A stretch of 46,694 nt of DNA from an uncultured Pseudomonadota bacterium (lineage in GTDB: Bacteria; Pseudomonadota; Alphaproteobacteria; Rs-D84), in the NCBI GenBank assembly GCA_949296475.1, contig CASFOK010000019.1, positions 1 to 46,694 of the forward strand, in the 5' to 3' direction. Of the stretch, positions 1 through 46,694 are shown in pieces. The position numbers and the translations under genes are program-made. The number at the start of each line of letters is the position of its first letter. Position 1 is the stretch's first letter. A model generated the notes under the pieces. That model was not told the origin of the DNA. It saw only the letters and a list, made by a program, of their open reading frames with translations, and did no database searches.

Positions 1-93
1 ATTTCGGCGGGTCCCTTTCACTGCGCGCAAATGCGCTACGTTCCGAACCCTCTGTATCGGGTTCTATTCCGTCGCCGACAAATCCAAAAAACA

Positions 94-116
94 AAAACCA
101 ACGCAAGGTTGGTTTT
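94..116. terminator. Bidirectional intrinsic terminator
   Basis: Nine-base-pair stem (AAAACCAAC paired with GTTGGTTTT, 5-nt loop) with T-rich tracts on both sides. On the minus strand it directly follows the tRNA-Gly gene and is its likely terminator; on the plus strand it would end whatever enters from the left edge. Confidence 0.75.
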
Positions 117-122
117 ATTTTT

Positions 123-196
123 TGGTGCGGGCGAAGGGAATCGAACCCTCGTCTTCAGCTTGGGAAGCTGACGTGCTACCATTATACCACGCCCGC
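123..196 (-). tRNA. tRNA-Gly, anticodon CCC, CCA encoded
   Basis: Read on the minus strand, a complete cloverleaf: acceptor GCGGGCG/CGCCCGC, anticodon stem TCAGC/GCTGA around loop TTCCCAA (anticodon CCC, decoding GGG), T-loop TTCGATT, discriminator A and a genomically encoded CCA. It is followed on the minus strand by a strong terminator, so it is probably a single-gene transcript. Confidence 0.93.
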
Positions 197-324
197 AATA
201 GATGGGGTGATTTTATAACCTTAGAAAGAAAAAGTCCAGCACAAAACATCGTCATTTTTTATGGTTGCTTTTTTGTCTTTTCAGTTATACCGTTGTTTAT
301 GCATATATTAAGGGAGACTAAATT

Positions 325-1578
325 ATGGCAAATGAAAATATGAATCCGTTACTTGGTGCCCAACAACGCGTAAAAGTAGCGTGTGATAAGTTAGGACTGG
401 GGGCGGACGTTTATGAAATTTTGAAAACACCGCAAAGAATATTTGAAGTTTATATTCCTGTAAAAATGGATGATGGTTCCATAAAGGTCTTTACAGGATA
501 TCGCGCACAACACAATACTGCGATTGGTCCTTCAAAAGGTGGCGTTCGGTTTCATCCCGCGGTTACCAAAGACGAGGTTGCCGCATTATCTATATGGATG
601 ACGTTTAAATGTGCGGTAACCGGCATTCCTTATGGTGGCGGTAAAGGTGGTATAATCGTTGACCCGAAAACGTTGTCTCAGGGTGAATTGGAACGTTTGT
701 GCCGTGGCTACGTAGATGCCATTTACCCCATTCTGGGAGAAAAGAAAGACGTGCCTGCCCCAGACGTTAATACAAACGGTCAGATTATGGCTTGGATGAT
801 TGACGAATATATCAAATTATCTGGCGAATCTTCGTTCGGTACTTTTACTGGTAAGCCGGTAGAGTTGGCAGGGTCTTTGGGACGTACAAAAGCCACAGGA
901 CTTGGTATATCCATAATCATTTCGGAATCCTTGAAAAGACAAGGTAAAGAAATGAAAGGTGCGCGTATCGCCATCCAAGGTTTTGGTAATGTAGGCAGTT
1001 TTACAGCAAAATGCAGCAGCGATATGGGCGCAAAAATAATCGCCATCGCAGAATGGAATACCATCTTGTTCAATGAAAACGGTCTGGATATAAATGCTTT
1101 GTTGAAGTTCAAAGAGACTAATAAAGGCAGTATCAAAGGCTTCCCAGGTGCAAAAGAAATATCTGCAGAAGAATTTTGGGGATTGGACGTTGATGTATTG
1201 TCACCATGTGCAATGGAAAACACAATCAACAAAGATACCGCACCTTTAATAAAAACTAATTTAGTCGTAGAAGGTGCTAATGGACCAACAACATTGGAAG
1301 GCGAAGAAATCTTGTTGGCCAAGGGCGTAACGGTTGTGCCGGACATCTTGGCAAACGCAGGTGGTGTAACGGTTTCTTATTTTGAATGGGTTCAAAACCG
1401 CTATGGTTATTATTGGGAAGAAAGCGAAGTAGAACAAAAAGAAGAAATCGCAATGAAAAACGCATTTGATGCTATATACAAAATCAAAGAAGAATATAAT
1501 GTATCAATGCGTGAAGCAGCCTATATGCACTCTATCAAGCGCGTGACGGCCGCCATGAAACTGCGCGGTTGGTGTTAA
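325..1578 (+). CDS. gdhA: Glutamate dehydrogenase (Glu/Leu/Phe/Val dehydrogenase family)
   Basis: 417 residues, the usual length for a small hexameric glutamate dehydrogenase that interconverts glutamate and 2-oxoglutarate with NAD(P) in the cytoplasm. The N-terminal dimerisation/substrate domain carries GPSKGGVRFHP (about 68-78) and the glycine-rich catalytic lysine motif PYGGGKGG (K107). The Rossmann domain has GFGNVG at 219-224. The start is supported by an AGGGAG ribosome binding site eight bases upstream. The gene is monocistronic: a tRNA on the other strand precedes it and an intrinsic terminator follows. It may link amino-acid fermentation to ammonia handling in an anaerobe; cofactor preference (NAD or NADP) cannot be read from the motifs I can see. 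Confidence 0.95.
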   Translation: MANENMNPLLGAQQRVKVACDKLGLGADVYEILKTPQRIFEVYIPVKMDDGSIKVFTGYRAQHNTAIGPSKGGVRFHPAVTKDEVAALSIWMTFKCAVTGIPYGGGKGGIIVDPKTLSQGELERLCRGYVDAIYPILGEKKDVPAPDVNTNGQIMAWMIDEYIKLSGESSFGTFTGKPVELAGSLGRTKATGLGISIIISESLKRQGKEMKGARIAIQGFGNVGSFTAKCSSDMGAKIIAIAEWNTILFNENGLDINALLKFKETNKGSIKGFPGAKEISAEEFWGLDVDVLSPCAMENTINKDTAPLIKTNLVVEGANGPTTLEGEEILLAKGVTVVPDILANAGGVTVSYFEWVQNRYGYYWEESEVEQKEEIAMKNAFDAIYKIKEEYNVSMREAAYMHSIKRVTAAMKLRGWC

Positions 1579-1582
1579 AAAC

Positions 1583-1613
1583 AAAAACCCCGATTTTTCG
1601 GGGTTTTTTATTT
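1583..1613 (+). terminator. Intrinsic terminator after gdhA
   Basis: Stem AAAAACCCC/GGGGTTTTT with an 8-nt loop and a continuing T tract, starting five bases after the gdhA stop codon. Confidence 0.9.
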
Positions 1614-1700
1614 GACTTTTGATGAAAATTGGTTAATAATGCGTTTGCAAATCCCAAAGATTGCCATCATAATAAACCCAGTACGCGGTATGCGTGTGGT

Positions 1701-1730
1701 ACATCAACCGGCGAGTTTCGCTCTTGATGT
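1701..1730 (+). promoter_or_regulatory. Structured 5' leader hairpin upstream of rpsP
   Basis: In the 172-nt gap between the gdhA terminator and rpsP, ACATCAA (1701-1707) pairs perfectly with TTGATGT (1724-1730), and inside it GCGA (1711-1714) pairs with TCGC (1718-1721). This two-part hairpin would lie in the rpsP leader. Autoregulatory leaders are common in ribosomal-protein operons, but I cannot assign this to a known class. Confidence 0.35.
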
Positions 1731-1785
1731 AATTCTTGTTTTGGTGTGTTTCTTTGGATAAATAACAAGTTTAAGGAGCAAAATT

Positions 1786-2235
1786 ATGGCAACAGTTATT
1801 AGATTGGCACGTTTTGGTGCAAAAAAACGTCCTTATTATCATGTCGTCGTTACAGATTCTCGTAATGCACGTAATTCCGGTAATGTTTTGGACACAGTTG
1901 GTAAATATGACCCTATGCAACCCAAAGACAGCGACAAGCGCGTTGTATTAAAACTAGACGCCATCAAGGCGTGGATGGCCAAAGGGGCGAAACCTTCTGA
2001 CCGTGTTTATAAGTTCTTGGCGAATGCGGGCTTGGTTGAAAAAAGACCAATTCCTGTTCAAACAAAGAAACATTTGCAATCTGAAAAAACGCAAATGAAA
2101 ATCAAAGACAAACAGGAAAAATTGGCTAAGATAGCCGAAGAAAAAGCCGCAGCAGAAGCCGCTGCCAAGGCAGCCGCAGAGGCACCAGCCGAAGCGCCAG
2201 CTGAAGAAACGCCGGCAGAAACCGTTGCTGAATAA
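1786..2235 (+). CDS. rpsP: 30S ribosomal protein S16, with Ala/Glu-rich tail
   Basis: Residues 1-85 match ribosomal protein S16 (N-terminus MATVIRLARFGAKKRPYYH, then VGKYDPM). S16 binds 16S rRNA in the body of the small subunit. The protein is 149 residues, against about 80 in E. coli; the extra tail is Lys-, Ala- and Glu-rich and ends in repeated Ala-Pro-Glu-Ala-like units, an extension common in alphaproteobacterial S16. An AAGGAG ribosome binding site precedes the ATG. First gene of the conserved rpsP-rimM-trmD-rplS operon. Confidence 0.97.
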   Translation: MATVIRLARFGAKKRPYYHVVVTDSRNARNSGNVLDTVGKYDPMQPKDSDKRVVLKLDAIKAWMAKGAKPSDRVYKFLANAGLVEKRPIPVQTKKHLQSEKTQMKIKDKQEKLAKIAEEKAAAEAAAKAAAEAPAEAPAEETPAETVAE

Positions 2236-2242
2236 TTTTGCT

Positions 2243-2275
2243 TAATGCCCGGGTTATGTTCTTTCCCGGGCATTA
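2243..2275 (+). promoter_or_regulatory. Strong intercistronic hairpin between rpsP and rimM
   Basis: Perfect 11-bp inverted repeat (TAATGCCCGGG and CCCGGGCATTA, 11-nt loop) between rpsP and rimM. It lacks a T tract, so it is probably not a terminator. A processing or mRNA-stability element that sets a higher dose of S16 than of RimM/TrmD is plausible (inference). Confidence 0.45.
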
Positions 2276-2294
2276 AAAATCAAAGCGACTATAT

Positions 2295-2765
2295 ATGACA
2301 GAAACAAAAAAAATCTTGGTCGGTAAAATCGTGGCACCACAAGGAATTCGCGGGGAAGTTCGCGTTCAGACTTATACACAGAATCCAACGGATTTTAAAA
2401 CATTAAAAGTACATAGTGAAAAGTTGAAAGACGGGACTTTTCGTTTTGTACGTCGGCTTAATCCTACCTCTTCGGTTGTTATTGCAAAAATAGACGGCGT
2501 GGAAGACAGAAACGCAGCGGAACTGTTGCGCGGTATAGAATTGTTTATTAATCGTGACGAATTACCAGAATTAAAAGACGGTGAATATTATCAGGCGGAT
2601 TTAATAGGTATGCGTGTTGTTCGTGGCGACGTGTTCTTAGGCGTGGTTGATAATATTCAAAACTATGGCGCCGGTGACATCTTGGAACTTGATACCGGGG
2701 AAATGATGTCTTTTTCAAATGTTGATGTAAAAGTCATGGAAAATACCATATACGTAAAGGATTAA
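2295..2765 (+). CDS. rimM: 16S rRNA processing protein RimM
   Basis: 156 residues with the RimM N-terminal beta-barrel signature (VGKIVAPQGIRGEVRV near residues 9-24) and a C-terminal PRC-type barrel (YYQADLIGMRVV, then GAGDILEL). RimM helps mature the head of the 30S subunit by binding S19 and acts before 30S assembly is complete. Its place between rpsP and trmD is the conserved operon order. The gene follows the rpsP hairpin by about 20 nt. Confidence 0.96.
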   Translation: MTETKKILVGKIVAPQGIRGEVRVQTYTQNPTDFKTLKVHSEKLKDGTFRFVRRLNPTSSVVIAKIDGVEDRNAAELLRGIELFINRDELPELKDGEYYQADLIGMRVVRGDVFLGVVDNIQNYGAGDILELDTGEMMSFSNVDVKVMENTIYVKD

Positions 2766-2767
2766 AA

Positions 2768-3070
2768 ATGTTTTTTTATAGAAAAAAAGCACCAATTAAT
2801 ATTTGTTTTTATATGACTGAAAAAATAAAAAAGAATCAGGTAAATGTTAAATGTGTCAATAAATCTTTAAGAAATTGTCTTTCATTAAAATATTTGAAGA
2901 GTATAAAATACTCGTATAATTATAGCATTACGGATAAAAACGAAAACCATAGTGATAAAGTGATAAAATTGACGAAGGTTCATAAGGACATGAATTCATT
3001 TTTTGATGTTTTTGTTATGGAAATGATAGGCGATATTTGTAGTAAATGTAAAAAATGCAGACAAAAATAA
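2768..3070 (+). CDS. Orphan 100-residue ORF inserted between rimM and trmD
   Basis: I do not recognise this ORF. Its ATG starts two bases after the rimM stop codon, so it could be translationally coupled; a second in-frame ATG lies at 2813. It is Lys-, Asn- and Ser-rich, lower in GC than the flanking genes, and ends with a CSKCKKC cluster that could bind metal. Nothing else suggests a fold, signal peptide or membrane segment. It sits in an operon where rimM and trmD are normally adjacent. It may be a recently acquired or de novo gene, or non-coding spacer that happens to be open. Confidence 0.35.
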   Translation: MFFYRKKAPINICFYMTEKIKKNQVNVKCVNKSLRNCLSLKYLKSIKYSYNYSITDKNENHSDKVIKLTKVHKDMNSFFDVFVMEMIGDICSKCKKCRQK

Positions 3071-3090
3071 TTTGCTTAGGTTAATTTGTC

Positions 3091-3118
3091 TTGGAAGTAA
3101 CGAGTGTGGCGGTATAGT
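3091..3118 (+). promoter_or_regulatory. Possible internal promoter for trmD-rplS
   Basis: TTGGAA, 16-nt spacer, TATAGT, in the gap between the orphan ORF and trmD. A second -10-like box TATAAA (3131-3136) lies eight nt before the trmD ATG, which has no ribosome binding site. Either could give trmD-rplS its own transcript. Confidence 0.35.
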
Positions 3119-3144
3119 TTAAATTTAGAATATAAAAGTAAAAA

Positions 3145-3825
3145 ATGCACTTTAATATATTAACAATCTTTCCTGAAATGTTTCCTGGAACGCTTGGCGG
3201 CGGGGTTGTTGGTCGCGCATTAGACAAGGGACTGTGGTCATATAATGCTGTAAACATTCGGGATTTTGCGATAAATAATTATGGCAGTGTTGACGATGAA
3301 CAATTCGGCGGCGGCGTTGGCATGGTTATGCGTCCGGACGTTCTTGGTAGCGCTATTGACTCAATAAAAAAGCGCGGGCAAATAATATATTTTTCACCGC
3401 GTGGTCCAACGCTTAACCAGCAAATGGTTCGTGAATTTGCAAATGATAAAGATGCAACTTATACCCTGCTCTGTGGTCGTTACGAAGGAATTGACCAACG
3501 TGTCATAGATGAATATGATATAATGGAATTATCTATTGGCGATTATATACTGTCGGGTGGTGAAGTTGCCGCGCAAGTTTTTGTTGACAGCGTGGTTCGC
3601 GTGATGGATAATGTCTTGGGCGGTGGCAACGAGGCAACCGCTAATGAAAGTTTTGAAATCGGGGGGTTGGAATGGCCGTTATATACCCGCCCGTCAGTAT
3701 GGCGTGGACATAAAGTCCCAGAAGTCCTGCTGTCCGGTCATCACGGCAATATAGAAAGATGGCGGAAACAACAATCGGACGAAATAACAAAACAACGTCG
3801 TCCGGACTTAATAAAGGAAAAGTAA
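3145..3825 (+). CDS. trmD: tRNA (guanine-N1-)-methyltransferase TrmD
   Basis: 226 residues, normal length for the SPOUT methyltransferase that makes m1G37 in tRNAs reading CNN and some other codons, preventing +1 frameshifting. Visible motifs: N-terminal [23 protein letters not shown], the AdoMet-binding knot [13 protein letters not shown] and [11 protein letters not shown]. The gene overlaps nothing: one base separates its stop from the rplS start. No clear ribosome binding site precedes the ATG. Confidence 0.97.
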
Positions 3826-3826
3826 A

Positions 3827-4225
3827 ATGAGCATTATTAAAAAAATAGAAGCAGCACAAATCGCAAAATTAAAAGGCGATAAAAAAATCCCAAACTTTAA
3901 GTCTGGTGATACTTTGAAAGTACACGTAAAAATTAAAGATGGTGATAAATTCCGCATTCAGGTTTTTGAAGGCGTTGTAATCGCTCGCGATGGCGGCGAA
4001 GGAAATAATGCATCCTTTACAGTACGTCGTGAATCTTATGGTGTTGGCGTAGAACGCAAATTCCCACTGTACAGCCCTGCAATTGAAAAAATTGAAAAGG
4101 TTCGTACAGGTAAGGTTCGCCGTGCTAAATTGTTCTTCTTGCGCGGTTTGTCAGGCAAAAAAGCACGTATCGTTGAAGATTTGTCTGCAAATGCCGCTGA
4201 AAAGAACGCAAACGCTGATAAATAG
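3827..4225 (+). CDS. rplS: 50S ribosomal protein L19
   Basis: 132 residues. L19 lies at the 30S-50S interface. The family signature is clear: [44 protein letters not shown], then [13 protein letters not shown] short Ala/Asn-rich tail extends beyond the E. coli length (about 115). An AAGGAAA site inside the end of trmD precedes the ATG. Last gene of the operon, followed by a terminator. Confidence 0.97.
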
Positions 4226-4248
4226 TTACTTTTATTATCAGAATAAGA

Positions 4249-4273
4249 AAACCCGCTTGTGCGGGTTTTTTGT
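4249..4273. terminator. Intrinsic terminator between rplS and the converging PagL-like gene
   Basis: Stem AAACCCGC/GCGGGTTT with a TTGT loop followed by a T tract on the plus strand. It ends the ribosomal operon and abuts the stop codon of the minus-strand gene. Confidence 0.85.
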
Positions 4274-4821
4274 TAAAAATTTATGGTGTACCCCATGCCT
4301 ATAAAATTCTGCCCAGAATTTGATTCTGTTAACGTGCCGTTTGAAAAATGTCTTATGAATATTTCAATCGCGTTTTTTTGTGAAATGTGCAACCCGACGA
4401 AAATCTTTTGACCGAATGTAAATTTAGAACTGATTCTGTCCGTCGTTGCTGATTTTATGTATGCGCCAAGGGACGCGCCTGTATAGAATTTGTCGTTGGC
4501 GTATAATATGACGTCTTCTGATATACCAAGAATAATATGTTGGTTATATTTACTAAATGCACCTATGCCTTGGGCGGTTAGTACTTCAATGTTTTGCCTG
4601 CCGTCCAGACCGAAAAAAGTGTTCCCTTGGCTATATTGAATTTCAAAAACATATAAGTTTTCCAGTTTGTCGCGCAGGGATACGCCTGGATACAAAGATA
4701 CTTGGTGCTTTTTGTCATTAAACAGTGTATTATTAGTTGTTGCTTTTGATTGAAAGGTTGTAAAAATTAAGACAAATATTGATAAAATTATAATGAACAT
4801 TATGTTCCATATTTTGTTCAT
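4273..4821 (-). CDS. Acyloxyacyl hydrolase / PagL-like lipid A 3-O-deacylase
   Basis: 182 residues with an N-terminal hydrophobic signal segment (about 5-28) and a C-terminal phenylalanine typical of outer-membrane barrels. The C-terminal block RHFSNGT (H158, S160, N161) matches the PagL His-x-Ser-Asn active site, and the final GMGYTINF fits the last beta strand. PagL removes the 3-O-linked acyl chain of lipid A in the outer membrane. The catalytic acid that follows (Glu in characterised PagL) appears to be Gln171 or Asn172, so activity is uncertain. Twenty bases downstream of the PAP2 gene on the same strand, suggesting one lipid A-remodelling operon. Confidence 0.75.
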   Translation of the reverse strand: MNKIWNIMFIIILSIFVLIFTTFQSKATTNNTLFNDKKHQVSLYPGVSLRDKLENLYVFEIQYSQGNTFFGLDGRQNIEVLTAQGIGAFSKYNQHIILGISEDVILYANDKFYTGASLGAYIKSATTDRISSKFTFGQKIFVGLHISQKNAIEIFIRHFSNGTLTESNSGQNFIGMGYTINF

Positions 4822-4841
4822 ACCGAAACTCCTTCCTTGAT

Positions 4842-5372
4842 TTAAAATGTTGTATTAAAATGTACGTTTATTGATTGTGCGTCGGCACTGATGTTTACGT
4901 TTGTTCGTTTGCTTACAAATATCCATGTCATAGCGCTGCTGATTGCAGCGCCGGCAAGTACGTCGTGCAGGTGGTGTTTGTTTGCGTAAATTCTTGAAAA
5001 GCCCGTAAATGACGCTAATAAGTAAGGTACGATGGCTTGCTTTAATCCGTATCTTTTATGTATAAACGTTGCACCTGAAAACGCGGCGGCGGTATGTCCG
5101 CTGGGGAAAGAGTTGTCATCGCTTTTATCGGGGCGTTCTTCTTTTATTAACGTTTTTAATCCCAATACAGTAGTTTCCATTGCCAGAAAAGATGCGGAAA
5201 ATTCCATCGCGCCGCACCAGTCTGTTTCGTTCATTGCCATGCCGAAAGCGTATGCGGGAACTATGACCTGCATATAGTCGCCGATTTCTTCTATGCCGGG
5301 GCCGGCATAGGTCGGAATACAATGCTGTGAAACGACAAACAAGACGGCTGTCGCTTTATAAAAATTTTTCAT
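4842..5372 (-). CDS. PAP2-family phosphatase (lipid phosphatase, possibly lipid A or undecaprenyl-PP)
   Basis: All three PAP2 motifs are present in order: KTLIKEERP (K-x6-RP), SFPSGHTAA (PSGH) and SRIYANKHHLHD (SR-x5-H-x3-D). These form the phosphohistidine active site of membrane phosphatases that act on lipid phosphates at the periplasmic face. I start it at 5372: an AAGGAT ribosome binding site lies upstream and the protein then begins with a signal-like segment (MKNFYKATAVLFVVSQ). The longer reading frame up to 5483 would run through a terminator and structured RNA. About 176 residues with few membrane helices. With the adjacent PagL-like gene, lipid A dephosphorylation (LpxE/LpxF-like) is the best guess; undecaprenyl pyrophosphate is the alternative. 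Confidence 0.85.
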   Translation of the reverse strand: MKNFYKATAVLFVVSQHCIPTYAGPGIEEIGDYMQVIVPAYAFGMAMNETDWCGAMEFSASFLAMETTVLGLKTLIKEERPDKSDDNSFPSGHTAAAFSGATFIHKRYGLKQAIVPYLLASFTGFSRIYANKHHLHDVLAGAAISSAMTWIFVSKRTNVNISADAQSINVHFNTTF

Positions 5373-5390
5373 TGTAATATCCTTTTGATT

Positions 5391-5417
5391 AAAAAAACAC
5401 CCACTGAAAGTAGGTGT
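5391..5417 (-). terminator. Intrinsic terminator 19 nt upstream of the PAP2 start codon
   Basis: On the minus strand ACACCTAC pairs with GTGGGTGT (one G-U pair) around loop TTTCA, followed by seven Ts. It ends the candidate RNA and lies just before the PAP2 ribosome binding site, so it is either the end of a small RNA or an attenuator controlling the two lipid A genes. Confidence 0.75.
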
Positions 5418-5497
5418 CGGGAAGTTAATCAGTCTGATATTACAAAGACCTCGTCGCTTTCCCTGTTCGGTATTGTATGGCAAACGACTTCCCGACT
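5391..5497 (-). ncRNA. Candidate structured RNA or riboswitch-like leader
   Basis: Downstream of a sigma-70-like promoter, the minus strand holds a perfect 10-bp closing helix: GTCGGGAAGT (5496-5487) with ACTTCCCGAC (5425-5416). It encloses a weaker helix CGTTT/AAGCG and a second GGTCT/AGACT, giving a three-way junction of about 80 nt. The intrinsic terminator follows at once, its stem sharing two bases with the closing helix. I compared it by eye with TPP, purine, SAM, glycine, c-di-GMP, 4.5S and RNase P signatures and found no match. The only downstream gene in reach is the PAP2/PagL-like pair. Unassigned; the helices are my own pairing, not a computed fold. Confidence 0.45.
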
Positions 5498-5524
5498 TTT
5501 ATATGTCGGGACTGAAAGTGTCAA
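5498..5524 (-). promoter_or_regulatory. Promoter of the candidate RNA / PAP2 operon
   Basis: Minus strand TTGACA (5524-5519) with TATAAA (5503-5498) at a 15-nt spacing; the overlapping alternatives ATAAAA and TAAAAG give 16 and 17. A start site near 5490 fits the 5' end of the 10-bp helix. Confidence 0.6.
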
Positions 5525-5686
5525 TAATGCATTTCTGCATCAGTAATATCAGGGTGATTAAGCCCTTTTATCTACTAACAGTATGCTGACCCTATTTTTA
5601 TATAGGGATAATATTAATATAAACTTTTTATCGGTTTAGTCAATTTGATTGTGTAATCTTTTTTATATTGCGTAACATTTAACAAT

Positions 5687-5715
5687 TTGACATTGCTTGG
5701 CGGCGGGGATAATAT
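5687..5715 (+). promoter_or_regulatory. Promoter placed for a leaderless mRNA (DUF2155 gene)
   Basis: Consensus TTGACA at 5687-5692, 17-nt spacer, TAATAT at 5710-5715. Only seven nt separate the -10 box from the ATG at 5723, so transcription should start within a base or two of the start codon. Confidence 0.6.
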
Positions 5716-5722
5716 ATGTTGT

Positions 5723-6082
5723 ATGAATAAAGTACTTGCATTATTTATGACGATTTTATCAGGTGCATTAATTTGGCAAGCAAACGCCTTGGCATACGTT
5801 GATAAAAACGTTGCGGTTGTCCGTATCCTTAATAAAGCCGCAGGTAAAACGCAAATGGTTAATTTGCCTGTGGGTCAACATACGGAATTTGAAAAGTTGG
5901 CGATAACCGTAAAAAGTTGTAAGCAAACAGACCCGTTCCAAGCAGAAAATTTCTTTGCATTCGTTGAAATCTCTAAAAACTCCGAAGGAAAAATTTTTAG
6001 CGGCTGGATGAATGCGAACGAACCGGGTGAAAACCCCGTACAGAACGCGGATTATGACGTCTGGTTGGTAAAGTGCGAATAA
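5723..6082 (+). CDS. DUF2155 domain-containing secreted protein
   Basis: About 119 residues. A signal peptide (MNKVLALFMTILSGALIWQA, cleavage near ANALA) is followed by the DUF2155 pattern typical of Alphaproteobacteria: VAVVRILNKAAGKT, LPVGQHTEFEKLAITVKSC, then FSGWMNANEPGENPV and a final YDVWLVKC. The two conserved cysteines (ITVKSC and LVKC) are present. Family function is unknown; an envelope role is likely. I take the ATG at 5723, not the upstream TTG at 5687, which is the -35 box and whose extra residues precede the signal peptide. The gene starts a string of plus-strand genes running to xseA. Confidence 0.85.
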   Translation: MNKVLALFMTILSGALIWQANALAYVDKNVAVVRILNKAAGKTQMVNLPVGQHTEFEKLAITVKSCKQTDPFQAENFFAFVEISKNSEGKIFSGWMNANEPGENPVQNADYDVWLVKCE

Positions 6083-6094
6083 AAGGATGAAAAT

Positions 6095-6400
6095 ATGAAG
6101 TTCTTAAAAAAGTATCTTAAATTTTTCATAGGCGTAGCGGTTTTGATTTTGGCTGTTTTGGTATTCTTCTTGGCGCAACGTTCTGGCGATTTGGAAAACG
6201 CGAATCTAAAAAAATGGCGTAACGCTGACGTTGATAGAAGAACAGCCGCTGTCCAAATATTGGCCGCGTCAGACGAATATACAGATTTGTTGGTACAATG
6301 TGTGGATAAAATTGCTGAATTGCCAGAATCCGGTGAAATGGCGGTTAAAGACGCGGTGTCTTTATGCTATACGGGCGTATTGTTAAAGGAAAATAACTGA
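6095..6400 (+). CDS. Small single-pass membrane protein, unknown function
   Basis: 101 residues: a basic N-terminus (MKFLKKYLKFF), one transmembrane helix (about 10-27), then a short soluble domain with two cysteines (VQCVDK and SLCYTG). Ribosome binding site AAGGATG precedes the ATG, twelve bases after the DUF2155 gene, so the two are co-transcribed. I do not recognise the family. Its seven-nt distance from tsaD fits an operon. Confidence 0.7.
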   Translation: MKFLKKYLKFFIGVAVLILAVLVFFLAQRSGDLENANLKKWRNADVDRRTAAVQILAASDEYTDLLVQCVDKIAELPESGEMAVKDAVSLCYTGVLLKENN

Positions 6401-6407
6401 AAATAAA

Positions 6408-7538
6408 ATGTCTGATGATAAATTAATTCGTTTAGATATGGGTAAGAATCTTTATCATAAACATAACGTTGATGACGGTCGCCCTATTTTATGTCTTGGA
6501 ATAGAATCTTCGTGCGATGAAACAAGTGCGGCCATTGTTGATTCAGACAGAAATATATTGGCGCATATTATTTACTCTCAAATTCCAGAGCATCAAAAAT
6601 ATGGCGGCGTGGTTCCAGAATTGGCAGCGCGCGCACATATATTAGCCATAGATGAAGTCGTGCGTCAAACGTTGGATAAGGCTAATAAAAAAATATCCGA
6701 CATAGATGTAATTGCTGCTACGGCGGGTCCGGGGTTAATTGGTGGCGTTTTAGTTGGCTGGATGGCGGCAACGGGTATCGCCCAATCAACTGGAAAGCCG
6801 TTGGTTGCGGTTAATCACCTTGAAGGTCATGCGTTGGTTCCCAGATTACAAGCTACGTCAGCAAGCGGTTCGGATGAAGACAGCAGTGTTGATTTCCCAT
6901 ACTTATTAATGTTGGCGTCCGGCGGTCATTGTCAGATATTATTAGTTCGTAATGTAGGTGAATATGAATTAATCGGACAAACCTTGGACGACAGCGCGGG
7001 TGAAGCGTTTGATAAAGTGGCAAAAATGTTGGGATTGGGGTATCCTGGTGGACCAATTGTTGATAAGTGCGCCAAACTTGGAAACCCGACGGCGTTTGAT
7101 TTTCCAAGACCTTTGTGCGATAAGCCTGGATGCGATTTTTCTTTTAGTGGCATAAAAACGGCAGCGCGTACTTTCTTGGCAAAAATACCGACGCCCTATT
7201 CCGAAAAAGTGATAAACGATTTTTGTGCTTCTTTTCAAGCATCCGTGGTGGATTGTATTATAAACAGATTAAATCATGCAATGCATGATGACAGGGTTTT
7301 GACGGCCCAGCCAAAGACTTTGGTCGTTGCGGGCGGGGTTGCAAAAAACAGCGCCATTCGCTCGGCAATGGAACAATTGGCAGGTCGGTATAATATGCAG
7401 TTCGCTGCCCCGCCAATGAGTTTGTGTACAGACAACGGTGCAATGATTGCGTGGGCCGGTCTGGAAAACTATAAACTAGGCAAAGTTCTAACCGAACCCA
7501 TTGCGCCAAGACCGCGGTGGCCATTAACAGAATTATAA
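6408..7538 (+). CDS. tsaD: tRNA N6-adenosine threonylcarbamoyltransferase TsaD
   Basis: 376 residues, Kae1/TsaD family. With TsaB and TsaE it transfers threonylcarbamoyl from TC-AMP to A37 of tRNAs reading ANN codons (t6A). Signature LCLGIESSCDETSAA at about 28-42, metal-binding NHLEGH (H137, H141), ASGGHCQILLV, the GEAFDKVAK segment, and C-terminal VAGGVAKNSAIR with the final metal Asp in LCTDNGAM. The first 25 residues are an extension over the usual start; ATG 6408 is kept because AAGGAA lies about 15 nt upstream and the next in-frame ATG (6438) has none. TsaB is encoded at 35509 in this window. Confidence 0.95.
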   Translation: MSDDKLIRLDMGKNLYHKHNVDDGRPILCLGIESSCDETSAAIVDSDRNILAHIIYSQIPEHQKYGGVVPELAARAHILAIDEVVRQTLDKANKKISDIDVIAATAGPGLIGGVLVGWMAATGIAQSTGKPLVAVNHLEGHALVPRLQATSASGSDEDSSVDFPYLLMLASGGHCQILLVRNVGEYELIGQTLDDSAGEAFDKVAKMLGLGYPGGPIVDKCAKLGNPTAFDFPRPLCDKPGCDFSFSGIKTAARTFLAKIPTPYSEKVINDFCASFQASVVDCIINRLNHAMHDDRVLTAQPKTLVVAGGVAKNSAIRSAMEQLAGRYNMQFAAPPMSLCTDNGAMIAWAGLENYKLGKVLTEPIAPRPRWPLTEL

Positions 7539-7554
7539 CATAAAGAGGCTCAAA

Positions 7555-8124
7555 GTGTATGTTATGGATAAACAACTGTTAAATCGTTATGATAACGCAA
7601 CACAAGATTTGGTAAAACAAGTAAAAAACTTAAAAATGCCAACGGGTTTTAAGTCACAATATGACATGGGTGAATATGTTATAAAATTCCGTGAAATATT
7701 TAAAAATCCAGCCGTACGTAAACTTTTATTAAACCGGGCACAAGAACGTCAACGTTTGTCCAATGGATTGTTTTCTGCCGGCTTTTGCGGTGTTTCCAGT
7801 TATACTTGGATGCAGATGTTTCGTATGCCAGACAACAGTGCTATATGGCGCTTGAAGCAATATGATAACGACAAGAAAAATCCTGTATTAAGTGACGACC
7901 ATATGTGGTTGGAAAATATTTATGATGGCTCTGTATTGGATTTAACCTTTGATCAATTCATAGACAAGAATAATAATTATGTACAAGTACCGTATAATGC
8001 AGGTAAAAATATAGATACTAATACATATAATAACTTGTACATCGGGCCAATCAAGGCGTTTGCTTATTATGTCGGCATAAATCTAAGCGATTGCATATTA
8101 AAAAATAAGGCGCGTTCTAGGTAA
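7555..8124 (+). CDS. Unknown protein with conserved Cys-His-Asp pattern (paralog A)
   Basis: 189 residues, no signal peptide or membrane helix. I do not recognise the family, but it is clearly paralogous to the next gene: both share SAGFC-x-VSSY, then H-x-WL, then Y-x-G-x3-D-(L/I)-T-(F/Y)-x-QF. Here the conserved residues are C78, H116 and D129. A Cys, then His before Trp, then Asp thirteen residues later before Thr resembles the catalytic order of transglutaminase-like or papain-like cysteine enzymes. The GTG start at 7555 is chosen because AGAGG lies six nt upstream. It follows tsaD by 16 nt. Confidence 0.6.
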   Translation: MYVMDKQLLNRYDNATQDLVKQVKNLKMPTGFKSQYDMGEYVIKFREIFKNPAVRKLLLNRAQERQRLSNGLFSAGFCGVSSYTWMQMFRMPDNSAIWRLKQYDNDKKNPVLSDDHMWLENIYDGSVLDLTFDQFIDKNNNYVQVPYNAGKNIDTNTYNNLYIGPIKAFAYYVGINLSDCILKNKARSR

Positions 8125-8149
8125 ACGTAGAAAATAAACAAAACTGTGT

Positions 8150-8155
8150 TATAAT
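8150..8155 (+). promoter_or_regulatory. -10 box seven nt before paralog B start codon
   Basis: Perfect TATAAT at 8150-8155, seven nt before the ATG at 8163, with no ribosome binding site between. No good -35 hexamer at 16-18 nt. Suggests a leaderless transcript for paralog B and xseA. Confidence 0.45.
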
Positions 8156-8162
8156 AATACTT

Positions 8163-8621
8163 ATGAGTTACGATAAAATATCTTATGACAAAGCAACAGA
8201 AAAACTTGTGTTGTTGGCCCAAGATTATGAGGTGCCACAAGTTGGCAAATATTCTCTTGATGAAATGGTTTATCTTTTGCGAGAATCGTTTAAAAACAAG
8301 GTGACCTTCAACAAAGTTTTTGACATGAATTTGGATAGAAAGGGTGACCCTTCGGCTGGTTTTTGTTTGGTCAGCAGTTATTATATTTATGAGCATACCG
8401 GTGGCGACAAAATCTGGACTTTGATGGCGTCGCCGTCGCATTGGTGGTTGCAGCACAAGATATACAGCGGACCGTTTGATATTACTTATACACAGTTTTC
8501 AAAACCTTTTGATTATCATTGCGGGCGACCGGAAACAAAAATATATAATAATGATTCCATGTTCACACAAGTTTTGCGTCAAAAGGCTTATATACTTGGA
8601 AAACAGGCGGGGTTAGAATAA
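8163..8621 (+). CDS. Unknown protein with conserved Cys-His-Asp pattern (paralog B)
   Basis: 152 residues, shorter paralog of the preceding gene. It keeps SAGFCLVSSY (C68), SHWWLQ (H93) and SGPFDITYTQF (D106); the His-Asp spacing is thirteen residues in both proteins, while the Cys-His spacing shrinks from 38 to 25. The N-terminal halves align loosely (a helical segment before the Cys). No signal peptide or membrane helix. Function unknown; a cysteine-hydrolase or transglutaminase-like fold is my inference from the order and context of the three residues. One base separates its stop from the xseA start. Confidence 0.6.
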   Translation: MSYDKISYDKATEKLVLLAQDYEVPQVGKYSLDEMVYLLRESFKNKVTFNKVFDMNLDRKGDPSAGFCLVSSYYIYEHTGGDKIWTLMASPSHWWLQHKIYSGPFDITYTQFSKPFDYHCGRPETKIYNNDSMFTQVLRQKAYILGKQAGLE

Positions 8622-8622
8622 A

Positions 8623-9864
8623 ATGATGGAAAAACCAGCGCCTTTTGTACAACCGGATATGGTGTTTAGTGTTTCTGACGCGTCCGCGTTGTTAAAAAAT
8701 GTCGTTGAAACGGCATTTCCCAGAATAAAAATTAGGGGTGAATTATCCCAGATTACGCGCGCAACGTCTGGACATATGTATATGACAATCAAAGACGCAA
8801 ATGCAGCCATATCCGTTATTATTTGGCGTGGAACGCCTGTACCGTTTAAACTTGAAGATGGAATGGAGGTTGTTGTTACAGGACGCTTTACCACATACCC
8901 TGCCCGCAGTAATTATCAGATTGTTGTCAGTGAAATAGAAATGGCGGGCGTTGGTGCCATCTTAAAAATGCTTGAAGAACGGAAACGTAAACTTGCAGCC
9001 GAAGGATTATTTGACTCTGCGCGCAAGAAACCGTTGCCAAAATTTCCGCAAAGAATCGGAATTGTAACCAGTCCAACGGGCGCGGCCTTTCAAGATATTC
9101 AAAACCGTTTACGCGAAAGATTCCCCGTGCAAATAGTTTTATATCCTGCAACTGTACAAGGTGTAACCGCGGCCGCAGAAGTCGCCGCAGGAATTGAATA
9201 CTTTAATCGTGCAAATAATGTAGATGTGATAATTGTTGCTCGTGGTGGTGGCGCGCTGGAAGATTTATTGCCGTTCTCCGAAGAAATCGTCGTCAGGGCT
9301 GCGGCCGCAAGTAAAATTCCGCTGGTTTCGGGCGTTGGTCATGAACCAGATTGGATGCTGATAGATTTCGCCGCAGACGTTCGCGCGCCAACACCAACGG
9401 GGGCGGCTGAAATCGTCGTGCCCACAAAATTGGCACTGATGCAAGAACTTGATAATTTGTGGCATAGATTGTTTAATAACTTTACAACAAGATTAAATAA
9501 CGCAAAGTCCAGGGTGGACGCTATTAATATCAAAAACCCCAGACAAATGGTTATGGAACAAATGCAGCGGCTTGATGATACGGGTCGTACGTTGGCCATT
9601 ATAATCAATGGTAAATTATTAAACGCAAAGCAAAAAATGGATGCTGTAAACAGCGTGCAAAATATACTTGAAAACAAATTAGGTTTATTAAATCAGAATG
9701 TTTATCATCTGGGTCAAATGTTGAATTCGCTAAGTTATAAAAATGTGTTGCAACGTGGTTACGCAATAGTACGCGATGAAAATAATAAAATCATAGGTAG
9801 AAAAGCCGACGGTTTAACGCCGGCAACCATAGAATTTGCAGACGGCGTTTTAAAATTGAATTAA
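8623..9864 (+). CDS. xseA: Exodeoxyribonuclease VII large subunit
   Basis: 413 residues. XseA with several XseB subunits degrades single-stranded DNA in both directions and acts in repair. N-terminal OB-fold: FSVSDASALLKNVVE, IRGELSQ, SGHMYMTIKD. Catalytic domain: FPQRIGIVTSPTGAAFQDI, ARGGGALEDLLPFSEE, VSGVGHEPDWMLIDFAAD and RAPTPTGAAE, then a coiled-coil region and the final YAIVRDENN strand segment. The gene overlaps the end of the converging recN by 15 bp. No xseB is visible nearby. Confidence 0.96.
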   Translation: MMEKPAPFVQPDMVFSVSDASALLKNVVETAFPRIKIRGELSQITRATSGHMYMTIKDANAAISVIIWRGTPVPFKLEDGMEVVVTGRFTTYPARSNYQIVVSEIEMAGVGAILKMLEERKRKLAAEGLFDSARKKPLPKFPQRIGIVTSPTGAAFQDIQNRLRERFPVQIVLYPATVQGVTAAAEVAAGIEYFNRANNVDVIIVARGGGALEDLLPFSEEIVVRAAAASKIPLVSGVGHEPDWMLIDFAADVRAPTPTGAAEIVVPTKLALMQELDNLWHRLFNNFTTRLNNAKSRVDAINIKNPRQMVMEQMQRLDDTGRTLAIIINGKLLNAKQKMDAVNSVQNILENKLGLLNQNVYHLGQMLNSLSYKNVLQRGYAIVRDENNKIIGRKADGLTPATIEFADGVLKLN

Positions 9865-11502
9865 TGTTTTGGCGGTTGCCAAAGATTCTGGGGTTATTTC
9901 TGCGCCACTGATTATTCTGGCAATTTCATTCAGTCTTTCTTCGTTTGCGATTTCTGAAACCGTTGTGATTGTATTGTTATCATTGACGCGCTTTTCTATC
10001 TTAAAGTGTTTGTCTGCAAAGCCCGCAACCTGTGCAGAGTGTGTTATTACCAATGCTTGCGAATTATGTGCCAGTCTTTTCAGTCTTTGACCGACAGCAC
10101 TGGCGGTTGCGCCACTTATCCCGGTATCAACTTCGTCAAAAATAAAAGTATGTGCCGTTTGATCGCCGGATAATACAACACGTAATGCCAACATTAATCG
10201 CGCTAATTCGCCACCAGATGCGGATTTGTGCAACGGCGCAAATGGTGTGCCTGGATTGGTCTTTATCATAAATAAAATATCGTCACACCCCGTTGCGTTA
10301 GGCATGGTGTCTGTCTTCTCTATCATAAAGTCCGCCTGACCTAATTTTAATTCAGGTAATTCTTGTAGAATTTGTCGCCGCAGCTCTGTTGCGGAATTCG
10401 TGCGTGCAACGGATAATTCTTTTGCAAGGTCATTAAAATATGCTTTTTTATTTTCTACGTCTTGTTGCAATTTTTGTAATTCAATATCAGAATTTTCAAT
10501 TGAATTTAATTGGGCTGTCATTTCTTTTAACTTTTGCGGCAACTCGTCCGCGGGGATATGATGTTTGCGTGCAACAGAACGAATTGTAAATAATCTTTCT
10601 TCTATTGAATCTAAATCGCCCGTGTCAACATCTTTTGGTGTAATCTTTTGAATAATATCAGAAATAGTTTGTGCTGCGTTATAAAGCGCGTCAATTTGTT
10701 CTGTGTACGGATTCGGGGCCGTTTTAATGCGCTCAAGAATATGTGCGGCTGAATACAACTGTGCGTCTATGGATTCGCCGCGTCCTGATAAAACCGCACA
10801 GGCGTCTGACAATATCGCAGAATTCTTTTCAGCGTTCATCATATCGGCACGACGTGTGGACAATTCTTCTTCTTCGCCAACCTGTACGTTTAAAGATTGT
10901 AATTCCGCAATATTATGTTTTAAAAAGTCTTTTTCCAGTTCGGACTTGTCCAGCATGTTTTGTAATTCTTGCAGATGACATGTGGCATGATGATAATCAT
11001 AATAAGCGTTCTTGACTTTGGTTAACAGTTCTGCGTACTTTTTGTCTTGCAAACATGCAAAAGTATCTAACGCAACGCGATGGGTTGATGGGTTTAATAA
11101 GGTATGGTTTGCAAACTGACCGTGAATTTCTACTAGTTCGTCACCAATTTGTTTAAGGGTTTTTATTGATATCGGTGTGTCGTTAACCCATGCACGACTT
11201 TTACCGTCACAAGATAGCGTTCTGCGTAAAATTAAAGTGCCTTCATATTCAATTCCGTTTTCGGTTAGTATGTTTCCTAGGTTTTTATTAATGGCGTCAA
11301 ATTCTGCCACAACAGACGCCATGTTACAACCATGACGGACCAGGCCTGTGTCTGATCTTGCGCCCAAAGCCAAGGCCAGCGCGTCTAACAATATGCTTTT
11401 GCCCGCCCCTGTTTCGCCAGTTAAAATATTTAGCCCAGATCCGAATTCCAGATTCAGTTTTTCTATCAATACAATATTTGAAATACAAAGATTTGTTAAC
11501 AT
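9850..11502 (-). CDS. recN: DNA repair protein RecN
   Basis: 550 residues, SMC-like ATPase that gathers DNA at double-strand breaks. Walker A GETGAGKS at 29-36 near the N-terminus, coiled-coil arms in the middle, and the C-terminal signature SASGGELARLMLALRVVL with Walker B TFIFDEVDTGISG. All ATPase elements look intact. The start codon has no ribosome binding site; a TATAAT box lies seven nt upstream, suggesting a leaderless mRNA. It is downstream of the addA pair on the same strand but has its own promoter. Its last 15 bp overlap the end of xseA, tail to tail. Confidence 0.96.
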   Translation of the reverse strand: MLTNLCISNIVLIEKLNLEFGSGLNILTGETGAGKSILLDALALALGARSDTGLVRHGCNMASVVAEFDAINKNLGNILTENGIEYEGTLILRRTLSCDGKSRAWVNDTPISIKTLKQIGDELVEIHGQFANHTLLNPSTHRVALDTFACLQDKKYAELLTKVKNAYYDYHHATCHLQELQNMLDKSELEKDFLKHNIAELQSLNVQVGEEEELSTRRADMMNAEKNSAILSDACAVLSGRGESIDAQLYSAAHILERIKTAPNPYTEQIDALYNAAQTISDIIQKITPKDVDTGDLDSIEERLFTIRSVARKHHIPADELPQKLKEMTAQLNSIENSDIELQKLQQDVENKKAYFNDLAKELSVARTNSATELRRQILQELPELKLGQADFMIEKTDTMPNATGCDDILFMIKTNPGTPFAPLHKSASGGELARLMLALRVVLSGDQTAHTFIFDEVDTGISGATASAVGQRLKRLAHNSQALVITHSAQVAGFADKHFKIEKRVNDNNTITTVSEIANEERLNEIARIISGAEITPESLATAKTLIQF

Positions 11503-11509
11503 GTTATAA

Positions 11510-11539
11510 ATTATAGTCGTTTATAAAGAACTTTTTCAA
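11510..11539 (-). promoter_or_regulatory. recN promoter, leaderless arrangement
   Basis: Minus strand TTGAAA (11539-11534), 18-nt spacer, consensus TATAAT (11515-11510), then seven nt to the recN ATG at 11502. In Gram-negatives recN is usually SOS-controlled; I saw no LexA-type palindrome here. Confidence 0.6.
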
Positions 11540-11566
11540 GGATTTTATGCTCGGTTATGCCCGTCG

Positions 11567-12010
11567 TTATATTTGTTCCAGGCTGAAATCAACCAGCCAT
11601 AAAATATATCCTTTGATTTGATAGCCTGGAAATGCGTCTTGTAATAATTTTTTATATTCTGATATCTGCAATACGTAATCGTCATGGCGCGCTTGTTTGT
11701 CCGTATCTGTTTTGTAGTCCAAAATATCTATCGTTTTTTTTGCTTCGTTTATTTTTAATCTGTCTATTCTGCGGCTTATAAATTTGTTGTTTATATAGCC
11801 TGCTATTGGTACTTCTGTCATAAATGGTTTTGTAAAAAAATTTAATAAAATCTGATTGCTGGATATTTTTTGTAATAAATCGCTTTCGGCTTTTTGTGGG
11901 GTGTTGTTTATGTCCATATTTTGCAATATTGCATGTATGTTGCGCCCATGTTTAGTCGCCATTTCTGTTTGTTGTTGTTGTGATAATAATGTTCGTAAAT
12001 TATTGCTCAT
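11567..12010 (-). CDS. RecB-type PD-(D/E)XK nuclease, separated C-terminal part of AddA
   Basis: 147 residues from the ATG at 12010. It carries the RecB-nuclease motifs in order: HGRNIHAIL (motif with conserved His), FISRRIDRL (Asp), IDILDYKTD (Asp-x-Lys) and QISEYKKLL (Gln-x3-Tyr). This domain normally forms the C-terminus of AddA, but here the helicase ORF stops in another frame and this ORF starts with its own AGGA ribosome binding site, overlapping the helicase stop by 11 bp. That looks like gene fission with translational coupling; a single recent frameshift in one long addA is the alternative. Confidence 0.75.
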   Translation of the reverse strand: MSNNLRTLLSQQQQTEMATKHGRNIHAILQNMDINNTPQKAESDLLQKISSNQILLNFFTKPFMTEVPIAGYINNKFISRRIDRLKINEAKKTIDILDYKTDTDKQARHDDYVLQISEYKKLLQDAFPGYQIKGYILWLVDFSLEQI

Positions 12011-14633
12011 TTGTAATCCTGATAATATCTTCGCTTTTTGTTGCAATTGACGCGTCCGACAGAACAGACCATAGTTGTGAATGCCAAGACATTTCCGGTG
12101 CGTTTTTGTATGGTGTATATCCGTATATATATAACTCGTCGCGGGCGCGCGTCATGGCAACGTATAGCAGTCTATAATATTCTGCGATTTTACTGTCTGA
12201 TAACGCATTGGCGGCCTCGTTGCAAGCGCAACGGTTGTCCGTTTTTGATAACCATATCCATAAAGGCGTTGGCGTACTTTGATTATCTTGTGATGGAATT
12301 GGTAATATTTTTTCCAATGTTGGCATTCTGACGGTATCAATCAAAAAGACGACCTTTGCTTCCAAACCTTTGCTGCCATGAACAGTAACTATTCTGACGC
12401 CTGCAGATGAGTCCATGTCTCGTTTTATTTCGCTGGCACCCGTGATAAACCATTTTAGAAAGTGTTTTAATGTTCCTGGTTGTGTTCTTTCGTATGATAA
12501 ACATATGGTCATAAACTCGTCTAGTGGGTCTATTATCTGGTTGCCCAGTGCGCCAATGAATTCTTTGCGCATTTTTCGTTGGTTAAGCAAATATGAAAAA
12601 AACGAATATGGTCCCGAAACTTTTGCCTTGTCCATCCAATCTTGCAGTTCTGTGTATATGTTTGGATATGTGTCTTTCAGTGTTTCAAATACTGTGGTTG
12701 ATTTTTGGTGTGTATTTTGTTGTTGCTTGGTATAATTTGCTTCATTTTTGATTTTGCATATTTTAAAAATATCTTGTTCTTTCAATCTGAAAAATGGGCT
12801 TTTTAATACGCAACATAAACTATAATCGTCATCTTGGTTTAAGCAAAAACGTACAAGATTTAAGAAATCACGAATTGCTGGGAATGCAGGTAAAATAATT
12901 CTGTCGTTCCCTGCAACGTCAATTTGTCTTTGTTTAAGTTCTTTTATAAGCGGTTCGGTCATCGGCTTTCTGTTTTGTACCAGCACCATGATGTCGCTGG
13001 CTTTATATTTACCGCTTGATAATAACGATTGGATTTTGTCTGCTATGATTTTAATATAGTCTTGTATAGTGTAATCGTCGTTTTGTTTTGATATCAATTT
13101 GTGTATTTCTACTTTGCCGCCGCTGTCTGTTCTAAATGCCGCATGCTTGTTGTTTATAAAACCGGTGGCTTGAATAATTTGCTTGTTGTCAAAAAAGGCG
13201 TCAACCGTATTTAGTATTGGTGGCAGGGAACGAAAACTTTGTTCCAGCGGTATTTCTTGGATTGTTCGCATGTTTTGTTTTATTTGTGCGGATATTGCTT
13301 GGCGGCTGGTTGCAAATGCGTCCGGGTCTGCGCCTTGAAATCCGTATATAGACTGCTTTGTGTCGCCAACAACGAATAAAGAATGTGGCAAATTATCAGT
13401 GTCGCCATCTGTAAAAAAGTCGCAAGATAGCATTTTTAAAATATCCCATTGCATCGGGCTGGTGTCTTGTGCTTCATCAACCAAAATATGCCCCAAGCGT
13501 ATATTTAATTGCGACAGTACCCATCCCATACTTTTTGGTGTAGAAAACAGTTTTCTTGTGTACAAAATCAAATCTTCAAAGTCCAAAATGTTGCGTTCGG
13601 ACTTCATTTGCTGATAAGTTTTTGCAAACTCGGCAGACAAATCAAAAATCGCCATTGTGTCATTAAAAATTGTTCTGGCTATATTTTGTTGGTTTATTTG
13701 ATATACGCGTTCTTGTTCTGCGGTCAAATATTCCTTTTTTGCGACGTTAGAGTTTTTTGTCCCGTCAGTATTCAAGTACGCACCTTTATAAAAGTCAAAA
13801 TCTATTGTTTTATCAATATATTGTTTTGTATAGTTTGTAATCTTTATTAAATACTTTGCCGGTGTTTTTGATGAATTAAGGTCTTGTTCGGCGATTTTGA
13901 TAATTTCTTTCAGTTTTTCTGTCGTTATATCAAGATTTCTATCTGTATTTAATTGTAAAAAATTTTGAATATTGTCAATAAAGTATCGTCTGTAATTACA
14001 AATATTGTCAACTTGAAAAAAGTATTTATATTGCGCACTTAATATATCTAATAGGTCTTGCAGATAAGTTTCTGAAACGCGGGTGACGATGTAAGAAAAG
14101 GCGTCTTTTATTTCTTGGCGATTTGACTTATTAATAAGATGATTAAATGTGTCTTGTAATAGTGTTCGTTGATTTGCGTCCGAAATCAAAGACCAACCTG
14201 GTGAAATTCCGGCTTCCATCGGGAATCTATGCAAGATTTCTTCGCAGAATCCATGAATTGTTTTTATTTTTAATATTTCAGGGTTGTCTATGTATTCAAA
14301 AAATATTTGTCTGGCACGGTGTAAATCTTTATCGTCTGGAACGGTGTTTATTGATATGCCCGATAGTAAATCCATTAGTTCTGTATCGGATGACTTTGCC
14401 CAATTGCGCAAAGAAGCAAGGATTCTGTTTCGCATTTCACCTGCCCCGGCGTTTGTATAGGTTAAACACAAAATGCCAGAATTTGATAAGTCTTGTGTTC
14501 TGAATAGTATTCTTAACAGACGTTGCACTAATACGCTGGTTTTTCCAGTGCCGGCGTTTGCCTGCACCCATACGTTTTCTTGGGGATTTGCGGCTTTGTC
14601 TTGTGCCGGTGAAAGCGTTTGTTTTTTTGACAT
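12000..14633 (-). CDS. addA: AddA-type UvrD/RecB superfamily 1 helicase (nuclease domain encoded separately)
   Basis: 877 residues. Superfamily 1 helicase motifs: Q-motif region LSPAQDKAANPQ, Walker A ANAGTGKT (25-32), motif Ia CLTYTNAGAGEM, motif II HILVDEAQDTSPMQW, motif III VVGDTKQSIYGFQGAD, motif V VRIVTVHGSKGLEAKVVF and motif VI LLYVAMTRARDELYIYG. These match AddA, the helicase-nuclease subunit that processes double-strand breaks with AddB. Canonical AddA is nearly 1200 residues and ends in a RecB-type nuclease; here that part is the next gene. AddB, normally adjacent, is absent from this side: the neighbour is a divergent unrelated gene. RecB-like alternatives remain possible. Confidence 0.9.
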   Translation of the reverse strand: MSKKQTLSPAQDKAANPQENVWVQANAGTGKTSVLVQRLLRILFRTQDLSNSGILCLTYTNAGAGEMRNRILASLRNWAKSSDTELMDLLSGISINTVPDDKDLHRARQIFFEYIDNPEILKIKTIHGFCEEILHRFPMEAGISPGWSLISDANQRTLLQDTFNHLINKSNRQEIKDAFSYIVTRVSETYLQDLLDILSAQYKYFFQVDNICNYRRYFIDNIQNFLQLNTDRNLDITTEKLKEIIKIAEQDLNSSKTPAKYLIKITNYTKQYIDKTIDFDFYKGAYLNTDGTKNSNVAKKEYLTAEQERVYQINQQNIARTIFNDTMAIFDLSAEFAKTYQQMKSERNILDFEDLILYTRKLFSTPKSMGWVLSQLNIRLGHILVDEAQDTSPMQWDILKMLSCDFFTDGDTDNLPHSLFVVGDTKQSIYGFQGADPDAFATSRQAISAQIKQNMRTIQEIPLEQSFRSLPPILNTVDAFFDNKQIIQATGFINNKHAAFRTDSGGKVEIHKLISKQNDDYTIQDYIKIIADKIQSLLSSGKYKASDIMVLVQNRKPMTEPLIKELKQRQIDVAGNDRIILPAFPAIRDFLNLVRFCLNQDDDYSLCCVLKSPFFRLKEQDIFKICKIKNEANYTKQQQNTHQKSTTVFETLKDTYPNIYTELQDWMDKAKVSGPYSFFSYLLNQRKMRKEFIGALGNQIIDPLDEFMTICLSYERTQPGTLKHFLKWFITGASEIKRDMDSSAGVRIVTVHGSKGLEAKVVFLIDTVRMPTLEKILPIPSQDNQSTPTPLWIWLSKTDNRCACNEAANALSDSKIAEYYRLLYVAMTRARDELYIYGYTPYKNAPEMSWHSQLWSVLSDASIATKSEDIIRITNEQ

Positions 14634-14751
14634 TTATGCCCTTGCTTTATTTAAACGATTTTAGTATAAATTTTACTGAACTGCAAGAATATATACTTTT
14701 CTTTATTCTGCAAATGGTGTATTTTATAGGTTAACACGGGGGGATTCTGAT

Positions 14752-16677
14752 ATGGACATTACACAAATTCTGTTAATTGGCGGCGGCGTTTTGGCAGGCT
14801 TGTTATTTATTACATTGATTGCTTTGTTTTTTGTGTCAAGACGTTCGCAAAAAGTTATGGAATCTTTGTTATTATTGGTAACAAAACCAGAACGGGCAAG
14901 AATCCAGGATGCGTCGCGCGTCTTGCAGACAATTCTGTCGGACGAACTATTAAAAATAGAGTCTAATTTTCAAAATATTAAAGATACCTTGAATGCACAG
15001 ATTGTAACCGCAAATGAATTAAAACAAAACCTTGCAGAGCAAAATTCTGCACTGTTGGCAACCACAGAAGATGTTACAAAGAAATTGGCGGTTATGTCAC
15101 AAAGGCTTGATAACACGGTTGCCGGGTTAAAGTCGGTTGTTGAATCAAACGATTGGCAAGATGTTGAATTATCTACCGACAGATTTAATGCAACCGTTAA
15201 CGACTTGTTAGAAAAAATAAACACAACAAATGCAGAAGTTTCTGAAAAGGTATCGGGTATTCAAGAAAATATAAACACATGGGTAGAGTCTGGCAACGCG
15301 CTTTCAGAGCGTTTACGTGGTGATTTTGATACTAACGAAAAACAAATGCAATCTATCAATGCTGAATATGAAAACATGCAAAATAAACTGACAGATTTGA
15401 ACAATGCCGTAGCAGACGGATTTAAAAACGTAAAAAGTTCGGCTGCGGATTATTCAGAAATCATGAAACAGAATAACAAGGATTTAGACGAACACCTAAA
15501 TAAGATGGATGCGTTTAGTAAACTGTCAAAAAAACAATTAACAAATCAGATGAATACGTTAACAAATACCGCCAATGTTGTTGGTGGGCAAGTTCGTTTG
15601 GCAGAAACGTCAATAGAAATGCAAACAAGAAAATTGACAGAAGCGGTTGAAAATTTAATATCTTCGGCAACCGCAACGGAATCGTCTGTGCGTACCTTGT
15701 CTGGTGAATTGGCAACTTTGACTAACCGGTTTAACGGTGAAATAAAAGAATTCGCAACAAGTGTGGTAACAGAGTTAAAAACTGTATCTGGCGTTGCAAA
15801 TACAACCTTAGAGAATACAAAAACTGCCGCTGGTGCTTTTTCCGAATCTGTTAAAGCAATGGCAACAGGTGTTCGCGAGACATTGATAGAAATGAATACT
15901 GCACATACTCAATTGTCTGGTCAGTCGGCAAATCTTATAAAAATGTCTGCAGAGACGACAGCGCAATTGCAACCGTTGTCAGAATTGATTGAAAAGTATT
16001 ATTCCGCCCTGCCCGACCTGTCACAAAGTTCTGTCACAACCGGCGAAACGCTTGAAAAAATAGTTGCTTCATTAAATGAAAAAATCGCTTTGATGAAAAC
16101 AACTGTATCTGAATCTACGGGTGCAGTTACGGAATCTGCAGCAAAATTAGAAAGTCTGGCCGGTCAATCACGTCAACAAATGATAGACCTTATGTCTGAT
16201 TATGCCAAGGCAGTAAATACCATGCAGACCCTGAATAAGCAGATGATGGTGGCGCGCGCCACTGCCCCTATGGATGCGATAAGTACAACACCAGTGGCGT
16301 CTTTTGGACGTATCAGCAGTCAAGACTTTTTGAAACAAAGTGAACGTATGTTTACGAAATTGCACGAACAATCTTTGGATTTAACACGTGCGATTGGGGC
16401 TGATATTCCGGACGTTGTGTGGAAGAAATATCATGCCGGTGATAAAACAATATTTTCAAAATGGTTGGCTAAAATGTTGGGTGCGGCCGATAAAAAAAGA
16501 ATCCGGGATATATTAAAGTCTGATGCGGTATTTCGCTCTCAGGCGACGCAATTCGTTCGCAGTTTTGATAAAATCTTAACCGCCACACAACAAGCCGACA
16601 ATTCTGACAAATTATCGGCTACACTGATAAAGACTGATTTAGGGCAGATTTATATCGCATTAAAAGGACATGTTTAA
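14752..16677 (+). CDS. Membrane-anchored long coiled-coil protein
   Basis: 641 residues. One transmembrane helix (about 5-28) with VSRRSQK after it, then about 480 residues rich in Asn, Thr, Glu, Ala and Leu in heptad-like spacing, resembling MCP or apolipoprotein-like coiled coils. The last 110 residues form a distinct compact domain (from FTKLHEQSLDLTRAIGAD through VWKKYHAGDKTIFSKWL to the C-terminus). I know similar unnamed proteins from Alphaproteobacteria but no function. It has no HAMP or methyl-accepting hairpin tip that I can see. A polar or envelope scaffold is conceivable. A GGGGGG tract upstream may serve as ribosome binding site. Divergent from addA. Confidence 0.75.
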   Translation: MDITQILLIGGGVLAGLLFITLIALFFVSRRSQKVMESLLLLVTKPERARIQDASRVLQTILSDELLKIESNFQNIKDTLNAQIVTANELKQNLAEQNSALLATTEDVTKKLAVMSQRLDNTVAGLKSVVESNDWQDVELSTDRFNATVNDLLEKINTTNAEVSEKVSGIQENINTWVESGNALSERLRGDFDTNEKQMQSINAEYENMQNKLTDLNNAVADGFKNVKSSAADYSEIMKQNNKDLDEHLNKMDAFSKLSKKQLTNQMNTLTNTANVVGGQVRLAETSIEMQTRKLTEAVENLISSATATESSVRTLSGELATLTNRFNGEIKEFATSVVTELKTVSGVANTTLENTKTAAGAFSESVKAMATGVRETLIEMNTAHTQLSGQSANLIKMSAETTAQLQPLSELIEKYYSALPDLSQSSVTTGETLEKIVASLNEKIALMKTTVSESTGAVTESAAKLESLAGQSRQQMIDLMSDYAKAVNTMQTLNKQMMVARATAPMDAISTTPVASFGRISSQDFLKQSERMFTKLHEQSLDLTRAIGADIPDVVWKKYHAGDKTIFSKWLAKMLGAADKKRIRDILKSDAVFRSQATQFVRSFDKILTATQQADNSDKLSATLIKTDLGQIYIALKGHV

Positions 16678-16680
16678 ATC

Positions 16681-16709
16681 AAAAGGGGCATTAACACACG
16701 CCCCCTTTT
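16681..16709. terminator. Bidirectional terminator between converging genes
   Basis: AAAAGGGGC pairs with GCCCCCTTTT (one-base bulge) around a 10-nt loop, in the 31-bp gap between the coiled-coil gene and the minus-strand kinase gene. Short T tracts on both strands. Confidence 0.65.
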
Positions 16710-17310
16710 ATCTGTTGTTATGCGCAACGTTACGAATAAAGCGTTTTAATTGAATTGGAATAATCGTTTCTTGGGCACTGCATTTAGTCAAAAAGTTTAT
16801 TTGCAGACCAGCATTTAAAAAATCTTTTGGCAGGCATGTATTATTTTCCCTAACCCTTACGTCGTTTGGCATGTTTTTGCGGTTTTGAACAATTGACCAG
16901 TTATTATCGGGCGGCAGAAAATATATCGTTCTGAAATTATACGATTTGTTTAATTCTTTACTTTTAAACCAATCTATCATTTGCCGTGCGTATTTGGGTT
17001 CTATAACATCATACACAAAATTTTTCCCAAGATTATTCAGAACTTCAAATTCAGGTACGCCGTATAACCATTTTGGTTGTCCGGGTTTCCAAATAAATTC
17101 ATTAACCCACAGATAAGTCACAAAAGAATTATTTGAAAAATAATCTTCGTTTTTGAAATAATATTCTTTACCATCCTGTTCGCCCGGTCGTATTGTTCTG
17201 GTGGTGGCGGATTTTAAATTATAAAACAAACCTGTTGGTAGGTAATTGTTGATAAAAAAGCTCTTGCCACTGCCTGAACTGCCGGTACAAAACAATACTG
17301 TTTTTTTCAT
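16708..17310 (-). CDS. Guanylate-kinase-like P-loop protein
   Basis: 200 residues. Walker A GSSGSGKS at 10-17 and a GMP-binding-like segment SATTRTIRPGEQDGKEYYF closely follow guanylate kinase, and WLYGVPEFEV matches the E-x-YGTP region. Guanylate kinase converts GMP to GDP. The rest is diverged, with an expanded Trp-rich middle (TYLWVNEFIWKPGQPKW), so it may be a paralog with another substrate and not the housekeeping Gmk. It starts three bases after the rpoD stop, its ribosome binding site GAGGAAG lying inside the rpoD end, so it is co-translated with the sigma factor, an unusual pairing. Confidence 0.7.
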   Translation of the reverse strand: MKKTVLFCTGSSGSGKSFFINNYLPTGLFYNLKSATTRTIRPGEQDGKEYYFKNEDYFSNNSFVTYLWVNEFIWKPGQPKWLYGVPEFEVLNNLGKNFVYDVIEPKYARQMIDWFKSKELNKSYNFRTIYFLPPDNNWSIVQNRKNMPNDVRVRENNTCLPKDFLNAGLQINFLTKCSAQETIIPIQLKRFIRNVAHNNR

Positions 17311-17313
17311 ATA

Positions 17314-19398
17314 TCAGTCTTCCTCTAAGAAACTGCGTAATTTACGTGCGCGCGTTGGGTGCTTTAATTTATTTAAAGCCTTTTGTTCTATTTGACGAAT
17401 ACGTTCGCGTGTTACGCCGATATATTCACCGACTTCTTCCAGTGTGCTGGTTTTGTTAGTGCTCATACCAAAGCGTTGACGCAAAACGGTTTCTTCTTTT
17501 GGGTCCAATTCAGACAGAATTTGTGTTACTATCTTACGTAGGTTTTGTTGAGCAGCAGAAACGAAAGGATTTTTTGCCGTTTCGTCCGGAATTATTTCCA
17601 TGCGGCTGCTGTCATCTTCTGTGCCGACCGGCGCTTCTAATGAAATTGGTTTCAGATTAACCTTCATCGCCTTTAATATCTTATCAACCGGTAAGTATAT
17701 CATTTTTGATAACTCTTCTGCGGTTGGTTGACGACCGTACTTATGCATAAATTGACGCGTTGCACGTTGAATTTTGTGTATGTTGTCAATCATATGTACC
17801 GGTATACGGATAGTTCTGGCCTGGTCAGAAATGCTGCGAGAAATACCTTGCTGTATCCAGTTTGTTGCATATGTAGAAAATTTGTTGCCTAAACGATAAT
17901 CAAATTTATCAACTGCTTTCATCAATCCGATGTTGCCGTCTTGGACCAAGTCAGAAAAATCCAATCCCAATCCGCGATTACTGAACTTTTTTGCAAATTT
18001 TATGACAAGACGTAAATTTGCCTCTATCATTTCGCGCTTTGCCCGGGCGGCTTCGCTTTGACCGCGGCGAACCAATTCAACGACCTTTTTGTATTCTGAC
18101 GTTGGTTGACCAGTTTCTTGGGCGATGGCTGTGATATCTTCTTGAATTTTTAGGATATCTTTTTCATGCTTTTTTGCAAAAGCCACCCATGTTGGATTTT
18201 TATGTTTTGCCAACTTTTTTACCCAGTTACGATTGATTTCGTTTCCTGTATATTCTGCCAAGAAATCTTCGCGTTTGATTTTATTTGCCATTGCCAGACG
18301 TAACAATTTACCTTCTAGTCCCATTAACAACTGGTCGCGCTTTGTTAATTGTTCTAAAATTTCGGCAATTCTGTCATCGTTTAAACGTATTTTGCTGACG
18401 TGTTCAAACAATTCAATGCGCATTTTTGTATATTTCTTTTCCAAAGTTTCGTCGGGTTTTGCGGAAGTTAATAAGTTTTCCAGTCTTTTTGCCTGCAATT
18501 TTTGCATGCTGTTAAATATGCGTTTTATTTTACCGAATAATTCCATAACCATTGGCATCAAAGCCTCTTCCATTACCGGAATAGGCACGCCAGATGTACC
18601 GCGTGGCGTATCTTCTTTTTTTATGCCGTCGTCATCATCAATGTCTTCATCATCTTCGTCATCGTCATCAGATACAGAATCTTCAATGTCATCCAAGTCT
18701 TCGTCGTCCAGGTCGTCAACGTGGTCAACGCCTTTGGATTTAAGCGCCTCTGACAGTGCCGCCAAAGATTTCTGTTCTGAATCGCTGGAATACATAACTT
18801 CTAGGTTTACGATATAGCGCAGACGAATGTCTTCGTTTAAAAGTTGTTGATACCAATCTAGCATCGCCCTGATTGTCATAGGACTTTCACACAAACCGTA
18901 TACCATTAATCTTGATGCGGCCTCTATTCGTTGTGCGATTGCAACCTCGCCCGCGGCGGTTAATAATTGAACAGTACCGATTTGTTTTAAGTAAGACTGT
19001 ACAGAATCTTGTACGCCCAAGACTATATTACCAGTTTGACTGCGTTCTAGTTGCTTTGCATAATGTTCGTAATCGTCGTCGTTAACGTCTACCTGTTCGG
19101 CGTCGGCGTTTAATAAATTGCGCGTCTTATCACGAGATTCGTCAGAATCGTCGTCATAATACTTTTCCATCGTTTGTGAAAAGTTTTCCGTTTCAAGAAC
19201 TTCCAGACCTAAATCTTGTTGAAAAAAATCCAGGACTTCATCTTGTTCTTCTGCTGGAACTTCATCCGCTTCTGTTGCGTCATCAAAATCCATTTTTGAC
19301 ATATATCCGACTTCAACAGCAGAAAAAGCCAATTTTTTCAAATTTTCCGGTAATGAATCAATCAATAACTTGGTTGCTTCGTCCAATTTCTTAGCCAT
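17314..19398 (-). CDS. rpoD: RNA polymerase primary sigma factor RpoD
   Basis: 694 residues. Sigma-70 region 1.2 (DSVQSYLKQIGTVQLL), the non-conserved region, then region 2 (NLRLVIKFAKKFSNRGLGL, LVQDGNIGLMKAVDKFDYR, FSTYATNWIQQGISRSI), region 3 (IRIPVHMIDNIHKI) and region 4 (LRQRFGMSTNKTSTLEEVG, VTRERIRQIEQKAL). Residues 226-258 form an extreme Asp/Glu run inside the non-conserved region. Ribosome binding site AAAGG. The gene normally following dnaG is here preceded by trcR, and no dnaG is in the window. Confidence 0.97.
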   Translation of the reverse strand: MAKKLDEATKLLIDSLPENLKKLAFSAVEVGYMSKMDFDDATEADEVPAEEQDEVLDFFQQDLGLEVLETENFSQTMEKYYDDDSDESRDKTRNLLNADAEQVDVNDDDYEHYAKQLERSQTGNIVLGVQDSVQSYLKQIGTVQLLTAAGEVAIAQRIEAASRLMVYGLCESPMTIRAMLDWYQQLLNEDIRLRYIVNLEVMYSSDSEQKSLAALSEALKSKGVDHVDDLDDEDLDDIEDSVSDDDDEDDEDIDDDDGIKKEDTPRGTSGVPIPVMEEALMPMVMELFGKIKRIFNSMQKLQAKRLENLLTSAKPDETLEKKYTKMRIELFEHVSKIRLNDDRIAEILEQLTKRDQLLMGLEGKLLRLAMANKIKREDFLAEYTGNEINRNWVKKLAKHKNPTWVAFAKKHEKDILKIQEDITAIAQETGQPTSEYKKVVELVRRGQSEAARAKREMIEANLRLVIKFAKKFSNRGLGLDFSDLVQDGNIGLMKAVDKFDYRLGNKFSTYATNWIQQGISRSISDQARTIRIPVHMIDNIHKIQRATRQFMHKYGRQPTAEELSKMIYLPVDKILKAMKVNLKPISLEAPVGTEDDSSRMEIIPDETAKNPFVSAAQQNLRKIVTQILSELDPKEETVLRQRFGMSTNKTSTLEEVGEYIGVTRERIRQIEQKALNKLKHPTRARKLRSFLEED

Positions 19399-19421
19399 AA
19401 CAAACCTTTAATTATATAGAT

Positions 19422-19949
19422 TTATTTTTTCGTCTTGTTTGCTTTTGCAACAGCGTCGTGCAAAGCCGATTCAGATACCAATCCCAGCACAATTGGACTT
19501 TGAATTTGAATTAACGAATAAGATTTATGCGTTTTGTTACGTACGGACGATACTGTTGGGTTTGTGCTGCGCATTAAACGAGCAATTTGCCCGTCAGATA
19601 GTTCAGGATAGTTCTTGATAATCCACAATATACCGCCTAAACGGTTTTGGCGATGTAATTTTGGTGTATACCCAACGCCTTTTTTGTTTTGCGCTTTTTG
19701 TGCGGCAACGATTTCTTCGCGTAATGTCAGTCTGGCATTTGGGTCTGCTTCACATTTTGCGATATCTTCGCGTGTCAATTGACCGTTTAAAATCGGATTC
19801 AAGCCTTGGATTTTATAGGTCTCGGCATCAGCAATATTTTTTACCTCTAATTCATGCAGACCGCAGAAATCGGCAATTTGTTCAAATGTTAGCGCAGTAT
19901 TTTCAATAAGCCACAGCGCCGTAGATTTTGGCATATATGGGTAATTCAT
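19422..19949 (-). CDS. trcR: DUF1013 / TrcR-family cell-cycle transcriptional regulator
   Basis: 175 residues from ATG 19949, chosen because GAGGAAC precedes it; the nine extra upstream residues are unconserved. The protein reads as the alphaproteobacterial DUF1013 family: MPKSTALWLIENTALTFEQ, ADFCGLHELEVKNIAD, NPILNGQLTREDI, then a second helix-turn-helix-like repeat with AWIIKN-type sequence (LWIIKNYPELSDGQIARLM, STNPTVSSVRNKTH). Both halves suggest DNA binding. Members are annotated as cell-cycle regulator TrcR. Located immediately upstream of rpoD (23 nt), so probably one transcript. Confidence 0.85.
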   Translation of the reverse strand: MNYPYMPKSTALWLIENTALTFEQIADFCGLHELEVKNIADAETYKIQGLNPILNGQLTREDIAKCEADPNARLTLREEIVAAQKAQNKKGVGYTPKLHRQNRLGGILWIIKNYPELSDGQIARLMRSTNPTVSSVRNKTHKSYSLIQIQSPIVLGLVSESALHDAVAKANKTKK

Positions 19950-20070
19950 GAACGTTCCTCTTGTTGCTGGGGGCAATATACAACAAAATCACCCAAAATT
20001 CAAGACCTTTTTATAAAAATATGCGTCTAATTCGTTTTAACGCATATTTATTTTACGGTTGTACCATATT

Positions 20071-21495
20071 TTATGATTTTTTTATTAGTTTTGATCCATC
20101 TTTTGTGTCGGTAACCAGCCATCCAGCAGCGTCAATCTTTGCGCGCAATTCGTCCGCCAGCGCCCAATTTTTTTCGCTTTTTGCTTTTGTGCGCGCGTCC
20201 GCCAACGATTGAATTTCTGTCGGGGCAGTTTCGGCTTCTAGGGCATTAAATTTTTGCGCCCTGTCAATAAACTGCAAACCTAGCAATCTATCAACAAACT
20301 CAAACAACGCGATTTTAGTCGCCGCATTTACCTCTGATGTCTTTAATAAATCTTGTACAATGACCAAAGTTTCTGCGGTCTTCATATTGTCAGATAATGT
20401 TGATAGCATTTTATCGTGCCATTCATCATAAACACCCCTATCAACGTTGCCTTTGTCCGTTTCGTTTAATAATAACGCAAGCTTTTTCACAATGTTTTTA
20501 TAACCGTTTGAAGCAGCCTCTAGTCCTTCCCAAGAAAACGCAAGTTGTGCTTGGAAATGACTTAACAAAACCAAGTATCTATAAGCCATTGGGTCAAAAC
20601 CGCGACTACGTAAAGCGTCCATTCCTAAGAATTCGCCTTTGGACTTGCTCATTTTTTCGCCGCTTTTATCAATTAAAAAACTGATATGCAACCAATAGTT
20701 GACCCAAGGAGTCCCAACCAAAGGTTCACTTTGTGCTATTTCGTTATTATGGTGAATACGTGATAAATCTTCGCCACCCGAATGAATGTCAAAATGGTTG
20801 CCAAGTAATTTCATACTCATTGCGCAGCATTCTGTATGCCAGCCAGGGAATCCAACACCCCATGGGCTGTCCCATTCCATCTGTCTTTTTTCGTTTTTAG
20901 GAGAAAATTTCCATAACGCAAAGTCTGTAGGGTTGCGCTTTTTGTTGTTAAATTCTACCCTGGCGCCCGCACGGTCGCCGGACAGACTGCCACCGGTTAA
21001 TTTCCCATAACCTGGAAATTTACTGGTGTCATAATAAATGCCATCGTCTTCTATTTTGTAAGTATAGCCACGTGCTTCTAGTTGTTGTATTAAATCAATT
21101 TGTTCTTGGATGTAGTCTGTCGCCTTTGGCATATGTGTCGGACGAATAAGATTTAAATCGTTAAAATCTTTTAGAAATGCATCTGTATAAAATTTAGCCA
21201 CCTCAAAAACAGATTTATTATCCCTGGCGGCACCTTTTTCCATTTTATCTTCCCCGGAATCAGCGTCGCTAGTCAAATGACCTACATCTGTTATATTCAT
21301 AACGTGCGTTACTTCATAACCGTTTTCTATCAGCATACGTTTAAGTATATCGTTTTGAATAAAAGACCGCAGATTTCCTATGTGAGTATAGTGATAAACT
21401 GTTGGACCGCATACATAAAAACCGACTTTTCCGGGTTCTAGCGGTTTAAATTCTTCAATTTTTCTGGACATGGTATTAAATAATTTTATCGTCAT
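20071..21495 (-). CDS. cysS: Cysteinyl-tRNA synthetase
   Basis: 474 residues, class I synthetase charging tRNA-Cys. Zinc ligand C29 in FYVCGPTVYHYTHIGN (HIGH-like motif HIGN at 38-41), the second zinc site in GWHTECCAMS (around 219-227) with HSGGEDL, and KMSKS at 281-285. The C-terminal anticodon-binding helices include DELRAKIDAAGW. An AAGGA ribosome binding site precedes the ATG. A terminator and tRNA-Ser lie upstream on the same strand. Confidence 0.97.
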   Translation of the reverse strand: MTIKLFNTMSRKIEEFKPLEPGKVGFYVCGPTVYHYTHIGNLRSFIQNDILKRMLIENGYEVTHVMNITDVGHLTSDADSGEDKMEKGAARDNKSVFEVAKFYTDAFLKDFNDLNLIRPTHMPKATDYIQEQIDLIQQLEARGYTYKIEDDGIYYDTSKFPGYGKLTGGSLSGDRAGARVEFNNKKRNPTDFALWKFSPKNEKRQMEWDSPWGVGFPGWHTECCAMSMKLLGNHFDIHSGGEDLSRIHHNNEIAQSEPLVGTPWVNYWLHISFLIDKSGEKMSKSKGEFLGMDALRSRGFDPMAYRYLVLLSHFQAQLAFSWEGLEAASNGYKNIVKKLALLLNETDKGNVDRGVYDEWHDKMLSTLSDNMKTAETLVIVQDLLKTSEVNAATKIALFEFVDRLLGLQFIDRAQKFNALEAETAPTEIQSLADARTKAKSEKNWALADELRAKIDAAGWLVTDTKDGSKLIKKS

Positions 21496-21644
21496 TTATG
21501 AAATCCTTGATTATTGCATTACTAGTTAAATAGTTAAGGAAAGCGCATTAATTGCGTGTATAGATTAGCGACAACAGTAAATATTAAAACCAAATAATCT
21601 CATGATTATAAATTGTAATAAAATGTTCATTTCGTGTCAAGCAT

Positions 21645-21668
21645 ATAAAAAATACCCCGCGGGGTATT
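21645..21668 (-). terminator. Terminator after tRNA-Ser(GCU)
   Basis: Stem AATACCCC/GGGGTATT with a two-base loop sequence GC (likely a slightly shorter stem in practice) followed on the minus strand by a T tract. It lies ten bases past the tRNA. Confidence 0.75.
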
Positions 21669-21677
21669 ATAATCTTG

Positions 21678-21766
21678 TGGCGGAGCGTATAGGACTCGAA
21701 CCTATGGACCGCTATAACACGGTCACGGATTAGCAATCCGCTGCATTACCACTCTGCCAACGCTCC
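21678..21766 (-). tRNA. tRNA-Ser, anticodon GCU, CCA encoded
   Basis: Class II tRNA on the minus strand: acceptor GGAGCGT/ACGCTCC, anticodon loop TTGCTAA (GCU, reading AGC/AGU), long variable arm (about GACCGTGTTATAGCGGTC), T-loop TTCGAGT, discriminator G and encoded CCA. Confidence 0.94.
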
Positions 21767-21826
21767 GTGTGGTTGCGTCTGTCATTATATAGAAATCGTT
21801 TATCAAATGCAAGTCGTAAAATGATA

Positions 21827-21857
21827 AAAAATTCCCCGCAACTAGCGGGGAATTTTT
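21827..21857 (-). terminator. Terminator overlapping the end of accDA
   Basis: Perfect 13-bp stem AAAAATTCCCCGC/GCGGGGAATTTTT with loop AACTA, overlapping the last bases of the accDA stop codon. Symmetric A/T flanks let it work in both directions. Confidence 0.85.
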
Positions 21858-23604
21858 AATGCTCATGTTCTTCGGTTTTGTGTTCCGGCTGATAAATTTC
21901 TACGTCGCGCGTCATGGCAATGAACTTTTCTGCACGACGCCGAGACATCTCTTCGGCGGGTTGCTTTTGCAAATCAAGAACATGTTCTGCAACGGCGTTT
22001 GCCAATAACTCCATAGTGGTTTGCCAATCTGTATGGGCGCCGCCAGCCGGTTCGTTGATTATCTGATCAATTACATTTAAATCCGCCATATCGCGTGCCG
22101 TTAACTTCATTGCTTCGGCGGCTTCGGCTTTGTACTTGTTATCTTTCCATAATATGCTGGCACAAGATTCAGGTGCAATCACAGAATATATAGAGTTTTC
22201 TAACATTAATACTCTGTCGCCCGTACCAATCGCAATCGCGCCACCACTGCCGCCTTCGCCAACATTAACCGCAACATACGGTGTATTTATTGAAAGCCCC
22301 GTTGCGATAGAAGACGCAACTGCTTGCGATTGACCGCGTTCTTCGGCTGCACCACCAGCAAAGGCACCCGCGGTATCAAACAATGATATCAATGGCAGTT
22401 TGAACTTTTCAGCAAGACGCATAAGTCTTTGGGCCTTACGATAACCTTCGGGGTTTGGCATGCCAAAACGATGAAATTGGCGTGTCTCTATTGTGCGACC
22501 TTTTTCTTGTCCGATTATAACCGCAGGAATACCACGCCAAAATCCCAGGCCACCGCACATTGCAGGGTCTTCGCCGAACAGTCTGTCGCCTGCTAGGTAT
22601 GTCCAATCATCAACAATACCATTTATGTAATCCAAGAAGTGAGGTCTGTTTTCATTTCTGGCAAGCAGCACTTTGTCATATGCTTCGCTTTCGCCCATGC
22701 CACGAACTTTTTTTGTATCTGTGACAGGTGTGGTTACGTTGATTGTTTTTGGTTCGCGTGATTGTTTCGTTAAAACTGCCAAGATTTTTTCTATTTTCGC
22801 TTTTAATTCGTCACGAGGTACCACCATGTCTACCATTCCGTGCTCGTACAAATAATCTGCAGTTTGGAAATTAGACGGTAATTTTTCACGAATGTTTTGT
22901 TCAATAACGCGACGCCCCGCGAAGCCAATTCGCGCGCCCTTTTCTGCAATATGAATGTCGCCCAACATTGCAAAAGACGCGGTTACCCCACCAAATGTTG
23001 GGTCTGTTAATAGTACGATATAGGGAATACCGTTTGCATGCAGTTTATTAACGGCGACCGTCGTTCGCGCCATCTGCATCAATGACAAGATATTTTCTTG
23101 CATTCTTGCACCACCACTGCACGTAACCATTATAAACGGCTGTTTAAGTTCTATGGCATGTTCCATGCTTGCAACAATGCCGTCACCTGCGGCACGTCCC
23201 ATAGAGCCCAACATAAAATCACCGTTCAATATACAAATGGTCGTCGGAATACCGCCAATAACGCCGTCTGCTGTTGTTATTGCGTCGTTATAGCCTGTAT
23301 CTGCCCTTGCCTCTGCCAGACGGTCCTTGTATGACATACGGTCTACGAAATTTAACGGGTCATCTGACACTGTTGGCAGTTTTAATTTAACCCACTCGTT
23401 ATTATCAAACAACAAATCAAAACGTTGTTTAGGCGTCATTATAAATGCGCGCCCGCATCTGGGACATATATAGTTATTACTTTTATAATCTTTGTAATAT
23501 ACCAAGCGACCGCACGCTTCGCATTTTATCCACATCAAGCGACGAACGCGTTCATAACGTTCGCGGTTATGGTTTTTTATACCTGCTTTTGTACCAAATA
23601 ACAT
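21856..23604 (-). CDS. accDA: Fused acetyl-CoA carboxylase carboxyltransferase beta-alpha (AccD-AccA)
   Basis: 582 residues. The N-terminal half is AccD: a four-cysteine zinc ribbon (C28, C31, C47, C50) and the crotonase-like core with CSGGARMQE, DPTFGGVTASFAMLGD and GFAGRRVIEQ. The C-terminal half is AccA: RPHFLDYINGI, LFGEDPAMCGGLG, RFGMPNPEGYRKA, LFDTAGAFAG, EERGQSQAVA and EGGSGGAIAIG. Together they transfer the carboxyl group from biotin to acetyl-CoA, the first step of fatty-acid synthesis. Most proteobacteria encode these as two genes; here the two domains are one uninterrupted frame without an extra linker of note. Followed by a terminator; three bases after the HU-like gene. Confidence 0.95.
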   Translation of the reverse strand: MLFGTKAGIKNHNRERYERVRRLMWIKCEACGRLVYYKDYKSNNYICPRCGRAFIMTPKQRFDLLFDNNEWVKLKLPTVSDDPLNFVDRMSYKDRLAEARADTGYNDAITTADGVIGGIPTTICILNGDFMLGSMGRAAGDGIVASMEHAIELKQPFIMVTCSGGARMQENILSLMQMARTTVAVNKLHANGIPYIVLLTDPTFGGVTASFAMLGDIHIAEKGARIGFAGRRVIEQNIREKLPSNFQTADYLYEHGMVDMVVPRDELKAKIEKILAVLTKQSREPKTINVTTPVTDTKKVRGMGESEAYDKVLLARNENRPHFLDYINGIVDDWTYLAGDRLFGEDPAMCGGLGFWRGIPAVIIGQEKGRTIETRQFHRFGMPNPEGYRKAQRLMRLAEKFKLPLISLFDTAGAFAGGAAEERGQSQAVASSIATGLSINTPYVAVNVGEGGSGGAIAIGTGDRVLMLENSIYSVIAPESCASILWKDNKYKAEAAEAMKLTARDMADLNVIDQIINEPAGGAHTDWQTTMELLANAVAEHVLDLQKQPAEEMSRRRAEKFIAMTRDVEIYQPEHKTEEHEH

Positions 23605-23607
23605 TTC

Positions 23608-23886
23608 TTACTCGTTCATTTCTTTTGTTAGTTCACGGCTAGGTTTAAACAAAATAGTAGTACTGGCGTTCAAATGCATTGGTTGACCAGTACAAGGATT
23701 ATAGCCAACCTTTGTCGCGCGCGCGCGCGGTTGGAAAGTGCCGAATCCACGAATTTCTATTCTATTACCAGATGCAACTGATTCTATCATTTTGTCGGCA
23801 ACTGTATCTAATATAGCCGCCGCATCGGAAAATCGCATATGTTTGAATTGTACCTGCATAGATCTTATAATGTCAGAACGCTTCAT
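23608..23886 (-). CDS. HU/IHF-family DNA-binding protein (IhfB-like)
   Basis: 92 residues from ATG 23886 (a second ATG two codons earlier is possible; AAGG is better spaced for 23886). Family motifs: KRSDIIRSM at the N-terminus, RIEIRGFGTFQPR and the DNA-intercalating arm NPCTGQPMH, ending ILFKPSRELTKEMN. The order GFGTF and NP-x-TG fits IhfB or HU-beta-like proteins that bend DNA. Co-transcribed with accDA, three bases apart, an unusual pairing. Confidence 0.9.
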   Translation of the reverse strand: MKRSDIIRSMQVQFKHMRFSDAAAILDTVADKMIESVASGNRIEIRGFGTFQPRARATKVGYNPCTGQPMHLNASTTILFKPSRELTKEMNE

Positions 23887-24063
23887 AATCATAATCCTTT
23901 TTTATTTAACTACTATATTATTTATATCTTAGCACATTTTATCAAGAATAAAGTTTTTTCTTACATAAAACAATTTTCAGGCTAAGAAAGCATACCTGTT
24001 TATATGCGGTATCTGCCGGCGCTATAATATAATCATAACAAATAGAATAAAAAGGAGAGAAAA

Positions 24064-24807
24064 ATGTGCGAATTTTGTGAACATAATCACACACCAATAA
24101 TGCCCTTGATAGGAGATAAAGCCCCAGACTTTATTGCAAATACAACCAATGGTAATATAAATTTTCCTGCTGATTATTCGGGTAAATGGGTAATTCTTTT
24201 TTCGCATCCCGCAGATTTTACCCCCGTATGCACAACCGAATTTATGACCTTTCAAAGCATGATACAAGATTTTAAAAAATTAAATACGGAAATTATCGGG
24301 TTGTCTATTGGTACTCTGACAGGTCATCTTGCGTGGATACATGCAATTAAGAATATTGAATACAAGGGTTGGCATGACATGAATATAACCTTCCCTATTA
24401 TTGACGACATGAATATGCAGATTGCAAAACAATACGGTATGTTACACCCAAACGCGTCAGACGGAAAAACCGTTCGCGCTGTTTTTATTATTGACCCCAA
24501 CGGTATAATAAGAACGATTTTATATTATCCTTTGACAACCGGCAGAAACTTTGAAGAAATTAAACGTATTTTAATAGCCTTGCAGACAGCCGACGCATTT
24601 CAAATTGCCACGCCGGCCGATTGGTATCCTGGCGATGATGTTGTCGTGCCTGCACCCAGTACAACGGATGATATGATAAGACGTCTAAACAGACGCGATA
24701 AAATGTTAGATGTCAAGGCTTGGTTTTTGACGTTTAAAAAATTGAAAGCAAGTGACATTTATATCAAGTTAACAACCAGACCGAAAAGTATCAAAAAAAA
24801 GAAATAA
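24064..24807 (+). CDS. 1-Cys type (Prx6-like) peroxiredoxin
   Basis: 247 residues. Thioredoxin-fold peroxidase with the peroxidatic motif HPADFTPVCTTEF (C56) and the PAP-type N-terminus LIGDKAPDF. The long C-terminal domain (LYYPLTTGRNFEEI, then TPADWYPGDDVVVPAPST) is the Prx6 arrangement. No resolving cysteine follows C56; the only other cysteines lie in the extreme N-terminal MCEFCEHNH, a CxxC-x3-H cluster not typical of the family. A basic C-terminal tail (about 35 residues) extends the usual length. Strong AAGGAGAG ribosome binding site and a TATAAT box at 24023-24028. Reduces hydrogen peroxide and organic hydroperoxides in the cytoplasm. Confidence 0.92.
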   Translation: MCEFCEHNHTPIMPLIGDKAPDFIANTTNGNINFPADYSGKWVILFSHPADFTPVCTTEFMTFQSMIQDFKKLNTEIIGLSIGTLTGHLAWIHAIKNIEYKGWHDMNITFPIIDDMNMQIAKQYGMLHPNASDGKTVRAVFIIDPNGIIRTILYYPLTTGRNFEEIKRILIALQTADAFQIATPADWYPGDDVVVPAPSTTDDMIRRLNRRDKMLDVKAWFLTFKKLKASDIYIKLTTRPKSIKKKK

Positions 24808-24809
24808 AC

Positions 24810-24837
24810 AAGCGGTGATAATATTCACCGCTTTATT
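24810..24837. terminator. Terminator between peroxiredoxin and the converging ATL gene
   Basis: Stem AAGCGGTGA/TCACCGCTT with loop TAATAT. The plus-strand T tract is weak (TTTATT); A-rich sequence on the left gives T's on the minus strand. Confidence 0.6.
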
Positions 24838-25180
24838 AAAATACCAGCGGTAAATCTCTTATATCAAAGGGCGCATTTTCTGATTCAGGCCGCCATTGAT
24901 AAATTTCCATTTTGACTTTCTTATCTTTATCAAACTTTACGCCTTCGGATTTTAAGGCTTTGTATTGTTGTTCAAAGAAACCCTCGCCGCATAAACTGCC
25001 ATCTTTGAATACAACGCGATGCCACGGCAAGTGCCAACTATTTTTATTATTAGACGCATAACCAACAAAGCGCGCCATGCGTGGGCGACCAATCATTGCT
25101 GCGATTTGTCCAAACGTTGCCACGCGTCCTGCTGGGATTCTGGCAACGATATCGTAAACCTGTTCGTTAAATGTTTTCAT
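24836..25180 (-). CDS. Alkyltransferase-like (ATL) protein, MGMT homolog lacking the active cysteine
   Basis: 114 residues from ATG 25180. The fold matches the C-terminal domain of O6-alkylguanine-DNA alkyltransferase (VYDIVARIPAGRVATFGQIA, ARFVGYASNN) but the acceptor Pro-Cys-His-Arg is PWHRVV. Trp in place of Cys marks ATL proteins, which bind O6-alkylguanine and hand it to nucleotide excision repair without removing the alkyl group. The frame stays open through the tRNA-Ser immediately upstream; the start is set after that tRNA. Only 17 nt separate the tRNA end from the ATG, with no ribosome binding site, so the mRNA is probably produced by tRNA processing or by a very close promoter. Confidence 0.9.
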   Translation of the reverse strand: MKTFNEQVYDIVARIPAGRVATFGQIAAMIGRPRMARFVGYASNNKNSWHLPWHRVVFKDGSLCGEGFFEQQYKALKSEGVKFDKDKKVKMEIYQWRPESENAPFDIRDLPLVF

Positions 25181-25197
25181 TGCTAGATGATATAAAA

Positions 25198-25287
25198 TGG
25201 CGGAGACGAAGGGATTTGAACCCTTGATACAGTTGCCTGTATACACGATTTCGAGTCGCGCGCATTCAACCACTCTGCCACGTCTCC
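25198..25287 (-). tRNA. tRNA-Ser, anticodon CGA, CCA encoded
   Basis: Class II tRNA on the minus strand: acceptor GGAGACG/CGTCTCC, anticodon loop CTCGAAA (CGA, reading UCG), long variable arm (ATACAGGCAACTGTAT), T-loop TTCAAAT, discriminator G, encoded CCA. It leads directly into the ATL gene. Confidence 0.94.
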
Positions 25288-25344
25288 AACGAGGTCAATT
25301 ATACAAATAACTATGTGTTTTGCAAGCGTTTAAAAGTAAGATTG

Positions 25345-26499
25345 CTATACATCAAAATTATAGGCTTTTACAGACTTTACAATTGCGTTAACCAGTTTGT
25401 CTTGGTGCGACGCACTTGTTAATAATTTCTCTTCTGTTGCATTAGATAAATGCCCCAGTTCCAACAATGCGCCCGGAACGGTTGAGCGAAGAACAGCAAA
25501 CGGTGCATGTCTTACGTCCGGCCCCGGTTGTTGCGTTATTTTCATTGATTTAAATTGTTTCGCGCAACCGTTGGCGTATTCAACAGACATCTCTGCAACC
25601 GCGTGTTGTTGTAATGCAGACAAAGCAACGCGAATGTCTTTATCAAATTGCTCAAATCCGCTGACGTCTATCTTGTCCGCTGCGTTTTCTGCGTCGGCAA
25701 GTTTTTGTGCCTCTTCATCAGATGCCTTTTCAGACAGCGTGTATATTGAAAAGCCCTTCATAGAACGGCTGGGGTTTGCGTTCGCGTGTAAAGATAAAAA
25801 TAAATCTGCGTGTTTCTTTTCGCCAATCTCTGCACGTTGCGCCAATTTTAAATAAGTATCGCCACTACGTGTTAAATATGTTTTAAAACCCGCATCGTCT
25901 AACTTTGTTTTTAGTTTTTTCGCAATCGCTAATACAACCGTTTTTTCTTTGGTGCCATTTTTCCCAATACAACCAGGGTCCTTGCCACCATGACCGGCGT
26001 CTATCACAATCGTATATTTTTCTGTTGGAACTGACTGCTTTTGTTGTTGGGTATTCGTCTTGGCAACGGCACCAGGTTGACCTGCGATAAAATCAATCAC
26101 CAATCTATAATCGTTATCGCCGTTGGGCGACAATATCATAATCTGCCCCTTTGGAATTTCATTTATGGGCTTGGATAAATTTGCGATAATCTGTAATTTA
26201 TCCCCAACCTGTGCCTGTGTAATTGATTTTACCAAAGTCCCCGATACTAATGTTGGCGCCAAAGACGCATTAGCAGACGTATTTGATAACGTTACAATTA
26301 ATTGGTTGGCAGGATAAGATAATGAATAAGACGGTCTTTGAGATGTTTCTATGACCAAACGCGTTTTATTTCCAGGTTGTAATCCTGTTCTGACCGTGCG
26401 TAAAGAATTTCGTGCCGCAAACGCCATTTTTGGCATTAATGCAATTGCCAACGTGCAAAAACCGGCAACTTGTAAAATGGTTCTTCTTGAAACTTTCAT
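25345..26499 (-). CDS. amiC: N-acetylmuramoyl-L-alanine amidase with AMIN domain (AmiC-like)
   Basis: 384 residues. N-terminal signal with a twin-arginine-like SRRTILQ (4-10) and an AFA-A cleavage region near 29, as in Tat-exported AmiC. An AMIN domain (about 33-138) targets the septum or peptidoglycan, a Gln-rich linker follows, and an Amidase_3 zinc domain starts at about 163. Visible zinc/catalytic residues: H170 in IDAGHGG, E185, H238 in SLHANA, E347 in LLELGHLSN. It cleaves the amide between MurNAc and the stem peptide during cell separation. Monocistronic on the minus strand. Confidence 0.95.
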   Translation of the reverse strand: MKVSRRTILQVAGFCTLAIALMPKMAFAARNSLRTVRTGLQPGNKTRLVIETSQRPSYSLSYPANQLIVTLSNTSANASLAPTLVSGTLVKSITQAQVGDKLQIIANLSKPINEIPKGQIMILSPNGDNDYRLVIDFIAGQPGAVAKTNTQQQKQSVPTEKYTIVIDAGHGGKDPGCIGKNGTKEKTVVLAIAKKLKTKLDDAGFKTYLTRSGDTYLKLAQRAEIGEKKHADLFLSLHANANPSRSMKGFSIYTLSEKASDEEAQKLADAENAADKIDVSGFEQFDKDIRVALSALQQHAVAEMSVEYANGCAKQFKSMKITQQPGPDVRHAPFAVLRSTVPGALLELGHLSNATEEKLLTSASHQDKLVNAIVKSVKAYNFDV

Positions 26500-26560
26500 T
26501 GTGAATGAATTATATCAAATTTTACATATATGTTCAAGTGTATAACAGGAAAAAGTTCTA

Positions 26561-26587
26561 TAAAAAAAACACCCAAACGGGTGTTCT
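26561..26587 (-). terminator. Terminator after the secreted 415-residue protein gene
   Basis: Minus strand AACACCC/GGGTGTT with loop GTTT and eight T's, directly after the stop codon. Confidence 0.9.
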
Positions 26588-26588
26588 T

Positions 26589-27836
26589 TTATTTGCTGAT
26601 ACAGTTCGCAAACGATTGTGCCACAAACGATGTTTCTATACTACTTAGCGTTGAAACAGGTATGATGAAACACCTTGAACTGTCACGAATAATAAAGACC
26701 TTGGTGCCACGTTTATATGCCGTTTGCATATCATCCATTTGCGCGCTGGTTAAGAAAGCGTTTTGCGTTGTTGCCGGATTGGTTAAACCTGCCTGAACAA
26801 CCTGGAACGCTGTGTTATAGTCGTTTATTTCAGACAAAGACGTAACTTCCATATAAACACTCCAGTTTTCATATGGATTTTCTGTTGTTTTCGTTGCGGT
26901 TGGGAATGCCACGCCTGTTGCCACAGCCGCCACAGTTTGTAACGTTGTTGGTTCAGATGAACTTGAAGTTGGGTGCGATACGGTGTTTAGTTGGAAATTG
27001 TCACCACAAGCAGTGTTCATTCTGTTTACATAACCGGCAACAACCGCGTCAACAGCAGCCTGCCAATCTTCGCCTTTTTTATTCAGGTCCAGATTTACAA
27101 TTTTTTCCGCCCAGCCCCAAATGCTTGCGCCAACGTTGCCGGCATTCGCAAAGCGCGTAACCATTTCCGCAGATCCGCCTGGTACGCCTGCCCCGCAAGC
27201 ATCTGTTAATTGTGACGTTAACATACTGCTGGTTTCATTGCCATAAGCCAGCGCGACAGATTGACACGCCAACGCCGCCTCTAATTCTTGACGACGTTGT
27301 ATGCATAAGTCAGAACGAGATTTTGATAGTTTGTCCGCCATGTTCGCCATAGATAAATAAGACATAACTTCTTGTTGAACATACGGCAAACATAACCTTG
27401 CCACAGTATTCATTCCGCCCGAACCCGTTCTGGTATTAACGTTGTATTGTGGTAACAATACGGTTGTATCTTTTTGAATACACAGTAAAGCATAGTTATA
27501 TAGTTCATTTTCTGTTATATATTGGCATCTGCCAGAAGTCTGACCTGGTAAAACTGTGACGTCACCGCAATATTCTGATAAGCAATTGTAAATTCTTTCG
27601 CGGCACGCTGAATCAACATCCGGTTGCGTAACCATATAATAAGTATTGCGTTGATTCTGAACATAGGCGTTCGCCAGCCCTTGATTACCACGAAGTCCGT
27701 TTGTCGTTGTGGGCGTGGTTACAGAAACATTTCTTGATAAATCAGATGCACCAACAGTACCGGCAGAAACGGCCATGGCATCTGCTGCGCCAAAACTTAT
27801 TAATAATAAACTTGCCAGAAAAGCGGTATTTTTCAT
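26589..27836 (-). CDS. Secreted Cys-containing protein, unknown function
   Basis: 415 residues. Signal peptide MKNTAFLASLLLISFGAADA with AMA cleavage near 22, then a low-complexity Thr/Ser/Asn segment and a Cys-containing domain (CRERIYNCLSEYC, GRCQYITENELYNYALLC). The C-terminal region contains a possible long helix (SAQMDDMQTAYKRGTK) and ends SRCFIIPVS...NCISK. Cysteine pairs suggest disulfides outside the cytoplasm. I do not recognise a domain. Ribosome binding site GAGAGGA, own terminator; divergent from prfB. Confidence 0.75.
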   Translation of the reverse strand: MKNTAFLASLLLISFGAADAMAVSAGTVGASDLSRNVSVTTPTTTNGLRGNQGLANAYVQNQRNTYYMVTQPDVDSACRERIYNCLSEYCGDVTVLPGQTSGRCQYITENELYNYALLCIQKDTTVLLPQYNVNTRTGSGGMNTVARLCLPYVQQEVMSYLSMANMADKLSKSRSDLCIQRRQELEAALACQSVALAYGNETSSMLTSQLTDACGAGVPGGSAEMVTRFANAGNVGASIWGWAEKIVNLDLNKKGEDWQAAVDAVVAGYVNRMNTACGDNFQLNTVSHPTSSSSEPTTLQTVAAVATGVAFPTATKTTENPYENWSVYMEVTSLSEINDYNTAFQVVQAGLTNPATTQNAFLTSAQMDDMQTAYKRGTKVFIIRDSSRCFIIPVSTLSSIETSFVAQSFANCISK

Positions 27837-27927
27837 TACAAATCCTCTCTCGTTAACGAAATTTTATCATATTATAACAAAAAAGGCAAACATTCATTTA
27901 TCAAAATTGTTTGTTAGGATTAAAGTA

Positions 27928-27956
27928 TTGATTTAAAAAAATTAAATTGTTATTAT
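27928..27956 (+). promoter_or_regulatory. prfB promoter, leaderless arrangement
   Basis: TTGATT (27928-27933), exactly 17 nt, TATTAT (27951-27956), then eight nt to the ATG at 27965. No ribosome binding site lies between. Confidence 0.6.
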
Positions 27957-27964
27957 GCCGAATA

Positions 27965-29042
27965 ATGATTATGCCTAATGAACTTTTAACTCAAATTTCA
28001 GACGACATTTCTGCCGTCAGGGGGTTTCTTTGACCCAGAAAAACTTCAGACGGAAATTTCTGATTTAAAAATCAAAACATCTGATCCAGATTTGTGGAAT
28101 AACCCCGAAAACGCAAGGGTTTTGTTGCAAAAACAGTCTGGCTTGGAAAAATCTTTAACAGAACTAAGGAATCTAGAAACAGGATATACAAATCTACAAG
28201 AATTATATTCTATGGCACCTGATGATTCGGACGTAATAAACGCAATTGAAAAATTGGCGGATCAAGCGCACAAGGCAAAATTTATAACGCTGTTCCGGGA
28301 ACCTGCAGACAACAACGGTGCCTTTCTTTTTATCCAAGCCGGCGCTGGGGGGACCGAGGCGCAAGATTGGGCGCAAATGTTGTCTAGGATGTATGCCAGA
28401 TGGGCAGAAAGACACGGATTTACGTGTGACGTCATAGAAGAACACGAAGGTGATACAGCCGGCATAAAAAACATAACTTACAGAATTACTGGTGAACGCG
28501 CATACGGATGGCTTAAGAACGAAATAGGCGTTCATAGACTGGTCAGGATATCGCCTTTTAACGCCAACGGCAAACGGCAAACAAGTTTTGCTTCCGTTGA
28601 CGTGTGGCCCGATATAGACGACTCTATACAGATAGAGATAAACGATAAAGACTTGCGCATAGATACATATCGTTCGTCTGGCGCCGGTGGGCAACATGTT
28701 AATAAAACCGACAGTGCGGTACGTATAACTCATCTGCCTACGAATACAGTTGTTACTTGCCAGAACGAGCGCAGCCAAATCCAAAACAAAGAAATGGCAA
28801 TGAAAATGTTGCGCAGTAAATTATACGAGTTAGAATTACAAAAACGGGCCGAGGCAGAAAACGCGCTATTGGCTACGCAAAAAAAGATTGAATGGGGCAG
28901 TCAAATACGTAATTATGTACTGTACCCGTATCAATTAGTAAAAGATGTTCGGACAGGGGTAGAGAAAACAGATTCAGAAGCTGTTTTGGATGGAGACTTG
29001 GACGACTTTATGATTGCATCATTGCAACGCAATGAAAGATAA
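27965..29042 (+). CDS. prfB: Peptide chain release factor 2 (programmed +1 frameshift)
   Basis: About 358 residues after frameshifting. The first 22 codons (ATG 27965, alternative ATG 27971) end in CTT TGA at 28028-28033; the frame then continues from GAC at 28032. The site AGGGGGTTTCTTTGAC closely copies the E. coli autoregulatory frameshift (internal Shine-Dalgarno, CUU slip codon, UGA read by RF2 itself). RF2 terminates at UGA and UAA. The anticodon-like SPF (ISPFNANGK) and catalytic GGQ (SSGAGGQHVNK) are visible. An ORF caller would truncate it to a TTG at 28092. Twelve bases before the next gene. Confidence 0.96.
28019..28034 (+). promoter_or_regulatory. RF2 programmed +1 frameshift site
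   Basis: AGGGGG internal Shine-Dalgarno-like tract three bases before CTT, then in-frame TGA followed by C. When RF2 is scarce the ribosome slips from CUU to UUU and continues into the main frame. Confidence 0.95.
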
Positions 29043-29053
29043 AGGAGACAAAA

Positions 29054-29821
29054 ATGAACGCCCCGACATTTCATAAGTGTTATAATATTCTAAGAAATTC
29101 TATATACGACGTTTCGGATATACAGGTGCCTTATATGCAGGGAACTTCAAATAAAGTATTTATTGTTAGAACCTCTAATAACGATTATGTTTGCAAGTTC
29201 AACGAAACAGAAAACTTACATAAAGACATGGCGATTAACCGTTTATATCATAAATATGGTATACATATGCCGGACTTGCAGTTAAAATCTGCCGCAGGAC
29301 ATTTGTTTGAGATTTATAATTTTATACCGGGCAGAACGATGTTTGAACATTTGATGGACAGTATATCAACAGAAAATATTCAAAAAATCTATGCAAATCT
29401 TATCGCGCAATTTATAAAAATGTCAAACATTTCCAAAAAAGAAATAATACAAATATGTGCTTCGCATAAAAACATTATTCATATCGGTTACAAAGATAAC
29501 GATGTAAGTTTATCGGATTTTCTGACAGATGGGATATATCATTGCGATATGACGCCGAAAAACATAATTTTGAACGATGCGGGCGAGTTTGTGTCATTGA
29601 TAGATTATTCAAAAATATCTTTTGTTGATAAACATTATGCGTTCAGCAGAATGGCATTACCATATCACAAAATGGGGTTTGATATAGAAGACCTTATAAA
29701 CACGCATAACAATAACACGGACAAACAATTAAAAGCAGATAAGATTTATACAACATTAAACAAAATGTGCCAACGTGACGAGTTCGTTCTGCCAAAATTT
29801 AGACATATAAACACAAGATAA
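29054..29821 (+). CDS. Aminoglycoside/choline phosphotransferase-like kinase-fold protein
   Basis: 255 residues. The kinase-like fold is shown by the ATP-binding region (QGTSNKVFIVRT, then YVCKFN with a putative ATP Lys at 48), EIYNFIPGRTM as hinge, catalytic HCDMTPKN (H163, D165, N170) and SLIDY (D184) in place of DFG. Such enzymes phosphorylate small hydroxylated molecules (choline, homoserine, sugars, aminoglycosides); the substrate cannot be told. Ribosome binding site AAAGGAGAC, twelve bases after prfB, so probably co-transcribed with it. Resistance function should not be assumed. Confidence 0.8.
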   Translation: MNAPTFHKCYNILRNSIYDVSDIQVPYMQGTSNKVFIVRTSNNDYVCKFNETENLHKDMAINRLYHKYGIHMPDLQLKSAAGHLFEIYNFIPGRTMFEHLMDSISTENIQKIYANLIAQFIKMSNISKKEIIQICASHKNIIHIGYKDNDVSLSDFLTDGIYHCDMTPKNIILNDAGEFVSLIDYSKISFVDKHYAFSRMALPYHKMGFDIEDLINTHNNNTDKQLKADKIYTTLNKMCQRDEFVLPKFRHINTR

Positions 29822-29886
29822 TGACACATAAGACGGAAATCAAAACCTTGCTTTTTGTGGCGTGGTATTTATAATAATAAAGACTT

Positions 29887-29963
29887 GCACCCGTGGCTTA
29901 ACTGGATAAAGCGTTGCCCTCCGAAGGCAAAGATTGCGCGTTCGAATCGCGCCGGGTGCGCCA
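29887..29963 (+). tRNA. tRNA-Arg, anticodon CCG, CCA encoded
   Basis: Acceptor GCACCCG/CGGGTGC, anticodon stem TTGCC/GGCAA around loop CTCCGAA (CCG, reading CGG), T-loop TTCGAAT, discriminator G and encoded CCA. Confidence 0.94.
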
Positions 29964-29984
29964 GTTTTACAAGGAGTTTTTTAT

Positions 29985-30428
29985 ATGCGCTATGTATTTC
30001 CTTTGATTCTTTTATTATCCGCCTGTAACAGTATTTATGTAAAGCCCAACAGCCTACAAGTTGGCACAACTGTTTATGCTGACCGCGGTGGATACTCTAT
30101 GAAACGTAGCGTTAAACAAGAACTTGAAAAGCGCGGTTATAATGTTTTGGTAGGAAAAGCAAAATCCGTTAATGATTTCGGAGAAGACGACATTCAATTA
30201 GATACTTCTTACGTTCCTAGCAACGCTAAATACATAGTAAAAGTAAAAGAACGTTCAGAAAGACTTGCGCCAGTTTGGTGCGCGTTTAATGGTTTTTGGT
30301 GGTGGAACTTTAACGTTTCTATCGCCGACCAAGATACAGGTGAAGAATTAATGACTTGGCGGGGTCGCGGTTGCCAAAATAGTTCGCTTAGAAAGTTAAA
30401 TAGCATTTTGGATAAAATGGAAAAATAA
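29985..30428 (+). CDS. Lipoprotein of unknown function
   Basis: 147 residues. Start set at ATG 29985 with AAGGAG nine nt upstream; the longer frame runs through the tRNA. MRYVFPLILLLSACNS is a lipoprotein signal with lipobox LSAC (Cys lipidated, outer-membrane-type Asn at +2). The mature part has TTVYADRGGYSMKRSVKQEL, AKYIVKVKERS and a Trp-rich strand GFWWWNFNVSI, then EELMTWRGRGC. It resembles small assembly-type lipoproteins that recognise a partner, but I cannot name the family. Confidence 0.75.
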   Translation: MRYVFPLILLLSACNSIYVKPNSLQVGTTVYADRGGYSMKRSVKQELEKRGYNVLVGKAKSVNDFGEDDIQLDTSYVPSNAKYIVKVKERSERLAPVWCAFNGFWWWNFNVSIADQDTGEELMTWRGRGCQNSSLRKLNSILDKMEK

Positions 30429-30454
30429 ACAGGTGGCACAATAAAGCCACCTGT
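30429..30454. terminator. Possible terminator hairpin between converging genes
   Basis: Perfect 9-bp stem ACAGGTGGC/GCCACCTGT with an 8-nt loop in the gap between the lipoprotein gene and the converging barrel gene. No proper T tract follows directly (AATACTTTTG). Confidence 0.5.
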
Positions 30455-30474
30455 AATACTTTTGTTTGTTTTAT

Positions 30475-31170
30475 TTAAAACTTATATCGCAAAGACAATA
30501 TAAATTCATGAAATGGTTGATAATCTAATTCTACGTCTGTTTCCGTCGTAGCAGTTCTGGCAATTTCATGCGATATATCGTCTGGCATGCCAACGAATCT
30601 GTATTTTAAATCTATCATCCAATTATCAGTAACAGCATAAGACACACCGGCCATTATATTATACATAAATCCTAACTCTGAAAACTTTATATCCAGCGAT
30701 TGTGCCGCGTCAGACCGAACGTTTAATTTGAAGTCTGTATACCCCAGACCAAAACCAAGTCCAACGTACGGAGTAAAACCTGTGCCGGTGGCAAAATCAT
30801 AATACATGTTTGCCATCATCTGATAAAAATTGTTTCTTTTCCAATCAAATTCAGAGTCTACATACGCGTCCCTGCCCTTAGAATCTGCGTGTAAATACTT
30901 ATAAGAAAAAGAAAGTTCAGCGCGAACGTTTGTATAAAAATTGGCACCATAACCGATATTAAGACCAAACTCATCATACTTGTCTTTTGATAGTTTTATT
31001 ACGGTATCAATGTCTGTTAGTTCGTTATCTGTTTTTATATGTTGTTTCGTTTCACCGAAACCGTATAAACCACCAACAGAAACGTATTGATTTTTCCAAT
31101 ATAAATCTGACGCATATGAATTACTACAAAGTAAAACCATGGCGCCACCTAAAAACATTATTTTTTTCAT
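30475..31170 (-). CDS. Outer-membrane beta-barrel protein
   Basis: 231 residues. Signal peptide MKKIMFLGGAMVLLCSNSYA, then alternating amphipathic strands (YVSVGGLYGFGE, FGLNIGYGANFY, RAELSFSYKYL, YVGLGFGLGYTDF, WMIDLKYRFVGM) and a final FILSLRYKF with terminal phenylalanine, the BAM recognition signal. About eight strands, in the style of OmpA-barrel/OmpW/porin-family small proteins of alphaproteobacteria. Substrate or function unknown. Strong ribosome binding site GGGAGAG. Confidence 0.85.
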   Translation of the reverse strand: MKKIMFLGGAMVLLCSNSYASDLYWKNQYVSVGGLYGFGETKQHIKTDNELTDIDTVIKLSKDKYDEFGLNIGYGANFYTNVRAELSFSYKYLHADSKGRDAYVDSEFDWKRNNFYQMMANMYYDFATGTGFTPYVGLGFGLGYTDFKLNVRSDAAQSLDIKFSELGFMYNIMAGVSYAVTDNWMIDLKYRFVGMPDDISHEIARTATTETDVELDYQPFHEFILSLRYKF

Positions 31171-31222
31171 TTTTTTCTCTCCCTTGTTTCACCTGCCCTA
31201 AAATTATAAACATAATCTGATA

Positions 31223-31252
31223 TAAAAAAAGCGGAGAAAATTCCCCGCTTCG
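31223..31252 (-). terminator. Terminator after rubrerythrin gene
   Basis: Minus strand GAAGCGGGGAA...TCCGCTT with T tract TTTTTTT; one bulge in the stem. Confidence 0.8.
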
Positions 31253-31270
31253 TATAAGGCTACATATACC

Positions 31271-31900
31271 TTATTCTTCAATGTTAGAATATTCGCAGAA
31301 ACCTTCGTTTGTATCACAGCGTGATATAGTTCCTTCGCTGATGAAATATCCCTGTGGATGCAAGCATGCAGGGCATACTTTTGGCGCTTCTGTACCAATG
31401 TGCCACATACCACAATTTGTGCAACGCCACATAACGATTTTATCTTGTTTGAATAAAGTACCGTTTTCAATCGCGTCTATTAACGCGCGGAAACGAGATT
31501 CGTGATAGCGTTCCGCATAACCAATATTCTTTAAAATAGAAGCAATTGCATCAAAACCTTCTTGCGCAGCAATCTGAGCAAATTTCGGATACATAACTGT
31601 GTTTTCTTCGTGTTCACCGTATGCCGCTGCTTGTAAATTTTCCAAAGTAGTACCGATTTTACCAGCCGGATAAGAAGCGGTTATTTCTAAATCGCCGCCT
31701 TCCAAAAACTTGAACAAACGAGATGCGTGTTCGCGTTCTTGTTCTGCTGTTTCTAAAAAGATTTTAGAAATCGCTTGGTAACCTTCGTCTTTCGCTTTGG
31801 ATGCAAAAAAACTGTAGCGATTACGAGCCTGAGATTCCCCGGCAAAAGCGATTAACAAATTCTTTTCGGTTTGGGTACCTTTTAATGATACTGTTGCCAT
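31271..31900 (-). CDS. Rubrerythrin
   Basis: 209 residues. Four-helix diiron domain with FAGESQARNRY, ETAEQEREHAS and NIGYAERYHESRF supplying carboxylate/His ligands, then a rubredoxin-like iron centre (CTNCGMWHIG, CPACLHP). Rubrerythrins reduce hydrogen peroxide in anaerobes and microaerophiles. A short Cys-containing tail (ISRCDTNEGFCEY) follows. AAGGAG ribosome binding site. Located after obg on the same strand with its own promoter. Confidence 0.94.
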   Translation of the reverse strand: MATVSLKGTQTEKNLLIAFAGESQARNRYSFFASKAKDEGYQAISKIFLETAEQEREHASRLFKFLEGGDLEITASYPAGKIGTTLENLQAAAYGEHEENTVMYPKFAQIAAQEGFDAIASILKNIGYAERYHESRFRALIDAIENGTLFKQDKIVMWRCTNCGMWHIGTEAPKVCPACLHPQGYFISEGTISRCDTNEGFCEYSNIEE

Positions 31901-31944
31901 TATGTTTTCTCCTTTATATGTCTGATTGTTAATTTATGGTCTGA

Positions 31945-31973
31945 ATGTTATCAAAAAACATTTTAAAAAGCAA
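31945..31973 (-). promoter_or_regulatory. Possible rubrerythrin promoter
   Basis: Minus strand TTGCTT (31973-31968), 17-nt spacer, TAACAT (31950-31945), about 45 nt before the rubrerythrin ATG, which has a ribosome binding site. Confidence 0.4.
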
Positions 31974-31988
31974 TTTTATTATGCGCAA

Positions 31989-33017
<1,029 letters not shown>

Positions 33018-33025
33018 TTAAAAAC

Positions 33026-33055
33026 TTGCAATTTCCACCTTAAATATTATATAAT
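33026..33055 (+). promoter_or_regulatory. tmRNA promoter
   Basis: TTGCAA (33026-33031), 18-nt spacer, consensus TATAAT (33050-33055), with a predicted start near 33062, just before the tmRNA acceptor piece. Confidence 0.7.
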
Positions 33056-33061
33056 TAGTGC

Positions 33062-33376
33062 TGTCGCGAAAGCGATGATGATTCTGAAACCGTTGCGGAA
33101 TAGTCGTTTTGGACTGGGGGGCGGTACCCCACAGCTCCACCAATAAAACATATGGGGCTGACATAGTTTCGACAGGCGCAGTAAAGGCAAATCGGCTGAA
33201 TTCGACGTGGCGTCGTTAAAAGCCAAATAAAAACTGAATGGCGATAGAATCGCTGCGAACGACAACGTTCGCCTTGCAATGGCTGCCTAAGATGGCTTGG
33301 ATATGATTGGCAATTGTTGATTGTATCCGTTTTGCTTATTGCGGGGTCGCTGGGTGCCCGGCAACAGAAACCCAGC
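33062..33376 (+). ncRNA. ssrA: Circularly permuted (two-piece) tmRNA
   Basis: The acceptor end comes first: a degenerate T-arm TGGGGGGCGGTACCCCA and the 3' end CAGCTCCACCA at 33132-33142. An 11-nt AT-rich intervening loop follows, and then the 5' end GGGGCTGACATAG at 33154. GGGGCTG pairs with CAGCTCC, and the third pair is G-U, the alanine identity element. The coding piece carries the tag frame from the resume codon GCG at 33255 to TAA at 33288-33290, encoding ANDNVRLAMAA. Pseudoknot-like helices and a closing hairpin GCTGGGT/ACCCAGC (33349-33376) end it. This permuted layout is the alphaproteobacterial type. It rescues stalled ribosomes with SmpB. Confidence 0.95.
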
Positions 33377-33409
33377 ATATATATAAATAAAACAAAAAAA
33401 GGCTAAATT

Positions 33410-33640
33410 ATGTTTGGAAAAATTAAAAAAGTATTTTTTACAAGTGTTTTCGGTTTGTTATATTTGTCTTTTGTCGCACAACTTGTTTATATTCTGGGTT
33501 GGGTACCGGGCGCAGGTAACAAATTGTTATACTTGGGCTTTTTATCATTAGAATGGTTCATATTGATTGCGGCACGTTATTTATCAAAACGTTCCAGCAA
33601 TAACGCCCAATACAGCAATTATAACGCGCGTCGCCGTTAA
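33410..33640 (+). CDS. Small two-helix membrane protein
   Basis: 76 residues with two hydrophobic segments (about 11-28 and 38-56) and a basic C-terminus (RYLSKRSSNN, ending RRR). AAAGG lies seven nt before the ATG and a terminator follows. Family unknown to me. It starts 34 nt after the tmRNA and may be read from the same transcript. Confidence 0.6.
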   Translation: MFGKIKKVFFTSVFGLLYLSFVAQLVYILGWVPGAGNKLLYLGFLSLEWFILIAARYLSKRSSNNAQYSNYNARRR

Positions 33641-33660
33641 TTGTTGCAAAGACATATTAT

Positions 33661-33688
33661 AAAGTCCTTGTTACCAAGGGCTTTTTTT
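33661..33688 (+). terminator. Terminator upstream of lon
   Basis: AAAGTCCTTG/CAAGGGCTTT (one G-U pair) with loop TTAC and T tract. Confidence 0.85.
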
Positions 33689-33695
33689 ATTACTC

Positions 33696-33723
33696 TTGAA
33701 AAATTATAAAAATATCTTATATT
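33696..33723 (+). promoter_or_regulatory. lon promoter, leaderless arrangement
   Basis: TTGAAA (33696-33701), 16-nt spacer, TATATT (33718-33723), nine nt before the lon ATG, with no ribosome binding site. Confidence 0.5.
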
Positions 33724-33732
33724 TAAATAGCT

Positions 33733-35490
33733 ATGAAACAATATATTTTACCTTTTCGTGATTTGGTCGTACACCCTGGTCTGACTGTGCCGGTGTATAT
33801 TGATAACCCAATGTCCGTTGCCTGCATAGAAAGCGCGTCTGTGGTCGGGCAAAAGTTGGTTTTGACGCCACAACATAGTTGGGCATATCCGACGTCTGCC
33901 GATGATATATATAAAGTTGGCACAATCGGCGACGTTACGCATGTATTACGTATGCCAGACGGGGCATTACACGTTATTCTAAAAACAACAGATGCGGTTA
34001 AATTAAGTGACATCAGCGTTAACAACGGTTTATTCAGTGCAAACGTAACACCCATTAGATTTTTTGATGACGCCAAAAGCGAACAAACGCTTGCTTTGCG
34101 CGATAAGGTCGCTGAAAACCTGCAGTTATTATCAGTCGCCAGGAAATTCAAACTTGATAAATTGCGCGCAATAATACAAGGATATCCTTTACCTGCCTTT
34201 ATAGACTATGTAATGCAAACAACTGGCATGGATACAGACGATGCGGTCAAGGTTTTGATAACTACATCTTGGCGTAAAAAATTAATGATATTGCTGGAAC
34301 AAATAACTTTGATGGCGGAAACCGCAAAGATAGAAGATTCTATTAATAAAAGAATTCATCAACAAATGGAAAACGGTCGTCGTGAGGCCATATTACAAGA
34401 AAAAATGCGCGCGATACAGCGTGAAATGGGCGAAGATAGCGAAGAGATGGATACAGAAAACATGCGAAAGCGCATTGTTAACTCTGCAATGCCCGCCGAG
34501 GCCAAAGAAAAAGCGTTGTCAGAATGGAAACGTATGCGCAGTATGTCGCCAATGTCAAACGAAGGCGGTCTGTTAAAAACATATTTAGACGAGTTGTTGT
34601 CTATGCCGTGGGGCAAATCTGACAAAAACAAAATAGACTTAAAAACTGCACGCAACGTTTTAGACTCGCAACATTCTGGTATGCAAGGCGTAAAAGAAAG
34701 AATCTTGGAACATATCGCCGTAATGAAAAAAACAGGCGGTAACCAGGGCAGTATTTTATGTTTTGTCGGTGCGCCCGGCGTTGGAAAAACTTCGTTATGC
34801 AAATCTATTGCGGATGCATTGGGACGTAAGTATCAGCGGATTTCACTGGGCGGGATTTCTGACGAGGCGCATTTCCGCGGACACAGAAAAACATATATAG
34901 GCGCACAAACCGGACGCATAATGGACGCATTAAAACGTTGCAAGTCAAACAACCCAGTAATTGTCTTGGATGAAATAGATAAAATGGGGCGCGATTGGCG
35001 TGGTGATCCAGAGTCCGCGTTGTTGGAAATTCTGGACCCGGAACAAAACAAATCTTTCCGCGACCATTATTTAGAGGTAGATTTTGATTTGTCTAATGTA
35101 TTATTCATCGCAACGGCAAACAGTTTGAATATGTCAAACGCATTAAAAGACCGTATGGAAATCATAGAAATTCCAGGATACAACGAAGATGAAAAAGTGC
35201 AGATTGCGCGCGAACACCTAATTGCACGTGCCGCAAGGGATACAGGTTGGAATCCCAAAAACATAACCTTGGGCGATAATGCAATAAGACACATTATACG
35301 TAATTATACAACCGAAGAAGGCGTACGCGAATTACAACGTGAAATTACCGCAGTTTTGCGCCGTTCTTTGCTGGAACACGACGGTGAAGATATCAAAACG
35401 AACTTTACACCTAAAAAGATAGATGAATTATTATCCTACAGAAAACCCGCAGGATTTGCAAAACGCATAGGTTTCGGCGTCAGAGTTTAA
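33733..35490 (+). CDS. lon: Lon-like AAA+ protein lacking the protease domain
   Basis: 585 residues (full Lon is about 780-800). N-terminal substrate-binding domain from LPFRDLVVHPGLTVPVYID, long helical linker (EAILQEKMRAIQREMGED), then a complete AAA+ module: Walker A GAPGVGKT (346-353), GGISDEAHFRGHRKTYIGA, Walker B VIVLDEID (409-416), sensor ATANSLNM and the Arg finger region LKDRMEI, plus the small alpha domain to EEGVRELQREI. The protein then stops after KRIGFGVRV. The Ser-Lys protease domain (PKDGPSAG and the catalytic Lys strand) is absent, and tsaB begins 18 nt later with its own ribosome binding site. It could act as an unfoldase or chaperone, or be a decayed Lon. lon-tsaB-rimI form one operon. 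Confidence 0.9.
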   Translation: MKQYILPFRDLVVHPGLTVPVYIDNPMSVACIESASVVGQKLVLTPQHSWAYPTSADDIYKVGTIGDVTHVLRMPDGALHVILKTTDAVKLSDISVNNGLFSANVTPIRFFDDAKSEQTLALRDKVAENLQLLSVARKFKLDKLRAIIQGYPLPAFIDYVMQTTGMDTDDAVKVLITTSWRKKLMILLEQITLMAETAKIEDSINKRIHQQMENGRREAILQEKMRAIQREMGEDSEEMDTENMRKRIVNSAMPAEAKEKALSEWKRMRSMSPMSNEGGLLKTYLDELLSMPWGKSDKNKIDLKTARNVLDSQHSGMQGVKERILEHIAVMKKTGGNQGSILCFVGAPGVGKTSLCKSIADALGRKYQRISLGGISDEAHFRGHRKTYIGAQTGRIMDALKRCKSNNPVIVLDEIDKMGRDWRGDPESALLEILDPEQNKSFRDHYLEVDFDLSNVLFIATANSLNMSNALKDRMEIIEIPGYNEDEKVQIAREHLIARAARDTGWNPKNITLGDNAIRHIIRNYTTEEGVRELQREITAVLRRSLLEHDGEDIKTNFTPKKIDELLSYRKPAGFAKRIGFGVRV

Positions 35491-35508
35491 CCTCAACAGG
35501 AAAACAAC

Positions 35509-36060
35509 ATGATTTTTATAATTAATACTTCGGGAAAAGATTTAGAATTTGTACTGGGCGACAAATATAAAAAGGTAGAAACAGATAAACAATCTTTATC
35601 TTTACCAACAGCGACGGAAAAATTCTTTGCAGAATCTGGCGTCAAATGGTCTGACCTGTCTGCGATTGGCGTTGTGGTTGGCCCAGGCAGTTTTACAGGT
35701 ATAAGACTTGGTATCGCATATGCCAAGGGCTTAGGTATTGGGCTTAACATACCTGTTGTTCCTGTAAATGCTTTTGAAATTTACCTGACAGAATATCCGG
35801 ATGCGTTTGTTGCAATAGATTCTGGGCGCGGCGATTTCTTTGTTGCTGCGAACGGCCTGGAACCTTGCACGATGACAATAGATGATGTTGAAACAAAACA
35901 AATGCAGTGGGCAAGAACGGTTGGGCACAAGCCTTTTAATTTAATGGCAGCCTTGCCCGTTGTACAAAAAAAACTAGATACCGGCAAATTGGCACCTGTT
36001 GTTCCTATGTATTTACGTCCCAGTTACGCAGAAAAAAGTGTTCAATGTACAAAGAACTAG
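35509..36060 (+). CDS. tsaB: t6A biosynthesis protein TsaB
   Basis: 183 residues. Inactive Kae1-like partner that holds TsaD and TsaE together for t6A37 synthesis. N-terminal beta strand FIINTSGKDLEFVLG, then VVVGPGSFTGIRLGIAYAKG, the family hallmark, and AIDSGRGDFFVA. AGGA precedes the ATG. It overlaps the next gene by 16 bp, the common tsaB-rimI arrangement. TsaD is at 6408. Confidence 0.94.
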   Translation: MIFIINTSGKDLEFVLGDKYKKVETDKQSLSLPTATEKFFAESGVKWSDLSAIGVVVGPGSFTGIRLGIAYAKGLGIGLNIPVVPVNAFEIYLTEYPDAFVAIDSGRGDFFVAANGLEPCTMTIDDVETKQMQWARTVGHKPFNLMAALPVVQKKLDTGKLAPVVPMYLRPSYAEKSVQCTKN

Positions 36061-36431
36061 AAAATCTTCATAAACTTTGTTTTCCGCACAAACCATGGTC
36101 TGCATCGGATTTTGCGGAATTAAAACAGTCTGGATGCGATATAATTGCCAGTCAAAATGGTTTTGTTGTTTGGCGCGTTGTTGCAGACGAAGCAGAAATC
36201 ATTACCATTGGCGTACACCCGGACGCTAGGGAATCGGGAATTGCCAGTGCTATGTTGGCGTTAGTTGAAAACGATGTAAGAAAACGAGGCGGCAAGAAAC
36301 TTTTCTTGGAAGTTGCGGAAAATAATACGGCTGCAATAAAATTATATACAACAAACGGCTTTAAACAAATTGCTGTCCGACCAAAATATTATGACGGTAT
36401 TGACGCACTGTTAATGGAAAAATCGTTATAG
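36045..36431 (+). CDS. rimI: GNAT acetyltransferase, RimI-like
   Basis: 128 residues. GNAT fold with ITIGVHPDARESGIASAML (acetyl-CoA-binding R-x2-G-x-G/A-like segment), LEVAENNTAAIKLYTTNGF (motif B) and a final strand VRPKYYDGIDALLM. RimI acetylates the N-terminal alanine of S18. Position overlapping tsaB by 16 bp supports the assignment; specificity cannot be shown from sequence alone. Confidence 0.85.
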   Translation: MYKELENLHKLCFPHKPWSASDFAELKQSGCDIIASQNGFVVWRVVADEAEIITIGVHPDARESGIASAMLALVENDVRKRGGKKLFLEVAENNTAAIKLYTTNGFKQIAVRPKYYDGIDALLMEKSL

Positions 36432-36435
36432 TCTG

Positions 36436-37704
36436 TTAACCGTTTACAAAGTCAATCACACGATTATCAAAAATTATATCTCTTGACTGTAAAGGTGAAG
36501 ATACGTGTATGTCACCGGCGTTACGCGTCCGAGAAAGCGCAACATACGTCTGTCCATGGGCAAATGCACCACGAGAAATGTCCAGGACAACGGCGTCTAA
36601 GGTTTTACCTTGGGCCTTGTGTATGGTCATTGCATATCCCAGATTTAACGGAAATTGCTTAAAACTGCCGACTTCGTTTTCTTGCAATCTGTCGTTTTCG
36701 TCGCGAACGTATTCTATTTTTGCCCATTTTTCTGGTTTGACTGTTACTATGTCACGATTTGTATTCAGCAGTTCTACCTGTATGTCCTTTGCACCAAGGT
36801 ATTTTACTATTCCCATAGAACCATTATGCCATTTATCCCCGTTTTTAACAAAGACAACTAGCGCACCGACTTTCAAATTCAAACTCATAGGTGCAGGTAC
36901 GTCACGTTCTTGGAAAGTTCCGGACAATTCGCCGTTATACACCACCATAGGTGCGGGAATTTCATCAAGGCGATTGCTATTCACCCTTTCTGCAACCGCC
37001 CGAAAAGGCGTTATTAACACCGCATTGTTTCTTCGCTCTAAATCGTCTATTTTGCAGTTGTTAAAAAAACTTAACACGGACAAATCGTTATTTCGTAGTT
37101 TGGCTAAATGTTCCAACAAACTGGTATCATGCTGGCGGTACACGAAATCAAAATCATACCTTAAAAAATCTGCACGCTTGTAAACATTGCTATCAAAAAA
37201 ATATGCGTTTGAGTGTTCGTACGCTTGCTTATAATAATCCATCGCATCACGTGTGATAACCGGTGGCAGTTGGAACAAGTCCCCTATGGCAATAACTTGC
37301 AAGCCCCCAAAAGGCTCGTTATTATGGCGTGCCATACGTGCAAGAATGTCTATCGCGTCTAATAAATCGGGTGGCACCATGGATATTTCGTCAATAACAA
37401 GCACGTCGGTCGCGTTTAAAATGTTACGTGGTTTGGCTTTTAACTTTAATAATTCTGGCATTATAAAATCGCGCGGCTGAATTTGAAACAAAGAATGAAT
37501 TGTTTGCCCGCCAACGTTCAGCGCAGATACCGCCGTCGGACATGCACAAACTATTCTTTTCTTTGATGCCGATTTTAAATAGTTTACAAAAGTTGATTTC
37601 CCTGTCCCCGCCTGACCCAGAATTAATAAATTAGAATTTGTGCGTTCAATACAATCAAACGCTTGTTTTTGCACGTCGTTTAAGATGGATACTAATTCTG
37701 ACAT
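36436..37704 (-). CDS. Pif1-like superfamily 1B helicase
   Basis: About 422 residues from ATG 37704; ATG 37722 or TTG 37728 are alternatives and none has a ribosome binding site. Walker A GQAGTGKST, motif Ia ACPTAVSALNVGGQTIHSLF, Walker B VLVIDEISMV, motif III AIGDLFQLPPV, motif IV-like YRQHD, motif V GYAMTIHKAQGKTLDAVVLD and motif VI YVALSRTRN are all present. Pif1/RecD2-type enzymes unwind DNA 5'-to-3', including G-quadruplexes and R-loops. Compact compared with eukaryotic Pif1. Convergent with rimI, four bases apart; divergent from the tRNA. Confidence 0.92.
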   Translation of the reverse strand: MSELVSILNDVQKQAFDCIERTNSNLLILGQAGTGKSTFVNYLKSASKKRIVCACPTAVSALNVGGQTIHSLFQIQPRDFIMPELLKLKAKPRNILNATDVLVIDEISMVPPDLLDAIDILARMARHNNEPFGGLQVIAIGDLFQLPPVITRDAMDYYKQAYEHSNAYFFDSNVYKRADFLRYDFDFVYRQHDTSLLEHLAKLRNNDLSVLSFFNNCKIDDLERRNNAVLITPFRAVAERVNSNRLDEIPAPMVVYNGELSGTFQERDVPAPMSLNLKVGALVVFVKNGDKWHNGSMGIVKYLGAKDIQVELLNTNRDIVTVKPEKWAKIEYVRDENDRLQENEVGSFKQFPLNLGYAMTIHKAQGKTLDAVVLDISRGAFAHGQTYVALSRTRNAGDIHVSSPLQSRDIIFDNRVIDFVNG

Positions 37705-37759
37705 ATGTTTATATATTGTCATAAGCAAAAATAAAAATAAAGAATATAATAAAAATCGC

Positions 37760-37788
37760 TTGCATATAATTTTAAAAGTATATATAAT
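37760..37788 (+). promoter_or_regulatory. Promoter of the CAU-anticodon tRNA
   Basis: TTGCAT, exactly 17-nt spacer, consensus TATAAT, ending nine nt before the mature tRNA. Confidence 0.75.
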
Positions 37789-37797
37789 ACCCGCCGT

Positions 37798-37874
37798 GGG
37801 TTAGTAGCTCAGTTGGTTAGAGCGGAGCGCTCATAACGCTTTGGTCGTGGGTTCAAGTCCTACCTAACCCACCA
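37798..37874 (+). tRNA. tRNA with CAU anticodon, probably tRNA-Ile(k2CAU); CCA encoded
   Basis: Acceptor GGGTTAG/CTAACCC, D-arm GCTCAGTTGGTTAGAGC, anticodon loop CTCATAA (CAU), T-loop TTCAAGT, discriminator A and encoded CCA. The variable-region sequence TTGGTCGTGGGTTCAAGTCC resembles bacterial tRNA-Ile2, whose C34 becomes lysidine (TilS) to read AUA, more than initiator (no C1-A72 mismatch, no GGG-CCC anticodon stem). Elongator tRNA-Met is the alternative. Confidence 0.85.
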
Positions 37875-37891
37875 CTTTTCAAAAAGAAAAT

Positions 37892-37915
37892 TCACGTCAA
37901 TGACGTGATTTTTTT
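37892..37915 (+). terminator. Terminator after the tRNA
   Basis: TCACGTC/GACGTGA with loop AAT and seven T's. Confidence 0.88.
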
Positions 37916-37996
37916 ATTAATTTTTGATTTAGATATTTTTTCTCTTGCACTGAGTAGGCGTTTTTTTCTAAGATAATAGATAAAAGAGAGGAAGAA

Positions 37997-40900
37997 ATGG
38001 AGAAACTGCGCAGTTTTCTTGGCATTTTAGTGTCATTATTTATTATTTCCATAGCCGGCAAAGCGTTGGCCGATGATGCATATGTTTGTCCCGACTTAAT
38101 AGAATATACAAAATGTAACGAAAATTTTTATTTGGCTGGCAACACGTGCGAGGCATGTCCAAGTGGAAGCTATTTGTTTGAAAACGGGTACAGCGCGTAT
38201 TGGCAATCCACGACAGAAGATTTAAACACAAGCGAATCTTGCGAATGTCCTACGTACTGGGAAGCACAAGGTGGCGGCAACCAAGTAACGTATGGCAGTG
38301 TATGCGTTCCGCAAGCCGTGGAATGTAAACCAGGGGAATTCTATAATACTCTATCAAATGAATGCGAGATTTGTCCTGCTAACTTTTACTGTCCTGGTGG
38401 CTTAATATATCCTGCAAATCAAGTAAGCCATGGCGGTCAAATAAACTGTCCAAAAGGATATCCGTACTCAGAGCAAGGTGCGGCATCCATTACCGAATGT
38501 TATCGCGATGAAACGGAAGTAAAATGGACTGGCACGCAAAAAGAATGTAAATTACCAGAAAATTGCGCCTCTATGAAATGCGAAAAATGTTCTTTGCCTA
38601 ACTGCAAGTTTAAAATATATTGCAATGAAGACGGTCAAACGGATGCGCCATTGCCCCCATGCGACGACCCTTGCGAGCAAAAAATTGTTTATCTTGAAGC
38701 AAATCCGGGGGCTTTCACCGTCGGAACAGATGGATGTAAAATGTGCCCTGAAAAATATCAAGACGGCCCAGGCGTAACAAGTGAAGCCGATTGTGTAAAT
38801 TATGAAACAAAATATGGTAAACAGTTAGACCCAGCATTACCAGATGGTTGCGTTGATATGAAGTTGGGCACTTGTTCGCCAAAAACATGTCAGATAGTTC
38901 ATACGTATGGCGGCGAAACAATTGACTGCACAGCACAAGATTGTACGAAGCCGATAACCAGCGTGTCTTCTGCTGAAAATCATTATGCTTCGGGTGATTC
39001 TTGTATAGCGTGCGAGACAGGCTACAAGGCACCTGCCGGCGCGACAGATCCAAAAGAATGCGTGAAAGAATGTTCGGTTAGATGTACACAACCAACGTGT
39101 CCAGAAAATAGTGAAAACTGCGAAATCACAGAATCCTTCACAATAGGTAACGAGAATCAGGTTGATAAAGTGTGTGATGCAGTACCCAAGGTCTGCGACA
39201 TGACATTTTCTTGTAAAAAAGGATATAAAGAATATGAAGGAAAATGTATACCAGAAACATATACTGCATCATATGATTGTGGCACAGGCGGCGGTACGGC
39301 ACCAGGCAGTTCTTCCCAGCAATACGGCGGTAAATATACAATAGAAAAAAACAGTTGTGAAAATCCGGGATTTAATTTCGTTGGCTGGGGTGACGGTACA
39401 AGCGTTCAACAACCCGGTGCGATTACATGGACTTATACTTCTAATATAACATTTACCGCACAATGGGTCCCCTGCCAAAACGACCCCAGCGCCGTTGGCA
39501 CCTGTGGTTGTGCAGAAAAGCAATATCCAAACGGTAACGGTTGTTCAGATTGTGTTGTATCTTGCGAAACCGAAGTAGAATTTAATCAAGGTACATATAA
39601 CGTATGTAATTCAGAAACGACAAGCCGTTGTTACAGGAATTGTACAACGTCTGATGTTTTGCATTCTTCTGCTGTAACAGGTACAATTACCAAGGGTGGC
39701 ACAAATACCTGTAAGGCAAGCGCATGTTTGGTTAATTATTTCCTAGATAATGGTCAATGCTTGGCTTGTGTAGAAAATGCTACTTGCCCGGGCGGCACTG
39801 AATCGTTTAAGTGCAATACTGGATATCATACTTCTGCAGACGGTAACAGTTGCGAACCCGACGAATACCAAATAACTCTGAACAAAAATGGTGGTACGGG
39901 CGACATTAATGGATATACCGGTACAACAGACGCGGTACAGACTTGCCAATACGGTGTACTGTGCTATCTGCCGACCGAAGGTCTAACAAGAACAGGATAT
40001 GAATTTACCGGCTGGGGCGACAATGCAGGTTGTACAAGCGGTGTATTACAAGACACATTTACATCCAGCAAAACCTTATATGCTTGTTGGTCACAACAAA
40101 CAACACAATGTCAAGCGGGAAAATACTATGACGGCGAAAATCACATAGAATGTCCTTCTGGTAAATTCTGTCCAGGCACCGGTTTCGCAAACATTGGGCA
40201 ACCTGGTTGCGCGTCTGATTGCCCGGCAGGATATGACGGTTCAACACTTGGCGCAAGCGCTGTCACTGCTTGTTACAAAAACTGTGGTGGTAAATCTATT
40301 ACAGGCGGTACAGCAACTGTTGTAGCCCCGCAAGTATTCTATAACGGCGCATCATATCCAGCGTGCACTTATAATGTTACATGTAACGAAGGATATGTCG
40401 CATTTGGTCAAGGAACTGCGGGTGCAACTTGCATAAAGTGTCAAGATGGTGAATATTGTCCTGGTGGTGCCGGTGAAAGTCCAGAAGATTGTCCAGCAGG
40501 CTCTTATTGCGAGGAAGGCATTAAAAAAGATTGCCCTGTTGGCGGTACATCACAATCAGGTGCCGGTTCCATTAACGAATGCTATAAAGTATGTCCACCT
40601 ACCCTAGAAATTCCAAACGGTCAGGGGGTATCAACCGGCAATCAGTATTATGACGGTTCTGTATATCCAGAATGCTTGTTTAACGCGAATTGCGATGAAA
40701 ATTATGTCGCGATAAACAGCCCTAGCACGAATCCTGCGTGTATATGGGGCGACCCAGGCGACTGTCCTGTTGGGTTCTATTGCCCAGAAGACGGCAGTGG
40801 TCCTATTCCGTGCCCAGACGGTGGTACATCATTGGCGGGTTCAACAGCAGTTACACAATGCTATAAAATATTTGACCCGTATTCAGAGTTTCAAAATGGC

Positions 40901-43900
40901 GTTGCTTCTGCGAAATGTTACTATATAGAACAAACATCAAAATATGAAAGATGCAGCATTCTGGAAGTACAAAGTTGTAAAGCGGGCTATTGGTATGCAA
41001 CGCCAAACGCATTCTTGTGCAGCGGTACGGAAAGTGGTTATTACAGCCCTGAAAACGATATAATACAAACGGCTTGTCCGACAGACCCCAGTGGCGGCGC
41101 GGTTGAATCATCAGAATACGCAGACAGTTATACAGACTGTTATAAAACATGCACCATAGAGGTTCCAAATTCTACATCCGTTGCGGCTGAAAACAATACC
41201 GTTTATGGAATTAGCGCGGATTCTTATGCGGCATGCTCTTTCGCGGTTACGTGTAAAACAGGTTATACTGTTGTTGCAAATAATACAGCGGCACCTTCTT
41301 GTAAAGCAAATGAATATACCGTTATACTTAACAAGAACGGTGGTAACGGTTCTGTACCTGCAAGCGTAACATGCACTTTTGACAGCGGCAGTTGCGAATT
41401 ACCCGCAACAACTGGTTTAACAAAATCGGGCTATACGGTTGTTAACAAATGGTGCACTGATGCAAATGGTGGAACGCCTTGTTATACAGCAGGTTCAACG
41501 GTCTCTACGAACATATCAGCGACGGGTCAAAACGTAACATTATATGCGGTATGGACGCCCAATGTATATGCCATACAACTTGACCACCAAAATGCTGATG
41601 TCACAGGCACGCCAAATACAGCGTATTTAAAGTACGCAACAGGTTGGTTTAGCGACGCATCCGCGGCTTCGCCGTTAACGAATATGACGCGTATACCAAA
41701 CAAGACAGGTTATGAGTTTGCCGGTTATTACAGTGCCGTCTCTGGTGGTACACAGGTGATAAACGCCACTGGTTTATTCCAAACGGCAACAAATGCACTG
41801 ACGTTTACTGCGGCACCTGCCACAATCTATGCCAGATGGGCAGCAGGTACGACAACTTGTGATGCAGGCTCTTATTACCCAGGAACGGGCACTTTATGTT
41901 CTGTCTGCACGGAAAACAATTATTGTCCGGGTGGCAGTTTTGCAACAGACAGCGGTCAAGCCGAAGGTTTGCACGCCTGCCCAAGCAACGGTATTTCACC
42001 AAGCGGTGCCGCAAGTGTTAACGAATGTTATAAAACAGACTTAAATTATACCGCGACACACGGTTCAGGAACACAAACCTGTTATTATAATCCGACTGAA
42101 TTTGATTACACATCTGCATGTCAGGATAAAAAAATAACACTTTGTCATGCTGGATACTATTTAGCAGAAACATCAGATACAGACTGTGGCGCAGTTGGTG
42201 TCGGTTATTACAGCCAAGGTACAGGAACCACCCGCGCACAATGTCCTAATAACGGTCTGACGGAAACCGATACGTCCACAATGATTCAAAATTGTTATAA
42301 AGACGGCGTTCTGTATACAGCGGTCTATGGTTCTGGTACCCAAAGATGCTTCTATTCCAGCGGCACAGGGGCAAGCGCAATCTATCAACGCGATTGTGAC
42401 ACAAAAACTATCAACAGCTGTTGGGGTGGTTATTGGCTTGCAACCCCAAGTGACACAGACTGCATTCCTGTGGGCAAAAATTATTATAGTAACACAGGGG
42501 ACACAGAACGCTTTGCATGCCCAAGCAACGGCAAAACGGAAAGCAATACCGCAGAAGAAATTAAACAGTGTTACAAAGATGGCCTGCCATATACCGCGGC
42601 CCAGCATGGAATAGGTGAATACTTGTGCTATTACACCAGCGGTACAGGTGACAGTGCAATCTATGCGTCTAGTTGTGAAACACCGACAATGACAAGTTGT
42701 GACGCAGGATACTACTATAATAAAGTACAAAAAGAAGATGACTGTATCGCTGTCGGAATTGGTTATTACAGCCCAGATATTGAAACATCTAGGTCACAGT
42801 GCCCAGACAACGGCTTGACAAAGACAACAACCAGCGCGGCGATAACGGACTGCTATAAGACGGGTTTGTCATGTATTATAACCAACGGTCAAGGCACCCA
42901 AACATGTAATTATAATCCAGGTTCAAATAATTATTCGGGTTCTTGCCAGACGTGCGTTGTAACACAATGCGACGAAGGTTTCTCGCTGGTTGACAACGCT
43001 TGCATAACTTGCCCTGCCGGCAGTGTATGCTATGACGGTAAACAGCAAACGTGTTCAGAACTGACAGGCGGACAATATACAGAGTCTGCCCCAGGTACAA
43101 CCGATGTAGCAAAATGTTACAAAAATTGTACTTTGGCAGAAAATGCTGTATCTATGTCAGGACGCGATTACTACACTGCACCTGATACATGCTCTATAGA
43201 TAAATGTGTGTTGGGATATGTATTAGATAACAACAGTTGTACAAAATGTCCAGCAGGCAGTTATTGCGATGGAATGTCTGAAAATGCTTGTACCGGTTTA
43301 GGCGACGGATCTTGGGCAAATTCTTTACCGGGCGCAAGCGATTCCAAAAGTTGTTATAAGAACTGCACGGCATACCCTGTCATTAACGGTACCGCGATAC
43401 CGATTAAAGACACCGTATACTATCCAGAAAACTGTGAATTCCGTGGCGAATCAGATTCTGGCAATCCTTGCGAAATCATAGACGGCGTCTGTGTTGAATC
43501 AGCATGCAAACCTGACCAAGAAATGCAAAATGGCGCATGTGTACCTTGCGATCGCGAAAATGCGTTGTCATATAAACCAACAGGTAATTGCCAAGTTGCA
43601 TCTTGCATATACGGATATCATCCACGTGGCGATATGTGTGAATATGACATAAAAGAATGCGATATACCAAACGCTGTTTATGCTGAACAAAAGTGGGATA
43701 ATAAGTTACAAGCCTTTGGACCTTGCAAAATATTAGAATGCAATGACAGATATCACTTGGCATCTAATGCATGTGTATCTGATGTCCAGCAATGTAATGT
43801 AAATAACGGCGTTGGATTTAAAGAGTGGGATCACGCAAAGAATACATGGGGCAAATGCATGGCAAATGAATGCGACCCAGGTTATACAAGTGACCCGTCT

Positions 43901-44161
43901 GAAACTGATGATAAAGTTAGTCAATGCGGCGAATGCAAAAATAAATACAGCAGCCTTGGTGAAGTAGCAGTCAGCAGTTACGTACGCGGGTGTGAGATTG
44001 CATCTTGTATGTATCAAGGTGAATTGTATAACTTGGAAAACAACGAATGCGTTCCAATTTGTCCGCAAGAAATGTACGAAGACGAAACCGGAACAATGGT
44101 GTGGGATAAAACCAAGAAAAAGTGCGTCCGTACATGTAAAGACGGTTATACAATGTGGTAA
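37997..44161 (+). CDS. Giant secreted cysteine-rich repeat protein with InlB-like B-repeats
   Basis: 2054 residues. Signal peptide MEKLRSFLGILVSLFIISIA with cleavage near ALA at 25, then a chain of short Cys-rich modules with the pattern CPAG-x-YC-x-GG ... G-x(2,6)-ECYK, like the GCC2/GCC3 or ephrin-receptor-like Cys-rich repeats. Four InlB/Listeria-type B-repeats (starting near residues 422, 624, 1107 and about 1190) show the xVxLNKNGGTG ... GYEFTGW ... LYAxW signature. Residues 1348-1709 hold four tandem copies of a module of about 90 residues. Well over 100 cysteines, suggesting many disulfides. No C-terminal anchor, barrel or autotransporter is visible. Ribosome binding site GAGAGGAAG. 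Likely a cell-surface or secreted adhesin; its secretion route is unclear. Confidence 0.88.
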   Translation: MEKLRSFLGILVSLFIISIAGKALADDAYVCPDLIEYTKCNENFYLAGNTCEACPSGSYLFENGYSAYWQSTTEDLNTSESCECPTYWEAQGGGNQVTYGSVCVPQAVECKPGEFYNTLSNECEICPANFYCPGGLIYPANQVSHGGQINCPKGYPYSEQGAASITECYRDETEVKWTGTQKECKLPENCASMKCEKCSLPNCKFKIYCNEDGQTDAPLPPCDDPCEQKIVYLEANPGAFTVGTDGCKMCPEKYQDGPGVTSEADCVNYETKYGKQLDPALPDGCVDMKLGTCSPKTCQIVHTYGGETIDCTAQDCTKPITSVSSAENHYASGDSCIACETGYKAPAGATDPKECVKECSVRCTQPTCPENSENCEITESFTIGNENQVDKVCDAVPKVCDMTFSCKKGYKEYEGKCIPETYTASYDCGTGGGTAPGSSSQQYGGKYTIEKNSCENPGFNFVGWGDGTSVQQPGAITWTYTSNITFTAQWVPCQNDPSAVGTCGCAEKQYPNGNGCSDCVVSCETEVEFNQGTYNVCNSETTSRCYRNCTTSDVLHSSAVTGTITKGGTNTCKASACLVNYFLDNGQCLACVENATCPGGTESFKCNTGYHTSADGNSCEPDEYQITLNKNGGTGDINGYTGTTDAVQTCQYGVLCYLPTEGLTRTGYEFTGWGDNAGCTSGVLQDTFTSSKTLYACWSQQTTQCQAGKYYDGENHIECPSGKFCPGTGFANIGQPGCASDCPAGYDGSTLGASAVTACYKNCGGKSITGGTATVVAPQVFYNGASYPACTYNVTCNEGYVAFGQGTAGATCIKCQDGEYCPGGAGESPEDCPAGSYCEEGIKKDCPVGGTSQSGAGSINECYKVCPPTLEIPNGQGVSTGNQYYDGSVYPECLFNANCDENYVAINSPSTNPACIWGDPGDCPVGFYCPEDGSGPIPCPDGGTSLAGSTAVTQCYKIFDPYSEFQNGVASAKCYYIEQTSKYERCSILEVQSCKAGYWYATPNAFLCSGTESGYYSPENDIIQTACPTDPSGGAVESSEYADSYTDCYKTCTIEVPNSTSVAAENNTVYGISADSYAACSFAVTCKTGYTVVANNTAAPSCKANEYTVILNKNGGNGSVPASVTCTFDSGSCELPATTGLTKSGYTVVNKWCTDANGGTPCYTAGSTVSTNISATGQNVTLYAVWTPNVYAIQLDHQNADVTGTPNTAYLKYATGWFSDASAASPLTNMTRIPNKTGYEFAGYYSAVSGGTQVINATGLFQTATNALTFTAAPATIYARWAAGTTTCDAGSYYPGTGTLCSVCTENNYCPGGSFATDSGQAEGLHACPSNGISPSGAASVNECYKTDLNYTATHGSGTQTCYYNPTEFDYTSACQDKKITLCHAGYYLAETSDTDCGAVGVGYYSQGTGTTRAQCPNNGLTETDTSTMIQNCYKDGVLYTAVYGSGTQRCFYSSGTGASAIYQRDCDTKTINSCWGGYWLATPSDTDCIPVGKNYYSNTGDTERFACPSNGKTESNTAEEIKQCYKDGLPYTAAQHGIGEYLCYYTSGTGDSAIYASSCETPTMTSCDAGYYYNKVQKEDDCIAVGIGYYSPDIETSRSQCPDNGLTKTTTSAAITDCYKTGLSCIITNGQGTQTCNYNPGSNNYSGSCQTCVVTQCDEGFSLVDNACITCPAGSVCYDGKQQTCSELTGGQYTESAPGTTDVAKCYKNCTLAENAVSMSGRDYYTAPDTCSIDKCVLGYVLDNNSCTKCPAGSYCDGMSENACTGLGDGSWANSLPGASDSKSCYKNCTAYPVINGTAIPIKDTVYYPENCEFRGESDSGNPCEIIDGVCVESACKPDQEMQNGACVPCDRENALSYKPTGNCQVASCIYGYHPRGDMCEYDIKECDIPNAVYAEQKWDNKLQAFGPCKILECNDRYHLASNACVSDVQQCNVNNGVGFKEWDHAKNTWGKCMANECDPGYTSDPSETDDKVSQCGECKNKYSSLGEVAVSSYVRGCEIASCMYQGELYNLENNECVPICPQEMYEDETGTMVWDKTKKKCVRTCKDGYTMW
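42038..43123 (+). repeat. Four tandem copies of a module of about 90 residues inside the giant protein
   Basis: Copies begin at 42038, 42302, 42578 and 42860 (88, 92, 94 and about 88 codons). Each starts with a Y/I-T-like strand and a C-x-Y pair (TCYYNP, RCFYSS, LCYYTS, TCNYNP), has a CxAGYY-like centre, and ends in CPxNGxT-x(n)-CYK. Copies 1-3 are close; copy 4 is degenerate. A distant fifth copy lies near 40870. Nucleotide identity is low, so this is old duplication, not a DNA-level array. Confidence 0.75.
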
Positions 44162-44169
44162 ACAATATT

Positions 44170-44197
44170 GCCCCGGTAAAATGTATCGGGGCTTTTA
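44170..44197 (+). terminator. Terminator after the giant gene
   Basis: GCCCCG/CGGGGC with an 11-nt loop and TTTTATT, eight bases past the stop codon. Confidence 0.75.
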
Positions 44198-44237
44198 TTG
44201 ATAGATTTTTATAGTTTAATTTGCTATTTATTATAGT

Positions 44238-45392
44238 ATGAAAATATATGATGTAATTGTCGTTGGTGCCGGTGCGTCCGGTCTTTGGGCTGCGGGTGTC
44301 GCATGTAAAATCAACAAACAAGTGTTAGTCATTGATATGGGCGCACAACCTGCCCGCAAGGTTGCTGTATCTGGGGGCGGACATTGTAATTTTACAAACG
44401 ACTCTGTGGCAAGGAACAAGTACTTCGGCGAGAACCCACATTTTGTTAACGGTGTATTAAGTCGCATACATCCCAAAGATATACTGAACTGGGCAAAACA
44501 AAACAATATACAATGGACAGAAAAAACGCCTGGACGATATTTTTGTACTGGGCCCGCAACGAAGGTTGCAAAAGCTCTTGTAAACAATGCCCGTTCTGCA
44601 CAAATATTGTCAAATACTAAGGTAATTGATATAGATAAGCAAGATTTGTTTTATGTACAAACCAACACAAACATTTATACTGCCAGGTCTGTAATAATTG
44701 CCAGCGGTGGTTTGTCTTACCCCGTTTTAGGGGTGTCGGATATAGGATATCGGGTTGCTAAAAAATTCGGTCATAAAATAGTCCCTGTTCGCCCTGCTCT
44801 ATGCGCCATAACAACAAAACTATTCCCCGATACATTTTCTGGTATATCTTTAGATGTCTGTATTACCATAGGAAAAGAAAAAATTTTTGACGCTATGTTA
44901 ATAACACATTTTGGCTTAGGGGGGCCTGCCATATATCGCACAACCGTTAGAAATCTTGATACAGATATACATATAAATCTTTTACCGAATATAAATGTGT
45001 ACGAGTGGTTAAAATACGAAAAACAAAACAACGGTAAAAAGAAAATAACAACTGTTCTATCAAATAAACTTCCCGACCGCATTGCTATGTGGCTGATAAA
45101 AGGACAAGCCAAAAACATTGCGGATTACAAAGATGCAGATTTGCAAAAACTTGCACAATATATGTCTGACATAACAATTTCAAAAGATTCCTTTAAATTA
45201 TATAACATGCAAAGTGCCGAAGTTGTACGTGGCGGCGTTTCTACGGATGAAATATCCTCTAAAACGCTAGAATCTAAATTATGCCCTGGTTTATTCTTCG
45301 CCGGCGAAGTCTTGGATATAACGGGGGATTTAGGCGGTTTTAATCTACATTGGGCTTTCGCCAGCGGGCAAATCACAGGTGAAAACGCGTGA
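44238..45392 (+). CDS. FAD-dependent flavoprotein, HI0933/YhiN family
   Basis: 384 residues. Rossmann FAD motif VVGAGASGLWAA (8-19), then PARKVAVSGGGHCNFTN, the hallmark of the HI0933/YhiN family, with SGGLSYPVLGVSDIGYRVAKKFGH split around about 160-180 and the C-terminal FAD loop LFFAGEVLDITGDLGGFNLHWAFASG. Biochemical role unknown for the family; a BaiN-like oxidoreductase is sometimes named. No clear ribosome binding site; AT-rich TATTTATTATAG directly precedes the ATG. Confidence 0.92.
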   Translation: MKIYDVIVVGAGASGLWAAGVACKINKQVLVIDMGAQPARKVAVSGGGHCNFTNDSVARNKYFGENPHFVNGVLSRIHPKDILNWAKQNNIQWTEKTPGRYFCTGPATKVAKALVNNARSAQILSNTKVIDIDKQDLFYVQTNTNIYTARSVIIASGGLSYPVLGVSDIGYRVAKKFGHKIVPVRPALCAITTKLFPDTFSGISLDVCITIGKEKIFDAMLITHFGLGGPAIYRTTVRNLDTDIHINLLPNINVYEWLKYEKQNNGKKKITTVLSNKLPDRIAMWLIKGQAKNIADYKDADLQKLAQYMSDITISKDSFKLYNMQSAEVVRGGVSTDEISSKTLESKLCPGLFFAGEVLDITGDLGGFNLHWAFASGQITGENA

Positions 45393-45455
45393 CAGAAAAT
45401 AAACCTGTTTAAAAAATCTATTTTATGTACTACCGTTTATACAAAGGTATATGAA

Positions 45456-46340
45456 ATGAAGCAAAAAATTTTTATCGCCAACGACGGTAAAAAAATATTC
45501 TGTAGTTTATGGGATAATGTAAAACGCCCGATTGGCGTTGTGCAAATTATTCACGGTATGGACGAATATGTGTCAAGATATGACAGATTTGCTAGATTTT
45601 TAAATAAGAACGGTTTTATTGTTTTTGGTGACGACCATCGCGCACATGGCAGAACTGCCAGCACACCCGATAAGATAGGAACAACAGACGGCAACAAGGA
45701 TATTTTTAAATCTATTTTGTCAGATGAAATCGGTATTATAAAATATTTACGCACAGAATATGATTTGCCCATCGTTTTATTTGGACATAGTTATGGCAGT
45801 TTTATAACCCAAGCAATGATTGCAAAAACAAATATACATAGTGCTGTATGCCTGTGTGGCTCCGCAAAATTCTGGTGGATATATTTATTTATGGGCAGAT
45901 TATTATCATGGTTAGGTTGCCGGTTTGTAGGAAAAGATATGCCCGCCAACATAATAGAATATATGTCACCAATCAGAACAAAAAAGAACGGCGAAAGTCC
46001 TCTGACGCGCGACAAAGCACAAGTAAAAGCGCACGAACAAGACAAATACTATCCACGAAAGTTTTCGTACGGTTTTTACTATTCTATGTTTAATAACTTG
46101 TTACATTTAAAACGTAAAGCGTCCCCAAACATCCCAATGCTTATAATCAGTGGCGCCAAAGACCCCGTCAGTATGAACGCTATATTGGCAAAAGATTTGT
46201 ACAATACATATAAAAAAATGGGGATAAAAAATATTACTATCAAATTATATCCCAAAGACAGACATGAATTATTAAACGAATTAAACTACAAACAAGTACA
46301 AAGTGATGTCCTGAAATTTTTTATACGTAGCATCAGATGA
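45456..46340 (+). CDS. Alpha/beta hydrolase, monoacylglycerol-lipase-like
   Basis: 294 residues. Alpha/beta hydrolase (Hydrolase_4 type) with VVQIIHGMDEYVSRYDRFA as oxyanion region, GDDHRAHGRT, nucleophile elbow GHSYGS, catalytic Asp in ISGAKDPVS and His in DRHELLNE. The HGM-x-E-x2-x-RY pattern is shared with lysophospholipases and monoacylglycerol lipases acting on lipid esters. No signal peptide, so cytoplasmic. AAAGG ribosome binding site. Converges on the Hsp70 fragment with three bases between stops. Confidence 0.88.
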   Translation: MKQKIFIANDGKKIFCSLWDNVKRPIGVVQIIHGMDEYVSRYDRFARFLNKNGFIVFGDDHRAHGRTASTPDKIGTTDGNKDIFKSILSDEIGIIKYLRTEYDLPIVLFGHSYGSFITQAMIAKTNIHSAVCLCGSAKFWWIYLFMGRLLSWLGCRFVGKDMPANIIEYMSPIRTKKNGESPLTRDKAQVKAHEQDKYYPRKFSYGFYYSMFNNLLHLKRKASPNIPMLIISGAKDPVSMNAILAKDLYNTYKKMGIKNITIKLYPKDRHELLNELNYKQVQSDVLKFFIRSIR

Positions 46341-46343
46341 TTT

Positions 46344-46694
46344 TTATAAAAATATGCGTCTGGCGTCATAGGCAAGCCCCATGCCAACACTGGATAATTT
46401 ATCACCGGCAGAAACCTCTGCATTTGGAAAGAATTTCGTTGCTATTTCAGAAACACGTGGAACTTCTGTTGAACCACCCGTCAAGATTACTAAATCTATA
46501 TCTTCGTTTTTTACACCCGCTTGCAAAATACATTCTGACAAAAATTTCTCTACCTTTTCTACATCGTTTGAAATTGAATTATTAAACTCTTCCCGTGTTA
46601 TATAAATAGATGGTTTGTCTGATAGAAAATCTAAAATACTTTCAATACTTAAATCTTTTGATAATGCTATTTTTGCTTTTTCAACATAATTTAA
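46344..46694 (-). CDS. Hsp70-family chaperone, C-terminal part (YegD/HscC-like), truncated by window edge
   Basis: 116 codons visible; the frame is open to the right edge, so the gene starts outside the window. DLVILTGGSTEVPRV is the phosphate-2 adenosine-binding motif of Hsp70 ATPase domains, preceded by VEKVEKFLSECILQAGV. The ending SSVGMGLAYDARRIFL lacks a substrate-binding domain, as in YegD-type short Hsp70s, which end just after the ATPase domain. Confidence 0.85.
   Translation of the reverse strand, partial: LNYVEKAKIALSKDLSIESILDFLSDKPSIYITREEFNNSISNDVEKVEKFLSECILQAGVKNEDIDLVILTGGSTEVPRVSEIATKFFPNAEVSAGDKLSSVGMGLAYDARRIFL

Follow-up and report, generated by a model that had tools for sequence, protein, structure and literature searches.

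According to excerpts of PMC5320573, RNase P cuts the C4 antisense RNA of phages P1 and P7 where helix P1 has its base; the RNA covers a ribosome-binding site with the b′ loop and owes its specificity to the segment a′. The annotated record of phage P1 lists, in order, a1, b1, C4, a2, b2, icd, and ant. Both c4 and c4-a1b1 appear in the excerpted part of Weinberg 2010. The mapped 5′ end of the Xcc1 RNA gives it a length of 88 nucleotides (excerpt of PMC2996969). The available portions of the sRNA-Xcc1 literature, the founding 2011 RNA Biology paper aside, mention neither an a1b1 leader nor a C4 mechanism, and the one paper found to name sRNA-Xcc1 together with C4 lists them as two separate families.

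Here, we analyze an RNA element on the minus strand of a 46,694-nucleotide stretch of DNA (the window), located upstream of genes for a PAP2 phosphatase and the lipid A deacylase PagL. The identification of the element as a C4-like antisense module related to sRNA-Xcc1 is strong. We propose that the module was domesticated in the chromosome and blocks the translation of PAP2-PagL, a reading to which we assign a probability of about 0.72. The element in front of the lipid A modification genes is real and informative, and belongs to a large domesticated set.

Fold and antisense segments of the window RNA

The earlier note described a compact unit of about 107 nucleotides with a 10-bp closing helix, two inner helices, and a terminator touching the closing helix. 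All these helices and the terminator are present on the minus strand (Table 1), and the terminator stem overlaps helix P1 by two bases. The 107-nucleotide core has a minimum free energy of -32.8, compared with -23.2 (sd 3.1) for shuffled sequences (z -3.15), and none of 200 shuffles is equally stable. The minimum-free-energy structure of the core joins P2 and P3 differently from the described helices; P1 and P2 nonetheless covary in relatives. The core of the compact unit stands, but the conserved element extends to about twice the length first described, as it also includes the leader (about 5609-5497), which contains a1, b1, and strand A. The 222-nucleotide unit of leader and core folds with a z of -6.25.

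Table 1 Features of the element and its downstream genes in the window.
Feature	Position	Strand	Basis
C4-like / sRNA-Xcc1-like RNA: P1, P2, P3, then terminator	5391..5497	-	fold, Rfam match, covariation
Helix P1, perfect 10 bp	GTCGGGAAGT 5496-5487 with ACTTCCCGAC 5425-5416	-	
Helix P2	about 5487-5480 with 5457-5451	-	
Helix P3	GGTCT 5450-5446 with AGACT 5435-5431; loop TTGTAATATC	-	
Intrinsic terminator	5391..5417	-	stem 5417-5397 and T-run, from scan
b′ (GTAATATC) in P3 loop	5436..5443	-	complement of b1/b2
a′ (TGATTAA) between P3 and final P1 strand	5425..5431	-	complement of a1/a2
a1 (TTAATCA), loop of hairpin GGGC-CCC	5555..5561	-	perfect complement of a′; cognate test
b1 (GATATTAC)	5543..5550	-	perfect complement of b′; cognate tests
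a2b2 (TTAATCA-AAAG-GATATTAC) over PAP2 ribosome-binding site	5374..5392	-	genome-wide pattern search
Candidate promoter of full transcript, TTGACT-16-TATATT	5616..5643	-	scan; kept in L002/L003
Leader segment t (GTTAGTAG), can pair with terminator 5′ arm	5572..5579	-	full-RNA minimum free energy
Strand A (CCCGAC), alternative partner of P1 5′ strand B (5496-5491)	5505..5510	-	cognate test
PAP2 phosphatase gene, signal peptide-like start	4842..5372	-	Pfam PF01569
PagL lipid A 3-O-deacylase gene, next in probable operon	4273..4821	-	Pfam PF09411

The TTGACA/TATAAA pair at 5524-5519 and 5503-5498, which the earlier note took for the promoter, does not hold up. Its spacer measures 15 nucleotides, its -10 box is missing in the related loci L005 and L006, and a promoter-like pair directly before P1 (-10 at -26 to -6) occurs in 2 of 111 copies, compared with 4% of shuffled sequences. 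Promoter-like pairs are enriched 86-166 nucleotides upstream of P1, that is, upstream of a1 (111 copies). A stronger candidate in the window is TTGACT-16-TATATT at 5643-5616; promoter scan counts there do not exceed those of shuffles.

The antisense stretch of the small RNA reads GTAATATC-AGAC-TGATTAA, composed of b′, a gap of four nucleotides, and a′. The complementary sequence, TTAATCA-N4-GATATTAC, is found both in the leader, as a1b1 (5543-5561), and, with the same four-nucleotide gap, as a2b2, which covers the ribosome-binding site of PAP2 and ends one base before the AUG. The gapped a-b pattern (gap of 2-8 nucleotides) has only three matches in the 0.88-Mb genome, namely a1b1, a2b2, and the small RNA itself, and the reversed control has none, which argues for the C4-type reading. 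The predicted two-site duplexes have energies of -17.8 kcal/mol at the ribosome-binding site and -20.5 kcal/mol in the leader. At the sequence level, the case for a two-site antisense to the start of PAP2 is strong. Loci L002 and L003 keep both a1b1 and a2b2; L005 and L006 keep b2, and their a2 is short of one base. On sequence grounds, the case for putative repression at a2b2 is good in the window and its nearest orthologues but does not extend to the family as a whole.

The order PAP2-PagL is identical in L002, L003, L005, and L006, and the PAP2 proteins of L005 and L006 are 70% identical to that of the window. The same RNA precedes PAP2 relatives in these four loci and in L009, L013, and L014, and a related RNA does so in L004. 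In L007, a PAP2 relative has leader motifs upstream (upstream of 5001) and, as judged by eye, apparently no RNA core, possibly after a deletion. A second PAP2 gene in the genome of the window (L172, G000:C7:69000-72500) is 45% identical and is preceded by an RNA copy of its own, whose a/b code differs. The earlier note supposed control of the lipid A genes, which is plausible, and its alternative of a stand-alone small RNA comes close to our best reading.

We infer the processing of the RNA, its action in trans, and translational repression with its sign as follows. A transcript starting near 5609 would carry the target a1b1 first and then the small RNA. A cut at the 5′ base of P1, made by RNase P in the case of C4, together with the terminator would free a small RNA of about 85-107 nucleotides. 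The P3 loop of this RNA, which holds b′, and the segment a′ beside P1 would pair with a2b2 as a two-site antisense of 8 and 7 bp with four-nucleotide gaps. The duplex would cover the Shine-Dalgarno region and block the translation of PAP2, and of PagL through the operon. In the uncut precursor, the identical leader a1b1 may hold the RNA's own antisense segments through the A.B hairpin and a rod of a1.a′ and b1.b′ pairs, and a1b1 would give each copy a private code. The proposal draws on the RNase P cut and the b′ segment over the ribosome-binding site in the C4 literature (excerpt of PMC5320573), and on the mapped 88-nucleotide Xcc1 RNA (excerpt of PMC2996969).

Pairing code and alternative folds of the family

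Comparison of copies at the sequence level establishes the parts of the element, their pairings, two covarying alternative folds, and the spread of the family. The initial 68 copies comprise the best 60 of the RF02221 matches listed in relatives, seven PAP2 loci, and the window; 65 remain after duplicates and copies with short upstream sequences are dropped, with the P3 loops of 16 placed by hand. In these 65 distinct copies, b′ matches its own upstream 150 nucleotides over a mean of 7.46 nucleotides, compared with 5.04 for the upstream sequences of other copies (0 of 10,000 permutations), and the match reaches at least 7 nucleotides in 51. The values for a′ are 7.05 and 5.53 (0 of 10,000 permutations). 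Later copies were taken from genome G014 (20), from elsewhere (20), and from the genome of the window (seven strong copies besides the window). Among 46 fresh copies, the b′ means are 7.78 and 5.18, with at least 7 nucleotides in 40 (3.5 expected), and the a′ means are 6.28 and 5.43, each with 0 of 20,000 permutations. Within G014 alone, the own leader is the best or tied match for 15 of 19 P3 loops. Whole-region duplex energies separate cognate pairs poorly (rank 1 in 17 of 66), because a1 is similar among copies and GC content differs; exact-match tests of the P3 loop were used instead.

Helix P1 has standard pairs in 578 of 594 cells, compared with 39-63% when the strands are slid, and one of its pairs occurs as GC, TA, AT, and CG across copies. 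These counts anchor both ends of P1, because the MAFFT alignment A2 slips there; A2 contains 40 copies and omits those with a shorter or different P2, as well as L009, L053, L086, and L109. Both sides of P2 pairs are changed in up to 17 of the 40 sequences. The first P1 pair is G-C in 62 of 66 copies, and RCC-like bases are common after P1. The conservation and covariation that the earlier note proposed as a check are strong. The positive cognate tests, the covariation of P1 and P2, and the end-to-end match to RF02221 all argue for the C4-type reading.

The loop that reads the leader is the most variable part of the RNA, with an entropy of 1.60 bits; P1, the P3 stem, and the internal loop have 0.22-0.73 bits, and the covarying P2 1.23-1.40 bits. 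The compared core and downstream stretches of L100 and L109 are identical and their P3 loops differ. The leader common to relatives has a hairpin with the loop TTAATCA, then GATATTAC in the closest ones, and then a C-rich strand; in remoter relatives, the GATATTAC position is altered in step with b′. Such turnover of a matched code would be expected of trans-acting RNAs that avoid cross-reaction, with drift of a cis pairing as an alternative explanation. A metabolite-sensing riboswitch in front of the lipid A genes, a version of the riboswitch proposal of the earlier note, would account for a terminator beside P1, a conserved internal loop (AUACAAYA, 0.29 bits), and two mutually exclusive folds. 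We consider it very improbable: a hypervariable loop complementary to the leader of its own copy fits an antisense code and not a ligand pocket, antisense to a ribosome-binding site fits no ligand model, the downstream genes have export in common rather than a pathway, and the Rfam scans give no match to a riboswitch family.

Pairing with the start site is less general than pairing with the leader. The segment b′ matches its own ribosome-binding site over at least 8 nucleotides in 5 of 61 copies, with 0.69 expected (p 1.5e-4), a further argument for the C4-type reading; start codons were chosen by script, and some of the 61, such as those of L064 and L104, are wrong. The weak energy-based test (49 copies; p 0.03, median rank 27 of 49) and the lack of b2 in most copies count against it. 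The 46 fresh copies have no excess of b2 (z -0.5), and a1b1 is kept there. Since most copies of the family lack b2, their output is uncertain.

Strand A covaries with the 5′ strand of P1 (cognate test of A.B in 110 copies, z 9.2; z 1.5 for a neighboring control stretch) while P1 itself covaries, and both folds therefore seem to be under selection. Helix P1 has a predicted probability of 0.0 in the full uncut RNA of the window, and at most 1 of 97 copies exceeds 0.5. In the isolated 107-nucleotide RNA, P1 is predicted at 0.96 and the terminator at 1.0, which favors the C4-type reading. The difference fits a model in which the active small RNA is released only after leader removal. The predicted absence of P1 from the uncut RNA also counts against the C4-type reading, as the fold of the small RNA is moot if P1 never forms.

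A terminator-like sequence follows in 100 of 113 copies (23% of shuffled sequences). The leader just upstream of a1 matches the terminator arm of its own copy (-130 to -90; z 5.7, 0 of 5000 permutations, 110 copies), as does the stretch from -160 to -120 (z 3.8); the remaining stretches do not exceed 1.0. The z of 5.7 suggests antitermination and speaks for a transcription attenuator, to which we give somewhat less than even odds and which can coexist with the C4-type explanation. In such an attenuator, t, a1, and b1 of the leader would pair with the 3′ part (b′, a′, and a terminator arm) and prevent termination, and small RNA from earlier rounds would bind a1b1 and restore it, making read-through and not translation the output. 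The retention of a1b1 where b2 is lost is in line with this mechanism. For the window, the predicted probability of the terminator rises from 0.47 in the full RNA, or 0.11 when the RNA ends after the stem, to 0.91 when a1b1 is blocked; however, the value hinges on the assumed 5′ end, as it is 0.87 unblocked in an RNA starting at 5636. The family-wide prediction that blocking a1b1 favors the terminator failed: over 97 copies, mean predicted terminator formation does not change (0.80 to 0.82), a separate test gives p 0.51, and a clear effect is confined to some copies, the window among them.

Distribution of the copies and the genes behind them

At E<=10, the RF02221 model has matches in 29 of 59 relatives, frequently more than one per genome; in a sample of 289 genomes from the class, 44 have a match at E<=0.01. 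Our own model, built from 40 copies and yielding rough E-values, finds the RNA in 67 of 78 genomes of the same genus at E<=0.001. Copies number 49 in G014 (about 1.0 Mb), 36 in G379, and 27 in G032; the genome of the window has eight strong copies and a weak one. Used as DNA queries against a phage collection, neither the window nor L138 gave a match. Several G014 copies lie near contig ends, as repeats would.

The first gene behind the RNA appears to bear a signal sequence in 77 of 94 genus copies, compared with 110 of 417 background open reading frames, according to a simple hydrophobicity heuristic rather than a trained predictor and with copies that are non-independent. Without G014 the count is 56 of 72, and outside the genus 3 of 9. 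The 103 evaluated copies exclude nine without a usable open reading frame and two duplicates; L167 was dropped as the same copy as L084. The eight genes in the genome of the window encode PAP2-PagL, the second PAP2, an outer-membrane barrel, two glycosyltransferases, a bacterial PH-domain protein (whose start is further downstream), a DNA methylase, and a protein with a signal-like start and no assignment. Many of the G014 copies L174-L193 precede similar exported proteins with ASIVSRGFLDE-like N termini, and every copy has a loop code of its own.

Among 20 copies from other Alphaproteobacteria, a selection of mostly the best-scoring matches listed in the class sample, a1 is present in 18 and b1 in 17 (at least 6 nucleotides), with weaker but significant signals for a2 (p 0.00015) and b2 (p 0.014). 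The genes after ten phage-type or similar copies include KilA-N (L141), Bro-N (L146), a helix-turn-helix protein, a DNA methylase, and a weak match to Mrr nuclease; four of the ten have no Pfam match. A Rha gene follows another of the ten, located within the genus (L053). The KilA-N, Bro-N, and Rha genes behind non-genus copies and this genus copy agree with the C4-type reading. An N6_N4_Mtase methylase lies behind the RNA in L171, in the genome of the window, and in the distant L156 of the same class, and the Mrr-like match is L147; these neighbors possibly link the RNA to restriction systems.

Phage-type relatives, along with L007, which by eye seems to keep mere leader remnants before PAP2, could also point to a prophage immunity region of which only a remnant without function is left. 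This is highly unlikely, as the pairings are intact and preserved through compensatory change, b2 persists in L005 and L006 at 70% PAP2 identity, and copies occur in 67 of 78 genus genomes.

The C4-type reading ties sRNA-Xcc1, so far discussed for virulence, to the immunity principle of C4. This principle allows targets to be predicted directly, by reading the P3 loop and inspecting the leader and start site of the same copy. The reading also suggests that small genomes converted an antisense device for immunity into a regulator of envelope genes with many copies, and that the copy set is a natural collection of orthogonal RNA switches. We speculate, as a doubtful extension, that gut-type Alphaproteobacteria domesticated a phage immunity RNA and multiplied it into private envelope-gene switches across the genome, with self-sustaining ON and OFF states. 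Each envelope gene would then have its own b′/b1 code without cross-reaction with its neighbors. A silenced, that is, terminated or processed, transcript would yield the silencing RNA, so that a self-sustaining ON or OFF state per gene would be possible, and cell surfaces could vary from cell to cell without a change in DNA.

Comparison with C4, sRNA-Xcc1, and related RNAs

At curated Rfam thresholds, the element has no match. A threshold-free scan aligns it end to end with sRNA-Xcc1 (RF02221, model positions 1-87 of 87; 40.9 bits, E 1.8e-5, or 3.2e-6 in the whole genome). The score stays below the cut-off of 53 bits, which among the 59 relatives only L053 exceeds. The C4 model (RF01695) gives no match in the window region at E<=5 and none in 20 relatives at E<=1, and its cut-off of 45 bits is exceeded in none of the 59 genomes; C4 of phage P1 itself scores 68.8. 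Both results count against the C4-type reading. LPR10 (0.56) and mir-252 (1.4) at the window and SgrS (0.014) in L125 were below cut-offs and taken as chance. The window also contains a permuted alphaproteobacterial tmRNA at 33022-33379 on the plus strand (RF01849, 154 bits), ordinary for the class. The earlier note found no known class for the element and held that a family hit would speak against its proposal; a relative exists in RF02221, if below the family cut-off, and the C4 layout recurs in detail. As a whole, its interpretation is partly supported.

The RNAs of the A. baumannii group 1 are C4-like and, in excerpts of PMC5320573, share several traits with the family described here. They occur in 21 copies, many as here, with a variable specificity segment, and reads are consistent with cutting at GGW. 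They match the Rfam C4 model, unlike the window RNA, and their variable segment is a′, whereas in the window family it is chiefly b′. The excerpts do not mention a copy-by-copy tie to genes of exported proteins.

sRNA-Xcc1 occurs in several copies per genome in Xylella, as does the RNA here (excerpt of PMC12189769). In integron cassettes of Xanthomonas it lies upstream of symE (excerpt of PMC12444791), and the window RNA is also located upstream of a gene; no integron context is seen at the window element.

The window RNA differs from C4 in its longer P2 with a conserved internal loop, in its target PAP2-PagL in place of icd and ant, in the terminator between RNA and gene, and in its many chromosomal copies. 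It has the P1/P2/P3 fold of C4, in which the P3 loop holds b′ and a′ adjoins P1, an exact a2b2 at the ribosome-binding site of the next gene, and a second target, a1b1, in the leader. Like C4 of phage P1, it places a′ before the last P1 strand and b2 at the ribosome-binding site, and, as judged by eye, a strand before P1 is able to pair with the P1 5′ side. The order a1, b1, RNA, a2, b2, gene is common to C4 of phages P1 and P7 and the window element, and its agreement with the annotated phage P1 record argues for the C4-type reading. By its segments and their order, the window RNA appears to work like C4, yet it is no C4 member by score, and by model match sRNA-Xcc1 is its nearer relative.

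Follow-up and report, generated by a model that had tools for sequence, protein, structure and literature searches.

A giant cysteine-rich mosaic protein with InlB B-repeats and a conserved C-terminal domain in Candidatus Enterousia and relatives: a candidate surface fibre

Large repeat-built surface proteins are a known kind, and several described systems bear on the cysteine-rich giant analysed here. Proteins with InlB B-repeats (PF09479, Flg_new; TIGR02543), among them Listeria internalin B and many surface proteins of gut bacteria, share with it four B-repeats and their fold; the giant protein, however, lacks the leucine-rich internalin domain and any LPXTG or GW anchor, its B-repeats form the lesser part of a rod that is mainly Cys-rich, and it belongs to a Gram-negative. 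The Eph receptor CRD, ELAPOR1, and the mastigoneme protein Mst1 consist of small Cys-rich hairpin modules in series, an arrangement also modelled for the giant protein, but the sequence match to Eph/GCC2_GCC3/TNFR modules stays under the Pfam cut-off, and the low structural Z scores may reflect a common arrangement only. The variant-specific surface proteins of Giardia and the Cys-rich surface antigens of ciliates are long, exported, and Cys-rich, conserved at the C-terminal end and variable towards the N-terminus. Unlike these antigens, the giant protein has neither a C-terminal transmembrane helix with a cytosolic tail nor a GPI signal, and it ends in GYxxW. Finally, C-terminal sorting domains (type IX CTD, autotransporter barrel, LPXTG) resemble the present case in that different mosaics carry one common C-terminal domain, whereas the domain at issue here, termed type A, is modelled as Cys-rich hairpins and is neither an Ig-like CTD nor a barrel. 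The literature searched, which covered few subscription journals, yielded no description of anaerobic, reduced-genome Alphaproteobacteria whose proteins join eukaryote-like Cys rods to InlB repeats and clade-specific C-terminal domains.

The gene occupies positions 37997 to 44161 (+ strand) of the window, i.e., the whole 46,694-nucleotide stretch of DNA that was analysed, and belongs to a genome of 882 kb that is 97.7% complete. Its open reading frame (2054 codons plus stop) translates into exactly 2054 residues, 167 of which are Cys (8.1%), in agreement with the earlier note, which had singled it out as the longest gene of the window. A putative Shine-Dalgarno-like stretch, AGAGAGGA (37984 to 37992, +), lies 5′ of the ATG at 37997, and a putative terminator-like inverted repeat, GCCCCG...CGGGGC followed by TTTTATT (44170 to 44199, +), lies beyond the stop codon; both were read from the sequence. 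Relatives begin at the same point with the motif MEK/MGKxRxFLGFL, and frames of about 1000 to 4400 codons are present in many genomes (complete relatives over 1000 aa span 1052 to 3398 residues, with lengths up to 4430 also seen). The nearest relative, L041, has the same length of 2054 residues and aligns without gaps. Comparison of this pair yielded a dN/dS of 0.10 overall (Nei-Gojobori) and of 0.04 to 0.22 in each region past the signal peptide, with values of 0.03 to 0.19 in the neighbouring genes. An artificial frame, which would have undone the earlier proposal, is ruled out by these ratios together with the full-length relatives; judged by sequence comparison, this is a real gene under purifying selection. 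The dS values between the two genes range from 0.09 (residues 841 to 1090) to 1.25 (residues 27 to 150), a spread far wider than one history predicts and a sign that segments have probably been swapped by recombination between modules.

The domain search outlined in the earlier note was run with Pfam and NCBIfam models and, combined with structure prediction by segments, resolved the protein into an ordered series of modules, all given here on the + strand. The clear signal peptide claimed before, MEKLRSFLGILVSLFIISIAGKALA (residues 1 to 25; 37997 to 38071), was recognised by eye, and relatives share its motif at their start. It is followed by a variable N-terminal Cys-rich region, delimited by sequence comparison and presumed to be the distal tip (residues 26 to 423; 38072 to 39265), and by InlB B-repeats 1 (about residues 424 to 491; 39266 to 39469, borders by eye) and 2 (residues 624 to 696; 39866 to 40084, borders from Pfam). 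A series of Cys modules then leads to repeats 3 (about residues 1104 to 1189; 41306 to 41563) and 4 (about residues 1190 to 1284; 41564 to 41848), which stand back to back and were placed by comparing the model with InlB. Past repeat 4, repeat spacing and predicted structure delineate a rod of CYK-ending Cys-rich modules with a modelled Eph/TNFR/ELAPOR-like fold (41849 to 43354), in which CYK recurs at residues 1344, 1433, 1525, 1619, 1707, and 1786, with a period of 88 to 94 residues in the tandem part, before the C-terminal domain is reached. The count of four InlB B-repeats in the earlier note holds, as PF09479 scored 63.5 bits (cut-off, 27; E 2e-17) over four stretches and TIGR02543 scored 28.6 (cut-off, 20.95). 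An AlphaFold2 model of residues 1090 to 1719, built with 34 relatives, reached a pLDDT of 91 and a pTM of only 0.42, a value to be expected when domains form an elongated chain and take no fixed orientation towards one another. Residues 15 to 100 of this model superimpose on InlB 2y5p_D with a Z score of 7.8 (2.5 Å over 72 residues, 29% identity), and residues 100 to 195 match InlB at Z 6.8. Weaker VIA matches were obtained with thyroglobulin (Z 5.7), ELAPOR1 (5.5), and Eph CRDs (4 to 4.8), as well as TNFR modules, and the top Foldseek match was a Chlamydomonas mastigoneme filament (E 7e-6). The designation of the Cys-rich modules as eukaryote-like is thus borne out in part: it is fair for the predicted fold and is no proof of eukaryote-derived transfer, and PF07699 (Ephrin_rec_like/GCC2_GCC3) remained below its Pfam cut-off (16.3 versus 23.1 bits). 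For the whole protein, no known structure was found by sequence in the PDB at 0.01.

Searches with Pfam and NCBIfam models revealed no type V autotransporter barrel, and NCBIfam models gave no type IX C-terminal domain at E 0.1; nor was a sortase anchor (LPXTG, C-terminal helix, and basic tail) found at the C-terminus, which reads ...CVRTCKDGYTMW. As far as known families go, the earlier statement that no anchor or barrel is recognisable therefore stands; what it missed is a conserved Cys-rich domain of 270 to 295 residues that is common to the large relatives and reaches the stop codon. This type A domain (residues 1760 to 2054; 43274 to 44158, +) was delimited by its model and by an alignment of 71 sequences, in which 26 Cys columns reach at least 90% conservation and, among the sequences that align at them, 20 of the 26 are invariant. 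Comparison of C-terminal ends showed that even the exact terminus, GYTMW (44144 to 44158, +), follows a rule, the last residue being W in 72 of 77 relatives, mostly as GYxxW. The domain was modelled as all beta, with short strands and hairpins only (pLDDT 92). No convincing structural match was retrieved (E 0.018 for the closest Foldseek hit; at most Z 3.1 in VIA, to R-spondin Fu domains), and its profile matched no PDB sequence at E 1; matches this weak do not establish a novel fold. At E 0.001, the profile detected 116 of 183 family genomes in 11 of 13 genera, about 95 of the 183 having a match below 1e-30 when counted from the table of matches. The weaker matches are incomplete; among them is a second conserved family, some 800 to 1050 residues long, whose members contain the type A repeat unit once or several times. 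Strong matches are missing from about half of the family genomes, and the lifestyle therefore does not depend on the protein. A class sample of 385 genomes contained type A in four members of the same genus and one marginal case only, and the whole protein as query found weak matches in three of 16 genomes of the order outside the family. As far as tested, type A thus appears confined to one family, Candidatus Enterousia and its kin within the order Rs-D84; the named relatives, many of them from guts, comprise Candidatus Enterousia as well as MAGs labelled "uncultured Alphaproteobacteria" or "Rickettsiales," and on their evidence the present genome belongs in or near Candidatus Enterousia.

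A tRNA-Met(CAU) gene lies directly upstream of the giant gene (37798 to 37874, +), as might be expected of a phage-borne or mobile cargo gene inserted beside a tRNA. Such an origin is highly improbable, since the order of the locus is constant across the family (Lon-like, TsaB, RimI, helicase, tRNA-Met, giant gene, FAD oxidase, hydrolase), with the tRNA adjoining the giant gene in all 16 loci scanned (once on the opposite strand), and since type A has no relative in viral contigs and no PHROG; phage records returned one weak match only (24.5%, E 2e-4). Moreover, across 27 loci the divergence of type A tracks that of the flanking oxidase (Mantel r 0.60, p 0.0005), more closely than the N-terminal 300 residues do (r 0.33). 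Mean protein distances over the same loci were 0.39 for type A, 0.42 for the oxidase, and 0.73 for the N-terminal 300 residues, and identity drops from the C- to the N-terminus in almost every relative (e.g., from 63% to 24% in L076). By these distances, type A keeps pace with a housekeeping gene and the N-terminal 300 residues are much more divergent, as in a fibre whose base is conserved and whose tip can change. No support for positive selection at the tip emerged, as dN/dS is at most 0.22 past the signal peptide in the one pair compared (with L041).

We consider it probable that the giant protein is a Sec-exported, disulfide-stiffened surface fibre, held by type A, whose variable N-terminal tip contacts a partner or host. 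The signal peptide would direct export via Sec; a periplasmic DsbA-like protein with a CPYC site would help to make or rearrange the disulfides; type A would then fasten the folded rod to the cell, leaving the variable N-terminal Cys-rich region to face outward and bind a partner cell, the host surface, or mucus. The N-terminal variation fits the host-contact or adhesion role suggested in the earlier note, while the outer-surface location, the orientation, and the binding itself are what we infer. Several results count against a fibre: Pfam and NCBIfam searches found no known anchor or outer-membrane export signal, the dN/dS below 1 past the signal peptide in the L041 pair gives no sign of positive selection driven by immunity or phages, about half of the family genomes have no strong type A match, and neither DsbB nor VKOR was retrieved from 30 genomes. 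A signal peptide, many Cys residues, the lack of an outer-membrane anchor recognised by Pfam or NCBIfam, and a C-terminal half conserved like a housekeeping gene would also suit a structural protein of the periplasm or envelope, forming a disulfide-linked stiffening mesh comparable to chlamydial OmcA/OmcB and having no direct contact role. This we regard as quite unlikely: the N-terminal variation goes far beyond the need of a structural part, the lengths of relatives differ severalfold, the gene is missing in many of them, and InlB repeats typically belong to surface proteins. Furthermore, MreB, RodA, and MrdA are reported for these bacteria (PMC12306168), which makes a peptidoglycan wall likely.

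The fibre reading calls for disulfide formation and for a route outward. A DsbA-like protein occurs in 28 of 30 genomes, including all 21 that are at least 90% complete; that of the present genome, with 275 residues, has a CPYC site, and its N-terminus bears a long extension, a feature associated with disulfide isomerases among the DsbA relatives Wolbachia alpha-DsbA2 and Caulobacter and Proteus ScsC (PMC6450060). In contrast, family searches of 30 genomes each retrieved neither DsbB (0/30, the same search recovering it in Caulobacter and E. coli) nor VKOR (0/30), which leaves the oxidation of the giant protein without explanation. In anaerobic E. coli lacking DsbB, polysulfides restore disulfide formation (PMC11921322). 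For the oxidant of DsbA, polysulfides are a possible answer in the gut, and the E. coli precedent makes the question testable. A single secretin is encoded in 27 of the 30 genomes, adjoining a TcpQ gene in the present one; in a sister family, it lies within a TcpQ-secretin-PilO-T2SSE-T2SSF operon of the type IVb pilus/type II-like kind. This secretin machine is the only candidate seen for a route across the outer membrane and may serve the fibre. Type II systems carry folded, disulfide-bonded periplasmic proteins out of the cell. Taken with the secretin, its TcpQ neighbour, the sister-family operon, and the conserved exact C-terminus, this property would also accommodate release of the giant protein, whether to the medium or to the surface of a nearby cell, type A then acting as an export signal and not as an anchor. 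We hold release to be unlikely, given that the giant gene and the secretin are genetically unlinked and that type II systems have no known C-terminal signal domain. Pfam, NCBIfam, and locus comparison likewise disclosed no dedicated secretion or chaperone genes adjoining the giant gene, the neighbours being housekeeping-like. Of the dedicated DsbA and secretion system that the earlier note had proposed to look for, the genome holds a DsbA-like protein and, as a possible part of the second, a secretin; neither is linked to the giant gene.

Candidatus Enterousia and relatives are uncultured; genomes of the order Rs-D84 are mostly under 1 Mb, neither a respiratory chain nor flagella are reported for them, a biosynthesis-poor, partner-dependent lifestyle has been proposed, and no contact apparatus is known (PMC12306168). 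The giant protein is a concrete, conserved candidate for this partner contact. It also poses a puzzle, namely, some 80 possible disulfides per protein in an anaerobe with no reported respiratory chain and no detectable DsbB or VKOR.

The search for further paralogs that the earlier note had called for was productive, uncovering a second Cys-rich protein in the same genome (P0002, 741 residues) and multi-gene arrays in relatives. The first 218 residues of P0002 align with residues 1 to 242 of the giant protein (28% identity, E 5e-20), but P0002 and other giant proteins of relatives carry a different conserved C-terminal domain, type B (...YYxNM...YxVYDDS). Type B is present in 148 of 173 family genomes, with up to 12 per genome, and the frames that bear it range in length from fewer than 100 codons to more than 6000; the present genome has two matches with E below 1e-7, one of which lies at a contig end. 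With two such domains available as alternative ends of interchangeable mosaics, a role in anchoring or sorting suggests itself, and both domains offer a means of listing every protein of this kind. Tentatively, and with considerable doubt, one may picture a so far undescribed surface-display scheme of the family, in which interchangeable Cys-rich/InlB mosaics with type A or B ends as sorting or anchoring signals would leave the cell folded by way of the secretin machine, their oxidation needing no DsbB and perhaps relying on polysulfides. As minor observations, the end of P0002 is a divergent case of type B, and in L169 a type B-like Cys-rich gene adjoins the secretin, an isolated hint.

The bacterium's own genome (G000) encodes a secretin together with TcpQ (contig C11, 35066-35566; locus L168:10010-11635, minus strand), and in a sister family an operon comprises, in this order, TcpQ, secretin, PilO, T2SSE and T2SSF (L171:4698-11699, minus strand). 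A DsbA-like protein is encoded at C7:7578-8090 of the own genome (L136), alongside 30 relatives. Neither DsbB nor VKOR was found among 30 genomes of the order.

Proteins of the Cys-rich/InlB type can instead end in a second C-terminal domain, type B, which is spread clade-wide and characterized by the motif ...TTPSLNVxxxGxxYYGNM...YxVYDDS. It occurs in 148 of 173 genomes, with a maximum of 12 per genome, including relatives (L035:226-555, L038:108-437 and L038:5227-5556, minus strand; L040:17673-18002, plus strand; L133:7113-7442, minus strand) and the own genome (C1:23-304, L173; C10:18727-18930, L172).

The Cys/Trp repeat unit of type A, the C-terminal domain of the main protein, recurs in one to several copies in a conserved exported family of about 800 to 1050 residues with a Ser/Thr/Arg-rich N-terminal part (L123:2067-4460, L125:2344-5367 and L126:1682-4123, plus strand; L124:4287-7388, minus strand). 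In one relative (G021, contig C3), giant type A genes of 4430 and 2859 residues form a tandem array (L033:2373-15665 and L032:6201-14780, both minus strand).

In the window itself, Pfam searches returned no confident match for the 641-residue protein at 14752-16677. The 585-residue Lon-like protein at 33733-35490 matched substrate-binding, AAA+ and lid domains but gave no hit to a protease domain in the domain search; its counterparts in relatives are again close to this length. Finally, a single 582-residue frame (21859-23604) combines the beta part, with zinc ribbon, and the alpha part of acetyl-CoA carboxylase.
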